Below, in pieces: positions 1 to 64,000 of a stretch of DNA of 64,000 bases (its first letter is position 1; each line of letters opens with the position of its first letter). The DNA is from Verrucomicrobiota bacterium (GTDB lineage: Bacteria > Verrucomicrobiota > Verrucomicrobiia > Opitutales > Opitutaceae), in NCBI GenBank assembly GCA_016235555.1, contig JACRKC010000088.1, forward strand, positions 1 through 64,000. The letters are read 5' to 3'. Both the position numbers and the translations under genes were made by a program. The notes below the pieces were generated by a model. It searched no databases and was not told the DNA's origin. It was given only the letters and a program-made list of their open reading frames with translations.

Positions 1-83
1 CGAAAGTCTTGAACCGGCGGGCAGGGACGCCCGCCGCTACGCCGAGCCGGCGCGGAGAACTGACTTCAGTTTGAGTCGCACCG
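1..83. repeat. Repeat family A, partial copy cut by window edge
   Basis: The right end carries the family A terminal repeat CTGACTTCAGTTTGAGTC followed by GCACC, the same end found at five other places in the window. The core here is a different hairpin, a GCGGG...CCCGC stem around AGGGACG, so the core is exchangeable between copies. The left end lies outside the window. Confidence 0.6.
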
Positions 84-153
84 TATGCGGCAAAGCAATC
101 CGGTCGGTGGCTTCCCGGTTGGGGCCGGGGGCGCGTGGGTCAGGCGGCGGGTG

Positions 154-1260
154 CTACTTTCGCGGCGGCAAAGTCGCGCCGTCGCGCCACTCGCCGGTGA
201 GCAGCACCTCGTGCTGGTTGGTATCGGGCACGCCCTTCTCGTTGCGGTGCATGAGGCCGATGAGCATTTCAACCGCGAGGGCCCCGATCGTCGCGGGATC
301 GTAGCGCATGCCGGCGCAGTCGAGCGCGGGATGATCCTCGAGATCGATGAGTCCGACATCGCGCGGCACGGCGACGCCCAGCTTCTTCAGCCAGCCGAGC
401 ACGGGGCGGGCGTGGGTGGCGATGAGCGCGTCGGGTTGGCTGCGTTCGAACCAGCGGGCAAACTCCGCTTCGCCGGCCGGCACGGCCGGACACGGCGCGA
501 GGCGATGTTTGGCGAGGAAGTTGAGTTGCTGGCGAAGAAAGGCGCCGAGCCAGCGATCGCCGACGCGCGGACTGTCGTTGGCCTCGGAGAACACAAAGCC
601 GACCCGCCGGTAGCCGCGATCGAGGCAGCGCTGCATGCCCTGCCACACAGTGTCGAAATGGTTTTCCGTGACGTGGTGCAGCACGGGCGAGCGGAGGGTC
701 ATGCCGAGCGAGACGCACGAGAAGCGGCTCCAGTCGAGAGCGAGGGAGCTCTGCCCGGGAGGCAGGCGCCCGATGATCAGGCCGTGGATGCCGCGGGCGG
801 CGAGGATGTCGCAAAAGCGCTCGGAGGTCATGCCGGGCTCGGCGAGCCAGAAGTCTTCCACGTGGTAGCCGAGTTCGCGGGCGCGGCTGACGGCGCCGGG
901 GAAAAAATCAGGGCGGTCGTGGTGAATCGGCTTCCACCCGTAGCGGGTGGGGTAGTTGGTCACGTAGGCGAGCGTGACGTCCTTGACCGCCCGACCGAGG
1001 CGGCGGGTCTGCATGAGCGCCGCGACGAGCGGGTTGGTTTTGTAGCCGAGACGCTCGGCGATCGCCTTCACCCGCGCCCGCGTCTCCGCGGGGATGCGGG
1101 GATGATCGCGCAGCGCGAGCGACACGGTGGTGCGATGCACACCGGCGCGGGCGGCGACGTCTTGCAGAGTAGCGGTGGCCGGCACGCGCCGAGTCACCGG
1201 CGAAAGCGGAGGGCAGTCGAGAGATTTTGTGGGCGGAGCGGCGAGGGACCGGGGTGGCAC
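154..1260 (-). CDS. LacI-family transcriptional regulator (pectin locus)
   Basis: A DNA-binding sugar-responsive repressor or activator of about 368 residues. The helix-turn-helix lies near residues 28-80 (TLQDVAARAGVHRTTVSLAL, then a hinge ending LGYKTNPLVAALM), followed by a periplasmic-binding-protein-like effector domain with the C-terminal segment typical of LacI/XylR-type Gram-negative relatives. The true start may be an internal GTG at about 1197, just before VPATATLQDV, because the first 21 residues are low-complexity and lie outside the family core. It sits immediately downstream of, and on the same strand as, the GH28-TBDR-GH28 run, which points to pectin or galacturonide control. 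The ligand is inferred. A family D inverted repeat separates it from the GH28 gene. Confidence 0.9.
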   Translation of the reverse strand: MPPRSLAAPPTKSLDCPPLSPVTRRVPATATLQDVAARAGVHRTTVSLALRDHPRIPAETRARVKAIAERLGYKTNPLVAALMQTRRLGRAVKDVTLAYVTNYPTRYGWKPIHHDRPDFFPGAVSRARELGYHVEDFWLAEPGMTSERFCDILAARGIHGLIIGRLPPGQSSLALDWSRFSCVSLGMTLRSPVLHHVTENHFDTVWQGMQRCLDRGYRRVGFVFSEANDSPRVGDRWLGAFLRQQLNFLAKHRLAPCPAVPAGEAEFARWFERSQPDALIATHARPVLGWLKKLGVAVPRDVGLIDLEDHPALDCAGMRYDPATIGALAVEMLIGLMHRNEKGVPDTNQHEVLLTGEWRDGATLPPRK

Positions 1261-1309
1261 GGGTCTCCTGACCCGGGGCGGAGAACACGGGTCGGGAGAC
1301 CCGTGCCAC
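1254..1309. repeat. Repeat family D (inverted repeat)
   Basis: Stem arms GTGGCACGGGTCTCCTGACC and GGTCGGGAGACCCGTGCCAC flank a short loop. A second copy is at 57331-57398. It lies at the boundary between the LacI gene and the GH28 gene and may act as a bidirectional hairpin terminator. Confidence 0.7.
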
Positions 1310-1328
1310 GTTCAAATCGCGCGAGCGC

Positions 1329-2774
1329 TCATGGGATGCGCGTCGCATCAAGCGGTTTGCCGTCGACGAGCACGCCGTCCGCGTTGGTCAACTCGAAGAC
1401 TTTGCCGGTCTTGGGCGTGACGGTGACGTTTTTGAAGGTCACGTTTTTCACGTGGCTCAACTTCACGCCCTGCGTCGAGGCGATGGTCATGTTTTCGAAG
1501 GAGATGTTTTGAATCGGTGAATCGTCGAGGCCGGTGAGACGGATCGCGACCGGGGCGCCGTCGGCGGTGACGTCCTTGATGCGGATGTTGCGGAAGAGCG
1601 GCGGCTTCTTGGCGATGGGGGCGTTGCGGTCGGCGGTGTAGTCCATGTTCATGATGACCACGTCCTGCTGCATGTTGCGCACCTTGAGGCGTTCGGCGGT
1701 GACGTTTTCGACGACGCCGCCGCGGTCGCGGCGCGACTTGATGCGCACGGCGCGGTCGGTGCCGTCGAACTCGCAGTCGTGCATGTAGACGTTGCGCACG
1801 TCGCCGGACATCTCGCTGCCGATCACGAGGCCGCCGTGGCCGCGCTTGCTGGAACACCAGCGCATGACCACGTTTTCGGTCGGGCGGGCGACGCGCCAGC
1901 CGTCCTCGTTGTAGCCGGACTTGAGGACGAGGCAGTCGTCGCCGGTGTCGAACACGCAGTGCTCGACGAGGAGGTTGCGGGAGGAGTCGGGGTCGATGCC
2001 GTCGTTGTTCGGGCCGTCGGTGAGGACGTGCACGCGGCGGATGATGATGTTTTCGCAGTAGACGGGATGGAGGGTCCAATTGGGGCCACCGCCGATGGTG
2101 AAACCCTCCATGAGGACGTTGCGGCAGTTGTAGAACACGACGAAGTTCGGGCGGATGGCGGCTTCGACGGTGCCGAAGACGCGCTGCTCGACGGGCACGC
2201 CGCGGGCGGCCATCGCGAAGAATTCCTTCGTCTCTTTCGTCTTCCAGCTCCACCAAGCCTTCGAGTTGCCATTGAGTTTGCCGGGTCCGGTGAGGCCGAC
2301 GTCGGTGCAATCGCGGGCGTAGATGAAAGGGGAGTAGTTGTAGAGTTCGACGCCGCCCACGCGCACGAGCACGACCGGAAGGTAGTCCTCGAACTTGTCG
2401 CTGAAGATGAGTTCGGCGCCGTCCGCGAGGTGCAGCTCGATCTTGCTGCGGAGATGGATGGGGCCGGTGAGCCATTTGCCGGCGGGCACGAGCACGCGGC
2501 CGCCACCGGCGTCGGCGCAGGCCTTGATCGCCGCGGCGATGGCGGCGGTGTTTTTCGTTTCGCCGCCTGCGACGGCGCCGTGAGTGCGGATATCAACCAC
2601 GCGCTTGGGAAACTCGGGTCGCGTCAGTTGCGGCATGGGAAACGGTGCGACGATGGGCGCGATCGGATCGCCGCCCCAAGCGGGCGAGGCGGCGCTGGCC
2701 GCGGCGAGCGGTGCGGCCGCGAGGGCGGAGAGGAAGAACGCGAGGAGGTTTCGAGCGAGGGGCGCGCGACGCAT
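1329..2774 (-). CDS. Exported glycoside hydrolase family 28 (polygalacturonase-like)
   Basis: A secreted right-handed parallel beta-helix pectinase that hydrolyses galacturonan or rhamnogalacturonan backbones. I chose the ATG at 2774 because it gives a clean signal peptide (MRRAPLARNLLAFFLSALAA, then small residues and AAAS); an upstream extension has no signal logic. The GH28 signature set is complete: NDGIDPDS, DTGDDCLVLKSG, RGHGGLVIGSE and RIKSRRDRGG, supplying the catalytic Asp residues and the substrate-binding His and Arg/Lys. The mature protein begins with the usual VVDIRTHGAVAGGETKNT motif. At about 481 residues it has normal GH28 length. It is co-oriented with the TBDR upstream (3216-6326) and a second GH28, forming a polysaccharide locus. 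The exact substrate (homogalacturonan or rhamnogalacturonan) cannot be read from sequence alone. Confidence 0.93.
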   Translation of the reverse strand: MRRAPLARNLLAFFLSALAAAPLAAASAASPAWGGDPIAPIVAPFPMPQLTRPEFPKRVVDIRTHGAVAGGETKNTAAIAAAIKACADAGGGRVLVPAGKWLTGPIHLRSKIELHLADGAELIFSDKFEDYLPVVLVRVGGVELYNYSPFIYARDCTDVGLTGPGKLNGNSKAWWSWKTKETKEFFAMAARGVPVEQRVFGTVEAAIRPNFVVFYNCRNVLMEGFTIGGGPNWTLHPVYCENIIIRRVHVLTDGPNNDGIDPDSSRNLLVEHCVFDTGDDCLVLKSGYNEDGWRVARPTENVVMRWCSSKRGHGGLVIGSEMSGDVRNVYMHDCEFDGTDRAVRIKSRRDRGGVVENVTAERLKVRNMQQDVVIMNMDYTADRNAPIAKKPPLFRNIRIKDVTADGAPVAIRLTGLDDSPIQNISFENMTIASTQGVKLSHVKNVTFKNVTVTPKTGKVFELTNADGVLVDGKPLDATRIP

Positions 2775-2880
2775 GATGGGGATCGATGATGGGCGGGAGG
2801 CGGGCGACGACAACGATGGGATTGCGCGCATCGTAGACTGAGAGGGCGTAGAAAAAGGCTGGCGATCGCGCGAGCCCTGT

Positions 2881-2936
2881 AGCGGAACGCATGAGCGTTT
2901 CGCTCGAAGCGGCGAAAGCCTCACGGCTTCCGCTCC
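2881..2936. repeat. Imperfect inverted repeat
   Basis: The arms AGCGGAACGCATGAGCG and CTCACGGCTTCCGCT can pair imperfectly around a TTTCGCTCGAAGCGGCGAAA centre. It lies in the 440-bp gap between the TBDR and the GH28 gene. No second copy was seen in the window. Confidence 0.4.
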
Positions 2937-2982
2937 CTTGCTGGGCGATCTTTTTCGGCGCGTTCTGAGCCGGAAGTGTGCT

Positions 2983-3085
2983 GTCGGCCGTAGCGGCCGA
3001 CGTCAGGAGGCCGGCGCGCGGTGATGCGTGTCCGCCAGCCTCGTTACCTCGGCTGCTACCGCGTTTCGCGAACTTCAACCGCAAT
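2983..3085. repeat. Repeat family F, copy 1
   Basis: About 100 bp beginning GTCGGCCGTAGCGGCCGAC and ending GTTTCGCGAACTTCAACCGC. A near-identical block is at 9349-9450. The middle contains CCTCGTTACCTCGGC and a variable part. Confidence 0.7.
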
Positions 3086-3129
3086 GTTGGCTGAGAGGTC
3101 CCGCTTCCACGAAGCCGGCGACGATCAGG

Positions 3130-3168
3130 AAACAAAATCCCCGCGCACCGCAGGGCGGTGGCGCGGGG
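3130..3168 (-). terminator. Probable rho-independent terminator of the TBDR gene
   Basis: On the minus strand a GC-rich stem (CCCCGCGCC...GCGCGGGG around a CCTG loop) is followed by ATTTTGTTT. It lies 48 bp past the TBDR stop codon, with half of a family G repeat in between. Confidence 0.55.
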
Positions 3169-3180
3169 GGTGAAGCGAGG

Positions 3181-3211
3181 GAATGCGGGCGCGGGGACGC
3201 GCCCGCCCACC
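3181..3211. repeat. Repeat family G, half copy
   Basis: AATGCGGGCGCGGGGACGCG then CCCGCCCACC is the right half of the element present in full at 14748-14831 and 54621-54704. Confidence 0.55.
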
Positions 3212-3215
3212 TTGG

Positions 3216-6200
3216 TCAGAAGGTGCCCTTGATGCCGACCGTGTATTGGACGCCGAATTCTTCGCGGCGGTAGGTGCGGCTCCAACTCGGCGTGATCACC
3301 GGCGCGTAACGCTGGATGTCCTGCGCGACGTTGGTGAGGTTGCGGGCGTTCAGGAAGACGCCGAGCTTCGGGCTGTAGCGATACTCGAAGTTGGCGTCGA
3401 TGTAGACGCGGGGCTTGAAGTAGTCGTAGTAGCCGAGGTCGTTGCGCGCGACACCGTTGATCGTCACGGTTTGGGCGCCGAGGCGCTGGCGGCCGCGGTA
3501 GTTGAAGTTCACCTGGGCGTTGAACTTCGGCACGCCGTATTTGACGCCCCAGCTGCCGCTCTCGCGGATGAAGTTGCTGAAGTCGGCGAGCGTGGAGCCG
3601 TCGAGGTGCATCTTCTGGCCGTTGGCGTAGACGGTGAATTTGTTGTTGGCCCAGTCGGGCAGCCAGCGGCCGCTCAGCACCTGCGAGTAGTTGAACTCGA
3701 CGCCGGTGACCTGGGCGTCGCCGACGTTGAAGCGGCTGGAGACGTTGAACAGGCCGTTGGCGTAGAGTTGCGGCTCGGGCACGTCGAGCGAGGCGAGCAG
3801 GGCGGCGGTCGCGGGTTGGGTGAGCGTGCCGGTGAAGTTGGAGAAATCCTTCCGGAACGCGCCGACCGAGAAGACGCCGGTCTTCGAGAAGTAGTATTCG
3901 AGGGCGAGGTCGTAGGCCTTGGTCTGGGTGGGCTCGAGGCCGGCGTTGTTGACGCTGATCGTGCCGGAGGTGGCGGTCGTATCCGGCACGCTGAGCGACG
4001 GAATGATGAGATTCATGTCGGGACGGCCGATCGAGCGGGTGACGGCGGCGCGGGCGACGAGCTCGGGCGTGACGTTGAAGGAGAGATCGAGGCTGGGGTA
4101 GAAGCCGTCGTAGTTGCGGTTCGTGACGAGCTTGCGGATGCCGTAGCGGGCGGCGGCGGCGGCGACGGGATCGGTGATGCCCTTGGCGGCGTTGAGGTTG
4201 TTCGTCGGGCCCTGCGCCTCGTCCTCGGTCTTTTCGTAGCGCACGCCGGTGACGGCGCGGAGGCGGTTGTTCACGAAGCGGGCGTCGGCCATCAGGTAGG
4301 CGGCGGAGATGCGCTCCTTGAACCAGAGATTGTTGGTCGACATGTTCTGGATGAGCGTGGCGCCGGAGGGCTCGGCGAAATACTCGGGGTGTTCGCGATA
4401 GAGTTTCCAGTAGCGGTAGGGATCGGGGCTGGGCACGCGCGGCGTCCCGAAGAGGTAGGGGCCGCTGGAATACTGCGGATCGATCAGATCGTAGAGGGAC
4501 AGGCGATCGTCGGCGGTGTTGGCCGTGCGATCGGGGCCGACAAAGGTGCGGGCGCCGGGGTTGTCCTTGCGGATATCGCGAACCTGCTCGGTGATTTGGA
4601 GGCCGGTCTTGAACGCGACCGGGACGCTGAAATTCAGCTCGCGGCGCGCGTTGAAGCGAAGGGTCTTGAACGTATCGACCGAGTCGGCGGGGTTGGTGCC
4701 GGCGGTGCCGACGTTGTAGTTGACGGGATCGGCGAGGTTGATGGCCGTGGTGCCGGTGTTGTTGTAAACGGAGATGCGCGGCACGAGGTAACTGCCCTTG
4801 TCGAGATCGTCGAACCAGACGGTGGCGGCGTTGATCGCGTTGCCGGCGGGATTGCCGCGGAGGTTGATCTGAACGTTTTCGAAGTGGGAATCCTGGTAGT
4901 CGTGATAGTGGTTGGTGGCGTGCGAGAACGAAAGGCCGCCGTCGAGACGCCAGATGGGACCGGTGTGGCGCCATGAAACCTGCGGTTGATAGGTGTAGCC
5001 GTATTTGCGACGGAACGAGGTATTGAGGTTGAGGGTGCCCGCACCGTTGGCGCCGTGGACGAAGGTGCCGTTGACCAAATCGGCCGAGGCGGGCTGCACG
5101 TTGCCGATGGTGTAAGTGACGGGGCGGTTGCTGAACGAGGCGTCGTAGTAGCTCCACTGGAAGTCGGCGGAGAGCACGTCCTGCGGGGTGAAGCGCCAGT
5201 CGAGCGTGGTGCCGACGGAGTCGCGGCGGTTGTTCTTCGGGCCATCCTGCACCTGGTATTGGCGGAGGAAGGGGTGGTCGCCGGTCGCGCCAGCCTGCGC
5301 GCCGGTGGTCGGGCCCCAGTTGGGCTGCGAGCGGTGCTGCGGATAGTAGATGTTGGATTCGAGGAGGCTGAGGGTGAAGCCGAAGTTCTTCGTGACGGGA
5401 CGCGTGTAGACGAGATCGAAGCCGGGCTTCACTTTGCGCGAGGCCTCGTTGGTGGGGCCGCGGGTCTTGCCGAGTTCCTTCTCGTCGCCGTTGGCGCTGA
5501 GGAACACACGGTAATTGAGCGACGGGCGGGAGCGTTCGAACGCACTGCGGGGCACGAGATTCACGGAGCCGCCGAGGGCGTTGGCGGCGACGTCAGGCGT
5601 GCGGGACTTGAACACCTCGATGCGCGACGCGTTGTTGAGCGAGACCTGTTCGAGTTCCTGCGTGCGGCCGGCGTTGGAGGAATTCGCGCTGGCCATCGGA
5701 TTGCCGTTGATGGTGATCGGCGTGTAGTTGGCGGCGACACCGCGGACGGAGATTGTGCGGGCGTCGGGCGAGACGTAGTCGATCGTCACCCCGGGGAGAA
5801 ACTTCACGAAGTCGCCGATGTTGCCCTCGGCGATGTCGCCGAAGGCGTCGGTGTTGACGACGTTCTTGATGTTGGCGGCGAAGCGCTGCTCGTTGATGGC
5901 GATGGCGGCGGCGTCCATCTCGCGCTGGGCGGCGACGGTGAAGGCGTCGAGTTTCAGGACTTCGCCGCCGGTGGCGGCGTCGCTGGCGGCGCCGAGGTTG
6001 ACATCCCGGGTGGTCGACTGGCCGGCGGTCACCGCGACCGTGAGCGTCTGCTCGGGCAGGCCGGTGTAGAACACGCGCACACGCGCGGTGCCGGAGGGCA
6101 CGCCGTCGAGCCGGTAAGAGCCGGCGGCGTCGGTGAGCGTCTGGAGCGCGGTGCCTTCGACAACGACGCGGGCGTTGAAGAGGTAGGAGCCGTTGGTGGC

Positions 6201-6326
6201 GTTGAGCACGCGGCCCTCGATGGTGCCGGTGGAGCCTTGGGCGAGGGCGACGCTCGTCAGGAGAAACAAGCCCGCGAGTGCGCTGCACACGCGTCTGAGG
6301 AGGTTGGTGGTGGTGTCAGGGTGCAT
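3216..6326 (-). CDS. TonB-dependent receptor with N-terminal carboxypeptidase-like domain
   Basis: An outer-membrane 22-strand beta-barrel transporter of 1036 residues, expected to import pectin oligosaccharides using TonB energy. A signal peptide (about residues 1-29, ending VALAQG) is followed by a CarboxypepD_reg-like beta-sandwich (TGTIEGRVLNATNGSYL, about 30-120). A TonB-box-like LKLDAFTV comes next, then the plug domain (FGDIAEGNIGDFVKFLPGVT, ISVRGVAANYTPITINGNP, LGGSVNLV). The barrel ends in the aromatic C-terminus YTVGIKGTF, as needed for BAM recognition. No SusD-like lipoprotein is adjacent, unlike Bacteroidota systems. It lies between two GH28 pectinase genes on the same strand. A candidate palindromic operator sits about 100 bp upstream. 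Confidence 0.93.
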   Translation of the reverse strand: MHPDTTTNLLRRVCSALAGLFLLTSVALAQGSTGTIEGRVLNATNGSYLFNARVVVEGTALQTLTDAAGSYRLDGVPSGTARVRVFYTGLPEQTLTVAVTAGQSTTRDVNLGAASDAATGGEVLKLDAFTVAAQREMDAAAIAINEQRFAANIKNVVNTDAFGDIAEGNIGDFVKFLPGVTIDYVSPDARTISVRGVAANYTPITINGNPMASANSSNAGRTQELEQVSLNNASRIEVFKSRTPDVAANALGGSVNLVPRSAFERSRPSLNYRVFLSANGDEKELGKTRGPTNEASRKVKPGFDLVYTRPVTKNFGFTLSLLESNIYYPQHRSQPNWGPTTGAQAGATGDHPFLRQYQVQDGPKNNRRDSVGTTLDWRFTPQDVLSADFQWSYYDASFSNRPVTYTIGNVQPASADLVNGTFVHGANGAGTLNLNTSFRRKYGYTYQPQVSWRHTGPIWRLDGGLSFSHATNHYHDYQDSHFENVQINLRGNPAGNAINAATVWFDDLDKGSYLVPRISVYNNTGTTAINLADPVNYNVGTAGTNPADSVDTFKTLRFNARRELNFSVPVAFKTGLQITEQVRDIRKDNPGARTFVGPDRTANTADDRLSLYDLIDPQYSSGPYLFGTPRVPSPDPYRYWKLYREHPEYFAEPSGATLIQNMSTNNLWFKERISAAYLMADARFVNNRLRAVTGVRYEKTEDEAQGPTNNLNAAKGITDPVAAAAARYGIRKLVTNRNYDGFYPSLDLSFNVTPELVARAAVTRSIGRPDMNLIIPSLSVPDTTATSGTISVNNAGLEPTQTKAYDLALEYYFSKTGVFSVGAFRKDFSNFTGTLTQPATAALLASLDVPEPQLYANGLFNVSSRFNVGDAQVTGVEFNYSQVLSGRWLPDWANNKFTVYANGQKMHLDGSTLADFSNFIRESGSWGVKYGVPKFNAQVNFNYRGRQRLGAQTVTINGVARNDLGYYDYFKPRVYIDANFEYRYSPKLGVFLNARNLTNVAQDIQRYAPVITPSWSRTYRREEFGVQYTVGIKGTF

Positions 6327-6423
6327 GGAGAAAATGGAAGACGTGAAAAGTCGTCGCGGGGCCGCGAATCGGTTCGGGCATGGGGCACGGAAATGCGAAA
6401 GGGGAATCGGGTAACGTCACCAC

Positions 6424-6441
6424 TTGGGACAGGTGTCCGCG
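6424..6441. promoter_or_regulatory. Candidate LacI-type operator upstream of the TBDR
   Basis: The near-perfect palindrome GGACAGGTGTCC is embedded in TTGGGACAGGTGTCCGCG. The same sequence with one changed centre base (GGACACGTGTCC, also followed by GCG) lies just upstream of the second GH28 gene at 8032-8047. LacI-family operators are short palindromes with a central CG or single base, and two LacI genes flank this cluster. The assignment is an inference. Confidence 0.4.
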
Positions 6442-6489
6442 GGCTGGCAACGACCCCGCCCGCCTGACGGTCTGGCGGGCGGGAGTGGA

Positions 6490-7995
6490 CTACGGGGTCA
6501 CGGTCGCCGCCGTGGGGCCGGCGCGGTGGCGCACGCCCGACGTGGCTTTGAAGGTGCCGAGTTTGGCGAGGTCGGCGGAGCCGTTGCCGGTGACGTCGTC
6601 GAGCACGAGGTCCCGCGAGGCGTCGAACTTGAACGCGGGACCGTTGGTCGCGGCCATGCGCACGCTGTGCAGTTCGAGATCGGCCGCGCATTCCACGAGG
6701 AAGCCGGTTTTGCCGGTCGCGTTGATATCGGTGAAGCGGAGCTGCTCGATCGCTTTTTCGGGGAGGCCGACGATTTTCGCGACCTGCGCAGCGTCGATGA
6801 CGGCGATGTTGCTGTAGGAGAAATTGCGGAAGATCGGGGTCTTTTCGTTGAGCGGGGCATCGGGGGTGGCCGAGTAGCGGGTGTTGATCTCGAACGCATA
6901 CTTGGTGGCCTTTTCGATCACCCAGTTGTCGAAGCGGAAATTCTGGAGCACGCCGCCGCGGCCGCGCTGGCTTTTGATGCGGATGCCGCACTCGGTGCCG
7001 ACCGAGACGCAGTTGCTGGCGGTGATGTTGCGGATGCCGCCGGAGGTCTCGCTGCCGATGACGACGGCGCCGTGACCCTGATACATCACGCAGTTGGTGA
7101 TCGTGATGAATTCGGTGGGGACGTTGGTGCGGAGGCCGTCGTTGTCGCGGCCGGATTTGATCACGATGCAGTCGTCGCTGGTGTTGAAGAAGCAGTCGGA
7201 GATGCGGACGTTGCGGGTGGAGTCGATGTCGATGCCGTCGCCGTTCGGGCCTTCGCCCTCGGCCGAGTGCTGGCCTTCGGGATCGGCGGAGACGAAGCGC
7301 ACACCGCGCACGACCATGTCGTCGCAATAAACCGGATGCAGCAGCCACATCGGGGATTTGAAGAGGGTGACGCCTTCGACGAGGATGTTCTTGCAGTGGT
7401 AGAGGCCCACGAGGGAGGGGCGGAGGAATTTGGCGGCCTGGGTGAAGTCGGCGGCGGTGAGTTTCTCGCCGGACTCGATCCGCTGATAAATGGCGCGCCA
7501 GGCGGCCTGGTTGGCCGCGGCGTCCTCGCCGGGGGGGGATTTGCGGCCGCGGCTGTTGGAGCGCCACCACCAGTTCCAGCCCTGGCCGTTGAGCGTGCCG
7601 CGGCCGGTGATGGCGATGTTGTGCTTGCCGTTGGCGTAGATGAGCGGGGCGTGCGTGTGGACGTTGGTGCATTCCCAACGCGACGGCACGATCGGGGAGT
7701 CGGCGGGATCGCCGCTGTAGAGCAACTCGGCGCCGGCATCGAGGTGCAGCGTGAGGTTGCTCTCCAAGGCGATGGACCCGGTGAGGTATTTCCCCGCGGG
7801 CACCCAGACGGTGCCGCCGCCGGCCACAGCGGCGGTGGCGACGGCCTTGGCGAAGGCCGCGGTGTTTTTCGTTTTGCCGTCGGCCACCGCGCCGTAATCC
7901 AGGACATTGTAGACGCTGGCGCGCGGGGCGGCCGGCTGGGCGAAGAGGCTGGCGCTGCACAGCGCGAGCAAGGCGGACAGGGTGAGGAGGCGCAT
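6490..7995 (-). CDS. Exported glycoside hydrolase family 28 (polygalacturonase-like), second copy
   Basis: A secreted beta-helix pectinase of about 501 residues. The ATG at 7995 opens directly onto a signal peptide (MRLLTLSALLALCSASLFAQ) and the conserved start of the fold VLDYGAVADGKTKNTAAF. The catalytic motifs are all present: NGDGIDIDSTRN, NTSDDCIVIKSG, GHGAVVIGSE and GIRIKSQRGRGG. It is clearly diverged from the first GH28 in the cluster, including a longer insertion after the helix start (GQGWNWWWRSNSRGRKSPPG), so the two enzymes probably cut different pectin bonds or chain positions. It is upstream of the TBDR on the same strand with a 163-bp gap. The candidate operator at 8032-8047 lies about 40 bp upstream of its start. 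Confidence 0.93.
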   Translation of the reverse strand: MRLLTLSALLALCSASLFAQPAAPRASVYNVLDYGAVADGKTKNTAAFAKAVATAAVAGGGTVWVPAGKYLTGSIALESNLTLHLDAGAELLYSGDPADSPIVPSRWECTNVHTHAPLIYANGKHNIAITGRGTLNGQGWNWWWRSNSRGRKSPPGEDAAANQAAWRAIYQRIESGEKLTAADFTQAAKFLRPSLVGLYHCKNILVEGVTLFKSPMWLLHPVYCDDMVVRGVRFVSADPEGQHSAEGEGPNGDGIDIDSTRNVRISDCFFNTSDDCIVIKSGRDNDGLRTNVPTEFITITNCVMYQGHGAVVIGSETSGGIRNITASNCVSVGTECGIRIKSQRGRGGVLQNFRFDNWVIEKATKYAFEINTRYSATPDAPLNEKTPIFRNFSYSNIAVIDAAQVAKIVGLPEKAIEQLRFTDINATGKTGFLVECAADLELHSVRMAATNGPAFKFDASRDLVLDDVTGNGSADLAKLGTFKATSGVRHRAGPTAATVTP

Positions 7996-8031
7996 CGGGG
8001 CGAAGGGATTTTCGGGAGGGTCAGCGTTTAA

Positions 8032-8047
8032 GGGACACGTGTCCGCG
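8032..8047. promoter_or_regulatory. Candidate LacI-type operator upstream of GH28
   Basis: The perfect 12-bp palindrome GGACACGTGTCC is followed by GCG, about 38 bp upstream of the GH28 start. It matches the site at 6424-6441 in 15 of 16 positions. It also sits between divergently transcribed GH28 and LacI genes, the classic operator location. Confidence 0.42.
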
Positions 8048-8074
8048 TCAAGAGCCGAGTGCCCGCGGCGGGGG

Positions 8075-8212
8075 GTGTGACTCAAACTGAGGCCAGCGAT
8101 TTGTAGCGGCGGTCTATGACCGCCGTCGAGGCACGGCTGGCGGTTCGTCGGCGGTCATAGACCGCCGCTACAGCCAAGGCCTCCGGAACTGACCTCAGTT
8201 TGAGTTACACCC
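8075..8212. repeat. Repeat family A (MITE-like, terminal inverted repeats)
   Basis: The element begins GTGACTCAAACTGAGG and ends CTCAGTTTGAGTTACACC, a terminal inverted repeat of about 19-20 bp. Inside is a second inverted repeat, GTAGCGGCGGTCTATGACCG against CGGTCATAGACCGCCGCTAC. It occupies most of the gap between the GH28 gene and the divergent LacI gene. Confidence 0.85.
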
Positions 8213-8275
8213 CGCGGCGGGGCCGTTGACAGCGGGACGCGCGCGGGGCCATGCTCGCCGCTCCGTCCCTCCGCC

Positions 8276-9334
8276 GTGTCGAAAAAAAATCCGTCTGGCT
8301 CCGCCCCGATCCTCCGCTCGACCGCCGAGTTTGCCCGGCACGTGGGCCTCGCCCGCACGACCGTGTCGCGCGTGCTCAACGGCCAGCCCGGCCTCAAACA
8401 GAAAACGATCGAGCGCGTGCAGCGCGCGCTGGCGGAGACCGGCTTCACGCCCAATGCGCACGCGCTGCACCTCAAAGGCAAGCGCACGCAGATGGTGGGC
8501 ATCTGCATGGAGGATCTGTTGACGCCGCCGGCGGTGAAAAAACTGGCCGCGCTCCAGCAGGCGTTGCGCAAGCGGGGCTTCTCGTCGCTGATCGAGGTGT
8601 TCACGCCGGGCATGGGGCGCGAAGTGGTGCGGCATTTCCTCTCGATGCGCGTGGAGGCGGTGGTGTTCATCGGGCACTTCCATCAGGAGGAGATCGAGGC
8701 GCGCATCCTGGAGTTGATGGCGCACGGCACGCCGCATCTCGTGATCGACCAGTTCGGCCTGAAGAACGCCAACACGATTTCGCTCGATCGCGCCGTGGCG
8801 ATGGAAGCGGTGATGAACCATCTGCTCGATCTCGGGCACCGGTCCTTCGGCCTGCTCGGCATCACGCGGGCGCCGACGAGCCGCCACGACCGGCTGACGG
8901 GCATTCACGCGACGCTCAAGGCGCGCGGGCTCGATTTCGATGCGTGCACGCTGACGCTGGATCACCTGCACGAGCGGAACAACGACTTCGACTATGGCCG
9001 CAAACTCGCGGCGAGTTTCCTCGCGCAATCGCGCCGGCCGACCGCGTTGCTCGCGCTCAACGATGCGATCGCGATCGGCGCGCTGCGGGGACTGCACGAG
9101 GCCGACCTGAAGCTGCCCCGCGACCTGTCGGTGGTCGGCTTCAACAACCAGGAGGTCGCCGCGATGACGACGCCGACGCTGACGACGGTGGACCAGAACA
9201 TCGCCGGCACGATCGAGACGGCGGCGGAGGTGCTGCTCTCACAGCTCGGTGCTCCGCCGCGCGCGAAGCCGATCATCCGGCTGATCGAGCCGGCGCTGGT
9301 GGTGCGGGAGTCGACGGGACCGGCGCGCGCTTAG
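8276..9334 (+). CDS. LacI-family transcriptional regulator, second
   Basis: A 352-residue DNA-binding regulator with a GTG start. The helix-turn-helix is at about residues 16-60 (TAEFARHVGLARTTVSRVLN, then a hinge ending TGFTPNAHALHLKGKRTQ). A type 1 periplasmic-binding-fold effector domain follows, with the typical elements NHLLDLGHRSFGLLG, RPTALLALNDAIAIG and LSVVGFNNQEVAAMTTPTLT. It is transcribed divergently from the GH28/TBDR operon across a repeat A element and a palindromic candidate operator, so it is the best candidate for the regulator of that operon. The sugar ligand is not determinable from sequence. Confidence 0.92.
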   Translation: MSKKNPSGSAPILRSTAEFARHVGLARTTVSRVLNGQPGLKQKTIERVQRALAETGFTPNAHALHLKGKRTQMVGICMEDLLTPPAVKKLAALQQALRKRGFSSLIEVFTPGMGREVVRHFLSMRVEAVVFIGHFHQEEIEARILELMAHGTPHLVIDQFGLKNANTISLDRAVAMEAVMNHLLDLGHRSFGLLGITRAPTSRHDRLTGIHATLKARGLDFDACTLTLDHLHERNNDFDYGRKLAASFLAQSRRPTALLALNDAIAIGALRGLHEADLKLPRDLSVVGFNNQEVAAMTTPTLTTVDQNIAGTIETAAEVLLSQLGAPPRAKPIIRLIEPALVVRESTGPARA

Positions 9335-9348
9335 CCGGAAACATTCAG

Positions 9349-9450
9349 TCGGCCGTAGCAGCCGACGTGAGGAGGCTGGAGCAAGGTGAGTCGCGTCAAC
9401 CCGCCTCGTTACCTCGGCGGCTACCACGTTTCGCGAACTTCAACTGCAAC
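9349..9450. repeat. Repeat family F, copy 2
   Basis: GTCGGCCGTAGCAGCCGACG at the left and CACGTTTCGCGAACTTCAAC at the right match the block at 2983-3085. It fills the convergent gap between the LacI gene and the sugar kinase gene. Confidence 0.7.
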
Positions 9451-9459
9451 CTTTACGGC

Positions 9460-10395
9460 TTAGAAGCGCGAGTTCGCCGCGAGCTCTTTGAAGCGGGCGT
9501 CGACCGAGCGGCGGCCGCCGGCGCTGAGGCGGTTCACCGAGAAGCTCTCGACGGTGAGACTCGAGACGGCGGTGGCGTAGGCGACCGCTTTTTTCATGGC
9601 GGCGAAGTCGGTGCGGTTGACCGAAGCGAGGTAGCCGATCATCGCGCCGGCGTAGCTGTCGCCCGCACCGGTCGGATCGATGAACTTGGTCACCGGATAG
9701 GCCGGGATCGCGAAAAAGCCGTCGGGGTGGAAGAGGAGCGAGCCGTGCGCGCCTTTTTTGATGACCACGATGCGCGGTCCCATCCTCCGGAGCTGACGGC
9801 CGGCGAGCACGAGGTTGCGCTGGCCGGTGAAGAGCAGCGACTCGTCCTCGTTGATCACGAAGAGATCGATGCGCTGCATCATGCGCTCGAGTTCGGGACG
9901 CGTGGAGTTGATCCAGTGGTCGAAGGTGTCGGCGAGGACGAAGGGCTTTTTCTTCGCCGCGGCGAACTGGTCGAGCACCTGGTTCTGCAGCGCCGGCATG
10001 ATCGCCCCGAGCATCACGAAGGGCGTGCCGAGCCAGGCGGGGGAGATTTGCGGCGAGAAGGTCTGGAAGACATTGAGGCCGAGTTCGAGGGTGTCGCGGC
10101 CGGCGAAGTTCTCGTGGTATTTGCCGGACCAGAAAAACGTCTTCCCCTCGGGCTCGACCTTGAGGCCGGAGAGATCGATGCCGTGTTTTTGGAGCCGCCG
10201 CCAGAACGGCTTTGGGAAATCGCCGCCCACGACGCCGAGCAGGCGCGTCGGCGCGAAGTAACTCGCGGCGATCGAGGCGTAGGACGCGGCGCCGCCGAGG
10301 AGATTGTCGCTCTGGGCGAGGGGCGTGGCGACGCGATCGATGGCGACGGAGCCGATGATGAGGGCGGGCTGGGCGGAGCGCGGGTAGGCGGACAT
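9460..10395 (-). CDS. PfkB-family carbohydrate kinase
   Basis: A cytoplasmic ATP-dependent sugar or nucleoside kinase of the ribokinase fold, 311 residues. The N-terminal substrate-binding glycine motif (LLGGAASYASIAASYF) and the C-terminal signature with anion hole and catalytic Asp (FIDPTGAGDSYAGAM) are both intact. Its sequence IIGSVAIDRVATPL at the N-terminus is typical of the subgroup that includes bacterial adenosine/inosine-type kinases, but the substrate cannot be fixed. It starts 11 bp after the stop of the DUF6941-like gene on the same strand, so the two are probably co-transcribed. It converges with the LacI gene. Confidence 0.88.
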   Translation of the reverse strand: MSAYPRSAQPALIIGSVAIDRVATPLAQSDNLLGGAASYASIAASYFAPTRLLGVVGGDFPKPFWRRLQKHGIDLSGLKVEPEGKTFFWSGKYHENFAGRDTLELGLNVFQTFSPQISPAWLGTPFVMLGAIMPALQNQVLDQFAAAKKKPFVLADTFDHWINSTRPELERMMQRIDLFVINEDESLLFTGQRNLVLAGRQLRRMGPRIVVIKKGAHGSLLFHPDGFFAIPAYPVTKFIDPTGAGDSYAGAMIGYLASVNRTDFAAMKKAVAYATAVSSLTVESFSVNRLSAGGRRSVDARFKELAANSRF

Positions 10396-10406
10396 GAGGC
10401 TGGAGG

Positions 10407-10790
10407 TTATCCGGTGACGGTGATGCTGGTCGCGAGGATGGGCTCCTCGTCGATCTCGATCACGATGCCGTATTCGCCGGCGGCGGGGAAGGAGAGGTTG
10501 CGGATTTCGTTGATGAGATTGATGCGGTGCAGCGGGCTCGCCGATTCGAACGGACGGTCGAGCAGCGGCTGCGGATCGGCCGGCTCGCGGCCCATCGAAA
10601 TGCGCAGCGTGTGCTGCCCCGGCTGGCAGTCAGTGATGGTGAGAAACCACACCATGAAGGGATGCGTGACCGGAAACTGCCGCGCCTGGATGTTGGAGAA
10701 GATGCCGAGGATCGTGTGCTTGCCGGAGCCGGGGTCGATGTGGACGCCGTCGCAGGTGAGCCAGGCGAGAAGCTGTGGTTTGGAATGCAC
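10407..10790 (-). CDS. DUF6941-like small protein
   Basis: A 127-residue soluble protein with a GTG start. The pattern LLAWLTCDGVHIDPGSGKHT followed by ILGIFSNI, a central FMVWFLTITDC and a C-terminal FPAAGEYGIVIEIDEEPI strand set fits the DUF6941 group, small beta-rich proteins of unknown function common in Planctomycetota, Verrucomicrobiota and other phyla. There is no signal peptide and there are no catalytic residues I can recognise. It lies directly upstream of the PfkB kinase gene in an apparent two-gene operon. The family assignment is from memory of the motif and should be treated as likely rather than certain. Confidence 0.65.
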   Translation of the reverse strand: MHSKPQLLAWLTCDGVHIDPGSGKHTILGIFSNIQARQFPVTHPFMVWFLTITDCQPGQHTLRISMGREPADPQPLLDRPFESASPLHRINLINEIRNLSFPAAGEYGIVIEIDEEPILATSITVTG

Positions 10791-10890
10791 GGCGCGAGCA
10801 GGGCGCGCGGCGCGGCGTGGGGCAAATCATTTTGCAAGGACTTGCCGGCTGGCGGCGCATCTCAGTTTCCTACCGTCCGGTGAGCGCGAC

Positions 10891-10946
10891 GGGAGCGGCG
10901 GTTTTCAACCGCCGGGCTGGGGCGCTTGGAAAAGCGCCCCTCCGCC
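10891..10946. repeat. Repeat family C (inverted orientation)
   Basis: GGAGCGGCGGTTTTCAACCG continues into CCGGGCTGGGGCGCTTGGAA and AAGCGCCCCTCCGC. It contains two adjacent small hairpins. Copies in the opposite orientation are at 13955-14009 and 53573-53626. Confidence 0.7.
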
Positions 10947-10958
10947 TGGCAAGCGTCG

Positions 10959-10983
10959 AATCGCCTGCAAGCAGGCTCCTACC
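10959..10983. repeat. Repeat family K, short
   Basis: AATCGCCTGCAAGCAGGCTC then CTACC, a hairpin with GCCTGC and GCAGGC arms. The identical 25 bp are at 57401-57425, in both cases beside another repeat. Confidence 0.6.
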
Positions 10984-11105
10984 TGTCGTTGGTGCACGCG
11001 CAGTCGCGCGGACCGGCCGGCGGAATCGATTGCGAACCTCGATTCAGGCCGACGGCGCCTTGGTTTTTGCTTGGAGTCGACGCGCGCTCGCGGCTTGGTA
11101 GCGGC

Positions 11106-13004
<1,899 letters not shown>

Positions 13005-13005
<1 letters not shown>

Positions 13006-13064
13006 TTGTAGGTCGGGCTTTACGCCCGACACTCTGAACGTCGGGGATCAACCCCGACCTACGT
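13005..13064. repeat. Repeat family I (stem-loop)
   Basis: GTAGGTCGGGCTTTACGCCC at the left and GGGATCAACCCCGACCTACG at the right form nested hairpins in the 63-bp pyrG-kdsA gap. A related copy is at 29973-30044. Confidence 0.65.
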
Positions 13065-13068
13065 CCCG

Positions 13069-13863
13069 ATGATCTTCGATCCGAAAAAACTTCTCCTCAT
13101 CGCCGGGCCGTGCTCGCTCGAAAACGAGCGCGTGTGCCGCGCGGTCGCCGAGGCACTCGTGTTTCTGCGGCGGACGCGCCCGGAGCTGAACATCGTGTTC
13201 AAGGGCTCGTTCGACAAAGCGAACCGCACCTCCGCGGCCGGCGCGCGCGGCACGGGGCTAGAAGCCGGGTTGGAACTGCTCGCGATGGTCGGGCGGGACT
13301 ACGGTTTTCCGGTGCTGACCGACGTGCACGATGTGTCGCAGATCGGCCCGGTCGCGGAGGTGTGCAACGTGATCCAGATCCCCGCGTTTCTCTGCCGGCA
13401 GACGGATTTGCTCCTCGCGGCGGCGAAGACGGGCCGCGTGGTCAACGTGAAGAAGGGGCAGTTTCTCTCGCCGCAGGAGATGGTCTATGTGACCGGCAAG
13501 CTGCGTGAAGGAAAGGCGAAGGAGATCTGGCAGACGGAGCGGGGCACGACGTTCGGTTACCAGAACCTCGTGGTCGACATGCGTGCTTTTGCGATCATGC
13601 GGCAGAACGGATTTCCGACCGTGTTCGATGCGACGCACGCGGTGCAACTCCCCGGCGCCGGTGGCGGCAAGAGCAGCGGCCAGCGCGAATTCGTCCCGCC
13701 GCTCGCCCGCGCGGCGCTCGCAGCGGGCGCGGATGGGCTGTTCGTCGAGACGCACCCGGATCCGGCGCAGGCGATCAGCGACGGACCGAACATGATTCCG
13801 CTCGCGGAGCTGCCGGCGCTCATCGCGTCGTGTCTCGCGGTGTGGAAGAGTGTGCGCGGGTAG
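13069..13863 (+). CDS. kdsA: 3-deoxy-8-phosphooctulonate synthase (KDO-8-P synthase)
   Basis: Condenses phosphoenolpyruvate with D-arabinose 5-phosphate to KDO 8-phosphate for the lipopolysaccharide core, which indicates a Gram-negative outer membrane. It has 264 residues. Diagnostic elements are [42 protein letters not shown] and [19 protein letters not shown]. The Cys in GPC (residue 15) corresponds to the metal ligand of the metal-dependent class (Aquifex type); the E. coli metal-independent enzyme has Asn there. So this one is predicted to need a divalent metal. Confidence 0.97.
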
Positions 13864-13870
13864 CGTAACG

Positions 13871-13940
13871 GTGGTGGAGCGCGTTGCCCTCAACGCGCTT
13901 TCGCGACGCACGCCGTAATCCAAGCGCGTTAGGGGCGCTC
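13871..13940. repeat. Repeat family B, copy interrupted by other repeats
   Basis: GGTGGAGCGCGTTGCCCTCA, then ACGCGCTTTCGC...AAGCGCGTTAGG. The matching closing arm, CAGCGCGTTGAGGGCAACGC followed by GCTCCACC, is 250 bp away at 14197-14224. Family C and family A elements lie in between. Other copies are at 39017-39093 (inside a gene) and 60679-60755. Confidence 0.65.
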
Positions 13941-13954
13941 GCATTTTTTTGCAC

Positions 13955-14009
13955 TGCGGAGGGGCGCTTTTCCAAGCGCCCAAGCTCGGCGGTTGAAAAC
14001 CGCCGCTCC
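13955..14009. repeat. Repeat family C
   Basis: GGAGGGGCGCTTTTCCAAGC, GCCCAAGCTCGGCGGTTGAA and AACCGCCGCTCC: two adjacent hairpins, matching 10891-10946 inverted and 53573-53626. Confidence 0.7.
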
Positions 14010-14055
14010 TTCGCTCTGTCCGGACTGCAAGAAACTGAGATACACCCAGCGCGTT

Positions 14056-14199
14056 GGGGTGTGACTCAAACTGATGTCAGTGATTTGTAGCGGCGGTCTA
14101 TGACCGCCGTCGTTGCGCCAAGGGTATTCGTTCGGCGGTCATAGACCGCCGCTACAGCCGAGGCATTCGATAACTGACCTCAGTTTGAGTTACACCCAG
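14056..14199. repeat. Repeat family A nested in a family B/C block
   Basis: The termini TGTGACTCAAACTGATGTCA and TGACCTCAGTTTGAGTTACA enclose the GTAGCGGCGGTCTATGACCG hairpin. It is flanked on both sides by the direct repeat TACACCCAGCGCGTTG, which looks like a target-site or repeat-mediated duplication. Confidence 0.85.
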
Positions 14200-14272
14200 C
14201 GCGTTGAGGGCAACGCGCTCCACCTTGACCGGCGCGCCGGGCGCACCACACTTCGCGGCAATCAAATCCCGC

Positions 14273-14746
14273 ATGGAAACCTTCCACATCGATGTGCCGA
14301 TGCCCTCCATGGGCGCCACCGTGAACGAGCTGACCGTCATCGCGTTGAAGACCCAGCCGGGCGACCGCGTGACCAAGGGCCAGCGCCTGGCCGACCTCGA
14401 GAGCGACAAGTCGGTGTTCGAGTTCGAGTCGCCCTGCGATGGCACCGTCCAGGCCGTGCTGGTCAAGGCCGGCGATGTGGTGGCGGTGGGGACCGCGTTC
14501 CTGCGCGTCGAGACGAGCGATGCTTCGCTGCGTCACCTCGAATCGAAGGGCGGCCCGGCGGCCGCACCGGTGCCGGCGGCGCCGAAACCGGCGGCGGCAC
14601 TCGTGTGGACGCCCCGGGCCACGAAGATGGTGCAGGAAGCCGGCCTCGATCCGGCGGCGATCACGGATATCGCCGCGACAGGTCCCGGCGGACGAGTGTC
14701 CGGGGACGACGTGGCGGCCTACCTGGCAAAGATCGGGAAGGCGTAG
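14273..14746 (+). CDS. Stand-alone lipoyl/biotinyl-domain protein with E3-binding domain
   Basis: A 157-residue acyl-carrier-arm protein. The ATG at 14273 places the lipoyl domain at residues 1-80, with the modified lysine in DLESDKSVFEF (Lys46). An Ala/Pro linker follows, then a peripheral-subunit-binding domain (TPRATKMVQEAGLDPAAITD, GPGGRVSGDDV). The large C-terminal acyltransferase domain of 2-oxoacid dehydrogenase E2 is entirely absent, and the stop codon follows the PSBD directly. It is transcribed ahead of a FabH-like ketosynthase, 164 bp away. It may be a truncated E2, an E3-binding-protein analogue, or a carrier supplying acyl groups for the neighbouring condensing enzyme. The DK sequence context favours lipoyl over biotin modification. 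Confidence 0.82.
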   Translation: METFHIDVPMPSMGATVNELTVIALKTQPGDRVTKGQRLADLESDKSVFEFESPCDGTVQAVLVKAGDVVAVGTAFLRVETSDASLRHLESKGGPAAAPVPAAPKPAAALVWTPRATKMVQEAGLDPAAITDIAATGPGGRVSGDDVAAYLAKIGKA

Positions 14747-14747
14747 C

Positions 14748-14831
14748 GGGTGGGCGGGCACGTCCCGGTGCCCGCATGAGCGGAGCGGCTGTGCCAGTCG
14801 AAATGCGGGCACAGGGACGTGCCCGCCCACC
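14748..14831. repeat. Repeat family G
   Basis: GGGTGGGCGGGCACGTCCCG at the left and GGACGTGCCCGCCCACC at the right, with GTGCCCGCATGAG...AATGCGGGCAC arms inside. A second full copy is at 54621-54704 and a half copy at 3181-3211. Confidence 0.75.
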
Positions 14832-14909
14832 TCGCTTGTCCTCGGTCTTGTTACGCCCTGAAAGCCCGGGCCACAAAAATAAACGCTGGCGGCGGCGCGC
14901 GGTGGCCAT

Positions 14910-15926
14910 TTGAGTGCTGCCCTCCGTTTGAAAACCTCGACCGACACCGTTTGCATCGCAGGCGTGGGCCACGCCGCGCCGTCCACCATCCGCGCCAATA
15001 GCGAGATCCTGAAGGCATTTCCGCATCGCACCGAGGATGAGATGGTGCGGCTGACCGGAATCAAAGAACGGCGCCATGCCGCCGAGCATGAAAGCGCGAC
15101 CGACCTGGCGGTCATCGCCGTGCAGCATGCGCTCGGTCAGGCGAAGATGAGCGTCGAACAGATCGATGGTGTCATCATGGCCACGATTCTGCCTGATCAG
15201 CCCGTGCCGGCGGCGGCGAGCGCGCTCGCGCAGCGCCTGGGCATTCCGCGCGCGCTGGCCTTCGACTTGAATGCAGCCTGCTCGGGCTGGCTCTACGCGC
15301 TTGAGGTCGGCCGGGCGCTGATCAAGGCCGGAACGGCGAAGAACCTGATCGTGGTCACGGCCGAGTTGCTGTCGCGCATCACCAATCCGCAGGATCACGA
15401 AACTGCCTTTCTGTTCGGTGACGGGGCCGGCGCCGCGATTCTGACGACCGGGGAGGGCGGTCATCGCCTTCATCCGATGGGGTTGTCCGGTGACGCCGAT
15501 CAGTTCTGTGCCATCCAGCGGCCGGGCGGCGGCGCGCGCATGCCGTGGCCCGAGGGGGAGGCCGGCGACATCGAGCCGTTTTATCTCCAGATGAATGGCA
15601 CCTCCGTGTTCAAGCACGCGGTCGTCGGCTTCGCGGAGCAGATCGAACAAACGCTGGCGCGGGAGAACCTGAAACCCGAGGACATCGCGTGGGTGGTGCC
15701 GCACCAGGCGAATGCCCGCATCCTCACCGCGGTGAGCAAGCGCGTGGGGATTCCCTACGACAAATTCGTCGTGACGATTTCGAAATACGGCAACACGAGC
15801 GCGGCGAGCGTCTCCATGGCGCTGGGCTGGGCCGCCGAAGAAGGCATCTTCAACGACGGCGACAAGATCATCTTCTGCTCGGTCGGCGCCGGACTGACGT
15901 TTGCGGGTGGCCTACTCGTCTGGTAA
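14910..15926 (+). CDS. 3-oxoacyl-ACP synthase III family protein (FabH-like)
   Basis: A thiolase-fold condensing enzyme that joins an acyl-CoA (or acyl carried by another thioester) to malonyl-ACP. It has about 338 residues from a TTG start; a second TTG at 14928 is possible. The Cys-His-Asn triad is complete: Cys124 in NAACSGWLYAL, His265 in WVVPHQANAR and Asn295 in SKYGNTSAAS. GDGAGAAIL and the GITERR-like GIKERRHA motif (residues 50-57) are present. Its immediate neighbour is a lipoyl/PSBD carrier, which suggests use of an acyl group made by a 2-oxoacid dehydrogenase, for example a branched-chain primer; this is inference. No other fatty-acid genes are adjacent, so this may be a specialised rather than the housekeeping FabH. 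Confidence 0.9.
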   Translation: MSAALRLKTSTDTVCIAGVGHAAPSTIRANSEILKAFPHRTEDEMVRLTGIKERRHAAEHESATDLAVIAVQHALGQAKMSVEQIDGVIMATILPDQPVPAAASALAQRLGIPRALAFDLNAACSGWLYALEVGRALIKAGTAKNLIVVTAELLSRITNPQDHETAFLFGDGAGAAILTTGEGGHRLHPMGLSGDADQFCAIQRPGGGARMPWPEGEAGDIEPFYLQMNGTSVFKHAVVGFAEQIEQTLARENLKPEDIAWVVPHQANARILTAVSKRVGIPYDKFVVTISKYGNTSAASVSMALGWAAEEGIFNDGDKIIFCSVGAGLTFAGGLLVW

Positions 15927-15932
15927 GCGCGG

Positions 15933-16715
15933 TCAACGCGGGCCGGGTTTGGCAGCCGCGGGCGTGGGTTCGCGCAGCCATGCCACGAGCGGGAGATTGA
16001 GACGGCGGATCTCCTGCACGGCGACCTCGGCCACGCGCGTGGCGCCGTGTTCGTTGTAGTGGGTGTCGTCCTTCGCTCCGTTGGGGTAACTGTCGTATTT
16101 CCCCGCGGGGAGATATAGATGCAACGCGATCGAACCTTCGACTCCGAGGCTCTGCTCCAGCGCGGTCGTGCGGTCGAACATCTCCATGAGCGGCACGTGC
16201 TCGCTGACGGCGAGTTCGCGATTCACGAGCACATAGTCCGAGGCGGATTCAGTCCATTGTCCCTTGGGGTCCCAGCGCCGATGGGCGACCTGTGTGGCGA
16301 GGATCGGGGTGGCGCCCTTGGCGCGGATCTCCGCGATGAAACGGAGCAGGTTCCCGCGAAACGTAGTGCGCGGGTCGGTCTTGCGCGCCGGATCGCTGGA
16401 ACTGTCGTTGGTGCCCCAGCACATGATCAGGAAATCGCCGGCGCGGATATCGGCGATGACTTTGGCCCAGTGGCCCTGGTCGATGAAACTTTTGCTGCTG
16501 CGCCCGCTGAGGGCGCGGTTGTCGATTTGCGCCGGGTCCTTGAAAAACTTCGGCAACGTCTGGCCCCAGCCCACCACCGGGCGCGTCGGCGGGAAACTGG
16601 CCATCGTCGAGCCGCCGATGAGATAGAGCTTGGGTCGCGGGGGCTCCGCGGCGCGGCTCCAGCCCACCGTAAACGTGAGACACAATAGCAGGGCCGGGAG
16701 GAGACGGGTTTTCAT
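15933..16715 (-). CDS. Exported SGNH/GDSL esterase (rhamnogalacturonan acetylesterase-like)
   Basis: A secreted carbohydrate esterase predicted to remove acetyl groups from pectin. The ATG at 16715 gives the signal peptide MKTRLLPALLLCLTFTVGW; the mature enzyme has about 240 residues. Block I is YLIGGSTMASFPP (nucleophile Ser in GGS), the Gly block is DNRALSGRSSKSF, the Asn block is MCWGTNDSSSDP, and the C-terminal Asp-His pair is DDTHYNEHGA. This arrangement matches carbohydrate esterase family 12. It is convergent with the FabH gene with a 6-bp gap. It complements the GH28 pectinases about 8 kb upstream even though it is not in their operon. Confidence 0.9.
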   Translation of the reverse strand: MKTRLLPALLLCLTFTVGWSRAAEPPRPKLYLIGGSTMASFPPTRPVVGWGQTLPKFFKDPAQIDNRALSGRSSKSFIDQGHWAKVIADIRAGDFLIMCWGTNDSSSDPARKTDPRTTFRGNLLRFIAEIRAKGATPILATQVAHRRWDPKGQWTESASDYVLVNRELAVSEHVPLMEMFDRTTALEQSLGVEGSIALHLYLPAGKYDSYPNGAKDDTHYNEHGATRVAEVAVQEIRRLNLPLVAWLREPTPAAAKPGPR

Positions 16716-16737
16716 GGTGAACGGGGAGAAACGAGTG

Positions 16738-17010
16738 TCAGGTAGGTCTGCTGCGAGAGCACGGCCTCGGTGGCGTCGAGCAGCACGAAGTCCACTCCGG
16801 CAGACAGCAAGCCTTGGCCAGGGCGAGGTTGGCTTCACCATGGGGGTCGGGGCGCACGGCTATGTGCGGGGCCGGCAGTGAGTTTTCCGGATGGATTGCG
16901 CCGCCGCCCCGGTGGGTGCAGATGCCGCGCGGCGGCATCGTGATCGGCCCGGCGTGGCAGGTCTTCGCGAAAGGCCAACACCGGGCGAAGGGGAGGAGTC
17001 GCATTGGCAA
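16738..17010 (-). pseudogene. Degenerate remnant, possibly glycerophosphodiester phosphodiesterase-like
   Basis: The minus strand encodes a GDPD-like N-terminal motif (GICTHRGGGAIHPENSLPA). The sequence then reads on without family resemblance. In another frame, after 16803, it reads AGVDFVLLDATEAVLSQQTY, a TIM-barrel-like strand expected soon after such a motif. No full-length gene follows; the remnant runs directly into the esterase leader region. I read this as a decayed, frameshifted gene fragment just upstream of the esterase. The alternative is chance similarity of a short GC-rich open frame. The enzyme family is tentative. Confidence 0.35.
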
Positions 17011-17109
17011 CGAAGGGATGGGCGGAGCGCCCGGTTAGGATGAATGCGGGTCAGTAGTCACCGCCGACCCCAAGATTCTTCTGTGAAAGAAAAATGAGAG
17101 TTAGCCCCC

Positions 17110-17138
17110 ATGAAATGATCAAAATTTTTCTCTATATT
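17110..17138 (+). promoter_or_regulatory. Candidate sigma-70-type promoter of the H-NOX cluster
   Basis: ATGAAA (4/6 to TTGACA) and TATATT (5/6 to TATAAT) are separated by 17 bp, in an AT-rich patch (about 17080-17180) that stands out from the GC-rich surroundings. It lies about 44 bp upstream of the regulator start codon. This is a by-eye match, not a scored prediction. Confidence 0.35.
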
Positions 17139-17181
17139 AGTCTTAATATCCCAGCCAGCTGTTTATTCTTTTGTATCCATC

Positions 17182-17826
17182 GTGAACGCTCCTGCCACCA
17201 AAGTAGTCATCATCGACGACCACCCCTTGTTTACGAATGTGCTGAAGGACGTCTTGGCGGAGGATTCGGAGTATGCCGTCGTCGGTGTCGCCCAGAGAGC
17301 CGACGACGCTTTGGAGGTTTGTGCAAAAACCGAGCCGAACTTGGTGCTGGTTGATATCATGATGCCCGGCGTAAGCGGTTTGGAGCTGCTTGTGCGACTG
17401 CGGGAGGTTCATCGCGACACCCTGCTCGTCGCGGTCAGCGGGCTCACGACCAAGGAAGCGATCCACATGGCGTTGTCGATGGGCGCCAATGCCTTTATTC
17501 CGAAAACCACCTCGATCGAGGAGTTGTTACGGGCATTGAAATCGCTGCGCGCCGGAAAGGCGGAACTTACGCCGGAGGAGGCGGCGGCGCTGCGATGGGC
17601 GGTGCGCGAACAGCGCGCGTGGAAAACAGTCCAGTCCGCGGATGTGGAAGTGTTGCGGTTGTTTTCACAAGGCAAGCCGGTCAAAGAGATCGCCGATCAA
17701 ACCGGGCGAACTCCCTCCGCCATCTACAAGACGCTGCACAAGAACAAGCGGCGCTTCGAGGTCCGGACCGACTGGGAGTTGCGCCTCGCTGCGATGCGGC
17801 TGGGGTTGACGGAATGCCGGGAGTGA
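17182..17826 (+). CDS. Response regulator, REC plus NarL/LuxR-type HTH
   Basis: A two-component transcription factor of 214 residues with a GTG start. The receiver domain (residues 5-125) has the acidic pair in VVIIDDHPLF, the phospho-acceptor Asp58 in LVLVDIMMPG and Lys108 in AFIPKTTS. The C-terminal helix-turn-helix (about 150-207) reads DVEVLRLFSQGKPVKEIADQ then TPSAIYKTLHKNKRRF; it resembles the NarL class but is diverged in the recognition helix. It is first in a same-strand run with H-NOX, a heme-associated histidine kinase and a REC-kinase, 92 bp before the H-NOX start. It is therefore the likely DNA-binding output of a nitric-oxide signal. Confidence 0.9.
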   Translation: MNAPATKVVIIDDHPLFTNVLKDVLAEDSEYAVVGVAQRADDALEVCAKTEPNLVLVDIMMPGVSGLELLVRLREVHRDTLLVAVSGLTTKEAIHMALSMGANAFIPKTTSIEELLRALKSLRAGKAELTPEEAAALRWAVREQRAWKTVQSADVEVLRLFSQGKPVKEIADQTGRTPSAIYKTLHKNKRRFEVRTDWELRLAAMRLGLTECRE

Positions 17827-17918
17827 ACCAACCGGCGCACCGATGCTCGATGTTTTCGCTCCGCAATCACGCGCGATGCACCTGCCCCCAACCCCGAACC
17901 AATAAACCCCCTCACCGC

Positions 17919-18461
17919 ATGTATGGCATGGTAAACAAAACCGTTCAGAAACTAATCGTCAGCCGCCACGGTGAAGCCGCCTGGTGCGAGATCAAACGCA
18001 GAGCCGGCGTCACGGTGGATATCTTCATCAGCTCCGAAAGCTATCCGGACGAAATCACCTACAAGTTGGTGGGCGCTGCGAGTGAATTTCTCCAACTCCC
18101 GGCGGAGCAGGTTCTGCGGGAATTCGGTGAGTATTGGGTCATAGAGACCGCGCAAAAAGATTACGGTTATCTGATGACCGCCGGCGGTCGCAGCCTGCCA
18201 GAATTCCTGATCAACCTACCGAGGTTCCATGATCGCGTGGCGCTCATCTATCCGAATCTCGCCCCGCCGGAGTTCGAGGTGACGGATCGCACCGAGCGCT
18301 CGCTCCGGCTGCACTACATCTCGCACCGGCCGGGGCTGACGCCGTTTGTCGAGGGGCTGCTGATCGGGCTCGGCAAGATGTTCAACACGGCGGCGCGAGT
18401 GACCTTGGAGCGCTCGCGGGCTGATGGCGGCAAGGCGGATGTGTTCCTCGTCGAATGGTGA
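17919..18461 (+). CDS. H-NOX (heme nitric oxide/oxygen binding) sensor protein
   Basis: A cytoplasmic heme sensor of 180 residues, homologous to the heme domain of soluble guanylate cyclase. The ATG at 17919 gives the family-typical start MYGMVNKTVQKLIV. The proximal heme ligand is His104 (NLPRFHDRVALIYP) and the conserved Pro/Pro-Phe turn is PNLAPPEF. The propionate-binding Y-x-S-x-R motif is Y133-I-S135-H-R137. The position equivalent to the O2-stabilising distal Tyr of Thermoanaerobacter H-NOX (nine residues after the first Tyr of YxSxR) is Pro142, so an NO-selective, O2-excluding pocket is expected. Its stop overlaps the start of the histidine kinase by 7 bp, implying translational coupling and a direct partner. 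Confidence 0.95.
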   Translation: MYGMVNKTVQKLIVSRHGEAAWCEIKRRAGVTVDIFISSESYPDEITYKLVGAASEFLQLPAEQVLREFGEYWVIETAQKDYGYLMTAGGRSLPEFLINLPRFHDRVALIYPNLAPPEFEVTDRTERSLRLHYISHRPGLTPFVEGLLIGLGKMFNTAARVTLERSRADGGKADVFLVEW

Positions 18462-20083
18462 GCACCGCCGCAGACACCGGCCTCCGGCTCACGCCGGACA
18501 CATTCGACCGGCTGTTCCCCTTCCACCTGGGGTTCAACCGCGCCGGCGTGCTCACGCACGCCGGGCCATCCTTTCGCCGGCTCTCATCCACGACGCTGCT
18601 GGGGCGTCCGTTGGCTGAAATCCTCTGTCCGCACCGGCCAGACGTTGCTTTCGATTTTGTCCGGATCGCAGAATCAGGCGCCCAACTCTACACGGTGCGC
18701 GCCGTGGAGTCGGATGTCCTCTTGCGGGGCGAGATGTGCCTGATCGAAGAGACGATGTTCTTTCTGGGCACGCCGTGGTTTCACGACACAGCGGAACTCG
18801 CGCGGCTGGGGCTTTCGCTCAGCGATTTCGCCTTGTCCGACCCGACCCTCGATTTGCTGCAGGTTCTACAGATGCAGAAAATCTCCACGGGCGATCTGAA
18901 GCAGTTCGCCCAGACCCTGACTGCCAGCACGACACTCCTCAAGTCCGTGGTCGACGCCATGCCGTTGGGTGTCGTGATCCGCGACGACCAGGGTCGAATT
19001 CTGCTGACGAATAATTTCGCGTTGCCAGGCGGAGAATCCGCGGCGGAGGCTGATTGTGGCAGGAGTGGAAACCAGGAAGCGAACCTCACTTTGATCCCGC
19101 ACCACCCTGAGGGCGGATGCGAGTCGGTGGCCGCGGACCGAGCGTCCGCATTCGAGATCGAACGGGAGATATCCGGTCGGAAATGTTGGTTGCGGTGCAT
19201 CAAATTCCGCGTGCCTGGCCCCGACCACGGCGCTGCCAGAACCGGCACGCTCATTCTGGACATGACGGGGCGCAAGCAACTGGAAGAGGAATTGCGAGCG
19301 GCATCGGAGCGCCAGTGCGAATATCTGGAGATGCAGCGCGAGTTCATCTCGCTGGTGTCGCACGAGTTTCGCACGCCGCTGACGGCAATCGAAGGCAGTC
19401 ATTACCTGATGCGGAAACTGCTGAGTCCGCCAGAAGTGCTGTCCGGGACGATCGCGGAGAAAGCGGGGAAATGGTTCGATTTGCAGGCTGCCGCCCTCAC
19501 CACGCTCAAGGAACTCGTCAATCAAGTGCTTTTGCTCAATCGCATCGAGCACAGGGCGCAGAAGGAGGCGCTGGCTTTGAGTTCGCCCGGCACACTGGTG
19601 GAGGGATTGGTCGAGCACTTCAATCACACTGTCGACCCGCCCCGTGTAACGCTGCAAAACGACCTGCCCGGCGGCTTTGAGGCTTCGATGGATCGCGAAC
19701 TGATCAAAACGGCCGTGGAAAATTTGATCTCAAATGCGCTGAAATACTCCTGGACGGACCGCCTCGTGCGCGTGCGAGCGTGGAGGGAGCCGGACGCCTG
19801 GTCAGTGGAAGTTGTGGATCAAGGCCGAGGGATTCCGGACGCCGACCAGCAGCGCATATTTCAAACCTTTTTCCGGGCGAGCAATGTGGACAAAGTATCC
19901 GGCTCGGGGCTGGGGCTCGTCATCGTCAAACGGGCGGTCGATTATCACGGTGGGCGCATCGACTTCTCTAGCAAACACAACATCGGTTCCCGTTTCGCCC
20001 TGCATATTCCGATGGCTCCGCCCCCTCCGGCTCCCGCCGTGGAGAGCCGCGGGCCGTTCCCGACGAAAAACCCTACCCCATGA
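18455..20083 (+). CDS. H-NOX-associated histidine kinase with HNOBA domain
   Basis: A cytoplasmic sensor kinase of 542 residues. Residues 12-150 match the HNOBA (H-NOXA) domain otherwise known from soluble guanylate cyclases: FDRLFPFHLGFNRAGVLTHA, LLRGEMCLIEETMFFLGTPW and LARLGLSLSDFALSDPTLDL. A short coiled coil and a PAS-like segment (about 160-275) follow. HisKA has phospho-acceptor His303 (SLVSHEFRTPLTA), and HATPase_c has an N-box (ENLISNALKYS), G1 (DQGRGIPD) and G2 (GSGLGLVIV). There are no membrane helices. The overlap with H-NOX and the shared guanylate-cyclase-type domain pair suggest that NO-bound H-NOX contacts HNOBA directly to change kinase activity. Confidence 0.92.
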   Translation: MVSTAADTGLRLTPDTFDRLFPFHLGFNRAGVLTHAGPSFRRLSSTTLLGRPLAEILCPHRPDVAFDFVRIAESGAQLYTVRAVESDVLLRGEMCLIEETMFFLGTPWFHDTAELARLGLSLSDFALSDPTLDLLQVLQMQKISTGDLKQFAQTLTASTTLLKSVVDAMPLGVVIRDDQGRILLTNNFALPGGESAAEADCGRSGNQEANLTLIPHHPEGGCESVAADRASAFEIEREISGRKCWLRCIKFRVPGPDHGAARTGTLILDMTGRKQLEEELRAASERQCEYLEMQREFISLVSHEFRTPLTAIEGSHYLMRKLLSPPEVLSGTIAEKAGKWFDLQAAALTTLKELVNQVLLLNRIEHRAQKEALALSSPGTLVEGLVEHFNHTVDPPRVTLQNDLPGGFEASMDRELIKTAVENLISNALKYSWTDRLVRVRAWREPDAWSVEVVDQGRGIPDADQQRIFQTFFRASNVDKVSGSGLGLVIVKRAVDYHGGRIDFSSKHNIGSRFALHIPMAPPPPAPAVESRGPFPTKNPTP

Positions 20084-21198
20084 ATAACAATCCCCCTGCC
20101 CATATTCTCCTCGTGGAAGACGAACCGGCTGTGCGCGAAGTGGCCGAAGGCCTGCTGACGTCGTTCGGCTACACGACGACCGCAGTCAGCGATGGCGCCA
20201 AGGCGCTCGGCGCGCTGGAAATCAAGCAACCTGATCTCATTCTAAGTGACGTGCGTATGCCAGTGGTGGATGGGTTTGAGTTGCTACAGGATGTCCGGGC
20301 GAATCCAGCGTGGGCGCAGATTCCATTCGTCATCGTTTCCGCCAAGGCCGAAAGCGCGGACGTGCGCATGGGCATGTCGCTGGGCGCGGACGATTATGTG
20401 ACCAAGCCGTATCAACCGGATGACCTGGCGAAGGCCATCGCCGTGCGGCTGCTGCGCTCGAAGCGACTCAATCAGGCGGTCGAGCATCAACAACGCTTCC
20501 TCACACACACGCTGCCGCACGAGTTGCGCACCCCGTTGACAGGCGTGATCGGTTACGCGGATTTGATGGCCGAAACCGCGGCCGAGGGGCAGACGCTTTC
20601 GGTGGAGGAACTGGCCGACTACAGCCGCGCGCTGCAACACTCAGGGCTTCGCCTGTTCAGCATTGTGGAGAATTTTTTGTTCTGGGCGCGTTTGGAATCC
20701 AAGCGCGAAACACGGCGAAACACCAACGGAGCGCTATCCATTGAAGAAACGATCACGGCGGCCGGATTGAGTGACGTCGTGAAAGCGGTGGCCAAACAGT
20801 TTCATCGTCCAACCGATCTGGCGCTGGCATGCCCGGCGGAGGTCAGAGTCAGGGTGGCCACGCTCGGCTTCGAGTTTGTCGCGCGACACTTGGTGGAAAA
20901 TGCCTTCAAATACTCGGTCCCGGGCACCGCCGTGGGTGTCGCGGTGTGGGCGGACGGCGACAGGGTGCGGCTCCGCGTGACCGATGGCGGACGGGGCATG
21001 ACTCCCGAGCAAATCGCCCGCATCGGTCTGTTCCGGCAGTTCGAGCGTGAACAGTTCGAGCAACAGGGCATGGGCATGGGCCTCGTGCTGGCGGCGGGTT
21101 TTGCGCGCTGGTCGGGTGGCACCTTGGAGCTACGGCCCGGAACAGAGCACCAAGGACTCACCGCAACCTTAAGCCTGCCGGGCCGGGCCATCGGCTAG
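20080..21198 (+). CDS. Receiver-histidine kinase hybrid (REC-HisKA-HATPase)
   Basis: A soluble 372-residue protein with the receiver domain first: acidic residues in LLVEDEPAVRE, phospho-acceptor Asp57 in ILSDVRMPVVDG and Lys in YVTKPYQPDDL. HisKA follows with His147 (THTLPHELRTPLTGV), then HATPase_c (VENAFKYSVPG, DGGRGMTPEQI, GMGMGLVLAAGF). The ATGA overlap with the HNOBA kinase stop indicates co-translation. A receiver preceding a kinase is the layout of a phosphorelay middle member: it could accept phosphate on Asp57 from the HNOBA kinase and retune its own kinase output. No membrane segments are present. Confidence 0.92.
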   Translation: MNNNPPAHILLVEDEPAVREVAEGLLTSFGYTTTAVSDGAKALGALEIKQPDLILSDVRMPVVDGFELLQDVRANPAWAQIPFVIVSAKAESADVRMGMSLGADDYVTKPYQPDDLAKAIAVRLLRSKRLNQAVEHQQRFLTHTLPHELRTPLTGVIGYADLMAETAAEGQTLSVEELADYSRALQHSGLRLFSIVENFLFWARLESKRETRRNTNGALSIEETITAAGLSDVVKAVAKQFHRPTDLALACPAEVRVRVATLGFEFVARHLVENAFKYSVPGTAVGVAVWADGDRVRLRVTDGGRGMTPEQIARIGLFRQFEREQFEQQGMGMGLVLAAGFARWSGGTLELRPGTEHQGLTATLSLPGRAIG

Positions 21199-21244
21199 CC
21201 CCGAGCGACGTTGGCTCGCTACCCGCCGGCGCCTCTTTCCGGTT

Positions 21245-21275
21245 AAAAAAAGGGTGCCGGCTTTCGCCGGCACCC
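21245..21275 (-). terminator. Rho-independent terminator (minus strand; may serve both)
   Basis: GGGTGCCGG and CCGGCACCC arms around a 6-base loop are followed on the minus strand by seven T. It ends the minus-strand lipoprotein/small-membrane-protein pair, 85 bp past the last stop. On the plus strand the stem also follows the REC-kinase gene, but without a T run. Confidence 0.75.
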
Positions 21276-21359
21276 AACGTTCCCACTATCCCAAATTAGT
21301 GCGTCGTGAATGTGAAGTTGATCGGAAGTTACCACCGCCGCGCGTGGCGGTAGAGGTGA

Positions 21360-21572
21360 TCATCGTGCAGCCCAAAGGTCGTTCCAAACGCCGGATTCGT
21401 TCAGCCCGGTAACTATCATCACAACGGCAGTTGCGAGCACGAGCGCCATAATCACGGTGATAGAGTAGGGTTGAATTTTCCCGAACCATTGCTTCAAACG
21501 CCCGCGCGTTTCTCCAGTCTGCCGCCGCAGGTGACGGAGGTGAGGTAACTTGTCGAAATCCGGAGCGCTCAT
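21360..21572 (-). CDS. Small membrane protein, unknown function
   Basis: 70 residues: a charged cytoplasmic-looking N-terminus (residues 1-35, rich in Arg and His) and one transmembrane helix (PYSITVIMALVLATAVVMIV), then a short tail. Its ATG begins right after the stop codon of the upstream lipoprotein gene, so translation is very probably coupled. A rho-independent terminator follows. I recognise no family. The tight pairing suggests that it partners the signal-peptidase-like lipoprotein. Confidence 0.7.
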   Translation of the reverse strand: MSAPDFDKLPHLRHLRRQTGETRGRLKQWFGKIQPYSITVIMALVLATAVVMIVTGLNESGVWNDLWAAR

Positions 21573-22229
21573 TTATTGCAGGAAGTTGTGATCGACCGCC
21601 AGTTGACGACTGAGCTTGCCGTCCGGCAGCACCGCCTGGCGCGCACTTCGATCACTCCCGTCCTGGCGCGCCACGCGTGACGCGACATCTACGCGGACGG
21701 CGGCATCAGCCGGGGAAAAAGCCGCGGTGATCACGCCGACAAAATTGGCCGGGGTCACGAGATCGTCATCGGGTTCGCGACTGTTGAGCCCGATCACCAA
21801 CCAGCCGCCGCGAATATTCTCAAGGAGCACGTGCGCGACGTAGAACCCGCGACTGTTGCGGTAAACCACGGGCATCCCCGCCTTCAGCGTCTGGAAATGC
21901 CGTTCATGCACGACGATGGCGGTGCCGCGCGCATACATCGGTTCCATCGAGGCGCCCGAGCCGACGAGTGCGAACGAGCCGGCCTCGCGGGCGGCCAGGG
22001 CTTCGGCGGAGGCGAACTGTTTACCACTGGGCACCAATTGGGGCACCGGCGCATGACGGGCGAACAACGCCATGTTTTTCTCCGGCGAATACGTCATGCA
22101 CCCCGTGGTCAACATGACCGTCGCGCTCAGAAAAAGCACCGCGAGGCTGCCACCAAAAAATCGACACCGGGCATCCTTCGCGGCGGAACAGCGCGGCGCG
22201 ATGTGCGTTAGAGAAAGCGAGCTGGCCAT
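21573..22229 (-). CDS. Lipoprotein with signal-peptidase/LexA-like (S26/S24) domain
   Basis: 218 residues. An unusually long N-region precedes a hydrophobic stretch and lipobox (VMLTTGC, Cys44), so a membrane-anchored extracytoplasmic protein is predicted. The C-terminal half has the S26/S24 catalytic-Ser signature GSGASMEPMYARGTAIVV (Ser94). Where bacterial signal peptidase I has a catalytic Lys, this protein has His133 in GFYVAHVLLENI, as in the Ser-His type (SipW/Sec11-like). The fold ends LVIGLNSREPDDDLVTPANF, resembling the DN.PT.D.V segment of that superfamily. It could be a peptidase acting outside the cytoplasm or a non-catalytic descendant. It is directly coupled to the 70-residue membrane protein downstream. 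Confidence 0.68.
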   Translation of the reverse strand: MASSLSLTHIAPRCSAAKDARCRFFGGSLAVLFLSATVMLTTGCMTYSPEKNMALFARHAPVPQLVPSGKQFASAEALAAREAGSFALVGSGASMEPMYARGTAIVVHERHFQTLKAGMPVVYRNSRGFYVAHVLLENIRGGWLVIGLNSREPDDDLVTPANFVGVITAAFSPADAAVRVDVASRVARQDGSDRSARQAVLPDGKLSRQLAVDHNFLQ

Positions 22230-22643
22230 GGGACAGCCGCGAGGAACGCCGGCTGCCGCCCGAGGTGCAATTTCGCCACCCTACATTTAGTGCACCGCGC
22301 TCTAGGGGATTATGCCGGTTCGGTGATGGATCGCAATTGCCCGACCATGCAGGCCCCGACGCCATTGATTCGCGGGAGCCCGTCCGCGAAACCCACCGGA
22401 GAAATTGTTGGCGCGTCTCCAAGTGCGGGAACGACGTGCCCGCACGATGCTTTATCTCTGGCGCGCACAATGCCGGCCCGGGGGTGTCGGTGTAGAAAGT
22501 CCCTTTCTTGCGCGCGGGCTGCGATTCCTCGCCAGCGGTCATCCCCGGCATTGGCCGAGCGCCTTGAAACCCGCAGGCCACCGTGGCCCGGGCGCGCAAG
22601 GAGAAAACCGACGCGACCAAGCACCTCCAACCAAGAATCATGG
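22230..22643. other. Gap with no recognised gene
   Basis: Several open frames overlap here on the minus strand, but none resembles a protein family. No repeat family found elsewhere in the window is present. The far end carries the start region of the lipoprotein gene and could hold its promoter, but I see no convincing boxes. Confidence 0.5.
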
Positions 22644-24125
22644 TCAATCATGGCCGGATATTTCGCGGCCGGCCGAGAGGCTGAAAAGGCACGCGTCGGT
22701 CAGTGCGATACGGAGCCGCACCGCGCGATCGGTCGGCACGGCGGCGCCGTCGCGCCAGCGCACGGTCCAGTGGGTGGCGTCGGCGCGCAGCGGCGTGCAG
22801 TCGGCGAGCGCGCGGCCCGCGATGGCCCGGCCGTCGGCTTCGAGGAGCGCCACGCGCGCTTCGCCGCCGGTCGCGTCGGCGTTCAACACGAGTTGCGGCG
22901 CCGTGAAGCGCAGCGGCACGGTGTCGAGTTGTCCGCCGGCGGCAGCGGCGTCGAGCGACGCGAAGCCGTGTCGCCGCCACGCCGCGCGACCGAGGGTGAT
23001 GCGTTTCGGTGGCATCGGGGCGCCGTGGCCGGTGTTGATGGCGGTGTAGTAAAGCCAGGTCTCATCGCCCACCTCGATGGCGTTGCTCGATAGCCCGAGG
23101 ATCGTGCCGCCGTCGAAAGTGCCGGGCGCGCCGCGCGGAATCATGTTCACGCGGGTGGTGGGTCGCTGCCATCGCTCGCCGTCGGTGCTCGTGGCCAGCT
23201 GGATGTCGATCGGTCCGTCGTGGCCGCTCTGCCCGGCAGGGAGCTTCACGCTTTTGTCGGTGCGGGAGACGACGCGAAACATCGCGGGCAGCCCGACAAA
23301 ACCCCCGGCGTGCGGCAGCACCGTCATGTCGTAGACCTCGGTGCGCTGGTCGGGGTTGGTCGCCCAGCGGTTGTCCTCGGCGTCGGCGTGGAAGACGAGC
23401 TTGGGCGCGCTCCACGTCCGAAAATCGCGGCTGCGCGTGAGCCAGACGAGGCGGCCGGGCACGCGAGTGTCGGGTTTCTTGAAGTAGGCGAGAAACTCGC
23501 CGGAGCGCGGGTCCTGCGTCATCGACATCGTGTCGCCGCCCTCGAACACCGGGTTCTTGGGAAATTCGGTCCAGCGCCGACCGTCGGCGGAAAACGCCGC
23601 CAGATACCCGCCGTGGAAGTAGGTGAGCAGCTTGAATCGCCGCGCCGGATCGCGCTCGAAGCGATCGACGACGACCGCCGGCGACTGGGCGTCGAAGACG
23701 ATGTTGTTCGCGGTGGAGCCGGCGTATTCGTGCAGGCCGAGCGCCGGCTTTTCCCACGTCAGGCCGTCCTTCGACGTCGCGAACAGCACGAGATTCTGGC
23801 CGCCGCGGCGCAGTTTGGGCGCGGCCGGCGCACCGGCGGTCTGCGGCGAGTTGCCCATATACCAGAGCCAGAACTGGCCGCTCGCTTCGTCGCGGTGGAC
23901 CGAGCCGTAGACGTAAACGCGATTCCCCTCCCACGGGCGGTCCGGCTGCAACACGGGCGCGGCCCGGGTGCGCGCCGGATGAAAGCTCCGGGTCAGGCCG
24001 CGTTGAGCGGCGATTGGCGTGTCGTCGACGAACAGTAAGGGTTGGCTGTCGAGCGCCAACGGTCCGGCCGCGCGGGTGCCAAGCGCCAGCAACGCGAAGA
24101 CCACGGAGAGGCCGGCGCCCTTCAC
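22644..24125 (-). CDS. Exported glycosidase-like beta-propeller protein (GH32/43/117-like)
   Basis: A secreted protein of 493 residues with a GTG start and signal peptide (MKGAGLSVVFALLALGTRAA). Repeated propeller blades carry motifs such as FWLWYMGNSP, NLVLFATSKDGLTWEKPALG, YLAAFSADGRRWTEF and IQLATSTDGERWQRP, alternating 'observe, then day/time-type' strands seen in GH32, GH43, GH117 and related five-blade families. A beta-sandwich-like domain follows from about residue 370. The exact family and catalytic acids cannot be fixed by eye. Its start is 3 bp after the stop of the TBDR gene upstream on the same strand, so the two form an operon for one glycan. Confidence 0.75.
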   Translation of the reverse strand: MKGAGLSVVFALLALGTRAAGPLALDSQPLLFVDDTPIAAQRGLTRSFHPARTRAAPVLQPDRPWEGNRVYVYGSVHRDEASGQFWLWYMGNSPQTAGAPAAPKLRRGGQNLVLFATSKDGLTWEKPALGLHEYAGSTANNIVFDAQSPAVVVDRFERDPARRFKLLTYFHGGYLAAFSADGRRWTEFPKNPVFEGGDTMSMTQDPRSGEFLAYFKKPDTRVPGRLVWLTRSRDFRTWSAPKLVFHADAEDNRWATNPDQRTEVYDMTVLPHAGGFVGLPAMFRVVSRTDKSVKLPAGQSGHDGPIDIQLATSTDGERWQRPTTRVNMIPRGAPGTFDGGTILGLSSNAIEVGDETWLYYTAINTGHGAPMPPKRITLGRAAWRRHGFASLDAAAAGGQLDTVPLRFTAPQLVLNADATGGEARVALLEADGRAIAGRALADCTPLRADATHWTVRWRDGAAVPTDRAVRLRIALTDACLFSLSAGREISGHD

Positions 24126-24128
24126 GGC

Positions 24129-27089
24129 TCAGAACCGCGCCTGCACGCCGGCCGAGATCGAGCGGGGGAACAGATTGGTCTGGGCGCGGCGATCCTCGCG
24201 ATAGAGGCCGCTGTAGCGGCCGCGGTTTTCCTCGAAGAGGTTGATCACATCGAGGAACACATTGAGGTTCTTGTTGATCTTCAGCCGGGCGAAGAAGTCG
24301 TATTGCTCGCGGCGACCGATGAACTCGGAACTCGAGGGATCGCCGGTGTTGAGCGAGGAGAGATAGGTGCCGGCGAAGTTCCACATGAGGCGCAGATCCC
24401 AACGGCCGTAGTTGTAGGTGAGGCCGGCGTTGCCGGAACGGGGCCTCATGCCGGTGAGATTATTCGGGAAGGGCAGCGGGGTGGTGATCACGCCGTTGTA
24501 GTCGCCCTCGCTGGTCAGCACGGTCCAGTTGGCCATGACGCCGAACCCGCGGAACTTGCCGGGCAGGAAGCTCAGCTGCTGGGAGTAATTCATTTCCATG
24601 CCCTGCACCGTGGCGTCGCCGGCGTTGATGCGGCTGTTTCCCTGCCAGCCCACGTAGTCGTTGAGGTTGAGACCGAATTCGTTCCCGGTGATGCGGAACG
24701 AGGTCGCGGTGACGAAATTCTTGATCTCCTTGCGGAAGGCGCCGATCGAGGCGACGCCCACGGGCTTGAAATAATATTCGAGGCTGACGTCGTAGTTGCT
24801 CGAGATCTGCGGCTTCAGCGAGGGATTGGAGAAGCTCACGGTCTGCCCGAGATCGTTGATCGAGAAGCGACCGGTCAGGTCGGAGAGGCGCGGCCGGCCG
24901 ATCGTGGTGGAGAAGTTGGCGCGGGCCGTGAGATGCCGGATCGGCTCGTAGCGGAATTGGAGGTTGGGGAACCAGTCGACGTAGTCCGACTTCACCGTCC
25001 GGTAGGTGGCGAAGCGGTTCTCGGGGTTGGTGACGCGGGTGTTCTCAAAGCGCGAAACGATTTCCGCCCGGGTCTGTTCGACGCGCATGCCGGCGGTCAT
25101 CTGAAGATTCTTCGCCAGCTTCACCTCGCCTTGCAGATACCCCGCGGGGATGGTCTCGCGGGTCTGGTAGTCGTTCTGCAGCGAGTTGGTGACCGAGGTG
25201 TCGAGGTTCGCGGTCGTCAGCGGCAGAGCGGCTGCGTTGTAGGTGAACTGGACGGACGACCGCGCAGGCAGGCCGGAGGGCAGGTAGCTGAAGCCGATGT
25301 CCTTGAAGACCGCCTTGGTGTTGATGATGGGCGTCGCCGGATAACGGCCGTCGACCCAGCCGTGCGTGAAATTGAACAACCGGTAACGGCTGTAGTCGCC
25401 CGCGCCGAGCGTGCCGGTGATCGAGTCGGCATCGCGGTCGCGGTCCTCCTGACGCACGCGGAAGCCGGTCTTGAGCTTGGTCTGAAAGCGCCACTGTAGA
25501 AAATCGCTCGAAGCGTCGAGCTTGAGGCTGGCGATCTTGTCGGAGGCGTCCTCGTGGGTGCCGGTGACGGCGATCGAGAGCATGTTGGTGAAGGGATCGT
25601 TCGGCGGTGCGAGGGGGCCGGTGAACGTCAGGGTCGGAAACTCTTTGCTCGTGCGGCGATCGTAGGTGAAGCCGTAGGTGTTGTTGCTGCGGGCCGTGGC
25701 CGACATGCGGTCGAGCGGGCGGAACGAGTCGGAGTAGGTCACGTTCCATGTGAGCTTGATGGCCCCGACGGCCTGTTTGCCGGAGAGCTGGAAGTTCCAC
25801 ATCTCGCTGGGCGTGTGGCGAAAATCGCGCTGCGTCCGGTAGCTCGACCGCGTGAAGGTCCAGAAATCCGTGGTGGAGTTGGCCGCGTCGAACGTGAGGT
25901 TGTCGGTGTATTGCGGGCGATTCTGGTCCATGATGTTCACAAACCGGGTCCAGCCCGCGGCGAAGGTGACGGAAGAGTCCTGGGACAGCTTGTAGTCGAA
26001 CTTCGTCTGGAAATTCACGCGCTTGTTGAGGTGATACTCCTGGTCGGCGTAGAGCACCTGGCGGCCGACGGTCGGATTCGAGTAGTTCCAATTCTGGGCA
26101 AAGGTGGTGCGGATGGTCTGCAGGCCGTCGCCGACTTCCTGGTAGGCACCGGTGATCGACACGCCGAGTTTGCGGCCGAACAGCACGAAAACGTCCGAGT
26201 AATCCAGCGAGTAGTGCGGGAAGAAACGGCGGCCACTGCCGGACACGTCGAGGTATTTGCCCATGGTCTCGTTGTAGGCGCCGGCGGCATTGACGATGAC
26301 GGTGCGGCTGCTGCGGTCGAAACCGCTGCGGGTGCGGAGATTCACGACGCCGCCGAGCGACTCGGCGTCCATGTCGGCGGTGGGGGTCTTGATGACCTCC
26401 ACGCTTTCGATCGAGCCGGAGGGCAGGCCGCTGACAACCTGAATGCGGGAATCGGGATTGGCCGCGGCAAAACGGGTGCCGTCCATCGTGACGGTGGTGA
26501 ACTCGGCGGACAGGCCGCGCACGGAAATCGCATCGACGGCGGAGCCGCCGTAATCGCCCACGACGCCGGGCATGCGCTGGAGGAACGAGCCCATGTCGCC
26601 CTTGGCGATGTTGCCGTAGGCGTCGGTGGCGATGCTGGTGCCGACCGTGAGGGCGTTTTCCTGCCGCGCGATCGCGGCGGCGTTGCCCTCGCGCACGGCG
26701 GTGACGGACACCGCTTCGAGCAGGTAGATGCCCGAGTTCAGCTTGAAGTCGTGCGTGGCGGTGCCGCCGGCGGAGACGCTTACGGTGGCGCTGGCGTCGT
26801 CGAGCCCGGGGTAGGTGACCGCCAGACTCGCGGCGCCCGCGGGCACGCGGGGCAGGACGAACGTCCCGTCGCGTTCCGTCGTGGCGGACAGGCTGGTGCC
26901 GGCCACGGTGACGACGGCGTTCTCCAGGTTTTCGCGGGTCGCGCCGTTGTAGACGCGACCGCGGATTTCGCCGGTGGCGGCGGATTGGGCGAGCAGCGGC
27001 AGGGCGCCGAGCAAGCCGAGGAGGGCGACGACTGCACGAGAGCGGCAGACGCGGGTGAAATTCCGAAGGGAGAAGGTGGACGATTTCAT
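24129..27089 (-). CDS. TonB-dependent receptor, second polysaccharide locus
   Basis: A large outer-membrane barrel transporter of about 986 residues. The ATG at 27089 precedes a long positively charged leader and signal peptide (VVALLGLLGALPLLAQSA). A carboxypeptidase-regulatory-like domain (TGEIRGRVYNGATRENLENA) follows, then a TonB-box region (LLEAVSVTAVREG), the plug (GNIAKGDMGSFLQRMPGVVG, ISVRGLSAEFTTVTMDGTRF, LGGVVNL) and a barrel ending in the BAM-type motif AGVQARF. There is no SusD partner. It is co-transcribed with the propeller glycosidase downstream and divergent from the exported toroid protein at 27345, forming a compact glycan-uptake module. Confidence 0.93.
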   Translation of the reverse strand: MKSSTFSLRNFTRVCRSRAVVALLGLLGALPLLAQSAATGEIRGRVYNGATRENLENAVVTVAGTSLSATTERDGTFVLPRVPAGAASLAVTYPGLDDASATVSVSAGGTATHDFKLNSGIYLLEAVSVTAVREGNAAAIARQENALTVGTSIATDAYGNIAKGDMGSFLQRMPGVVGDYGGSAVDAISVRGLSAEFTTVTMDGTRFAAANPDSRIQVVSGLPSGSIESVEVIKTPTADMDAESLGGVVNLRTRSGFDRSSRTVIVNAAGAYNETMGKYLDVSGSGRRFFPHYSLDYSDVFVLFGRKLGVSITGAYQEVGDGLQTIRTTFAQNWNYSNPTVGRQVLYADQEYHLNKRVNFQTKFDYKLSQDSSVTFAAGWTRFVNIMDQNRPQYTDNLTFDAANSTTDFWTFTRSSYRTQRDFRHTPSEMWNFQLSGKQAVGAIKLTWNVTYSDSFRPLDRMSATARSNNTYGFTYDRRTSKEFPTLTFTGPLAPPNDPFTNMLSIAVTGTHEDASDKIASLKLDASSDFLQWRFQTKLKTGFRVRQEDRDRDADSITGTLGAGDYSRYRLFNFTHGWVDGRYPATPIINTKAVFKDIGFSYLPSGLPARSSVQFTYNAAALPLTTANLDTSVTNSLQNDYQTRETIPAGYLQGEVKLAKNLQMTAGMRVEQTRAEIVSRFENTRVTNPENRFATYRTVKSDYVDWFPNLQFRYEPIRHLTARANFSTTIGRPRLSDLTGRFSINDLGQTVSFSNPSLKPQISSNYDVSLEYYFKPVGVASIGAFRKEIKNFVTATSFRITGNEFGLNLNDYVGWQGNSRINAGDATVQGMEMNYSQQLSFLPGKFRGFGVMANWTVLTSEGDYNGVITTPLPFPNNLTGMRPRSGNAGLTYNYGRWDLRLMWNFAGTYLSSLNTGDPSSSEFIGRREQYDFFARLKINKNLNVFLDVINLFEENRGRYSGLYREDRRAQTNLFPRSISAGVQARF

Positions 27090-27344
27090 GGTGAGCAACT
27101 GAGGCACGACGGACGAGGTCAGCGGTAGGTTTCGCCATCAACCACACGACAGCAATAGCACACTGGGTGATTTTGCGGCACGGCTTTCCGGTGTGACGGC
27201 ACAACTTGTTCCCGCGTCGGCCAGCGCGCTGGCGCGCATCAAACCGCGCTCGCAAGCGAGCTGACCTCCAGGTGCGAAACCAAACGGGAAAACCGTGGAT
27301 TTTTCGGCAGCGCGGAATTGCGCGCGCCTGCCGCGGTGTGCTCA

Positions 27345-29579
27345 ATGGCGCGCATGTCGTTTCTGGCGTGCCCCGTTTTTCGATTTGTCCGCGGCGCCGG
27401 CGGCATCGCGTGGCGGCGGGTTTGGCGGTGGTTGCCGCTCGCAGGTGCGGTCGCCTCACTCGCGCGGGCGGATGCCGACCCGGCGGGGGCCGCGGCACTG
27501 GCGGCTGCGACCGCGGAGTCGTTTGCGACCGTCGCAGCGCCCGTCGCGTCAGGGCCGCGCGGTCCCATCATGCGCGAATTGGAGCCGATCATGGTGCAGC
27601 AGGCGCGCTACCTGGTGGCGTTGTTGCAGCCGTGGGCAAAAGACCCGCGCGCCGCCGCGCTGCCGCCCACGCCCAACCGGCCGGCTTCCGGCGAGCATGG
27701 CATCCGGCCGAGCGCGCACACGGCGAAGGGGCTGGCGCTGCTCGCGCGACTCGCGCCCGATGCGGCGTTTTCGGGAGCGCTGACGCGGGCGACGGCGCGC
27801 GAGCGGGCGCTGGCCATCGTGCGGTTTCTCGTCCGCACGCACGGCGCCGGCGGCGAGGTGTGCGCCGACGGCAAGCCCTGGCGCAACCAGTGGCAGTCCG
27901 CCTATTGGGCGTCGCTCGCGGGCGAGGCGTGCTGGTTGCTATGGGACGATCTGACCCCGGCCGAGCGCGGTCTCGCGGCCCGCATGATTGGCGACGAGGC
28001 CGACCGGTTCGTGGGGGTGACTCCGCCGGCAAATCTGCGCGACGACTCAAAGGCGGAGGAGAACGCCTGGAACTCCGCCGTGGTGTCGCTGGCGTTCAAC
28101 ATGTTTCCCCGCCACCCGCGGCACGCGGCGTGGCGCGAGACGGCGGTGCGCTGGATCGCATCGTCGTTCGCCACCACGAGCGATCTGACGCGCACCGACC
28201 TGGTGGACGGCCGGCCGAGGCGCGACTGGTTGAGTGGCGCGAATCTGCTGGAGGATTTCACGCTCGAAAACCATCGCCGCGTGCACCCCGACTACATGGC
28301 GTGCACCTACCTGCTCACGTCGCAGGCGCCGATGTATGCGTGGGGCGGCCATCGTGTGCCCGAGGCGACGCACCTCAACGTCGAGGCGATCAATCGCGTC
28401 GTGCAACGCCTCGCCACGCCCGACGGCAGCGTGATCTATCCCAACGGGCAGGATTGGGGACTGCACCGCAATATCGATTGGTTCGAATATCACGCGACCG
28501 CCGCCGTGCTCTATCAGGATCGCGCGTCGGCCGCCCTGATGCGGCACTCACTCGCGGCCGTGAAGCGGATGGCCGCGCGCGATCCGGCGGGCGCGGTGTA
28601 TCTGCCGACGGAAACGAAGCTCTCCTCCGATCAGGCGATGGTGCTCGAATATCTGGCGCACATTTACGCGTTGATGGCGCAACTCGGCGAAGGTCCCGCG
28701 CCGCAGCCGGACGCGGAGCTGTGGGCGGCGCTCGCGGGGCGGCAGGTTTTTGCCGAGGGGAAATTCGGCGTGATGCGCTCGAGCGAAAGCATCGCGACCT
28801 TCTCCTGGGGCGCGCAGGTGATGGGACTGGTGGTGCCGTTGCGCGAGGACTTGTTGCTCGCCCCCGAAGCGCGCGGGCTCGTGGGCTATGTCGCGATCGA
28901 TCGCGTGAAGACCGAGACGCCGGTGATGAAGCGGGTCGATGTGACGGCTCCCGCCGGCGGTCTCGGCGTGGCGGGGCTGTTGGAGCGCGGTGGCGGCGCG
29001 GTGGAGCAACGCTTCGCGTTTCTCGCGTTGCCCGATGGCCGCACGGTCTACGCCGACACCGTGCGCCTGACCGGCGAGCGCCGCCCCGCGCTGCTCGACC
29101 TCGGCACGCTCGGCGTGCTCAACGACCGCGCATGGGTGTTTCACGACGGACGGCGGACGGTGACGCATGAAGGCGGGCGGGTGGAGTTTGCGGCCGCCCG
29201 CGCAGAAACCGACGCGTCCGCGGCGTGGCGGTCGCGGTGGTTCAATCTCGACGGGCTCGGCATTGTGCGGCTCGCGGCGTCGGGGGAGGCGCGCTATGTG
29301 CCGCGGCCGACTGGTGCGGCGGGGCGGCTGGAGCAGCGTTTTCATCTCAACGCGCACGCGCCAGAAGCGCTGGCCGACCTGGCGCCGGGTGCCGCGGCGG
29401 CGCACAGCGTGCTCGTGTTTCGTCCGGGCGACTCGGCCGGGCGCACGCGGGCCGCGGCGGAGCGGACGAAATTGCGGAGCCGGCCCGGCGCCGCGCTGGT
29501 GCAACTGACACTCGACGATGGAACGGAGATCGAACTCGACCTCGACGCGCTGACAATCCGGGTGCGCGTGGCGCCGTAG
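27345..29579 (+). CDS. Large exported protein, probable alpha/alpha-toroid plus beta-sandwich (lyase-like)
   Basis: About 744 residues with an N-terminal export signal (hydrophobic segment WLPLAGAVASLARA). Residues 70-430 are helix-rich with lyase-like patterns (LEPIMVQQARYLVALLQPW, WRNQWQSAYWASLAGEACWL, ENAWNSAVVSLAFNMFP, HPDYMACTYLLTSQ). The C-terminal 300 residues look beta-rich (VEQRFAFLALPDGRTVYADT). This is the build of polysaccharide lyases (families 8, 12, 21 and relatives). Asn/His/Tyr candidates occur in NGQDWGLHRNIDWFEYHATA, but I cannot assign a family. It is divergent from the TBDR gene, so it may degrade or process the same polymer. The start could also be at 27354. Confidence 0.7.
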   Translation: MARMSFLACPVFRFVRGAGGIAWRRVWRWLPLAGAVASLARADADPAGAAALAAATAESFATVAAPVASGPRGPIMRELEPIMVQQARYLVALLQPWAKDPRAAALPPTPNRPASGEHGIRPSAHTAKGLALLARLAPDAAFSGALTRATARERALAIVRFLVRTHGAGGEVCADGKPWRNQWQSAYWASLAGEACWLLWDDLTPAERGLAARMIGDEADRFVGVTPPANLRDDSKAEENAWNSAVVSLAFNMFPRHPRHAAWRETAVRWIASSFATTSDLTRTDLVDGRPRRDWLSGANLLEDFTLENHRRVHPDYMACTYLLTSQAPMYAWGGHRVPEATHLNVEAINRVVQRLATPDGSVIYPNGQDWGLHRNIDWFEYHATAAVLYQDRASAALMRHSLAAVKRMAARDPAGAVYLPTETKLSSDQAMVLEYLAHIYALMAQLGEGPAPQPDAELWAALAGRQVFAEGKFGVMRSSESIATFSWGAQVMGLVVPLREDLLLAPEARGLVGYVAIDRVKTETPVMKRVDVTAPAGGLGVAGLLERGGGAVEQRFAFLALPDGRTVYADTVRLTGERRPALLDLGTLGVLNDRAWVFHDGRRTVTHEGGRVEFAAARAETDASAAWRSRWFNLDGLGIVRLAASGEARYVPRPTGAAGRLEQRFHLNAHAPEALADLAPGAAAAHSVLVFRPGDSAGRTRAAAERTKLRSRPGAALVQLTLDDGTEIELDLDALTIRVRVAP

Positions 29580-29670
29580 CGGTGGCCGCGTGATCGAGGG
29601 TAGCGGCCGACCCTGCGGCAGGCCCAGGGCAGGGCAGGCCGTGAGGCAACCGGTCCCAGGTTTTTCATCT

Positions 29671-29858
29671 ATCGAGTCTCGCGAAATAGGGTGGCAGAGA
29701 GTCCGGCGGTTTGGGGAGCGCGCCCGTCTCGGGTGCCCGTGTCGGCGTCTCACCGACACTTTCGAAGTCCTCGGCGGGACGCCGAGGACAGCCCGCGGGA
29801 CGCGGGCGCTCCCCGAACCACCGCTGCCACTCGATGAGGCGAAGCTCGATAATGGATG
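29671..29858. repeat. Repeat family H, copy 1 (compound, about 180 bp)
   Basis: Begins GTCTCGCGAAATAGGGTG and contains three stacked hairpins: GGGGAGCGCGCCCGTCTCGG against GGGACGCGGGCGCTCCCC, GTGTCGGCGTCTCACCGACA, and GTCCTCGGCGGGACGCCGAG. It ends TAATGGATGACAA, which also appears in palindromes at 39232-39313. A second copy is at 41290-41468. Confidence 0.8.
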
Positions 29859-29972
29859 ACAAACCCGCAGGGGCTCATCGCGCGCCCGCCTCGTCACTTC
29901 GGCGGCGACGGGCGATGGACTCTTGGTTCTCGGCGCCGCCGCCCGTGGGCAGCACAAGAGTTCTTCGCCGAT

Positions 29973-30044
29973 TTGTCGGTCGGGCTTCATGTCCGACGTC
30001 CGCCGCAGGCGGACAAGTGTCGGGGATAAACCCCGACCTACGTC
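29973..30044. repeat. Repeat family I, copy 2
   Basis: GGTCGGGCTTCATGTCCGAC and GGGATAAACCCCGACCTACG flank a GTCCGCCGCAGGCGGAC hairpin. It is related to 13005-13064 and lies 22 bp beyond the prolyl oligopeptidase stop. Confidence 0.65.
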
Positions 30045-30066
30045 GCGATTGTGGCTGCGCGCCGAG

Positions 30067-32139
30067 TCAGCGGAGCTGTTTCCAGAGAAACGTGTAGGCC
30101 ATCGCGTTCATGAAGGCCGACTGCTTGTTGTCGGCGGCACCGGCGTGGCCGCCCTCGATGTTTTCGTAGAAGAGCACGTCGTGTTTCTGCTCGAGCATGA
30201 GCGCGGCCATCTTGCGTGCGTGGCCGGGATGCACCCGATCGTCGCGCGTCGAGGTGGTGAAGAGGATGCGCGGATATTTCACGCCGGGCTTCACGTTTTG
30301 GTAGGGCGAGTAGCGGCTGATGTAGGCCCACTCCTCGGGGAGGTCGGGGTTGCCGTATTCGCCCATCCAACTCGCGCCGGCGAGCAGGTGGTTGTAGCGC
30401 TTCATGTCGAGCAGCGGCTGCTGGCACACGACGGCGCCGAACAGATCGGGGCGCTGCGTGAGCATCACGCCCATGAGCAGGCCGCCGTTGCTGCCGCCGA
30501 GGATGCCGAGGTGCTGCGGCGAGGTCACCTTTCGTTTGATGAGGTCCTCGGCGATCGCGATGAAGTCGTCGTAGACGCGCTGGCGGTTGGCCTTGAGGCC
30601 GGCCTGGTGCCAGGCGGGGCCGAACTCGCCGCCGCCCCGCATGTTGGCGAGGATGAATACGCCGCCGCGCTCGAACCACGCCGCGCCACGGCCGGCGTTG
30701 TAGACGGGGGTCTGGGAGAGTTGGAAGCCGCCGTAGCCGTAGAGCAAGGTGGGGGCCGTGCCGTCGAGCGCGAGACCGCGGCGTGCGACTTGGAAATACG
30801 GCACGCGCGTGCCGTCCTTGGAAACGACTTCGTGCTGCGAGACCACGAGGCCCTCGGCGTTGAAGAACGCGGGCAACTGCTTGAGCTGCTCGCGTCCCTC
30901 CCGGCCGAGCGTGCCGTAATAGAGGCTCGTGGGCGTGACGAAATCGGTGACGGTCAGGAAATAATTATCCGACTCCGCGTCGACCGGGCCGATTCCGAGC
31001 TGGCCGAATTCCGGCGCGGGTAGCGCCGTGCGCTTCCACGTGGTGCCGTCGCGGGTGACGAGGTAGAGGCGGCTGCGGACGTTATCGAGCTCGTTGACCA
31101 CGAGGTAGTGGGCGAAGGTCGAGACGCCGGCGAGCGACTTGCGCGGGCCGGGCGTGTAGAGCTGGTCGAAGTCCCGGCCGCCCGCGAGGAACTTGTCCCA
31201 CGGCAGGATGAGGAACGAACCGGCGGCGTAGGTCTTGCCGCCGACCGTCCAATCTTTGCGGAGCGTAACGGTGATGAACTCGCGCCACGTGCCGACGTTG
31301 GCGTGGTCCGGGACGTCGAGTTTGCGAAACGTGTCGCCTTCGCGCAGGTGGGTTTCGCTCGTGTAGAACGTGATCCCGCGGCGGATGAACTCGCGCTTGA
31401 AGCCGAAACGATTCGAAACGTTGGCGGACGCGCTCACGTCGCCCTTTTCGCCTTCGAACACGACGCGTGCGGCGCTCAGGGGCGTGCCGCGCGTCCATTC
31501 CTTGACGATGCGGGCGTAGCCGGAGGTGGTCATCGAACCGGGGCCGAAGTCCGTGGCGACGTAGACGTGGTCGCGGTCGCGCCAGTCGAGCCCGCCCTTG
31601 GCCTCGGGCAGATAAAAGCCGTCCTTCACGAAGGACTTCGTCGTCACATCGAACTCGCGCACCACCACGGCGTCGCCGCCGCCGCGCGACAAATCGACCA
31701 GCACGCGGTCGTTGGCGGGCCGGAGCCAGTTCACGCCTTTCCAGACCCAGCTCTCTTTTTCGGCGGCGCCGAGCGCGTCGAGATCGAGCACGGTTTCCCA
31801 CTTGGGCTCGGCCTTGCGATATTCCGCGAGGGTCGTGCGGCGCCAGATGCCGCGCACGTGGTCGGCGTCGCGCCAGAAGTTGTAGAAGAACTCGCCGTGC
31901 TTTGACACGTCGGGGATGCGGGCCTTGGAGTCGTAGATCGCGAGCAGGCGTTCGTAGGTGCCCTTGAAATCCGGCGACGTTTCGAGGGCCCGCCGGCTGA
32001 TGGTGTTTTGGTCGCGGGCCCAGGCGAGGGCGCGATCACCCGTGACCTCTTCCAGCCAGAGGAACGGATCGGCGGCAGGTTGGGCGATGGCGGGGAGAAG
32101 TGAAGTGGCCAAGAGAGCGGTAAGGGTGGGGATTTTCAT
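30067..32139 (-). CDS. Exported prolyl oligopeptidase family protein (S9A)
   Basis: A serine peptidase of 690 residues that cleaves short peptides after proline or related sites. The signal peptide is MKIPTLTALLATSLLPAIAQ, so it probably acts in the periplasm. An N-terminal seven-bladed propeller (about 70-400) gates the C-terminal alpha/beta-hydrolase. The nucleophile is Ser550 in LGGSNGGLLMGV, the Asp lies in the STRDDRVHPGH region and His665 is in IEGGHAGAADNK. The family-typical DPFLWLEEV sequence at the N-terminus is present. It is a single gene, separated from its neighbours by repeats H/I and A. Confidence 0.93.
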   Translation of the reverse strand: MKIPTLTALLATSLLPAIAQPAADPFLWLEEVTGDRALAWARDQNTISRRALETSPDFKGTYERLLAIYDSKARIPDVSKHGEFFYNFWRDADHVRGIWRRTTLAEYRKAEPKWETVLDLDALGAAEKESWVWKGVNWLRPANDRVLVDLSRGGGDAVVVREFDVTTKSFVKDGFYLPEAKGGLDWRDRDHVYVATDFGPGSMTTSGYARIVKEWTRGTPLSAARVVFEGEKGDVSASANVSNRFGFKREFIRRGITFYTSETHLREGDTFRKLDVPDHANVGTWREFITVTLRKDWTVGGKTYAAGSFLILPWDKFLAGGRDFDQLYTPGPRKSLAGVSTFAHYLVVNELDNVRSRLYLVTRDGTTWKRTALPAPEFGQLGIGPVDAESDNYFLTVTDFVTPTSLYYGTLGREGREQLKQLPAFFNAEGLVVSQHEVVSKDGTRVPYFQVARRGLALDGTAPTLLYGYGGFQLSQTPVYNAGRGAAWFERGGVFILANMRGGGEFGPAWHQAGLKANRQRVYDDFIAIAEDLIKRKVTSPQHLGILGGSNGGLLMGVMLTQRPDLFGAVVCQQPLLDMKRYNHLLAGASWMGEYGNPDLPEEWAYISRYSPYQNVKPGVKYPRILFTTSTRDDRVHPGHARKMAALMLEQKHDVLFYENIEGGHAGAADNKQSAFMNAMAYTFLWKQLR

Positions 32140-32204
32140 GCGGCGAGGCTCGCCAACGCGGCGCGACGGCCAAGCGCAAAGTGAGCCTGCGGTGCACTTT
32201 TGGG

Positions 32205-32337
32205 GTGACTCAAACTGAGGTCAGCGATTTGCAGCGGCGGTCTATGACCGCCGACCGAATGCCCTTGGCGCAACGCCGGCGGTCATAGACCGCCGCTACA
32301 GCCGAGGCATTCGAAAACTGACCTCAGTTTGAGTTGC
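32205..32337. repeat. Repeat family A
   Basis: Termini GGTGACTCAAACTGAGGTCA and TGACCTCAGTTTGAGTTGCC, with core arms GCAGCGGCGGTCTATGACCG and CGGTCATAGACCGCCGCTAC. It fills the gap between rsmE and the prolyl oligopeptidase gene. Confidence 0.85.
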
Positions 32338-32348
32338 CCCCATGCACT

Positions 32349-33107
32349 TTACCCGGAGTTTTGCAACTCGTAGCTCAGGACGCTCAAGGCGTAGACGGCC
32401 GCCGTTTCACAACGCAGCACCAACGGCCCGAGGGTGATCGGTTCGAAGCCGCACGTTTGCGACTGGCTCATCTCGGCGGGCGTGAAATCGCCTTCGGGTC
32501 CGATCAGCCACAGCACTTTTTTTGGCGCGCGACCATGGGTGGAGCGGAAGGCGGCGAGGACGCCCTTGAGCGACCTGGCGCCGGGCTGGAGGCTGGCGAT
32601 CAACTTCAGATCGTAGCCACGCGCACCTTCCATGAACGGGCCGGCCTTTTGCACGGGCAGGATTTCCGGCAGGAAGGGATTGCCGCACTGCTTCGCGGCC
32701 TCGAGCGCGGCGACCTGCCATTTCTCGTTTTTCCGGTCCGAGCGATCGGCATCAAGGTGGACTTGGGTGCGCTCACTCTCGAGCGGCACGATGCGCGCCG
32801 CGCCGATCTCGGTGGCTTTGCGCACGATGGCATCCATGCCCGGACCCTTGGGCAGCGCCTGACCGAGCGTGATCTCGAAGGGGAGGGGACGCGCCTTCTG
32901 TTTGAAGCGCACCTTCAGCACGGCCGCGTTTTTCCGGTCGACGGCGAGCTCGCAAATCCACTCGGCCCCGCGCCCATCGAACGCCACGACCGTGTCGCCG
33001 GCGCGGGCGCGGTTGACGGCCACGAGGTGGTGGGACTCGTCGGCCGAAAGCGTGATCTCGGAGGGCTCGGCGGTGGCCGGCGTGCAGTGGGCGCGGAAAT
33101 CGGGCAT
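32349..33107 (-). CDS. rsmE: 16S rRNA (uracil(1498)-N3)-methyltransferase
   Basis: Methylates U1498 of 16S rRNA in the assembled small subunit using S-adenosylmethionine. About 252 residues from the ATG at 33107; an upstream ATG at 33158 adds a tail not expected in the family. The PUA-like N-terminal domain includes ESHHLVAVNRARAGDTVVAF. The SPOUT trefoil-knot domain carries the signature VLWLIGPEGDFTPAEM and ITLGPLVLRCETAAVYAL, the SAM-binding knot. It is a stand-alone housekeeping gene. Confidence 0.95.
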   Translation of the reverse strand: MPDFRAHCTPATAEPSEITLSADESHHLVAVNRARAGDTVVAFDGRGAEWICELAVDRKNAAVLKVRFKQKARPLPFEITLGQALPKGPGMDAIVRKATEIGAARIVPLESERTQVHLDADRSDRKNEKWQVAALEAAKQCGNPFLPEILPVQKAGPFMEGARGYDLKLIASLQPGARSLKGVLAAFRSTHGRAPKKVLWLIGPEGDFTPAEMSQSQTCGFEPITLGPLVLRCETAAVYALSVLSYELQNSG

Positions 33108-33177
33108 GGCGGCGAGTGTCGGGTGGCGGGGACGAGTGGCAAGTGGGGAGTGCGCCATCGCACCGCGCGAAAACAGG

Positions 33178-33209
33178 AAGGGCGCCGGATTTTCGCCCGG
33201 CGCCCTTGC
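33178..33209. other. Strong GC hairpin between rsmE and tRNA-Leu
   Basis: GGGCGCCGG and CCGGGCGCCC arms around ATTTTCG. Neither side has a clear T run, so I do not call it a terminator. It lies in the divergent region between rsmE and the tRNA gene. Confidence 0.45.
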
Positions 33210-33359
33210 CGACTTTAAACTGCAAACTATGAACTGACCGAAAAGAACGGGTAACTGACGCGGGGAAAGACGCGCGCGGTGCGGTGGCGTTCAATCTTCC
33301 GCTGTCGGAGTTTTTCGTGGACACCGGTGGGAGCGAAACTAGCGTCCGCACTCTCCGTT

Positions 33360-33447
33360 GCCCGGGTGGCGGAATTGGCAGACGCAGTGGACTCAAAATC
33401 CACCGCCCTCTAAAGGCTTGTGGGTTCGACCCCCACCCCGGGCACCA
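33360..33447 (+). tRNA. tRNA-Leu (anticodon CAA)
   Basis: An 88-nt cloverleaf with a GCCCGGG/CCCGGGC acceptor stem. The anticodon stem GTGGA/TCCAC frames the loop CTCAAAA, giving anticodon CAA (reads UUG). A long class II variable arm (CGCCCTCTAAAGGCTTG region) precedes the GTGGGTTCGACCCCCAC T-arm. The CCA end is encoded. The long variable arm confirms a type II tRNA. Confidence 0.95.
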
Positions 33448-33490
33448 AATCAGGCGCGGCAGAAAGTGCGGTCAGCGAACCGATGGCTTG

Positions 33491-33604
33491 GTTGTAGCGG
33501 CGGTCTGTGATCGCCGTCGAAGCACGACTGGCGGTTCGTCGGCGGTCATAGACCGCCGCTACAGCCAGGGCCTTCGGAAACCGACCTCAGTTCGAGTTGC
33601 ACCC
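33491..33604. repeat. Repeat family A, left end missing
   Basis: The core GTAGCGGCGGTCTGTGATCG and CGGTCATAGACCGCCGCTAC and the right terminus CGACCTCAGTTCGAGTTGCA are present, but the left terminal repeat is gone. It lies 44 bp after the tRNA-Leu gene. Confidence 0.75.
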
Positions 33605-33671
33605 CGCCAAGCCGGCGGCACTGAAATTGGATTGTGCCGGGGACCTCGGGCGGTAGCGTGCGCTAATTTTT

Positions 33672-34601
33672 ATGCGCAACAGCCGCAACCCAGTCGATGC
33701 CGAGGTGGAGCGATCCCGCCTCGCGGTCTTGCGTGCTTACGGCGTCCTTGCGACCGGGCGGGAACCGGAGTTCGACGAATTGGTTCAGCACGCGGTGCGC
33801 GAGTGCGGCTATGAGACGGCCCTGCTGGCCTTCATGGATGCCGACCGTTGCTGGCTCAAGGCGGCGGCCGGCCCGGTGAGCGGCGACCCGGCGGTCACCG
33901 AGATGCCGCGCCACGAGACCTTCTGCGCCTATGCGCAGGCCAGCAGCGAACTGTTGGTTGTGCCGGATGCGACGGCGGACGCCCGGTTTCGTGATCTCCC
34001 GATCGTGCGCCGGCCGGATGGTTACCGCGCCTACGCTGGGGCCCAGTTGATCACCCCCGAGGGTTATTCGATCGGTTCACTCTGTGTGCTGGACCGGCAT
34101 CCGCGGCAACCGACGGCGGAACAACTCGCCGCGCTGCGGCGCCATGCGATCGATGCCATGGCCCTGCTCGAGTTGCGCCGCCTCCGCGACAATGCCCCCG
34201 CGCCCTCGGTGATCGTGCCGGTTGCGGCGCAAGCGGCCCGCCGTGGTGTGCTCGTGGCGGATGACGAGATCGTGGTGCGGCAGTTTTTGGAATACGTGCT
34301 CCGCGAGAGCCTCGTCCCGGCTTTTTCGGCCGAGGATGGCGCCGCGGCACTCAAACTTTTTCGCCGTCATTCGGCCGACATCGGCCTGGTGCTCACGGAT
34401 CTGAACATGCCCGTCATGGATGGCTTCCGGCTGATCGCCGAGTTGAAGGGCGAGACCAATCCGCCGACCGTCGCCGTGATGAGCGGGCGTCTCGATCCGC
34501 TGATGCGGGCCCAGCTGACCGGGATGGGCGTTTCGCGGATTCTCGCCAAGCCGTTTGCGCTCGACGACGTCAAGAAGGTGATCGCGCTGGTGTCGGCCTG
34601 A
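33672..34601 (+). CDS. GAF-receiver domain signalling protein
   Basis: A cytoplasmic 309-residue protein. Residues 15-165 are a GAF domain of the photosensor/oxygen-sensor-like type (EFDELVQHAVRECGYETALL, HETFCAYAQASSELLVVPDA, GAQLITPEGYSIGSLCVLD). Residues 185-309 form a receiver with acidic residues in VLVADDEIVV, phospho-acceptor Asp243 (VLTDLNMPVMDG) and Lys in ILAKPFALDD. There is no output or kinase domain, so it probably feeds a separate partner. GAF-then-REC without output is an unusual order. No kinase is adjacent. Confidence 0.88.
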   Translation: MRNSRNPVDAEVERSRLAVLRAYGVLATGREPEFDELVQHAVRECGYETALLAFMDADRCWLKAAAGPVSGDPAVTEMPRHETFCAYAQASSELLVVPDATADARFRDLPIVRRPDGYRAYAGAQLITPEGYSIGSLCVLDRHPRQPTAEQLAALRRHAIDAMALLELRRLRDNAPAPSVIVPVAAQAARRGVLVADDEIVVRQFLEYVLRESLVPAFSAEDGAAALKLFRRHSADIGLVLTDLNMPVMDGFRLIAELKGETNPPTVAVMSGRLDPLMRAQLTGMGVSRILAKPFALDDVKKVIALVSA

Positions 34602-34681
34602 GCCGGGCCCCGCCGGTCCTCGCGGCGTGCCGGCCGCCGGAGCGGGCTTGGAAACCGGCCGGGATTGCATTCGCTGGAGTC

Positions 34682-35335
34682 ATGTCCACCCCGGAGCCGT
34701 TGACGCGTGCGCAGCTGCGGTCGGTGTTCGTCCTGCTCGCAGCGCCTTACCTCCTCAATGATCTGGCGAACATCTTCGTGTCCGCGCCGATCCCCTGGCT
34801 CGTCTGCGACCACGGCACGCGCCTGCTGTCGCTGGCGAGCGTGGCGTGGGCGGTGCGTCGCGGCGCTTTCGCCGCGAACGAACTCGCCCTGGGGCGTGTG
34901 CCGTGGCGGAGGGCGCTGATCGCCGGCCTGATTGCGACCGCGGGTGGACTGCTGTTGAATTCGGCGGTGATGCGGGAGGTGGGTTGGAGTCTTGCCCCCT
35001 GGCAATTGGGCCGCATCCCGCCCATCGAGCCGCCGGGGCTGCGGTGGCTCGACTGTTTCGGCGGCGTCATGCTCGTGGCGGTGAGCGAGGAACTCGTCTT
35101 TCGCGGCGCGCTGCCGGCGCTGCTCGCCCGCCTTGGCGCGTCCCCGACCGCCGGCTGGCTCGTCGCGACGGTGTGGTTCGGCCTCGCGCACTGGTCGCTC
35201 GGGCCGGGGCACGTGGTGCAGACGGCGCTGATCGGCGGGGTGTTCGGCCTCATGGCGCAGTATGGCCGCAGCCTGTGGCCGGTGATCGTGGCCCACTACG
35301 TGGTCGACGTCGTCGCGTTCGGCGCCACCCTGTGA
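34682..35335 (+). CDS. CPBP-family intramembrane glutamic endopeptidase
   Basis: A 217-residue integral membrane protease (Abi/CPBP family) with about six hydrophobic helices. The glutamyl-zinc-type motifs are in order: motif 1 SEELVFRG (Glu136, Glu137, Arg141), motif 2 FGLAHW (His170) and motif 3 AHYVVDVV (His205). Bacterial members process prenylated or lipid-linked peptides or act in bacteriocin self-immunity; no such target is adjacent. It is independent of the TBDR downstream (109-bp gap). Confidence 0.93.
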   Translation: MSTPEPLTRAQLRSVFVLLAAPYLLNDLANIFVSAPIPWLVCDHGTRLLSLASVAWAVRRGAFAANELALGRVPWRRALIAGLIATAGGLLLNSAVMREVGWSLAPWQLGRIPPIEPPGLRWLDCFGGVMLVAVSEELVFRGALPALLARLGASPTAGWLVATVWFGLAHWSLGPGHVVQTALIGGVFGLMAQYGRSLWPVIVAHYVVDVVAFGATL

Positions 35336-35443
35336 TTTTAATAATTATGAACTTTGGCTTGCATCGCCTCCGGGCCGGGCAACTGTGAATCCGTTCCCCG
35401 CGCCCCGGCTCGCCCCGCCGCGTCCGATCTCCCAAACCCTCGC

Positions 35444-38400
35444 ATGAAAACCGTGACCAAACTCCCGCTCCGTCTCGCGTTCGCGCCGCTGGCCGGCGCT
35501 GTGCTCGCCCTGACCTGGCCGGCCGCTGCGCCGGCGCAAACCGCCCCGCGCACCCCCACGCCCGCCCAGGTCGCCGCCGCGGCCGACGCGCGCCGCTCCG
35601 ACGAAGTCGTCGAGCTGACCGCGTTCGAGGTGCGCGCCGATTCCGACCGGAGCTACGGCGCCCTGAATTCCAATTCGATCACGCGCTTCAGCACCGAACT
35701 CGACCGCATGCCCGTCTCGGCCGATGTGTTCAACGAAGCCTTCATGAAGGACGTGGCCGCCGTGTCGGTCGAGGACATGGTCATCTCCTTCTCCGCCGGC
35801 GCCGGCTCCGCCATCGCCTCGCCCGGCCCGTCCGCGGCCAACAACCAGCCCGGCGATCGCAATGCCAACTCCTTCGTCGCCCTCCGCGGCCTCACCGCGC
35901 CCACCATGCAGCGCGACGGCTTCATGCCGGTGAACACCTACATCCAGTCCGGCTCCACCGGCACCGGCTACTCGAGCAACTACAACATCGAGCGCGTCGA
36001 GGTCATCAACGGCCCGCAATCGCTCCTCTACGGCGTCGGCGGCGCGGGTGGCGTCATGAACATCATCTCCAAGCAGGCGCGGTTCGGCAAAAAACCCTTC
36101 GGCTCCTTCCAGTTCCAGGTCGACCAATACGGCCACAAGCTCGGCCTGCTCGATCTCGGCATGGGCCACGACAAGATCGCGATTCGCGTCGTCGCCACCG
36201 ACCAATACGCGCAGGGCAGCCGGCGCCTCTTCATCGGCGGCCCGATGAACGGCCTCTACGTGCAGCTCGCCGCGAAGCTCGGCCGCACCGTCGTGCGTGT
36301 GAACGCCGAGCGCTCCGAATACGACCGCATGGTGGGCACCAGCAACCAGGCCTTCACCGCCGTCAGCGCCGCCAACGATGCGCGCAACGGCCAGCGCCTC
36401 CGTTTCCTGCTCGCGACCGGCCAGATCAACGCCGCCGCCACCGGTGCGAGCGGCGCCGGCGTGATCGCCAACGGCAAGCTCACCTGGGACAACATCGATT
36501 CGTTCGCCTCGTGGTGGAACACCAGCGAATACACCAAGACCGGCATCGTCTCCGGCACCGCCGACACCAAGTGGAACCGCTGGCTCACCACGCAGGTCGC
36601 GCTCGGCTACCGTAGCACCTTCGACTCCCGCGTCGGCAACACGATCACGTTTGCCGCACCCAACCTCGCCACCAACCCCACCGGCACCTGGGCCGTCGGC
36701 ATGACCGGCGGCATCCCGGCCAACGACCTCGTGCAGCCCGCCCGCCAGAAGGCCATCCGCGCCTCCGCGCTCATCACGAACGAATTGTTCGGCGGACGCG
36801 TCCACAGCCAGAGCATCATCGGCGCCGACTTCGTCCGCACCGATGGCGCGGTCATCACCTATGCTTACGTGAAGGCGGACGCGAATTGGAACCCCATCAT
36901 CGGCACCAAGGGCACCACGGCCGCCGCTCCGCCGACCGGCCACCAATACGCCCCGCAACTTTGGTGGCCGATCTCCGACGGCCCGGTCCGCCGCCCGCTC
37001 TGGCAACCGCGCCGCGCCACGCGCGTGACCTACGCCGGCCAGAACTACGTGCGCATCATGACCAACCCGCCCTATCGCGATCTCATCACGCCGCAGAACC
37101 CCGAGGGCCTCCTCCCCGGCGGTATCAACGTGCTCGGCGATTACCGCGTGGGTCAGACCCAGACCAAGGGCGTCTACGCCGCCAACTACACCAACTGGCT
37201 CGACGGCAAACTCGACCTCCTCCTCGGCGCGCGCGTGGGCAATTCCTACTCGATGCAGATGACCGAGTCGGCGCCGCCCTCGCCGCCGAGCACCTTGTCG
37301 CGACTCGATTCCGACGCCGTCAGTTTCAACGTCGGCGCCAATTACGCCGTCACCAACTCCATCCGCACCTACGTCTCCGCCTCCGACGCCTACAACCCGC
37401 CGCCGATCTACGTCGCCGGCCCGATGGGCGATTACCCCGTTTCCTCGCACGGCGTCGGCGTCGAGGCCGGCGTGAAAGTTTCCAACGCCGCCAAGACCGT
37501 GTCCGGCTCGCTCGCGATCTACCACGCCAACTCGAAGAACGAGGAATCGTCGCTCACCAGCACGCTCCTCTTCAGCATCAATCCGAGCGGCCTCAACGGC
37601 CTCTACAACGCGCCCAGCGTCTGGATCAACGTCGACCGCAAGACGCAGGGCCTCCAGGCCACCGTCACTGCCACGCCCACCAGCAACTGGCGTATGCGCT
37701 TCTCCGGTGCGCTCACCGACGGCCAGATCGGCTCCGACCGGAGCTTCCCGGCACTCTACAACGACCAGTTCTACGCCAACGCCTCCGGCCAGGTCACCTA
37801 TCGCGACGGCTCGCCCGTTTACGTCGCCAACACCACCGCCGGCAGCGCCACCCCCGTCGCCTCCACCACGGCGAACGCGATTCCGCTCACGATCACGATG
37901 ATGAACACGCCCGGCAACGCCTACTACGCCAACCCGCTGGCGGTGACCGGTGCGATCAACCGCAGCTCTGTCGTCGGGCGCGTGTTGCAGGTGACCGATG
38001 CCGTGCGCGGCCCGATCCTCACCAGCGCCACCGGCCTGCCGATCTCCGCGATCCAGATCAACCCCGGCTTCAAACCCGCCGGCACGATCGTCACCAACGT
38101 CGCCGGCGAGAAATCCACCGGCTACGCGAAATACAGCATGGTGTTCACCAACCACTACACCTTCAGCGAAGGCTGGCTGAAGAACGTGAGCATCGGCGGC
38201 ACCGTCTCCCTCGGCTGGCAATACCGGCACTACTATTTCTATCCGAACGGACTCGCCGACCCGAACAACTCGCCGCGCGAACTCTTCATGTGGCCCACGC
38301 AGGCGCGCTTCGACGGCCTGCTCGGCTACCGCCGGAAAATCGGCAAGCGCTACGAATTCGCGACGCAGCTCAACGTCGCGAACATGTTCAACCGTTACCA

Positions 38401-38506
38401 CGTCCTGCTCCTGCCGAACTTCACCACCGGCTGGACGGGCGTGCGCGACGCGACGTTCGACCAGCAGCCCCGCACGTGGGTGTGGAGCAGCACGGTGTCG
38501 TTCTGA
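35444..38506 (+). CDS. TonB-dependent receptor, siderophore/iron type
   Basis: An outer-membrane transporter of about 1020 residues. The ATG at 35444 follows a CGC and starts the signal peptide MKTVTKLPLRLAFAPLAGAV. No carboxypeptidase-like domain is present; a TonB box (VVELTAFEVRADSD) leads directly into the plug. Plug features are RMPVSADVFNEAFMKDVAA, the NAYVALRGL-type element NSFVALRGLTAPTMQRDGF, and YGVGGAGGVMNIISKQARF (the TonB-receptor signature of FhuE/siderophore-like receptors). The C-terminus PRTWVWSSTVSF is aromatic. It differs in architecture from the two polysaccharide-locus TBDRs, so an iron-chelate or small-molecule substrate is more likely. Confidence 0.92.
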   Translation: MKTVTKLPLRLAFAPLAGAVLALTWPAAAPAQTAPRTPTPAQVAAAADARRSDEVVELTAFEVRADSDRSYGALNSNSITRFSTELDRMPVSADVFNEAFMKDVAAVSVEDMVISFSAGAGSAIASPGPSAANNQPGDRNANSFVALRGLTAPTMQRDGFMPVNTYIQSGSTGTGYSSNYNIERVEVINGPQSLLYGVGGAGGVMNIISKQARFGKKPFGSFQFQVDQYGHKLGLLDLGMGHDKIAIRVVATDQYAQGSRRLFIGGPMNGLYVQLAAKLGRTVVRVNAERSEYDRMVGTSNQAFTAVSAANDARNGQRLRFLLATGQINAAATGASGAGVIANGKLTWDNIDSFASWWNTSEYTKTGIVSGTADTKWNRWLTTQVALGYRSTFDSRVGNTITFAAPNLATNPTGTWAVGMTGGIPANDLVQPARQKAIRASALITNELFGGRVHSQSIIGADFVRTDGAVITYAYVKADANWNPIIGTKGTTAAAPPTGHQYAPQLWWPISDGPVRRPLWQPRRATRVTYAGQNYVRIMTNPPYRDLITPQNPEGLLPGGINVLGDYRVGQTQTKGVYAANYTNWLDGKLDLLLGARVGNSYSMQMTESAPPSPPSTLSRLDSDAVSFNVGANYAVTNSIRTYVSASDAYNPPPIYVAGPMGDYPVSSHGVGVEAGVKVSNAAKTVSGSLAIYHANSKNEESSLTSTLLFSINPSGLNGLYNAPSVWINVDRKTQGLQATVTATPTSNWRMRFSGALTDGQIGSDRSFPALYNDQFYANASGQVTYRDGSPVYVANTTAGSATPVASTTANAIPLTITMMNTPGNAYYANPLAVTGAINRSSVVGRVLQVTDAVRGPILTSATGLPISAIQINPGFKPAGTIVTNVAGEKSTGYAKYSMVFTNHYTFSEGWLKNVSIGGTVSLGWQYRHYYFYPNGLADPNNSPRELFMWPTQARFDGLLGYRRKIGKRYEFATQLNVANMFNRYHVLLLPNFTTGWTGVRDATFDQQPRTWVWSSTVSF

Positions 38507-38514
38507 GCGTATGA

Positions 38515-38552
38515 TTGTAGGGCGGGGTCGCCTGACCCCGCCGTTGGGAAAG
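38515..38552. repeat. Repeat family E
   Basis: GTAGGGCGGGGTCGCCTGAC then CCCGCCGTTGG. The same sequence forms the inverted repeat inside the coding region at 39748-39827. Confidence 0.65.
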
Positions 38553-38679
38553 TCCCGCTTCTCACGAAGCGGGCTACGAGCGACAGGTAGCCCGGCTCGT
38601 GAGAGCCGGGACCGCCCCGCCTTTGCCTGTTCGCCGTCGCGCGATTGTTTTCGAAACCTCGTTCTGTCTATCTGGGCCG

Positions 38680-40770
38680 ATGACCGATCCTGCGGACCGT
38701 GCAAAGATCTGGCTCGCGCTGGCCGCGATCGCGGTCGCCGTGCTCGCGGCCTACGCCAACAGCCTCCGCGGTCCCTTCGTCTTCGACGACGCCTCGTCGA
38801 TCATCGCCAACCCCACGATCCGCCGCCTCGACTTCGGCGCTCTCGCACCGCCCGACGCCGCCGTCACCGTCCAAGGTCGTCCGATCCTCAACTTCTCACT
38901 CGCCGTCAACTACGCGATCAGTGGCACGCAGGTCTGGAGCTACCACGCCCTCAACCTCGCGATCCACCTCTGCGCCGCCCTCACGCTCTTCGGCCTCGTG
39001 CGGCGGACCGCCGTCAGGTGGAGCGCGTTGCCCCCAACGCGCTTTCCGGATCCTCGCACGCCGTCGAACCAGCGCGTTGAGGTCAACGCGCACCACCTCG
39101 CCTTGGCCGCCACCCTCCTCTGGGCGCTGCATCCGCTCCAGACCGAGTCCGTCACCTACGTCATCCAGCGCGCCGAGTCGCTGTTGGGCCTGTTCTTCCT
39201 GCTCACGCTCTACTGCTTCGCCCGCGCGACCGATTGTCATCCATTAGATGACAATCGGTCGACTCCCGCCCAGAGTGAAAATACCGAGATTTGTCATCTA
39301 ATGGATGACAATCAGTCTGCGTGGGTTCGGTGGCTTTGGTTGGGGGCGGCGGGCCTCGCCTGCGCGCTCGGCACCGCGACCAAGGAAGTCACGGCCGTCG
39401 CGCCGCTCGTCGTGCTCCTCTACGATCGCACGTTTGTCAGCGGCACGTGGCGCGATGCGCTTCGCCGCCACCGCTGGTTCTACGCCGGGCTCGCGAGCAC
39501 CTGGCTGCTCGCCGCGTGGCTCGTGTTCGGCGGGGGCGGGAACCGCGGCGGTTCGTTCGGTGGCGACGTCACGCCGTGGGCCTACTGGCTTACGCAATTC
39601 CCCGCGATCGTGCGCTATCTGGCGCTCACGTTCTGGCCGAGCCCGCTGGTGTTCGAATACGGCACGTTCTGGATCGCGCACGTGACCGACATCGCGCTCG
39701 AGGCGCTGCTCGTGCTGGCCCTCCTCGCTGTCACGTTCGCCTCGCTCATTGTAGGGCGCGGTCGCCCGACCCCGCCGTCCGGGATGATCACTCCTTCGTG
39801 GCGGGGTCAGGCGACCCCGCCCTACATTCGACTCGCCGGCTTCCTCGGGGCGTCGTTCTTCCTGATTCTCGCGCCCACCAGCCTGATGCCCGGCACCACG
39901 CAGATGATCGTCGAGCACCGGATGTATCTTCCGCTGGCCGCGCTCGTGGTCGGCGTGGTTTGCGCCGTGCAGCAGTGGCTCGGCGCACGCGCGCTGTTCG
40001 CCTGGCTGCCGGTCGCGCTCGGACTCGGCGTCGCGACCGCGATGCGCAACGAAGACTACCGCAGCGAAATCACTCTCTGGCGTGACACGGTCGGGAAACG
40101 ACCGGACAACCCGCTCGCCCGCCAACTCCTCGCCGCCGCGCTCGAGCAGGCCGGCGACACCACCGGTGCGCTTACGCACTACGAAGCCGCGCTCCGCCTC
40201 AAGCCCAACTTCGCACTCACCCACGACACGCTCGGGCAGTTGCTTTTCCGCCTCGGCCGCCGCGACGAGGCCGCGGCGCACTTCGAGACGGCGCTCAGAC
40301 TCCAGCCCGCCTTCGCCGACGCCCACGATCACCTCGGCGCCGTGTTCGCGAACCAGCGCCGCTGGCCCGAAGCCATCGCGCACCACGAGGCCGCGCTGAG
40401 GGCGAAGCCGGATTTCCCCGACGCGCATTTCAATCTTGCCAACGCGCTCACCGCCGCCGGCCGCGCCGCCGACGCCGCACGCCACTACGAGGTCGCGCTT
40501 CGCCTGCGCGCCGACTTCCCCGCCGCCCACTACAACTACGCCAATCTCCTCGCCGAAACCGGCCGCCCGGCCGACGCGGTGCCGCACTACCAGGCGGCCG
40601 TCCGCCTGAAGCCCGACCACGCCGACGCCTACAACAATCTGGGCGGCGCTTTCATCGATCTCGGCCGGCTGCCCGAGGCCGCCGCGGCCTACGAGGCCGC
40701 GTTGCGCATCAATCCCGGCCTCGCCCACACCCGCGAAAACCTCGCCCGCCTGCGCGCGGCGATAAAGTAG
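38680..40770 (+). CDS. TMTC-like multi-TM protein with C-terminal TPR repeats, carrying three in-frame repeat insertions
   Basis: A 696-residue membrane protein. About ten TM helices (residues 10-480) are followed by at least five tetratricopeptide repeats (about 485-690; HYEAALRLKPNFALTHDTLG, HFETALRLQPAFADAHDHLG, HHEAALRAKPDFPDAHFNLA). This is the architecture of protein O-mannosyltransferase-like TMTC proteins, with FDDASSIIANP as the loop with the catalytic-type DD and LHPLQTESVTYVIQRAE as a conserved motif. Three interhelical loops contain in-frame copies of dispersed repeat families B, palindromes P and E (residues about 113-139, 185-212 and 357-383), yet the reading frame stays open. 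Function in glycan transfer is inferred from family, not shown. Confidence 0.85.
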   Translation: MTDPADRAKIWLALAAIAVAVLAAYANSLRGPFVFDDASSIIANPTIRRLDFGALAPPDAAVTVQGRPILNFSLAVNYAISGTQVWSYHALNLAIHLCAALTLFGLVRRTAVRWSALPPTRFPDPRTPSNQRVEVNAHHLALAATLLWALHPLQTESVTYVIQRAESLLGLFFLLTLYCFARATDCHPLDDNRSTPAQSENTEICHLMDDNQSAWVRWLWLGAAGLACALGTATKEVTAVAPLVVLLYDRTFVSGTWRDALRRHRWFYAGLASTWLLAAWLVFGGGGNRGGSFGGDVTPWAYWLTQFPAIVRYLALTFWPSPLVFEYGTFWIAHVTDIALEALLVLALLAVTFASLIVGRGRPTPPSGMITPSWRGQATPPYIRLAGFLGASFFLILAPTSLMPGTTQMIVEHRMYLPLAALVVGVVCAVQQWLGARALFAWLPVALGLGVATAMRNEDYRSEITLWRDTVGKRPDNPLARQLLAAALEQAGDTTGALTHYEAALRLKPNFALTHDTLGQLLFRLGRRDEAAAHFETALRLQPAFADAHDHLGAVFANQRRWPEAIAHHEAALRAKPDFPDAHFNLANALTAAGRAADAARHYEVALRLRADFPAAHYNYANLLAETGRPADAVPHYQAAVRLKPDHADAYNNLGGAFIDLGRLPEAAAAYEAALRINPGLAHTRENLARLRAAIK
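39017..39093. repeat. Repeat family B inside a coding sequence
   Basis: GGTGGAGCGCGTTGCCCCCA...CAACGCGCACCACC. It encodes residues 113-139 of the TMTC-like protein in frame (SALPPTRFPDPRTPSNQRVE). Same family as 13871-13940 and 60679-60755. Confidence 0.8.
39232..39313. repeat. Paired palindromes (family P) inside a coding sequence
   Basis: GATTGTCATCCATTAGATGA then CAATC, and its exact reverse complement TTGTCATCTAATGGATGACA, 34 bp apart. Each is itself a 9-bp-arm palindrome with a 5-bp loop. Read in frame they encode DCHPLDDNRSTPAQSENTEI. The ATGGATGACAA end is shared with repeat H at 29845. Confidence 0.8.
39748..39827. repeat. Repeat family E inverted repeat inside a coding sequence
   Basis: TGTAGGGCGCGGTCGCCCGA and TCAGGCGACCCCGCCCTACA flank a 30-bp centre and are read in frame as VGRGRPTPPSGMITPSWRGQ. 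Same family as 38515-38552. Confidence 0.8.
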
Positions 40771-40810
40771 TGCGGCGACACAGAAGAAACGCGAGGCGAC
40801 GAGGCTTGGT

Positions 40811-40871
40811 GGCTGCGAGCGCCAGCGGGTGGTTGGTGCGAGCGGTCCACTCGCTGGCGCTCGCGGCTGCC
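40811..40871. repeat. Inverted repeat
   Basis: GGCTGCGAGCGCCAGCG and CGCTGGCGCTCGCGGCTGCC pair over about 17 bp around a 24-bp centre. No second copy was seen in the window. Confidence 0.6.
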
Positions 40872-41077
40872 GGTCACGAAACCTCCGGGTTGTGACAGTA
40901 GTGCGGTGCGTCAGCTTGGGTTTGAGGCGATCGAGTGCCGGTCTGAAGCACGCGTTGCTCCCGGGCGAGGCAGTTGGCTGGCAGGGCGCGGCCCGACGGC
41001 CAGCGGCGACGCTGCGAAAACCCGACGCGAGGGGACTCCTACCAACGTCCCGCAGCTACCCCAGACTTTCCGTGGCA

Positions 41078-41121
41078 GGCCCGCCCGCTGGGCGGGCAGC
41101 CCGGCCACCGGCCGGGCCTAC
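41078..41121. repeat. Repeat family J
   Basis: GGCCCGCCCGCTGGGCGGGC then AGCCCGGCCACCGGCCGGGC: two hairpins in series. A copy is at 49177-49222. It is directly followed by a family A element. Confidence 0.65.
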
Positions 41122-41126
41122 AGTGG

Positions 41127-41255
41127 GTGCAACTCAAACTGAGGTCAGTTCTCGAATGCCTCGGCTGTAGCGGCGGTCTATGACCGCCGGCGTTGCGCCA
41201 AGGGAATTCGTTCGGCCGCCGCTACAAATCGCTGACCTCAGTTTGAGTCACACCC
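41127..41255. repeat. Repeat family A, rearranged core
   Basis: Termini GGTGCAACTCAAACTGAGGT and GACCTCAGTTTGAGTCACAC are intact. The core runs in the opposite order to other copies, and the right core arm is shortened (GGTCATAGAC missing), so the inner hairpin is partly lost. Confidence 0.8.
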
Positions 41256-41289
41256 GCCTACAGTTCGAAAGCAAGGTGAGGCTGGTATT

Positions 41290-41468
41290 ACTGAGTCTCG
41301 CGAAATAGGGTGACCAAGAGTTCGGCGGTTCGGGGAGCGCACCCGTCTCGGGTGCTGGTGTCGGCGTCTCGCCGACACCTCCGAAATCCTCGGCGAGACG
41401 CCGAGGACAGCCCGCGGGACGCGGGCGCTCCCCGAACCGCCGGGTGTCACTCAATTATGCGAGCCTCA
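41290..41468. repeat. Repeat family H, copy 2
   Basis: GTCTCGCGAAATAGGGTGAC, the GGGGAGCGCACCCGTCTCGG and ACGCGGGCGCTCCCCGAACC arms and the two inner hairpins match 29671-29858 closely along their whole length. Confidence 0.8.
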
Positions 41469-41656
41469 ATAGGAAAGAACTGCTCCCGTGAGACCGGGGC
41501 GTCCGGCGCGAGACGCGGGCCGGCGCCGATCGGCCGGACACTCGGAGCAGCGCCGGAGCGAGGTCCGGGCGTAAGTTTTCGCAAGAAATGGGTAGAAGCA
41601 TCGCTAGGCGCGCGCTAAGGTGAAATTGCCGCCCCACTCAACCCCGATCCACTTCA

Positions 41657-44600
41657 ATGAGCAGTTCGCGACCTTCGCCCCAAGGCTCGACGTCGTTGTC
41701 CACCGGTGAGCGTTGGACCGTCGTGGGGTTGGCGGGACTGGCGTGCATGGTTCCGTTGGGCGCCTGGCTTGGGCCATCGTTTTTCCCCAGTCTGGCGAGC
41801 CCGACATTCCTGTCGTCGGAATTCATCGCCGGCAGCCTGGTGCTCAGTGTGGCGCTTGCCGTGTTCCCGTGGCGGACGGAGATGCCGGCCGTGCATTGGC
41901 TGATCGTGGGAGCGTCGAGTCTGACCACGCTCGCCGGCGCGGTCGTTGCGATGCGGGCGCCGACCTATGCGGCTTCGCTGGCGTTGCTGGCGGGCGTGCT
42001 GGCGGCGCTCACCCTGCCGGGGGAGCGCAATCTCAGATGGCGGGACCCGGCTCTGATGGTCGCGCTGGGGGGCTTGTTGGTGCAGGGCATCGGCGTGATG
42101 GGCCACCAGATCGGCGTGCCCCTGTTGGTGGATGACGAGCAGTCCTCGCCCGGTGCCGGCGTCATGCTGGTGCTGCTGAGCGCCGGCCTGCTTTTCGCGG
42201 GCGGCGCGCGCCGTCGATTGGTTGACCTGTTGCTGGGAGCGGCGAAGGACGCCGGTGAAGGGGTGCCGGTCCTGGAACGGCGGCGGCGGCGGGTGGCGGA
42301 GCTGACTATGGCCGGCTTGTGCGTGGCGCTGACGGGCGCGTCCTACGCCTATCTCCGGCTGCACCTCGGCGAAATGCAGGGGACGGTGGCGACGGAACTC
42401 ACCAACCTGGCCGAACTCAAGGTTGCGCAGATCGAAGACTGGCGGCGGGAACGGCTGGGGGATCTGCGGACGCTCGCCCGGGCGCCGTTCCTCGCGGAGA
42501 GCCTGGCCGCGCTGCGGGGGCGGCGGGGTGACGCCACCGTGCGGGAGTCGCTGCAGACCTACCTCGAGGAATTCCGACGCAACTACGACTACCATTCGGC
42601 CGTGCTGACCGACGCGAACGGCGCCGTGCTGTTCGCGGCGGGCAACCGGCGGCGACGGACCGAGGCGCTCTCGCCCGCGATGCTGAACGCGGCGGCGCAG
42701 ACGAACGACGCGGTCATCGACGATTTGCACACGGCCGCCGACGGCACCCCGAGCATGGAGTTCATCGCACCGGTGCGATCCGCGGAGGGGGCGTTGACGG
42801 GCCTGGTGCGGCTGCAGGTGGCGGCGCGCGCGCATTTGTTTCCGATCATCGAGCGCTGGCCGGCGGAGAGCCGGTCGGGCGAGATGCTGCTCCTGCGGCG
42901 CGAGGGCGGGTCGGCCGTGTTTCTCAACCACCTGCGGTTTCGCGCCGATTCCGCGCTGAAACTGACCGTGCCGCTGGGCCAGCCCGGGCAGATGGCCGCG
43001 ATGGCGGTCATCCAGCGTCGCGTCGATTTGCGCGACGGGCTGGACTACCGCGGTGCGCGGGTGTTGTGGGTCGCGCGCGCCGTGGCCGACAGCCCGTGGG
43101 TGGTGGTGGCGAAGATTGACCGCCGCGAGGCCTATGGACCGATCCGCGCCGCGGCGTGGAGGAGCGCCGGACTTTTTGCCGCCAGCCTCCTCGCCGTCGG
43201 GCTGATGGTCGGCAACCACTGGCGCCGGCGGCAGCGCGAATCCGAGCAGCGGCACCACGAGGCCGAGCGCGAGCGCCGCTCCGCGGTCGAACGGCTCACG
43301 GTGGTGCTGCGGCACGCCAACGACGTGATTCTGCTGTTCGACGAGAAGATGGGCATCGTGGAGGCCAACGAGCGGGCGCTGGAGGTTTACGGCCGCACGA
43401 TGGCCGAGATGCGGCAGCTGACGGCGCCCGACCTGCGCGCGCCGGCGACGCAGGCGGCGACCGAACGGGATTTTGCGCAGGCGCTCACGCCGCAAGGGCT
43501 GGTGTTCGAGACCACGCACCAACGCAAGGATGGCTCGACCTTCGAGGTCGAGGTGAGTGCGCAGCGGGTGGAAATCGATGGCCGCCCCCATGTGCTCTCG
43601 ATCATCCGCGACATCACCGAGCGCAAGCGCCTGGCCGCCGAGACCGCGCGCCAGGAGGCCCGGTTTCGCCTGATCTTCGATCTCGCGCCGGTGGGGCTCC
43701 TGCTGACGAGCCCGGACGGCGGCGAGGAACTGGTGAACGCCGAGCACGAGCGGATCACCGGCGCGGCGGCGGCCGGGTCGCCGGTGCCCGGCGCGTTGGC
43801 CTGCGTCCCGCCTCCCGCGGACTCCGCCGGGCCGGAGGCCGGCGAGGCCGGGTTTCTCCGCGGCGAGACGGATCATTTCACGGTGGAGAAACGCTACCTG
43901 CGTGCGGACGGCTCCGTCGCCTGGGCGCAGCTGACCAAGCGGCTGTTCCGGGATCCTGCCACCGGCGCGCCGAAAGCGTTGACGACGCTGGTCGATCTCA
44001 CGCAGCGCAAGCTGCACGAGGCGGAAATCGAGCGGCTGAACCGCGTCTATCTGGTCATCAGCCGGGTCAACCAGGTGCTCGTGCGGGTGAAAAACCGGGC
44101 GGAATTGTTTGCAGGCGTGTGCCACGTGCTGGTCGAAGTCGGCGGGTTCCGCCTCGCCTGGGTCGGCCGGCTGAACACCGCGACCGATGCCATCGAACCG
44201 GTCGCGGCGGCGGGCGATGAGGGCGGCTATCTGCCCGGTCTCCGCATTGCGACCGACGCGATGGTGCCCGAGGGGCGGGGCCCGACGGGCACCGCGGTGC
44301 GCGAAGCCCGGACGTGCGTGTGCAATGATTTCTTTGCCGACCCGGCGACCGTGCCGTGGCGCGAACGCGCGGCGCGCGCCGGCTTCCAGTCGGTGATCGC
44401 GCTGCCCCTGCGGTGCGAGGGGCGCGTGCTCGGGGTTCTCACGGTCCATGCGGCGGAGAAGGATTTCTTCGCGCCGCGCGAGGTCGGATTGCTGGAGGAA
44501 ACCGCCGCGAACGCTTCGTTCGCCCTCGAGGTGTTTCTGGGCGAAGAGCGGCGGCGCGAGGCCGAGGCCGCCGTCCGCGCGAGCGAGCGCCGGCTGCAGT

Positions 44601-47600
44601 TCCTGATCACCTCGACGCCGGCCATCATCTATTCGCTGGGGGTCGGCGGCGATTACCGCACCACCTATCTCAGCCCCAACCTCACCGAAGTGCTGGGCTA
44701 CGACCCGGAGCAGGCGAGGGCGGATCCGGATTTCTGGGCGGCCCATCTGCACCCCGACGATGCGGCCACCGCCTCCGCCGCGATCGCCCATCTGGGCGGC
44801 GAGGACGTCGTGTCGCGCGAATACCGCTTCCGCCATGCCGACGGATCGTGGCGCTGGATGCGCGATGAGACGCGCCTGGTGCGCGACGCTCAGGGCCGGC
44901 CGCAGGAGTATGTCGGCTCCTGGCTCGACATCACCTCCCGCAAGGAGGCCGAGGAGGCGCTCGGTGCGCGCGAAAGGATTTTCTCCACCATCGTCGAGCA
45001 GGCGGCCGACGGCATCGTGCTGGTGGACCCCGGCACGACCCGGTTCGTCGAGTTCAACACCGCGGCGCACGAGAGCCTCGGCTACAGCCGCGCGGAGTTC
45101 GCGGCCCTGGTCATGGCGGACGTCGTGGTGGCGCCGGTGCCGGAGCAGATCCAGCGGGATTTGCGCGGCCTCTCCCACGTTCGCGGCGTCACTTCCGAAG
45201 CCCGGCACCGGCATCGGAACGGAGACCTGCGGGACGTGCGGGTGAGCGCCCGCAGCGTCCGGGTGCGCGGTCACGACTATGTCGCGGCCGTCTGGAGTGA
45301 CATCACCGAGGCAAAACGGGCGGAAGCCGAGATGCGGAAGCTCTCCCTCGTGGTGGAACAGAGCCCGATCTCCGTCGTCATCACCGACCTCACGGGCACA
45401 ATCGAGTATGTCAACCCACGCTTCGCCCAGCTGACCGGTTACACACTCGACGAGTTGCGCGGCACCAATCCCCGCGTGCTCAAATCCGGCCTCACCGCGC
45501 CCGCGGTCTATAAGGATCTGTGGCGCACGATCACGCAGGGCCGGGTCTGGCGCGGGGAAATCATCAACCGGAAAAAGACCGGCGAGTGTTTCACGGAGCT
45601 GGCGGTCATCACGCCCGTCACCGACGCCGCGGGCCGCCCCACGCATTATCTCGCGGTGAAGGAGGATATCAGCGAGCGGCGCCAGGCGGAACTGGCGCTC
45701 GCGGCGAGCGAGACGATGTTTCGCCGGCTCCTGGCCCATGTGCCCCTGCCGCTGGTCCACTGCGATGGGGCGGGGCGCATCACTTTCATCAACGAGCGGT
45801 TCCAGCGGCTCTTCGGCTACACCCTGGATGCGGTGCCCACCGTGCAGGCGTGGTGGGCGCGCGCGTGTCCCGATGCCGGCTACCGGTCGGGCCTCCTGAA
45901 GAAATGGGAGCAGGCGGTCGCGGATGCCGCCGGCGGCAGCGGGGAATTCGCCGGCTTCGAGACGAACGTCACCTGCCGGGACGGTCAGATCCGCAACGTC
46001 GAACTCTCCGCCATCACCCTAGGCAACGAGATCCTGGTGGCGTTCGTTGACATGACGGACCGGGTGCGGGCCGAGAAAAGACTGCGCCAGCTGTCCCGCA
46101 CCATCGAGCAGGCCCCGCTCTCCGTGGCCATCACGGATCTCAACGGCGCGATCGAATACGTGAATCCGCGCTTCTGCGAGGTCACGGGCTACACCGTGGC
46201 CGAGGTGCTCGGCCAGAATCCGCGCGTGCTCAAGTCCGGCGAAACCCCGGCCGCGGTTTATACCGAGATGTGGGAGACGCTCACCCGGGGACAGGTCTGG
46301 CGCGGTGAACTCCACAATAAAAAGAAAAGCGGCGAGGGCTACGTCGAGCGCGCGGTGATCGCTCCGGTCGCCGACGACAGCGGCCGCGTGACCCACTACG
46401 TCGCGCTCAAGGAGGACATCACCGCCCACCGGCGGACCGAGGCGGCCTTGCGCGAGACCCAGGAACGCTACCGGCTGATCGCGGAGAACAGCGACGACGT
46501 CATCTGGCTTTACGACCTCGCGAGCCGGGTCTTCACCTACATGAGTCCGTCGTCCGAGCGGCTGCTTGGCTTCAAACCCGCCGAGCTGATCGGGCAGCCC
46601 ATCACCCGCGCGCTGACCCCGGATGCGGCCACGGAGGCGGAGGCCGATGTCGCCCGGCAGCTGGCCGCGTATCGTGGCGGCGACCACGGGGCGATCTACC
46701 GCGTGGCGCTGTTCGATTATCAGCATCGCCACGGCCGCGTGCTGCGCGGCGAAGTGGTCTCCACGCTGCTCCTGGATGCCGGCGGCGAGCCGCGCCAGCT
46801 CCTGGGCATCACCCGCGACGTCACCGAGCGGGAGCGCACCGCCGAGCAACTGCGGCAGAATCGCGACCGGCTCGCGAAGGCCGAGCAGATGGCGCACCTC
46901 GGCCACTGGGAATTCGATCTGCGAACCAAGCAGATTTTCTGGTCGGACGAGCTGTTCCGCCTCTTTGAAATCGAACAGGGCAGCCACCGGCACCTGCTGA
47001 AGCGGTTCCTGGCGCGGGTGCATCCCGAGGACCTTCGCCGGGGGAAACTCGCGTTTGGCCGGGCGGCGGCCCGGCAGACGCGCTTCGATCTCAACCTGCG
47101 GCTGCGGTTCGCGGCCGGCCGGACCAAGCACGTCGAGGCCAGCGGCGCCTTCACCTACAGCCGGGACGGCCAGCCATTGGTCGCGGTGGGCACCGTGCTC
47201 GACATCACCGCGCGCCGTCAGGTGGAAATCGCCATGCACGAGCTCGTGAAGCAGTTGCGGGCGATGCACGGCGTGGCCGTGGCCCTCGAACAGACCGGCG
47301 TCACCCGCGAAACCCTGCTGACCGACATCGTGCGGCACCTGCCGGGCCTTATGAGCGAGCCGGCCGCCGCGCGCGCCTGCATCGAAGTGGAGGGGTGCGC
47401 GCGGGAGGCGGGGGCGGCGGGCGAATGGCGCGAGAATATCTCGGCTCCGATCCTGATCAACGGTCAGCCGGCCGGCACGATGCGGGTGGGCTATGTGCGC
47501 CCGGCCGCGATGGCCGGGGACGAGCGGTTCACGGCGCAGGAGCGCGAAACCATCGGGAGCATCGCGCGGACCGTGGGCCTCAGTCTTGGTGCCCGCGAGG

Positions 47601-49138
47601 CGTTCACCGCGATCCAGCGGTTCAACGCCGAGCTGGAGGAGCGGATCCAGCAGCGCACGGCGGAACTCGCCGAGCGCAACCACCAGGTGCAGGCGTTGCT
47701 GGAGGCGATCCCGGACATGGTGCTGCGCATGCGGCGCGACGGCACGCTGCTGCACAGCCAGTCGGCGAAGGGGGCGACGCCGCTGGCGAACCTGTCCCTG
47801 CAACCGGCCGGCGGCCGGCTGGCCGCCGGGGCGGCGGAATTGCACTCGGCCGTCCGCGAGGTGGGCACCCGCGCGTGTGCGGAGGGCGCCACGATCGGCA
47901 CCGAGGTCCGGCTGGCGCTCGAGGCGCACGCCACCACGCTTGAGTTGCGCGCGGCCCCGAACGGGCCGGAGGAGTTCATCGTGTTCGTGCGGGACATCAC
48001 CGCCCGCCGGCGGCTGGAGGATGCGCTGAAGGAGTCCAAGGACCGGCTGGCGCTCGCGACCCGTGCGGGCGGCGTGGGCATCTGGGATTGGAGCGTGAAC
48101 ACCGGGACACTGGTGTGGGACGAGCAGATGTTCCGCCTCTACGGCCTCACGCCGGACCGGTTCAGCGGCACCTACGATGCGTGGCGCCACGCGATCCACC
48201 CCGGGGATCTGGCCGGCGTCGAGACGGAGATTCAGCGTGCGCTGCGCGGCGAACAGGATTTCCACACGGAGTTCCGGGTCGTCTGGCCTGACACCAGCAC
48301 GCACTACATCCGCGCCCTCGGACTCGTGCAGCGCGATGCCGCCGGGCGTCCGATCCAGATGGTGGGCACGAATTGGGAAATCACGGCTCAGAAGAACCTC
48401 GAGCGCGAGATCGCGGCCAACCTGGAGAAGGAGCGGCAGATTTCCGAGATGAAGACCCGTTTCATCTCCGTCACGTCGCACGAATTCCGCACCCCGATGG
48501 CCGCGGCAATGGGCTCGGCGGAACTGCTCCGCAACCACTTCGACCGACTGCCGGCCGCCAAACGGGAGGAGCTGCTGGCCCGCATCACGGGCTCGATGCA
48601 CCGGATGACCGACATGCTCGACGAGGTTTTGACGCTCAACCGCATCGACGCCGGCCGCATGCAGAAGCAGCTCACCCGGGTCAACCTCGAGGAACTCGTG
48701 CATAATGTCGTCGGGGAGGTCCGGATGGGTGATCGCGACGCGCACCACTTCGTGCTCAAAACCGACGGCGATGCCAGCGGCTTCACCACCGACACCAATC
48801 TGCTGCACCACATCCTCTCGAACCTGCTCAGCAACGCGGCGCGCTACTCGGCGGCCGGCACGACCATCACGACCGGTCTGCAGGTGGAAGCCCGCCGCGC
48901 GTGGCTGTCGATCGAGGATGAGGGCATCGGCATCCCCGAGGCGGATTTGAAGCGCATCTTCGATCCCTTCGAGCGCGGTTCCAACGTCGGCACGATCAAG
49001 GGCACCGGCCTCGGTCTCAACATCGTGAAGCGCATGGTCGAGATGCTCGGCGGCCGGGTCGCCGTCGAGACCGTCGTGGATCGGGGCAGTCGCTTCACCG
49101 TCGAACTGCCCCAGCCTGATCCACCGGCAGCCGCCTGA
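41657..49138 (+). CDS. Giant membrane-bound multi-PAS/GAF sensor histidine kinase
   Basis: 2493 residues. N-terminal membrane module of about six helices (residues 20-185, MASE-like), another helix near 215-233, an extracytoplasmic Cache-like segment (about 235-500), and a helix ending at NHWRRRQRES (518). Cytoplasmic sensors follow: PAS at about 548-658 and 668-785, GAF 794-968, PAS 978-1098, 1108-1222, 1225-1345, 1354-1475, 1476-1597, 1604-1728 and 1740-1855, a GAF-like region 1862-1990, and PAS 2011-2118 and 2124-2245. HisKA has His2275 (VTSHEFRTPMAAA). HATPase_c has an N-box (SNLLSNAARYS), DEGIGIPEADL and GTGLGLNIVKRMVEML. There is no receiver, so the response regulator is elsewhere. Two PAS units are near-duplicates (SVVITDLTGTIEYVNPRF and SVAITDLNGAIEYVNPRF). 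Confidence 0.93.
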   Translation: MSSSRPSPQGSTSLSTGERWTVVGLAGLACMVPLGAWLGPSFFPSLASPTFLSSEFIAGSLVLSVALAVFPWRTEMPAVHWLIVGASSLTTLAGAVVAMRAPTYAASLALLAGVLAALTLPGERNLRWRDPALMVALGGLLVQGIGVMGHQIGVPLLVDDEQSSPGAGVMLVLLSAGLLFAGGARRRLVDLLLGAAKDAGEGVPVLERRRRRVAELTMAGLCVALTGASYAYLRLHLGEMQGTVATELTNLAELKVAQIEDWRRERLGDLRTLARAPFLAESLAALRGRRGDATVRESLQTYLEEFRRNYDYHSAVLTDANGAVLFAAGNRRRRTEALSPAMLNAAAQTNDAVIDDLHTAADGTPSMEFIAPVRSAEGALTGLVRLQVAARAHLFPIIERWPAESRSGEMLLLRREGGSAVFLNHLRFRADSALKLTVPLGQPGQMAAMAVIQRRVDLRDGLDYRGARVLWVARAVADSPWVVVAKIDRREAYGPIRAAAWRSAGLFAASLLAVGLMVGNHWRRRQRESEQRHHEAERERRSAVERLTVVLRHANDVILLFDEKMGIVEANERALEVYGRTMAEMRQLTAPDLRAPATQAATERDFAQALTPQGLVFETTHQRKDGSTFEVEVSAQRVEIDGRPHVLSIIRDITERKRLAAETARQEARFRLIFDLAPVGLLLTSPDGGEELVNAEHERITGAAAAGSPVPGALACVPPPADSAGPEAGEAGFLRGETDHFTVEKRYLRADGSVAWAQLTKRLFRDPATGAPKALTTLVDLTQRKLHEAEIERLNRVYLVISRVNQVLVRVKNRAELFAGVCHVLVEVGGFRLAWVGRLNTATDAIEPVAAAGDEGGYLPGLRIATDAMVPEGRGPTGTAVREARTCVCNDFFADPATVPWRERAARAGFQSVIALPLRCEGRVLGVLTVHAAEKDFFAPREVGLLEETAANASFALEVFLGEERRREAEAAVRASERRLQFLITSTPAIIYSLGVGGDYRTTYLSPNLTEVLGYDPEQARADPDFWAAHLHPDDAATASAAIAHLGGEDVVSREYRFRHADGSWRWMRDETRLVRDAQGRPQEYVGSWLDITSRKEAEEALGARERIFSTIVEQAADGIVLVDPGTTRFVEFNTAAHESLGYSRAEFAALVMADVVVAPVPEQIQRDLRGLSHVRGVTSEARHRHRNGDLRDVRVSARSVRVRGHDYVAAVWSDITEAKRAEAEMRKLSLVVEQSPISVVITDLTGTIEYVNPRFAQLTGYTLDELRGTNPRVLKSGLTAPAVYKDLWRTITQGRVWRGEIINRKKTGECFTELAVITPVTDAAGRPTHYLAVKEDISERRQAELALAASETMFRRLLAHVPLPLVHCDGAGRITFINERFQRLFGYTLDAVPTVQAWWARACPDAGYRSGLLKKWEQAVADAAGGSGEFAGFETNVTCRDGQIRNVELSAITLGNEILVAFVDMTDRVRAEKRLRQLSRTIEQAPLSVAITDLNGAIEYVNPRFCEVTGYTVAEVLGQNPRVLKSGETPAAVYTEMWETLTRGQVWRGELHNKKKSGEGYVERAVIAPVADDSGRVTHYVALKEDITAHRRTEAALRETQERYRLIAENSDDVIWLYDLASRVFTYMSPSSERLLGFKPAELIGQPITRALTPDAATEAEADVARQLAAYRGGDHGAIYRVALFDYQHRHGRVLRGEVVSTLLLDAGGEPRQLLGITRDVTERERTAEQLRQNRDRLAKAEQMAHLGHWEFDLRTKQIFWSDELFRLFEIEQGSHRHLLKRFLARVHPEDLRRGKLAFGRAAARQTRFDLNLRLRFAAGRTKHVEASGAFTYSRDGQPLVAVGTVLDITARRQVEIAMHELVKQLRAMHGVAVALEQTGVTRETLLTDIVRHLPGLMSEPAAARACIEVEGCAREAGAAGEWRENISAPILINGQPAGTMRVGYVRPAAMAGDERFTAQERETIGSIARTVGLSLGAREAFTAIQRFNAELEERIQQRTAELAERNHQVQALLEAIPDMVLRMRRDGTLLHSQSAKGATPLANLSLQPAGGRLAAGAAELHSAVREVGTRACAEGATIGTEVRLALEAHATTLELRAAPNGPEEFIVFVRDITARRRLEDALKESKDRLALATRAGGVGIWDWSVNTGTLVWDEQMFRLYGLTPDRFSGTYDAWRHAIHPGDLAGVETEIQRALRGEQDFHTEFRVVWPDTSTHYIRALGLVQRDAAGRPIQMVGTNWEITAQKNLEREIAANLEKERQISEMKTRFISVTSHEFRTPMAAAMGSAELLRNHFDRLPAAKREELLARITGSMHRMTDMLDEVLTLNRIDAGRMQKQLTRVNLEELVHNVVGEVRMGDRDAHHFVLKTDGDASGFTTDTNLLHHILSNLLSNAARYSAAGTTITTGLQVEARRAWLSIEDEGIGIPEADLKRIFDPFERGSNVGTIKGTGLGLNIVKRMVEMLGGRVAVETVVDRGSRFTVELPQPDPPAAA

Positions 49139-49176
49139 TGCCAGTTCTCCTGAACTGGTGGACTTTGGGTTTTGTC

Positions 49177-49222
49177 GGCCCGCCCGGTGGGCGGGCTGTC
49201 CGGCCACCGGCCGGGCCTGCAA
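49177..49222. repeat. Repeat family J, copy 2
   Basis: GGCCCGCCCGGTGGGCGGGC then TGTCCGGCCACCGGCCGGGC, matching 41078-41121. It lies 39 bp past the kinase stop codon and may help termination. Confidence 0.65.
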
Positions 49223-49337
49223 TCCCCAAGCTCTCGGTAGTTGGTCTGAACTCCCGAGCCCCACCCGCCATGCTGGTCATCGACCATGATGACGACAATT
49301 TGACCGACGGTGATCCGATGCATCCCAACCGGCGGCG

Positions 49338-50660
49338 TCAGCCCTTGGCGAGCGCGGCGGCGTTGCGCTGCACTTTGCGGATCGCTTCGGCGATGCGGTC
49401 CATCTCGCTGCGCGGGTTCAGCAACACCGTCTGCGTGAACCACACGGCTTCCTTGCAGAGCGTGTCGTTGACCGGGCAACGGTTGCGCTCGGCCCAGTCG
49501 GCCATGGCGCGTTCGCCGTAGATTTTTTTGTAGTGACGGCTCTGGGCGAGCGAGAGGACGTGGGGCGTGGTGTTGAGCGGCGTGTAGCCGGTGCTGCCGG
49601 AAACCTTTTCCTTGGCGAGGGCGGCGAGGAATTTCTCACGCGGAAGGCCGGCGAATTTCTCGGCGCGGTAGCGGAACATGTAGAGGTGCCACGCGCTGCG
49701 CGTGCAGCCGTCGTGCAACCGCGCGGGCTCGATGCCGTCGATTTCGCGCAGGAGTTTCGAGAGGTAGAGGGCGTTGTCGTTGCGGTGGTTTTGCTGCGCG
49801 GTGAAGCGTTTCAGCTGCGCGAGCAGCAGGCCGCCTTGGAACTCGGTGAGGCGGTAGTTCGAGCCGCGGCCGGTGAGCGGCGCCCTGGCGCTGCGGGCCT
49901 GGTCCTGGAAGCTGAGGCAACGCGCCGCGAGATCGGAGTCGTTGGTGAGGATGGCGCCGCCTTCGCCAGCGGTGAGGTTTTTGCTGGCCTGGAAACTGAA
50001 GCAGCCGGCGACGCCGTGCAGGCCGACGGACTTGCCGCGCCACTGGGCCATCCACGACTGGCAGGCGTCTTCGACGACGGGGAGCTTCTTCGCGCTCGCG
50101 GCGGCGTTGATCGTGTCCATGTCGGCAACCGAACCGCCGAGGTGCACGGGGAGGATCACGCGCGTGCGGTCGGTGATGGCGGCGGCGACCTTCCTGGCAT
50201 CGATCTGGAAGCTCGCGGCATCGGTGTCGACGAACACGGGCAGCGCGTAACTGGCGGTGACGGCGTGAAATGTGGCGACGAACGTGTAGGGCGGCAGAAT
50301 GACCTCGTCGCCCGGCCCGAGGTCGAGCGAGCCGAGCGTGGTGAGCAGCGCCGTGGTGCCGGACGCGGTGGCGATGCAGTGTTTTGCGCCGGCGAGTTCG
50401 GCGTAGGCTTTTTCGAACGCAGCGACCTTGGTGCCGGAGCCGCGGCCCCACTTGCCGGAGCGCAACACGTCGCGAAGGGCGGCTTCGTCGGTGTCGTCGA
50501 AGACGGGCCAGGCGGTGGGGTTGGCGGGGGCGGCGGGTTTCGCGGTTGAGGCGGCGCTGCTGCTGTCAGCGGCGCTGGCGAGTGAGCTGCCGAGGCCGGC
50601 AGCGAGGCCGGTGGCGGCGGCGCGGCGGAGGAATTTGCGGCGGGTGAGGGAGGAACTCAT
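49338..50660 (-). CDS. Tat-exported DegT/DnrJ/EryC1/StrS family aminotransferase
   Basis: A PLP-dependent sugar aminotransferase homologue of 440 residues. The ATG at 50660 begins a twin-arginine leader (TRRKFLRRAAATGLAAGLGS), so the folded protein is predicted to be exported, unusual for a family of cytoplasmic nucleotide-sugar enzymes. The fold is otherwise complete: KHCIATASGTTALLT, EVILPPYTFVATFHAV, the PLP-ring Asp198 in VVEDACQSWMA and the Schiff-base Lys227 in CFSFQASKNLTAGEGG. It also has the GRGSNYRLTEFQGGLLLAQL segment. A keto-sugar substrate is the family norm; a periplasmic one is inferred. It lies downstream of a toxin-antitoxin pair on the same strand. A remnant resembling its own Tat leader is at 51238-51423. 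Confidence 0.85.
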   Translation of the reverse strand: MSSSLTRRKFLRRAAATGLAAGLGSSLASAADSSSAASTAKPAAPANPTAWPVFDDTDEAALRDVLRSGKWGRGSGTKVAAFEKAYAELAGAKHCIATASGTTALLTTLGSLDLGPGDEVILPPYTFVATFHAVTASYALPVFVDTDAASFQIDARKVAAAITDRTRVILPVHLGGSVADMDTINAAASAKKLPVVEDACQSWMAQWRGKSVGLHGVAGCFSFQASKNLTAGEGGAILTNDSDLAARCLSFQDQARSARAPLTGRGSNYRLTEFQGGLLLAQLKRFTAQQNHRNDNALYLSKLLREIDGIEPARLHDGCTRSAWHLYMFRYRAEKFAGLPREKFLAALAKEKVSGSTGYTPLNTTPHVLSLAQSRHYKKIYGERAMADWAERNRCPVNDTLCKEAVWFTQTVLLNPRSEMDRIAEAIRKVQRNAAALAKG

Positions 50661-50673
50661 GTTTTTTGGGGGG

Positions 50674-50952
50674 TTATTCGTCTGCGGCGAGCAGCTTTGC
50701 GAGGTCGGCACTCAACAAGTCGTAGACCACCGCCCGTCGCTCGACGAAAAAGCACGAGATCGATCCATCGGTTGTGTAACGGAAAATCACGCGATGCACG
50801 CCGACCCGCAGCCGATGCAGGCCATCAAGCTCAGCTTCGAGTGACTTGATGTCGCCGCGGCCATGTGCGAGTCCCAAGATACCAGCTTTCAGCGCCCGCC
50901 GCGGATCCGGCGCCAGTGCGCGCTGGAATGCCAGCACGCGTTCATTCACTCG
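50674..50952 (-). CDS. RelE/ParE-superfamily toxin
   Basis: 92 residues from the GTG at 50952, 4 bp after the antitoxin stop. The sequence ADPRRALKAGILGL-like start, IKSLEAELDGLHRLRVGVHR, and VIFRYTTDGSISCFFVERRA form the compact RelE-like ribosome-dependent RNase or gyrase-inhibitor fold, with the conserved basic LRVGVHRV strand. An upstream in-frame extension overlaps the antitoxin and is rejected because GTG at 50952 gives ordinary family length. It is paired with a Phd/YefM-type antitoxin. The target (mRNA at the ribosome or gyrase) is not assignable. Confidence 0.82.
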   Translation of the reverse strand, partial: RVNERVLAFQRALAPDPRRALKAGILGLAHGRGDIKSLEAELDGLHRLRVGVHRVIFRYTTDGSISCFFVERRAVVYDLLSADLAKLLAADE

Positions 50953-50956
50953 GACC

Positions 50957-51205
50957 TTAGTCGGCAAGGGCGGACGCGGGATGGTATTTGCCTTTGCCGG
51001 CCTTTTCTTCCGTCCATGCCTGCACAAACGCGGGATTGGCCAACAACTCCTTGGTTTCGATCAATGCTTCCAGCCGTTCACGCGAGATCAGGAAGGCAAC
51101 CGTCTCGTTGTTCTTCGTCACGCCGACGAGCCGGCCTGCTTGTGCCGAACGCACCATCGCCGGAAACTTAGCGCGAGCAGCGCTGACCGAATAGGTGGAG
51201 TTCAT
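50957..51205 (-). CDS. Phd/YefM-family antitoxin
   Basis: 82 residues. The ATG at 51205 opens on the family start MNSTYSVSAARAKFPAMVRS, the N-terminal DNA-binding Phd fold. The following QAGRLVGVTKNNETVAFLIS and RERLEALIETKELLANPAFV complete the family, with a C-terminal toxin-neutralising helix. It is first in the operon, as usual for autoregulated type II modules. Its stop is 4 bp before the toxin's GTG. Confidence 0.88.
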   Translation of the reverse strand: MNSTYSVSAARAKFPAMVRSAQAGRLVGVTKNNETVAFLISRERLEALIETKELLANPAFVQAWTEEKAGKGKYHPASALAD

Positions 51206-51237
51206 GGTGAAACAAATCAGTCGGCGACGACAGGAGG

Positions 51238-51423
51238 TCAAGCGGAGGGATTCGGTGACGGGGATTCTGGGGCGGGGGTGACGGCAGTGCTTTCGGCGGA
51301 CGTTGCGAGCGAGTAGGTGAGGCTGGCAGACAGGTTGGAAGCGGCTGCTAGGCGGAGGAATTTTCGGTCGGTAAGTGGGTGTTCACGAGGATGGTCTCTC
51401 ACTCGGTCGGTAGGAGCCGGCAC
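51238..51423 (-). pseudogene. Remnant of a Tat-signal gene 5' end
   Basis: The reading DRKFLRLAAASNLSASLTYS then LATSAESTAVTPAPE aligns along 40 residues with the leader and linker of the exported DegT protein (TRRKFLRRAAATGLAAGLGS, SLASAADSSSAASTA). It stops after about 61 codons with no following enzyme. The first Arg of the twin-Arg motif is replaced by Asp. I read it as a decayed partial duplication separated from the intact gene by the toxin-antitoxin module. Confidence 0.5.
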
Positions 51424-51668
51424 CCTGCATCATGAACGGTAACCTCATTCCCGGACTTGTAGATAACTTTATGCTCCCACACCTCGGGCCAATTCACGTA
51501 AATCGTGTAAGGACCGTTCTTAAACTCTTTTCGGCCGAGCGGAGAGGTTCTTGGCCTACCGTGCTTCCCAATCAACTCTAGCATTTCTGACTCATAGAGT
51601 GGGGCGGAGAAACCAAGAAATAGATATTCAACCTTGGTAGGTTCATGGCGATAAATGTAGGAGGTCAT
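51399..51668 (-). CDS. Hypothetical protein in a low-GC patch
   Basis: About 89 residues from the ATG at 51668 (MTSYIYRHEPTKVEYLFLGF), rich in aromatic and charged residues (KFIDHGRPRTSP-type loop, GPYTIYVNWPEVWEHKVIYK), with no signal peptide or transmembrane helix. I recognise no family. Base composition is clearly lower in GC than the surroundings, shared with the gene upstream (gap of 5 bp), suggesting joint acquisition. An earlier in-frame start at 51761 would overlap the upstream gene heavily. Confidence 0.6.
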   Translation of the reverse strand: MTSYIYRHEPTKVEYLFLGFSAPLYESEMLELIGKHGRPRTSPLGRKEFKNGPYTIYVNWPEVWEHKVIYKSGNEVTVHDAGCRLLPTE

Positions 51669-51673
51669 GTATT

Positions 51674-51997
51674 TTACTTCAGATTGGCAGCGCAGTTGCT
51701 GAGATACAGACAAAGGATGAATATCATCAAACCATACATTAGCCCCTTTATTTTCTCGCACTGTTGACGCACCCGTTTGGTTTCCTTTTCGAGCGAGCGA
51801 ATCGCGTCGATGATTTGCTGCTCTTCAGATTTTTGAAGTTGAGGAAGCAGAGGCGGAGCATTCCCACTGACGATCTTTCTCTCGGGTTGTTCTTTGGTGG
51901 TCGACTTGTTGCCGGAACGGAAAACAAGCAAGAGCACCAAAGCCACAACCAATAGCATTAACCAAGCGAGTGGATTGTTGATGGCATCATCATACAT
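51674..51997 (-). CDS. Hypothetical membrane protein with coiled coil, low-GC
   Basis: 107 residues. A transmembrane helix (PLAWLMLLVVALVLLLVFRS) is followed by a polar linker, then a heptad-type helix (KSEEQQIIDAIRSLEKETKR, VRQQCEKIKG) and a second transmembrane helix (LMYGLMIFILCLYLSNCAAN). This topology, two TMs bridged by a coiled coil, suggests a membrane-anchored assembly protein. No family was recognised. It is low-GC like its partner at 51399 and is 5 bp upstream of that gene. Confidence 0.62.
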   Translation of the reverse strand: MYDDAINNPLAWLMLLVVALVLLLVFRSGNKSTTKEQPERKIVSGNAPPLLPQLQKSEEQQIIDAIRSLEKETKRVRQQCEKIKGLMYGLMIFILCLYLSNCAANLK

Positions 51998-52125
51998 TGG
52001 TTTCTACTTTCTCGGCTTCAGAACGCATTTTCTGCCATTTGCTATCTCCCATACTCGGCGCGGAATATTTGTTGATAGGCAATTCGAATTACTCGCGCAC
52101 AAGTGAATTCTGTTCAGATCGTTGC

Positions 52126-53463
52126 TCACACCCCAAAACCCTTCCGATACTCCTTCTTCAAAAACTGATTTGCGGGGGCGTGGTTCGTGAACTGCATCTT
52201 GGCCGCGTCGTAGTCGAGGCGGCGGCCGGCGCGGATGGCGATGCAGCCGAGCAGCGCGGTTTCGGTGAGGGCGGCGGAGTGGTTGAAGTTTGAGCCGGCG
52301 GCGGGGCCGCCTTTGCAGGCGCGCACCCATTCGGCGAAGTGGTTGCCCTCGATGCGCGGGATGGTCTTGGGCGGGAGCGTAGGCGCGAGGTCGCGCATCT
52401 TGGCTTCGTTGACGATGCGGATGCTGAAGTTGTTCGCGTCAGCGATGACGGTGGCCTTCGTGCCGACGATGAGCGTGTTATTTTCTCCTAGCTTGCGCTC
52501 GGGTTCGAGCTCGGGCGGGCGGGGCGGCTGCAGGTTGCCGTCATACCATTTCACGGTGACAGGGGGCTGCGCGCCGCGGGCGGCGAATTGAAACGTGATG
52601 ATCGAGGCGGTGGGCCAGCTGATGGCGCTGGCTTTGGCGGAGGTGGCTTCGATGCTCACGGGCTGCGTGAGGCCGAGCGCCCAGTAGGCGGCGTCGAGTT
52701 GGTGGCACGCCATGTCGCCGACGGCGCCGGTGCCGAAATCGTAGAAGCCGCGCCAGTTGAACGGCACGTAGGCGGGGTCGAACTCGCGCTTGGGGGCGAC
52801 GCCGAGCCAGAGGTCCCAGTCGAGGCCCTTGGGGACGACGGGCATGAGCTTGCTGTGATCGGGTGCGCTCACGCCCTGCGGCCAGATCGGGCGGTCGGTC
52901 CAGCTGTGGACTTCGCGCACCTCGCCGAGGATGCCGGCGTCGAGCCATTCCTTGAGCAGGCGCGTGCCTTCGCCGGCGTGGCCCTGGTTGCCCATTTGGG
53001 TGGCGAGTTTTTTCTCGCGGGCGACGCGGGCCATCTCGCGGGCTTCCCACACGGCGTGGGCAATGGGTTTTTCGACGAACACGTGTTTGCCGAGCGCCAT
53101 CGCGGCCATCGCGATCGGATAGTGCATGTGATCGGGCGTCGCGATCGAGACGGCGTCGATCTTGTTGCCGACCTGGTCGAGCATCTTGCGATAGTCCTGG
53201 AAGCGCGTGACGTTGGGGTGCGCCTTGAAGGCGGCGGCGCCGCGGGACTCGTCGACATCGCAGAACGCGACGAGGTTTTCGTCCTTGTAGGCGGTGACGT
53301 GGGCTGAGCCGCGACCGCCGCAGCCGACGACGGCGAGGTTGAGTCTGTTGTTCGGCGAGCCGCCGGCTTGGGCCCGCAGGATGGCGGGAAAGGCGAGAGC
53401 GGAGGCCGAGGCGACCGAGGCGCGTTGGAGGAAACTGCGACGGGTGAGGGCAGACTTGGACAT
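52126..53463 (-). CDS. Tat-exported Gfo/Idh/MocA-family oxidoreductase
   Basis: An NAD(P)-dependent sugar oxidoreductase homologue of 445 residues. The ATG at 53463 begins a twin-arginine leader (LTRRSFLQRASVASASALAF); longer upstream reading is not a leader. The Rossmann motif is LNLAVVGCGGRGSAHVTAYK. The family-defining EKP (FVEKPIAHAVWEAREM) and the GNQGHAGEGTRLLKEWLDAG element place it in the exported subgroup common in Planctomycetota and Verrucomicrobiota. The long C-terminal domain holds HFAEWVRACKGGP. The cofactor is probably bound before export. It is 1.5 kb from the exported DegT aminotransferase, an unusual pairing of two Tat-exported keto-sugar enzymes. Confidence 0.93.
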   Translation of the reverse strand: MSKSALTRRSFLQRASVASASALAFPAILRAQAGGSPNNRLNLAVVGCGGRGSAHVTAYKDENLVAFCDVDESRGAAAFKAHPNVTRFQDYRKMLDQVGNKIDAVSIATPDHMHYPIAMAAMALGKHVFVEKPIAHAVWEAREMARVAREKKLATQMGNQGHAGEGTRLLKEWLDAGILGEVREVHSWTDRPIWPQGVSAPDHSKLMPVVPKGLDWDLWLGVAPKREFDPAYVPFNWRGFYDFGTGAVGDMACHQLDAAYWALGLTQPVSIEATSAKASAISWPTASIITFQFAARGAQPPVTVKWYDGNLQPPRPPELEPERKLGENNTLIVGTKATVIADANNFSIRIVNEAKMRDLAPTLPPKTIPRIEGNHFAEWVRACKGGPAAGSNFNHSAALTETALLGCIAIRAGRRLDYDAAKMQFTNHAPANQFLKKEYRKGFGV

Positions 53464-53572
53464 GGTCGAAAAAAAGGGGGTGAAGTCCGGAGAATTAGGG
53501 ACCGACGACCGGCAGTAATCAACGCTGATGACGAATGCGGCGTGAGCGGGGCGCTGCTCGCTTTCGTGCAAT

Positions 53573-53626
53573 GGGGAGGGGCGCTTTTCAGGCGCCCAAG
53601 CCCGGCGGTTGAAAACCGCCGCTCCA
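53573..53626. repeat. Repeat family C
   Basis: GGGGAGGGGCGCTTTTCAGG, CGCCCAAGCCCGGCGGTTGA and AAACCGCCGCTCC: the same two-hairpin element as at 13955-14009 and, inverted, 10891-10946. It lies between divergent genes. Confidence 0.7.
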
Positions 53627-53712
53627 TCGCACCCGTCAGGCAGCGATAAACCGGGGTGCTCCGCGTGCACATCGTGCGTTGAACGTGGGCCGCCTTTCGG
53701 AGACAAACGGGC

Positions 53713-54618
53713 ATGGCGAACCTGAAATGGTGGTGCGTGGCAGTAGCGAGTGTCGCGGCGAGTGCCGCGGTTTTTGCGCAGGACGAAGCGGCACTGGCGC
53801 GCGCGCGGGCGGCGCAATACGCGGGCGGATTCGGCACCTACGCGGGCGCGCCGCGGCGGGTGGATGGGCGGATCGATTGCGACCGGCTGGTCAGCGAACT
53901 CGTGGATCTCCGCGTGACGGCCTACAGTTTTCTCATCTGGACGGGCGAAAAGGATTGGGACGATCTGCAACTTTTCCTGCCAAAAGCGGCGAAGCAGGGC
54001 ATCAAGGTCTGGGTGACGCTCGTGCCGCCGTCGGAGTCGCCGCCGAAGGCGAAGAATTACTCCGAACCGCATCGGCTCGATTTCCAGAAGTGGGCCGAGG
54101 AGATCGCGCGGCTGAGCGTGCGCGAAAAGAATCTCGTGGGCTGGTCGATCGACGATTTCGCGACGAACACGAAGGCGATCGGGATCGACAAACTGGGTGC
54201 GGCGCTGACGGCGGCTCGGGCGATCAATCCGCGGCTGGCGTTTTTTCCCTGCGTCTATTTCCGCTATGTCACGCCAGCCTTCGTGCGCGATGTCGGCCCG
54301 CTGATTGACGGCATCTTTTTCCCGTATCGGGCGGAATCAACGAAGGCGAACCTGGTCGAACTGGCCCCGCTGGAGGACGAGGTGCGCTTGCTGCGCGAGC
54401 GACTCGGGGCGGACAAGGCGGTCGTGTTCATGTTGTATGCGTCGCGACACAGCACGCTGGGTGCGACGAGTGCGGCGTATTGCGATGCGGCGCTCCAGTC
54501 AGCGCGCAAGGTGGCCGATGGCGTGATTGTTTACGTGCACCAGGATCCGGAAAGATCAGCGGAAAAATATCAGATCATGCGGCGGCTGTTCCGCGAGTGG
54601 GCGGCGGCGAAGCGGTAG
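53713..54618 (+). CDS. Exported protein, TIM-barrel-like, unknown function
   Basis: 301 residues with a signal peptide (WWCVAVASVAASAAVFAQD). The body shows alternating beta-alpha units (LVSELVDLRVTAYSFLIWTG, QGIKVWVTLVPPSESPP, GWSIDDFATNTK, AVVFMLYASRHSTLG) typical of an eight-stranded barrel as in glycosidase superfamilies. SIDDF and YFRYVTP hold possible acid residues. It is not assigned to a known GH family. It is divergent from the oxidoreductase gene and upstream of a repeat G element. Confidence 0.72.
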   Translation: MANLKWWCVAVASVAASAAVFAQDEAALARARAAQYAGGFGTYAGAPRRVDGRIDCDRLVSELVDLRVTAYSFLIWTGEKDWDDLQLFLPKAAKQGIKVWVTLVPPSESPPKAKNYSEPHRLDFQKWAEEIARLSVREKNLVGWSIDDFATNTKAIGIDKLGAALTAARAINPRLAFFPCVYFRYVTPAFVRDVGPLIDGIFFPYRAESTKANLVELAPLEDEVRLLRERLGADKAVVFMLYASRHSTLGATSAAYCDAALQSARKVADGVIVYVHQDPERSAEKYQIMRRLFREWAAAKR

Positions 54619-54620
54619 CA

Positions 54621-54704
54621 GGGTGGGCGGGCGCGTCCCGGCGCCCGCATGAGACGGATGAGAGTGACGGGACGAATGCGGGCGCAGGGACGCGCCCGCC
54701 CACC
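54621..54704. repeat. Repeat family G, second full copy
   Basis: GGTGGGCGGGCGCGTCCCGG and GGGACGCGCCCGCCCACC arms with inner GCGCCCGCATGAG...AATGCGGGCGC, as at 14748-14831. It sits between convergent genes. Confidence 0.75.
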
Positions 54705-54720
54705 GGGGTGACGGCTTGGG

Positions 54721-56127
54721 TTACTTGCCTTTCTTCGTGCCGGCGGCGCGAAGCGGCCAGTGGGGCGAGTCGGTGCGGGCGGTGGCGAAGTATTTTTCGA
54801 ATTCGGCCACGATGTCGGCGTGTTGGGCGGCGACGTTGGTTTGCTCACCGAGATCGGCGGCGAGCTGGTAGAGTTCGAGCGGAGCGCCGAGGCGCACGCG
54901 GACGGCCTTCCAGTCGCCGCGGCGGGCGGCTTGCTTGAAGCCGCCTTCGTGAAATTCCCAATAGAGGTAACGAGTGGCGAGTTCCGGCTGCGGGCGGCCG
55001 AGGAGCGCGGGCAGGATGCTCACGCCGTCGCGGCCGGCCGGGGCCTTGGCGCCGGCGACTTCGGCGAACGTCGGCAACAGGTCGCCGAAATACCAGGTGG
55101 CCGCGCTCGTCGCGCCGGCGGGAATGCGGCCGGGCCAGCGGGCGATGGTGGGCACGCGGATGCCGCCTTCGTAGAGATCGCGTTTCGTGCCGCGGAGCGG
55201 GCCCCACGATTTGAAGAACGCGGGATCCTGGCCGCCTTCCTTGTGCGGGCCGTTGTCGGAGGAGAAGATGACGAGCGTGTTTTGTTCGAGGCCGAGTTCT
55301 TTCAAAAGGTCGAGCAACTGGCCCACGTCGCGGTCGAGACGCGTGACCATCGCGGCGAACCATTTGGCGAATTCGGGCCAGTCGCGCTTCGCGTATTCAC
55401 CCTGATCGGGGACTTCGAGACCGAGGGGCTTCGATTCGTTGTTGGCGTGCGGCAGTGTAGGCGAGAAGTAGAGGAAGAACGGCTTCGCGCGGTTCGTGCG
55501 CACGAAATCGAGCGCCTCCTTCAGCATCAGATCGCCGGAGAAGACGGCCTTGTTGCTGGAGATGCCGGCGCCGACGGGCGTCTCGTTCGGGACGAGGTTG
55601 GGGAGCGGGACTTTGGTTTCGTTGCGCACGAGAAAAGTCGGGAACGAGTTGTGCGCGTGCGTCTGGTTGAGGTAGCCGAAGAACAGATCGAAGCCGTGAC
55701 GCGTGGGGAGCCCGGCTTCCGCCGCGCCGAAATCGCCGAGGCCCCATTTGCCGCAGAGCGCGGTGGTGTAGCCCGCGTCCTTGAGCACGGAGGCGATCGT
55801 GATGTCGCCGGGGTCGAGCGACTGGGCGTTGCCCCCGGCGGCGTTGCCGCGCACGCGGGCGTGGCCGTTATGGTTGCCGGTCATGAGCGTGCAACGCGAC
55901 GGGGCGCAAACCGTGGCGCCGGCGTGAGCGTCGGTGAAGCGCGTGCCCTGGGCGGCGAGCCGGTCGAGGTTGGGCGTGCGAATCTCCTTCTGGCCGAAGC
56001 AGCCGACGTCGCCGTAGCCGAGATCGTCGGCCATGATGAAGATGATGTTGGGCCTGGTGTCGGCGGCGGGGGCGGCGAGCGGGGCCAGGAGCAGGAGCGA
56101 GAGGGCGGCGAACGTGCGGGGTTTCAT
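54721..56127 (-). CDS. Exported sulfatase (FGly-type, family S1)
   Basis: 468 residues. The ATG at 56127 starts the signal peptide MKPRTFAALSLLLLAPLAAP. The metal/substrate Asp pair is in NIIFIMADDLGYGDVG. The maturation motif C-x-P-S-R is in TVCAPSRCTLMTG (Cys74 becomes formylglycine, assuming an anaerobic or aerobic maturase elsewhere). C-terminal sulfatase signatures (VIFSSDNGPHKEGG, GTKRDLYEGGIRVPTIARWP) follow. It probably desulfates an environmental glycan, in keeping with the polysaccharide-degradation content of the window. The adjacent upstream DUF2891 gene is divergent. Confidence 0.95.
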   Translation of the reverse strand: MKPRTFAALSLLLLAPLAAPAADTRPNIIFIMADDLGYGDVGCFGQKEIRTPNLDRLAAQGTRFTDAHAGATVCAPSRCTLMTGNHNGHARVRGNAAGGNAQSLDPGDITIASVLKDAGYTTALCGKWGLGDFGAAEAGLPTRHGFDLFFGYLNQTHAHNSFPTFLVRNETKVPLPNLVPNETPVGAGISSNKAVFSGDLMLKEALDFVRTNRAKPFFLYFSPTLPHANNESKPLGLEVPDQGEYAKRDWPEFAKWFAAMVTRLDRDVGQLLDLLKELGLEQNTLVIFSSDNGPHKEGGQDPAFFKSWGPLRGTKRDLYEGGIRVPTIARWPGRIPAGATSAATWYFGDLLPTFAEVAGAKAPAGRDGVSILPALLGRPQPELATRYLYWEFHEGGFKQAARRGDWKAVRVRLGAPLELYQLAADLGEQTNVAAQHADIVAEFEKYFATARTDSPHWPLRAAGTKKGK

Positions 56128-56222
56128 GGAGGAAAGGCAAATGGCGGAATTGGCCACAAAAAGCGCAGAAAGCTCAAAAATCAGAGTGGTTCTTTTTGTG
56201 CCTTATGTGCTTTTTGTGGCCA

Positions 56223-57302
56223 ATGAAGAAAATCACCAGCGTGATTCTGGTTTGTTCGTTCGCCGTTGCGGCGATGGGCGCGGAAGGGTTGGACCGGGAG
56301 AAGGCGGCGGCCTTTGTGCAGCTCGCGTTGAAGGGCATCGACCGCGAGTATCCGAACAAGCCGGGTGAAGTGCTGCGCGGGCCCGAGGACATCATGAGCC
56401 CGCGTGCGATGCACCCGGCGTTCTACGGCAACTTCGACTGGCACTCGTGCGTGCACGGCCACTGGCTGGTGGTGCGGCTGCTGCGGCTGTATCCCGACCT
56501 CGCCGGGGCGGCCGAGGCCCGCGCGCGGCTCGGCGCGCATCTGGCCGCGGCGAACCTGGCCAAGGAGGCCGCCTACTTTGAGCCGAAGGACAACCGGAGC
56601 TTCGAGCGCATGTATGGATGGGCGTGGACGCTGCGGCTGACAGCGGAGTTGAAGGCGTGGGACGATCCCGAGGCGCGCCAGTGGGCGAAGAACATGGCGC
56701 CGCTCGAGCAGAAGATCGTCGAGCTCACGAAGAACTTTCTGCCCCGGCTCACCTATCCGGTGCGCACGGGCGTGCATCCGGACACGGCTTTCGCGCTGGG
56801 ACAAATCATCGATTACGCGCGAGCGGTCGGCGATGAGGCGTTGGAGAAACTGGCGGCTGTGCGCGCCCGGGAGTATTACCTCGGCGATCGAAACTACCCG
56901 ACCAACTACGAACCGTCGGGGGAGGATTTCTTTTCGCCGGGGCTGAACGAGGCGGATCTGTTGCGCCGCGTGCTGTCCCGGGAGGAGTTTTCGCGCTGGC
57001 TCGATGGCTTCCTGCCCGGGCTGCGCAAGGGCGACCTCGGTAACTGGTCGCGGGCCGCCGAGGTGAGCGATCTCACGGATGGACGCATCGTGCATCTCGT
57101 GGGCCTCAACCTCAGCCGGGCCTGGACGATGAGCGGCGTGCTATCGGCGCTCGCGACGGGCGATCCGCGCCGGGCGCCGCTGGAGACGGCCGTGAAGCTG
57201 CACGAGGCGGCGGGGCTAAGGCACGTTTTCAGTGGCCACTACGAAGGCGAACACTGGCTGGCGACGTTTGCGGTGTATCACGTCTCGGGCGCGGGAAGGT
57301 AG
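56223..57302 (+). CDS. DUF2891-family exported protein
   Basis: 359 residues. The ATG at 56223 precedes a signal peptide (MKKITSVILVCSFAVAAMGA). It has the hallmark HPAFYGNFDWHSCVHGHWLV followed by VRLLRLYP of DUF2891, a helix-toroid-like family (AYFEPKDNRSFERMYGWAWT, VRTGVHPDTAFALGQIIDYA, YEPSGEDFFSPGLNEADLLR) whose function is unknown to me. It may be a polysaccharide-processing protein, given the adjacent divergent sulfatase. Conserved His and Asp in FDWHS and the second GEDFFSPGL are candidate catalytic residues. The gap to the sulfatase start is 95 bp. Confidence 0.88.
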   Translation: MKKITSVILVCSFAVAAMGAEGLDREKAAAFVQLALKGIDREYPNKPGEVLRGPEDIMSPRAMHPAFYGNFDWHSCVHGHWLVVRLLRLYPDLAGAAEARARLGAHLAAANLAKEAAYFEPKDNRSFERMYGWAWTLRLTAELKAWDDPEARQWAKNMAPLEQKIVELTKNFLPRLTYPVRTGVHPDTAFALGQIIDYARAVGDEALEKLAAVRAREYYLGDRNYPTNYEPSGEDFFSPGLNEADLLRRVLSREEFSRWLDGFLPGLRKGDLGNWSRAAEVSDLTDGRIVHLVGLNLSRAWTMSGVLSALATGDPRRAPLETAVKLHEAAGLRHVFSGHYEGEHWLATFAVYHVSGAGR

Positions 57303-57330
57303 GGGTGTGCTTGCAGGCGATGACTTGGCC

Positions 57331-57398
57331 GTGGCACGGGTCTCCCGACCGGTGGTCGTGGGTGACACGGCCCTCACGGGTCAGGAGACCCGTGCCAC
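57331..57398. repeat. Repeat family D, copy 2
   Basis: GTGGCACGGGTCTCCCGACC and GGTCAGGAGACCCGTGCCAC arms, as at 1254-1309, in the convergent gap between the DUF2891 and aldo/keto reductase genes. A K repeat follows directly. Confidence 0.7.
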
Positions 57399-57400
57399 GG

Positions 57401-57425
57401 AATCGCCTGCAAGCAGGCTCCTACC
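57401..57425. repeat. Repeat family K, copy 2
   Basis: Identical to 10959-10983 over 25 bp (AATCGCCTGCAAGCAGGCTC then CTACC). Confidence 0.6.
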
Positions 57426-57448
57426 GCCCGGCGCTCGAAAGCAGGTGA

Positions 57449-58444
57449 CTAGGCCCCCACGATGCGGTCGATCGCGGCGAGTTCGTCGGTGCTGAGCAGC
57501 GGGTTTTTCAGGGCGGCGAGGTTTTCCTCGATCTGGCTGGTCTTGCTCGCGCCGATGAGGGCGCTGGTGATCGTGGGCTGACGCAACACCCATACGAGTG
57601 CGAGCTGCGCGAGGGATTGCCCACGGGACCGGGCGAGGGCGTCGAGCTGGCGGATTTGCTGGAGTTTCTCCGCGGTGATGTGCTCGGGCTTGAGGAAACG
57701 CGGATCGTGTGCGGCGCGGGAATCGGCCGGGATGCCGGCGAGGTAACGATTGGTGAGCAGGCCTTGCGCGAGCGGGCAGAACGCGATGCCGCCGATGCCT
57801 TCGTCGGCGAGCACGCGCGTGAGACCGCGCTCGATCCAGCGTTCGAAGAGGTGATATTTGGGCTGATGGATGAGGCAGGGCGTGCCGAGCTCGCGGAGGA
57901 GTTTTGCGGCGCGGGCGGTTTGTTCGGCGTTGTAGTTGGAGAGGCCGACGTAGAGGGCCTTGCCGGAGCGCACTGCGTGAGCGAGGGCGCCCATCGTCTC
58001 GTCGAGCGGGGTGTTGGGATCGGGGCGGTGCGAGTAGAAGATGTCGACGTAGTCGAGTTTCATGCGGCGGAGCGACTGGTCGAGCGAGGCGAGCAGATAT
58101 TTGCGCGAGCCCCAGTCGCCGTAGGGGCCGTCCCACATCGTGTAGCCGGCCTTCGTCGAGACGATCAGCTCGTCGCGGTGGCCGGCGAGGTCGGCGTGCA
58201 GCACGCGGCCGAAGGTCTCCTCGGCCGAGCCGGGCGGCGGACCGTAGTTGTTGGCGAGATCGAAGTGGGTGATGCCGAGGTCGAAGGCGCGGAGGATGAG
58301 CGCGCGGGCGTTGGCTTGGTCGTGATCGGCGCCGAAGTTATGCCACAGGCCGAGCGAAATGGCGGGGAGTTTGAGGCCGCTGCGACCGCAGTGGCGGTAG
58401 AGGACGGGGAGATCGTAACGGGTGGAGGCGGGCTGGTGCGGCAT
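57449..58444 (-). CDS. Aldo/keto reductase (YghZ/GPR-like)
   Basis: A cytoplasmic NADPH-dependent reductase of 331 residues from the ATG at 58444; an earlier start at 58498 would overlap the neighbouring terminator. It is an (alpha/beta)8 barrel with the catalytic tetrad in FDLANNYGPP (Asp, Tyr), LIVSTKAGYTM (Lys) and IFYSHRPDPNTP (His), and the C-terminal NADP site (VLRQPTITSALIGASKTSQI). The DGPYGDWGSRKYLLASLDQS sequence is typical of the L-glyceraldehyde-3-phosphate reductase-type subgroup that clears methylglyoxal-like aldehydes. It is a single gene. Confidence 0.92.
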   Translation of the reverse strand: MPHQPASTRYDLPVLYRHCGRSGLKLPAISLGLWHNFGADHDQANARALILRAFDLGITHFDLANNYGPPPGSAEETFGRVLHADLAGHRDELIVSTKAGYTMWDGPYGDWGSRKYLLASLDQSLRRMKLDYVDIFYSHRPDPNTPLDETMGALAHAVRSGKALYVGLSNYNAEQTARAAKLLRELGTPCLIHQPKYHLFERWIERGLTRVLADEGIGGIAFCPLAQGLLTNRYLAGIPADSRAAHDPRFLKPEHITAEKLQQIRQLDALARSRGQSLAQLALVWVLRQPTITSALIGASKTSQIEENLAALKNPLLSTDELAAIDRIVGA

Positions 58445-58495
58445 GGCGGTGACGGAATCAGATGGATTGCTTCGCGCCGGAGGTGCTCGCAATGA

Positions 58496-58531
58496 CAAAC
58501 AAAAACCCCGCCGGCGAACCGGCGGGGCATT
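58496..58531 (-). terminator. Rho-independent terminator of hpf
   Basis: CCCCGCCGG and CCGGCGGGG arms around a 4-base loop are followed on the minus strand by TTTTTGTTTGT. It lies 37 bp past the HPF stop codon. Confidence 0.75.
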
Positions 58532-58567
58532 TCCGAACTCTTGATCGGGTGGGAAACGCGGCCGTGG

Positions 58568-58939
58568 CTACACGGCTTTCGGCAGCGCGTCGGTGAGTTC
58601 GACGGCGTGCGGATGGTTGCGTTTGACGCGGTGCAACTGGTGCCGGCGGGCGAGCATGCGGTCGAGCTTGTCGACGAGCATGGAGATCGCCTTGTGGCAT
58701 TCGTCGGCCTCGACGATGGCGTTCATCTCGGGGCCTTGGACTACGACATGGCCTTTGGCCTTGAACCGGGCTGCGACATCTTCCTTGCGGTCGCATTCCA
58801 GCTCCACGCGGAGGCGCACGATGCGCTCCTCGTGTCGAAACAATCGCTCGGCTTTCTCGCGAACGAACGTCTTCAGAGAGGGCGTCAGTTCGAGGTGAAT
58901 GCCAGAGACGATTACTTCGTGTTGGTTTTGGCTGTTCAT
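58568..58939 (-). CDS. hpf: Ribosome hibernation-promoting factor (short HPF/RaiA type)
   Basis: 123 residues from the ATG at 58939 (MNSQNQHEVIVSGIHLELTP), the typical start. It is the single-domain short form that binds the 30S subunit tRNA/mRNA channel in stationary phase. Conserved elements are LKTFVREKAERLFRHEERIV, the basic pair near RVELECDRKED, and VVVQGPEMNAIVEADECHKA, which line the ribosome-binding face. There is no C-terminal dimerisation domain of the long form. It is divergent from the SDR gene with a 76-bp gap. Confidence 0.92.
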   Translation of the reverse strand: MNSQNQHEVIVSGIHLELTPSLKTFVREKAERLFRHEERIVRLRVELECDRKEDVAARFKAKGHVVVQGPEMNAIVEADECHKAISMLVDKLDRMLARRHQLHRVKRNHPHAVELTDALPKAV

Positions 58940-59015
58940 GTTTCTGCTGTTGGTTTGGGTTGAATCGGGTGCGCGCAATACGCCCGCCCCGGGGAAAACT
59001 GCCATCAATGCCGTC

Positions 59016-59834
59016 GTGCCTTCGCTAAGCGAATATTTGAGAACCTTCTCGACCGTGGTGGTCACGGGCGGATCTTCCGGCATTGGAAAATCGTTCATTG
59101 AGCTGTGCGGCAAACTGCACGCGGGACTCACCGTTTGCAACCTCTCTCGGCGCGATCCCGGCAAAATTTTTTCGGGGAAAAGATTGAACCATTTCCCGTG
59201 CGATCTGTCGCGCAGCGCCGAGGTGGAGCGCGTGGCGGGCGCGCTGGGGGAATTCCTCCAGCGGGAAGTGCCGGCCGGTCGCGTGTTGCTCATCAACAAC
59301 AGTGGTTTCGGCGCATACGGTGCATTTCCTGAGCCAAATCTCGCGCACCAGCTCGAAATGATCGACGTGAATGTGCGGGCGGTCGTGGACCTGACCGGCC
59401 GGCTGCTGCCGCTGCTGCGGGAGCGCGGTGGCGCGATCGTGAACGTGGCGTCGACGGCGGCGTTTCAACCCACGGCGTGGATGGCCACGTATGGGGCGAC
59501 CAAGGCGTTCCTGCTGCACTGGAGTCTCGCGCTCAACGAGGAACTGCGGGGCCGCGGGGTGCGCACGCTGGCGGTTTGCCCTGGGCCGACCACGACGGAG
59601 TTTGGCCGCCGGGCGGGGCTCAAGCCAGGCAGCGCGCCACCGATGCTGAGCATGACGAGCGAAGAGGTCGTCGGGATTTCGTTGCGGGCGCTCGCCGCCG
59701 GGCGGTCGCAGGTGGTGACCGGTTGGAAAAACAAGTCCTACGTGGCGGTGTCGTCGCGGTTGCCGAAGCCAGTGGCCGCGCGCGTCGGCGCGAAAGTGCT
59801 GGCCCAGCTCCGGCTGAAAAAGGTCGGACGATGA
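59016..59834 (+). CDS. Short-chain dehydrogenase/reductase
   Basis: About 272 residues from a GTG at 59016; the earlier in-frame start at 58899 extends into the hpf gene and is rejected. The NAD(P)-binding TGGSSGIGKSF and NNSGFGAYGAF are classical SDR motifs. The catalytic Ser-Tyr-Lys are in VNVASTAAFQ and TYGATKAFLLHWS, and NVRAVVDLTGRL carries the Asn. It belongs with the acyl/lipid reductase-like group, but the substrate is unknown. Its stop overlaps the next gene by 4 bp (ATGA), so the two are translated together. Confidence 0.9.
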   Translation: MPSLSEYLRTFSTVVVTGGSSGIGKSFIELCGKLHAGLTVCNLSRRDPGKIFSGKRLNHFPCDLSRSAEVERVAGALGEFLQREVPAGRVLLINNSGFGAYGAFPEPNLAHQLEMIDVNVRAVVDLTGRLLPLLRERGGAIVNVASTAAFQPTAWMATYGATKAFLLHWSLALNEELRGRGVRTLAVCPGPTTTEFGRRAGLKPGSAPPMLSMTSEEVVGISLRALAAGRSQVVTGWKNKSYVAVSSRLPKPVAARVGAKVLAQLRLKKVGR

Positions 59835-60658
59835 ACGACGGAGGTGAGGTGCCGGCCGAGGATTTCATGGCGAACGGGCCGCGGGCGTGCGCGTGGCCGC
59901 GACGCCTGAAACAGGGTCCCGTGCGCATGATCGCGCCGGAGGAACTCGCGGCGTGGATCGTGCACGAAGACGAGCGGCTGCTGGTGATCGACAAGCCGGG
60001 TGACGTGGTCTGCCACCCTTCGAAGGACGGGCCGTGGTCGAGTTTGGTGGGAGCGGTGCGGGAATTTGGCAAACTCGCGGCGGCGCATCTCGTGTTCCGG
60101 CTGGACCGCGAGACGAGCGGGCTCGTGGTCTTCGCGAAGGACGCGAAAATGGCGAGCCGCCTGCAAAAAGCCGTGCAGGAGCGACGGGTGGCGAAGGCGT
60201 ATCTGGCGGTGATGACGGGAGAGTTGAAGGAACCGGTCACGGTCGACCAACCGTTGGGCGACGACACCGGCAGCCCGGTGTTTGTGAAATCGAAGGTCGT
60301 GGCGGCGGGAGAGGGGCAGCGAGCGGTGACGCATTTTACGCCGGTGGCGGCGAGCGGAGGCTTTACGCTGGCCCGCGTCGTGACCGAGACGGGGCGCAAG
60401 CACCAGATCCGTGCGCACGCGCAGTGGCTGGGGCACTGGCTGGTGGGCGACAAAATCTACGGCCCCGATGCACGGCTGTTTCTGGAGTTCATCGATCACG
60501 GCTGGAGCGAAGCGATGGCGGCGCGGCTGTGGCTGCCGCGGCAGGCGTTGCACTGCGCGGAGATCGATTTATCGCGGGCGGGGATCGAAACAACGTTTCG
60601 CGCGGCGCTGCCGATGGATTTGCGGGAGTTCTGTGTCGCTCGCGGGTTGGCGGTTTGA
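59831..60658 (+). CDS. RluA-family pseudouridine synthase
   Basis: 275 residues, an rRNA or tRNA U-to-pseudouridine isomerase. The ATG at 59831 overlaps the SDR stop. The catalytic Asp is in AHLVFRLDRETSGLVVFAKD (motif II). LLVIDKPGDVVCHPS (motif I) and TLARVVTETGRKHQIRAHAQ (motif III) complete the family. Unlike RluD it lacks an N-terminal S4 domain, giving RluA/RluC-like short architecture. The exact RNA site is not determinable. Confidence 0.92.
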   Translation: MNDGGEVPAEDFMANGPRACAWPRRLKQGPVRMIAPEELAAWIVHEDERLLVIDKPGDVVCHPSKDGPWSSLVGAVREFGKLAAAHLVFRLDRETSGLVVFAKDAKMASRLQKAVQERRVAKAYLAVMTGELKEPVTVDQPLGDDTGSPVFVKSKVVAAGEGQRAVTHFTPVAASGGFTLARVVTETGRKHQIRAHAQWLGHWLVGDKIYGPDARLFLEFIDHGWSEAMAARLWLPRQALHCAEIDLSRAGIETTFRAALPMDLREFCVARGLAV

Positions 60659-60678
60659 AGGCGGTTCGATGAAGTTGA

Positions 60679-60755
60679 GGTGGAGAGCGTTGACCGCAAC
60701 GCGCTCGGGCTACGGCGTGACTCCCGAAAGCGCGTTGGGGTCAACGCGCTCCACC
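60679..60755. repeat. Repeat family B, copy 3
   Basis: GGTGGAGAGCGTTGACCGCA and GGGGTCAACGCGCTCCACC arms, with an inner GCGTGACTCCCGAAAGCGC. Related to 13871 and to the in-gene copy at 39017. The rest of the gap to gltX (to 61033) has no gene or second repeat that I can identify. Confidence 0.7.
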
Positions 60756-61033
60756 TCGATCCGATTGTTTCGCAAGCGAGAGCACAGTTCGACTGCACAA
60801 CTCAGGCTGTAGGCGATTTCGGCGACGACAAACGAGGCGCCCGCCGGCTGTCCGCGGGTGGGTCGGGCGCTCCGCGCACGGCCAAATTGCTTCGATTGCC
60901 GCTCGTCTTTGGTCGTCCGCGGAGCGGCCGGCCCACCATCTGGTTCTCTGCACGAGAGTGAGATGTGCCCTCGGGGTGAGGCCGCTGGAAAAATCTTTCG
61001 TGTGTTTCGTGTGTTTCGTGGTTTCTTCGCCGA

Positions 61034-62413
61034 ATGTCCTCAGTCCGCGTTCGTTTCGCCCCGAGTCCGACGGGGTTCTTCCATATCGGCAGCGCCCGCA
61101 CGGCGCTGTTCAACTGGCTGTATGCGCGCCACACCGGCGGCACGTTCATTCTGCGCATCGAGGACACGGACAAGGAGCGGAACAGCGAGGCGTTCCTCAA
61201 CTTGATCTACGATTCATTGGCCTGGCTCGGTCTCAACTGGGACGAAGGCCCGAAGATCGGGAAGAACGGCGGCGGTGATTTCGGTCCCTATCGCCAGAGC
61301 GAGCGGAGCGACATCTACAGGGATTACGTCGCCAAGCTCATGAACGCCGGGCGCGCCTACGAGAAGGACGGCGCGATCTGGTTCAAGCTGCTCGGCGAGC
61401 GCTACGAGGTATTCGACGAGCACCGCAAGAAGACCGTCACCAAGGTGAAAGTGCCGCCCGTCGTGATCGAGGATCGCATCCGCGGGCGGGTCGAGCGCCT
61501 GGAGGACGAGGACTTCGTGATCGTGCGCTCGGACGGCAATCCGGTGTTCCACCTCGTCAACGTGGTCGATGACATCGCGATGCAGGTGACGCACATCATC
61601 CGCGGCGAGGATCACCTGTCCAATACGAGCAAGCACGTGGCGCTCTACGAGGGCTTCGGCGTGAAGCCGCCGGAGTTCGCGCACATTCCGCTGATCCTGA
61701 AACAAAACGGCCCCGGCAAGATGTCGAAGCGCGACCAGGGCGCACTCATCGAGGAATACCAGCGCCGCGGCTACCTGCCGGAGGCGCTCGTGAATTTCCT
61801 CTGCCTGCTCGGCTGGAATCCGGGCGACGACCGGGAGAAGATGCCGATCGACGAGATCGTGCGGCTGTTCGATCTGCCGGGCGTGAACCAGAGCAACGCG
61901 CGCTTCGACGACAAGAAGCTCGCGCATATGAACATGGCCTACCTGCTGGCGCAGCCGGCGGAGCAGTTCGTGGCGCAGGCGCGGGAGTATTTCACGCGAT
62001 GCGAAAAACTGATTCCAGTGGCGCCGGAGTATTTTCGCGCGGTGATGCTGTTGTGCCAGCCCAAGGTCAAGGGCCTGGAGGAGCTGCCGGCCTACACGGC
62101 GTATTTCTTCACCGACGATTTCGTCATCGATCAAAAGGTGCGCGACAAGGTCATGGCCAAGGGCGAGCCGAAAGCGCGGCTGGCGGAGCTCGTCGAGTTG
62201 GCGAAAAGCGCCGACTTCACGAGTGAGGCCACCATGACCGAGGCGCTGAAGAAACTCGCCGAGAGCAAAGGTCTCGGTTTCGGCGACTATCAGGCGGTCG
62301 CGCGCCTCGCGGTCACGGGCACCAACGTCGGCCCGAGCATCACGGGTATCTTCCATGTGCTCGGCCGCGAACGCACGGTGCGGCGGCTGGAGACGTGTCT
62401 CACCGGCTTCTGA
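61034..62413 (+). CDS. gltX: Glutamyl-tRNA synthetase
   Basis: Charges tRNA-Glu; cytoplasmic class I synthetase of 459 residues. The HIGH-type signature is in [20 protein letters not shown] (HIGS). The KMSKS motif is [18 protein letters not shown]. The zinc/stem-contact and anticodon-binding all-helical domain occupies the last 150 residues. The FIRG-like [16 protein letters not shown] (TSKHV substituting for the usual Q-rich form) is normal. Whether it also charges tRNA-Gln needs GatCAB, which is not in this window. Confidence 0.97.
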
Positions 62414-62531
62414 TTCCAGCTTGCGATCAAGTTGAGACTGATCCCGGCGGACATGGGGCTTGACAGTGCCGGTGCGAGCCGGTCTTTTTCTCAGCTTTTC
62501 CAAAGAAAGAATCGTTCCGAAAACTTCCGAC

Positions 62532-62795
62532 ATGGCTCTCAAAATCCGTCTTACCAAGGTTGGTTCCGTGCATCAGCCGCTCTATCGTGTGGTTGTCGCC
62601 GAAGCGCGCTCGCGCCGCGACGGCGCCCCGGTCGAGCAACTCGGCACCTATACGCCCAAGACCAAGGGCAGCCCGATCAACCTGAAGCTCGACCGCGTCG
62701 ACTACTGGCTGAGCAAGGGTGCCCTGCCTACCGACACGATGAACGCCATGATCAAGAAGGCGCGCCGTTCGGCTGCCGCTGCGGCCTCTGCTTAA
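62532..62795 (+). CDS. rpsP: 30S ribosomal protein bS16
   Basis: 87 residues. The ATG at 62532 gives the family start MALKIRLTKVGSVHQPLYRV; a longer frame upstream is not part of the family. EARSRRDGAPVEQLGTYTP and WLSKGALPTDTMNAMIKKAR are conserved. It has an Ala-rich C-terminus. A terminator follows, so trmD may have its own promoter or be expressed by read-through. Confidence 0.97.
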   Translation: MALKIRLTKVGSVHQPLYRVVVAEARSRRDGAPVEQLGTYTPKTKGSPINLKLDRVDYWLSKGALPTDTMNAMIKKARRSAAAAASA

Positions 62796-62822
62796 GCGTC
62801 CGACTGCGAGAAACTTTTCCAG

Positions 62823-62858
62823 CAATCGCCCCGCCGTTTCCGGTCGGGCGATTTTTTT
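62823..62858 (+). terminator. Rho-independent terminator after rpsP
   Basis: AATCGCCC and GGGCGATT arms around a CGCCGTTTCCGGTC centre, followed by seven T. It lies between rpsP and trmD and therefore splits the ribosomal cluster. Confidence 0.8.
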
Positions 62859-62876
62859 GTCCGCAAACCGCGCGCC

Positions 62877-63551
62877 ATGCCGCTCAAAATCGATGTCCTG
62901 ACGCTGTTTCCCCGGATGTTGGACGGATTTCTGGCGGAGAGCATTCTCGGCAAAGGTATCGCGGCCGGGCATCTCGCGGTCAGTGTTCACGATCTGCGCC
63001 AATGGACGACCGACAAGCATCGCACCGCCGATGACCGGCCTTTCGGGGGAGGGGCGGGCATGGTGATGAAACCCGAACCGGTCTTCGCGGCGGTCGAGCA
63101 ACTGCAAACGCCCGGTTGCCGGCGCATTTACCTCACGCCGGACGGCGTGCCGCTCTCGCCGGCGCTCGCCCACGGGCTCTCACAGCAGTCGCACCTTGTC
63201 CTGTTGAGCGGACACTACGAAGGCATCGACCAGCGCATCCGCGATCGCGTCATCGACCAGGAGGTTTCGATTGGTGATTACGTGCTGACCAACGGCACGC
63301 TGGCCGCGGCGGTTTTGATCGATGCGCTGGCTCGTTTCATCCCCGGTGTGCTCGGGGAGGAAAAGTCATTGACGCACGAATCTTTCACCAACAAGTTGCT
63401 CGACTTTCCTCAATACACGCGTCCCGCCGAATTCCGGGGCATGTCCGTTCCGGAGGTTCTCCTCTCGGGAAATCATGCCGAAATCGAGAAATGGCGGCGC
63501 GCGCGACAGGAGGAAAAAACCCGTCAGGTCCGACCCGATTTACTCAAATAA
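62877..63551 (+). CDS. trmD: tRNA (guanine-N1-)-methyltransferase
   Basis: Methylates G37 of tRNA to prevent frameshifting; SPOUT-class cytoplasmic homodimer of 224 residues. The ATG at 62877 opens with KIDVLTLFPRMLDGFLAESI. The trefoil-knot SAM motif is LVLLSGHYEGIDQRIRDRVI then EVSIGDYVLTNGTLAA, and DDRPFGGGAGMVMKPEPVF contributes to the substrate pocket. The C-terminal domain ends PEVLLSGNHAEIEKWRRARQ. It is followed 9 bp later by rplS. Confidence 0.97.
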   Translation: MPLKIDVLTLFPRMLDGFLAESILGKGIAAGHLAVSVHDLRQWTTDKHRTADDRPFGGGAGMVMKPEPVFAAVEQLQTPGCRRIYLTPDGVPLSPALAHGLSQQSHLVLLSGHYEGIDQRIRDRVIDQEVSIGDYVLTNGTLAAAVLIDALARFIPGVLGEEKSLTHESFTNKLLDFPQYTRPAEFRGMSVPEVLLSGNHAEIEKWRRARQEEKTRQVRPDLLK

Positions 63552-63560
63552 CTCATCGCC

Positions 63561-63995
63561 ATGAACCCGATCATCAAAGAAATCACCGCCGTCCAGGTGA
63601 AGAAAGACGTCACGCCCTTCAAAGTCGGCGATGGCGTGAAAGTGCACACCAAGGTGCGTGAAGGCGACAAGGAGCGCGTGCAGATCTACTCCGGCATCGT
63701 GATTTCCCGCAAAGGTTCCGGCATCCACGAGATGTTCACGGTCCGCCGCATCAGCTACGGCGAGGGTGTCGAGCGCGTGTTCCCGGTCAATTCACCGAAC
63801 ATCGAAAAGATCGAGGTCGAGCGCGTGTCGGAGCCGATGAAGGCCCGCCTCTTTTACCTCCGCCGCCGCCTCGGCAAAGCCGCCGTCGCCATCAAGGAAA
63901 AGGATCGCGCGGCCGAGATTCATGCGGAAAAGGTCGCCGCTGCGGCCACCGCGGCCACCGCGGCCGCCCCCGCCGCTGCGCCGGCCGCGAGCTGA
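63561..63995 (+). CDS. rplS: 50S ribosomal protein bL19, with extended Ala-rich tail
   Basis: 144 residues, about 25-30 longer than usual because of an Ala/Glu/Lys-rich tail from about residue 115 (KAAVAIKEKDRAAEIHAEKV). The family core has VKKDVTPFKVGDGVKVHTKV, RVQIYSGIVISRKGSGIHEM, FTVRRISYGEGVERVFPVNS and ARLFYLRRRLGKAAVAIKEK. The window ends 5 bp past the stop, so the terminator cannot be seen. Confidence 0.96.
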   Translation: MNPIIKEITAVQVKKDVTPFKVGDGVKVHTKVREGDKERVQIYSGIVISRKGSGIHEMFTVRRISYGEGVERVFPVNSPNIEKIEVERVSEPMKARLFYLRRRLGKAAVAIKEKDRAAEIHAEKVAAAATAATAAAPAAAPAAS

Positions 63996-64000
63996 ACCAC

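Follow-up and report, generated by a model that had tools for sequence, protein, structure and literature searches.

Three palindromic repeats in frame within one membrane protein gene of an Opitutaceae genome, one of them from a family linked to a small HTH gene

A single membrane protein gene in the 64,000-nucleotide stretch of Opitutaceae DNA analysed here (the window) has a reading frame that is open throughout in spite of containing three inverted-repeat elements, here called B, P and E, each belonging to a different dispersed family. We consider it probable that these are three separate, non-autonomous mobile palindromic elements that became inserted at loops between membrane helices, E being of the RAYT type, B similar to it, and P, the recurrent one, recognised by an HTH protein. 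Rickettsia is the usual illustration of how in-frame palindromes can give rise to new protein segments. In the genome from which the window derives (the window genome), in-frame insertion is common and can be traced over dozens of paralogues with both empty and filled sites. The analysis also brings to light a palindrome family apparently partnered by a DNA-binding protein, not a transposase, and this family poses the question of how such palindromes spread.

Three in-frame elements between predicted helices

The host gene lies on the forward strand at 38680-40770 and, according to the ORF listing, encodes 696 amino acids (697 codons counting the stop). Its product is a polytopic membrane protein whose C-terminal TPR repeats are the sole domain matched by Pfam; we call it TMTC-like, and putatively of the GT-C type, by resemblance. 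There are 18 close paralogues in the window genome. All three elements are given here as they read on the forward strand. Element B (39016-39098) is a REPIN-like pair with arms at 39016-39043 and 39071-39098, each of the pattern GTGG-AGCGCGTTG-N4-CAACGCGCT, and corresponds to about residues 114-141, in the loop predicted between TM2 and TM3. Element P (39228-39317) is an inverted pair of 21-bp palindromes, TTGTCATCCATTAGATGACAA, at 39234-39254 and 39291-39311; it encodes the peptide DCHPLDDNRSTPAQSENTEICHLMDDN at about residues 186-212, in the predicted TM4/TM5 loop. Element E (39750-39826) is a GTAG-type REPIN with arms TGTAGGGCGGGGTCGCC..ACCCCGCC at 39750-39776 and 39800-39826, encoding IVGRGRPTPPSGMITPSWRGQATPPYI at about residues 358-384, between predicted helices 338-357 and 385-404. 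The elements are thus 77-90 bp in length.

The original prediction, that three repeat families lie in frame within one membrane protein gene, is borne out, the residue numbers agreeing to within one or two. As it also anticipated, each of B, P and E corresponds to a gap when the protein is aligned with homologues from the window genome and from other genera, and averaged hydropathy places each of them between predicted helices. The positive-inside rule, taken with general knowledge of GT-C enzymes, suggests that the loops bearing the inserts are cytoplasmic. In the sequence of events that we propose, B, P and E would each have been inserted separately into the gene at these inter-helix loops, selection would have removed insertions that broke the frame, and the surviving copies would have been kept as extra peptide, their tolerance being owed to their position in loops.

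A quite different proposal would have the inserts recruited, the extra loop peptides adding a function to the membrane protein. We give this a very slim chance: repeats do turn up again and again in these loops, some of them from unrelated families in other genera, but the peptides differ and derive from unrelated repeats, inserts also occur in many unrelated genes, and most paralogues are free of them.

The three families had been described as intergenic elsewhere in the window. That description holds for a single E arm at 38516-38542 (forward strand), an exact match situated in the gap upstream of the host gene, and the B copies at 13873, 14196 and 60678 were not scored as in-frame; for P it fails, there being no other copy in the window. 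Beside the single E arm, at 38545-38620 and directly upstream of the host gene, is a further inverted repeat (CCCGCTTCTCACGAAGCGGGCTAC and GTAGCCCGGCTCGTGAGAGCCGGG).

Abundance of the families and their relation to known repeats

B, P and E are each dispersed through the 8.03 Mb window genome in numbers far beyond chance. With up to three mismatches allowed, E has 99 matches and B 443, the respective backward-pattern controls yielding 0 and 2, while P is represented by 54 palindromes and its backward-pattern controls by 0. A check for the same repeats inside other genes, suggested at the outset, was rewarded. Codon scoring was applied to roughly 1 Mb of sequence surrounding P, E and transposase sites, a sample that is non-random for B. 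In-frame intragenic copies made up 9 of 37 P sites, one of them contributed by alignment, 3 of the 49 B elements and 9 of the 47 E elements; one E case (L190) may be a spurious ORF. The P hosts, as named by eye, we take to include an arginyl-tRNA synthetase, an exosortase, an epimerase and a response-regulator linker; the E hosts presumably include a histidinol-phosphate aminotransferase, PrmC and a CusA-type pump.

Frame damage within the scanned 1 Mb or so was confined, for E, to one frame-shifted and one stop-containing copy, and no frame-breaking P pair was scored. On each strand, just one reading frame of P is open. All eight in-frame P pairs share a length of 78 bp, compared with 4 of 12 other pairs, although the in-frame label itself partly demands this length; the absence of frame-breaking P pairs therefore carries more weight than the shared length.

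The three families had originally been treated alike, a view that has to be given up: E and B are of REP/REPIN type and P belongs to an HTH-linked palindrome family. REPINs and REPtrons comprise a RAYT gene together with flanking REPs (PMC3116915, PMC8266576). E has the REPIN form, with inverted pairs of an imperfect palindrome preceded by a GTAG foot, and copies of E at positions 40, 555 and 635 of contig C79 flank a Y1_Tnp (RAYT) gene at 255-491; E is a RAYT-type REPIN and matches the REPIN/REPtron description in full. B has the form of the GTAG-type REPs, with a degenerate GTGG foot, a stem of 6-13 bp and inverted pairs, and so looks like a REPIN of the RAYT type, with no B copy directly beside any of the 10 Y1_Tnp loci in the window genome. 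RAYT-REP systems are many in this genome: at several of the loci L091-L100, Y1_Tnp genes are flanked by REP pairs of their own, for example GTAGGTCGGGCTTTACGCCCGAC on contig C59 and GTGGCACGGGTCTCCCGACCCGTG on contig C109.

A close precedent exists in Opitutus terrae, of the same family, which according to passages of Di Nocera et al. (2013, PMC3733652) had the highest number of intragenic GTAG REPs. The same passages describe in-frame translation of REPs, both monomers and dimers, some genes having two, propose loops and linkers as tolerant sites, and give a GTGG foot for most of the O. terrae GTAG-20 repeats. As in-frame REP insertion, then, the window gene is close to the published O. terrae cases, which share with it the bacterial family, the in-frame translation and the GTAG/GTGG foot of E and B; P differs from those repeats in having neither a GTAG nor a CGTC foot. 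Neither a gene with three families nor repeated insertion at one codon of a set of paralogues appears in the passages of PMC3733652 drawn on here. Rickettsia, put forward originally as the precedent, serves in so far as its palindromic elements, too, have entered many unrelated genes in frame and persist as peptide, but the closest precedent is O. terrae. The Rickettsia elements are also set apart by description, being about 150 bp long according to a review (PMC10969869), as against 77-90 bp for the elements reported here, which include a RAYT-type REPIN and an HTH-linked pair.

Recurrent insertion of P at one loop

The original prediction overlooked that several paralogues carry P at one shared codon. 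Five of the 18 close paralogues in the window genome have P, or half of it, in one and the same loop, as do three genes from other genomes, and in seven of these eight P-bearing genes the first palindrome stands at an identical codon distance from a conserved F.R motif. Five P sites are observed in these genes where 0.17 would be expected (p 1e-6). The window genome is a draft in 140 contigs, which might bring an assembly or sequencing artefact to mind; yet eight genes from four genomes have this element at one and the same place, every one with an open frame, and there are many other in-frame copies, which makes this explanation virtually negligible.

When a tree was constructed with the insert columns removed, P-bearing genes were scattered among P-free ones, implying 8 changes of which 7 are forced by well-supported branches, and a single origin of P was found in none of 200 bootstrap trees; the genes compared are about 50% identical and include no close-strain pair of empty and filled sites. 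The spacer between the palindromes offers a further line of evidence. It is 36 nt long with an asymmetric core, ACCTCTGGG, that runs opposite to the gene in the window gene and along the gene in its paralogues L119, L120 and L121. The 8 changes on the tree and the reversed spacer of the window gene relative to three paralogues together argue for recurrent insertion, and the P insertions in this gene family are best read as independent. One ancestral insertion inherited by the paralogues and followed by many losses would account readily for the shared codon in seven of eight genes, but P-free sisters occur throughout the tree, and the palindromes are still identical where the host genes have diverged. 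We consider such a history highly improbable, and reject it on the tree and the spacer orientation together, though not formally on the tree alone.

We would accordingly picture P, in our preferred account of independent events, as inserted repeatedly at one codon of the predicted TM4/TM5 loop in this gene family, its pairs probably entering GC-rich sites in either orientation. The outer flanks of P show a weak preference, with C at -9 in 32 of 40 ends. Extended complementary flanks around P were rejected as a signature of copying, being weak beyond two bases. The loops in question are recurrent acceptors, since unrelated repeat families are found in the same loops of TMTC-like genes from other genera: loop 1 of L034 (genome G070) contains a GTAG REPIN matched about 80 times in that genome, loop 2 of L234 (G145) a second multi-copy family, and loop 2 of L030 (G085) a repeat with one other, weaker copy. 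The GSPSTGSG inserts of L026 and L033 were discarded as dispersed repeats, each having just one match in its genome.

The paralogue L119, on contig C14, carries B as well as P, with B in the same loop as in the window gene. Beside its B insert is a further palindrome, GGGCAGGTCAAAGACCTGCCC, with four more occurrences in the DNA sampled; counting it, L119 would join the window gene in having three repeat families.

A palindrome family linked to a small HTH gene

P is not a REP of the RAYT type. The flanks of 40 P ends contribute just two extra palindrome bases, GT, with no GTAG or CGTC foot; no Y1_Tnp gene flanked by P was found, and no P is near any of the 10 Y1_Tnp loci of the window genome. 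A search for a transposase-like partner of P found none. Instead, P is a member of a palindrome superfamily, TGTCAY-N7-RTGACA, associated with a small HTH gene. In the window genome an HTH ORF at C70:12000-12347 lies between two P pairs, and P pairs likewise stand on either side of a homologous ORF in a second Opitutaceae genome. A profile search placed relatives of this HTH protein in 130 of 252 Opitutaceae genomes and, among 388 genomes drawn from the phylum, gave one weak match outside the family; none was found in viral contigs. At 29 of 30 HTH loci, counting L158 and L236 once as repeats of each other and including two pairs of near-copies, palindromes of the superfamily lie within 450 bp, in 21 cases on both sides, and their density falls from 3.4 per kb near the loci to 0.04 per kb far from them.

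The association extends to whole genomes. The general palindrome is present in 134 of the 252 genomes, in up to 115 copies, its backward control in none. At least three palindromes are found in 91 of 130 genomes with the HTH gene and in 16 of 122 without a scored one (p 8e-21, shared ancestry uncorrected), so that 39 HTH-positive genomes with fewer than three, and the 16 just mentioned, are exceptions. Within genus g7 the split is complete, with palindromes in 10 of 10 HTH-positive and 0 of 17 HTH-negative genomes. Protein and palindrome also covary across loci: with shared ancestry again uncorrected, Tyr before G[DE]K accompanies G before TGTCA in 7 of 7 cases and Arg accompanies T in 14 of 16 (p 1e-6), and an aromatic residue two positions after RQR.H goes with TGTCAC (p 0.001). 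Many of the more distant HTH homologues have other palindromes with the same TATTA-type centre, GTTTGTAACGTATTACGTTACAAAC at the second homologue of the window genome being one example, and some have none that we recognised.

Linkage and covariation of the HTH gene and P are thus shown. They suggest that the protein encoded at C70:12000-12347 binds P, and that the spread or upkeep of P may depend on it; the residue-to-base covariation makes such recognition directly testable. The protein has about 100-120 residues, and its resemblance to HTH proteins comes from weak Pfam matches and a low-confidence model (pLDDT 60) with a fitting order of helices. YdaS_toxin scores 16-19 bits, below the curated cut-off of 30, with 7 of 13 members matching weakly. 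The attempt to assign a named family was abandoned, with nothing above noise in NCBIfam or PHROGs, only weak YdaS/HTH_8 matches in Pfam and nothing useful in the PDB.

P resembles a REPtron in its dispersed inverted pairs of palindromes, in a partner gene that has its own palindromes on either side, and in a lineage-specific palindrome tied to that partner; it differs in the absence of a foot tetranucleotide and in a partner that is apparently a small HTH protein, not a Y1 (HUH) transposase. There is, in our judgement, about an even chance that P represents a new kind of dispersed element, almost restricted to the Opitutaceae, in which an HTH gene flanked by its own palindromes takes the place of RAYT, non-autonomous copies are dispersed, palindrome and protein co-evolve, and one codon is favoured. 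This HTH-linked, REPtron-like family is the new part, in-frame REP insertion being already known. In literature coverage that left most subscription journals outside, no report tying dispersed palindromes to an HTH partner was found.

The main rival holds that P copies are maintained binding sites of the HTH protein, serving a regulon or chromosome organisation, spread by duplication and recombination and needed where they lie within genes. Such maintenance would suit the 21-bp palindrome, which is near-identical in all copies from 13 genera (confinement of P to a single genus is ruled out by that count) while the spacers diverge, and also its covariation with the HTH protein. It would suit, too, a decayed half-P with two mismatches at nearly the same codon of the TMTC-like gene L027, in a genome (G065) where neither the HTH gene nor intact general palindromes were scored, although this copy fits the mobile-element view equally. 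Set against it, pairs with related spacers are found in either orientation and within genes unrelated to one another, copy number varies between 0 and more than 100 inside a single genus, and REPIN stems are conserved in like manner, through selection for movement. We regard this rival as unlikely though worth keeping in mind, and the two accounts are compatible; on the rival view the mobility of P would be secondary.

Some further palindromes were encountered. Single P palindromes lie mid-way in what is apparently another REPIN, with arms GTAGCGGCCGACGTGAGGAGGC, at four loci of the window genome (L070, L076, L081 and L088), as if P were its loop. A second HTH homologue of the window genome (L284, C120:61642-61962) is flanked by its own palindrome, GTTTGTAACGTATTACGTTACAAAC, which has one more copy in the DNA fetched.
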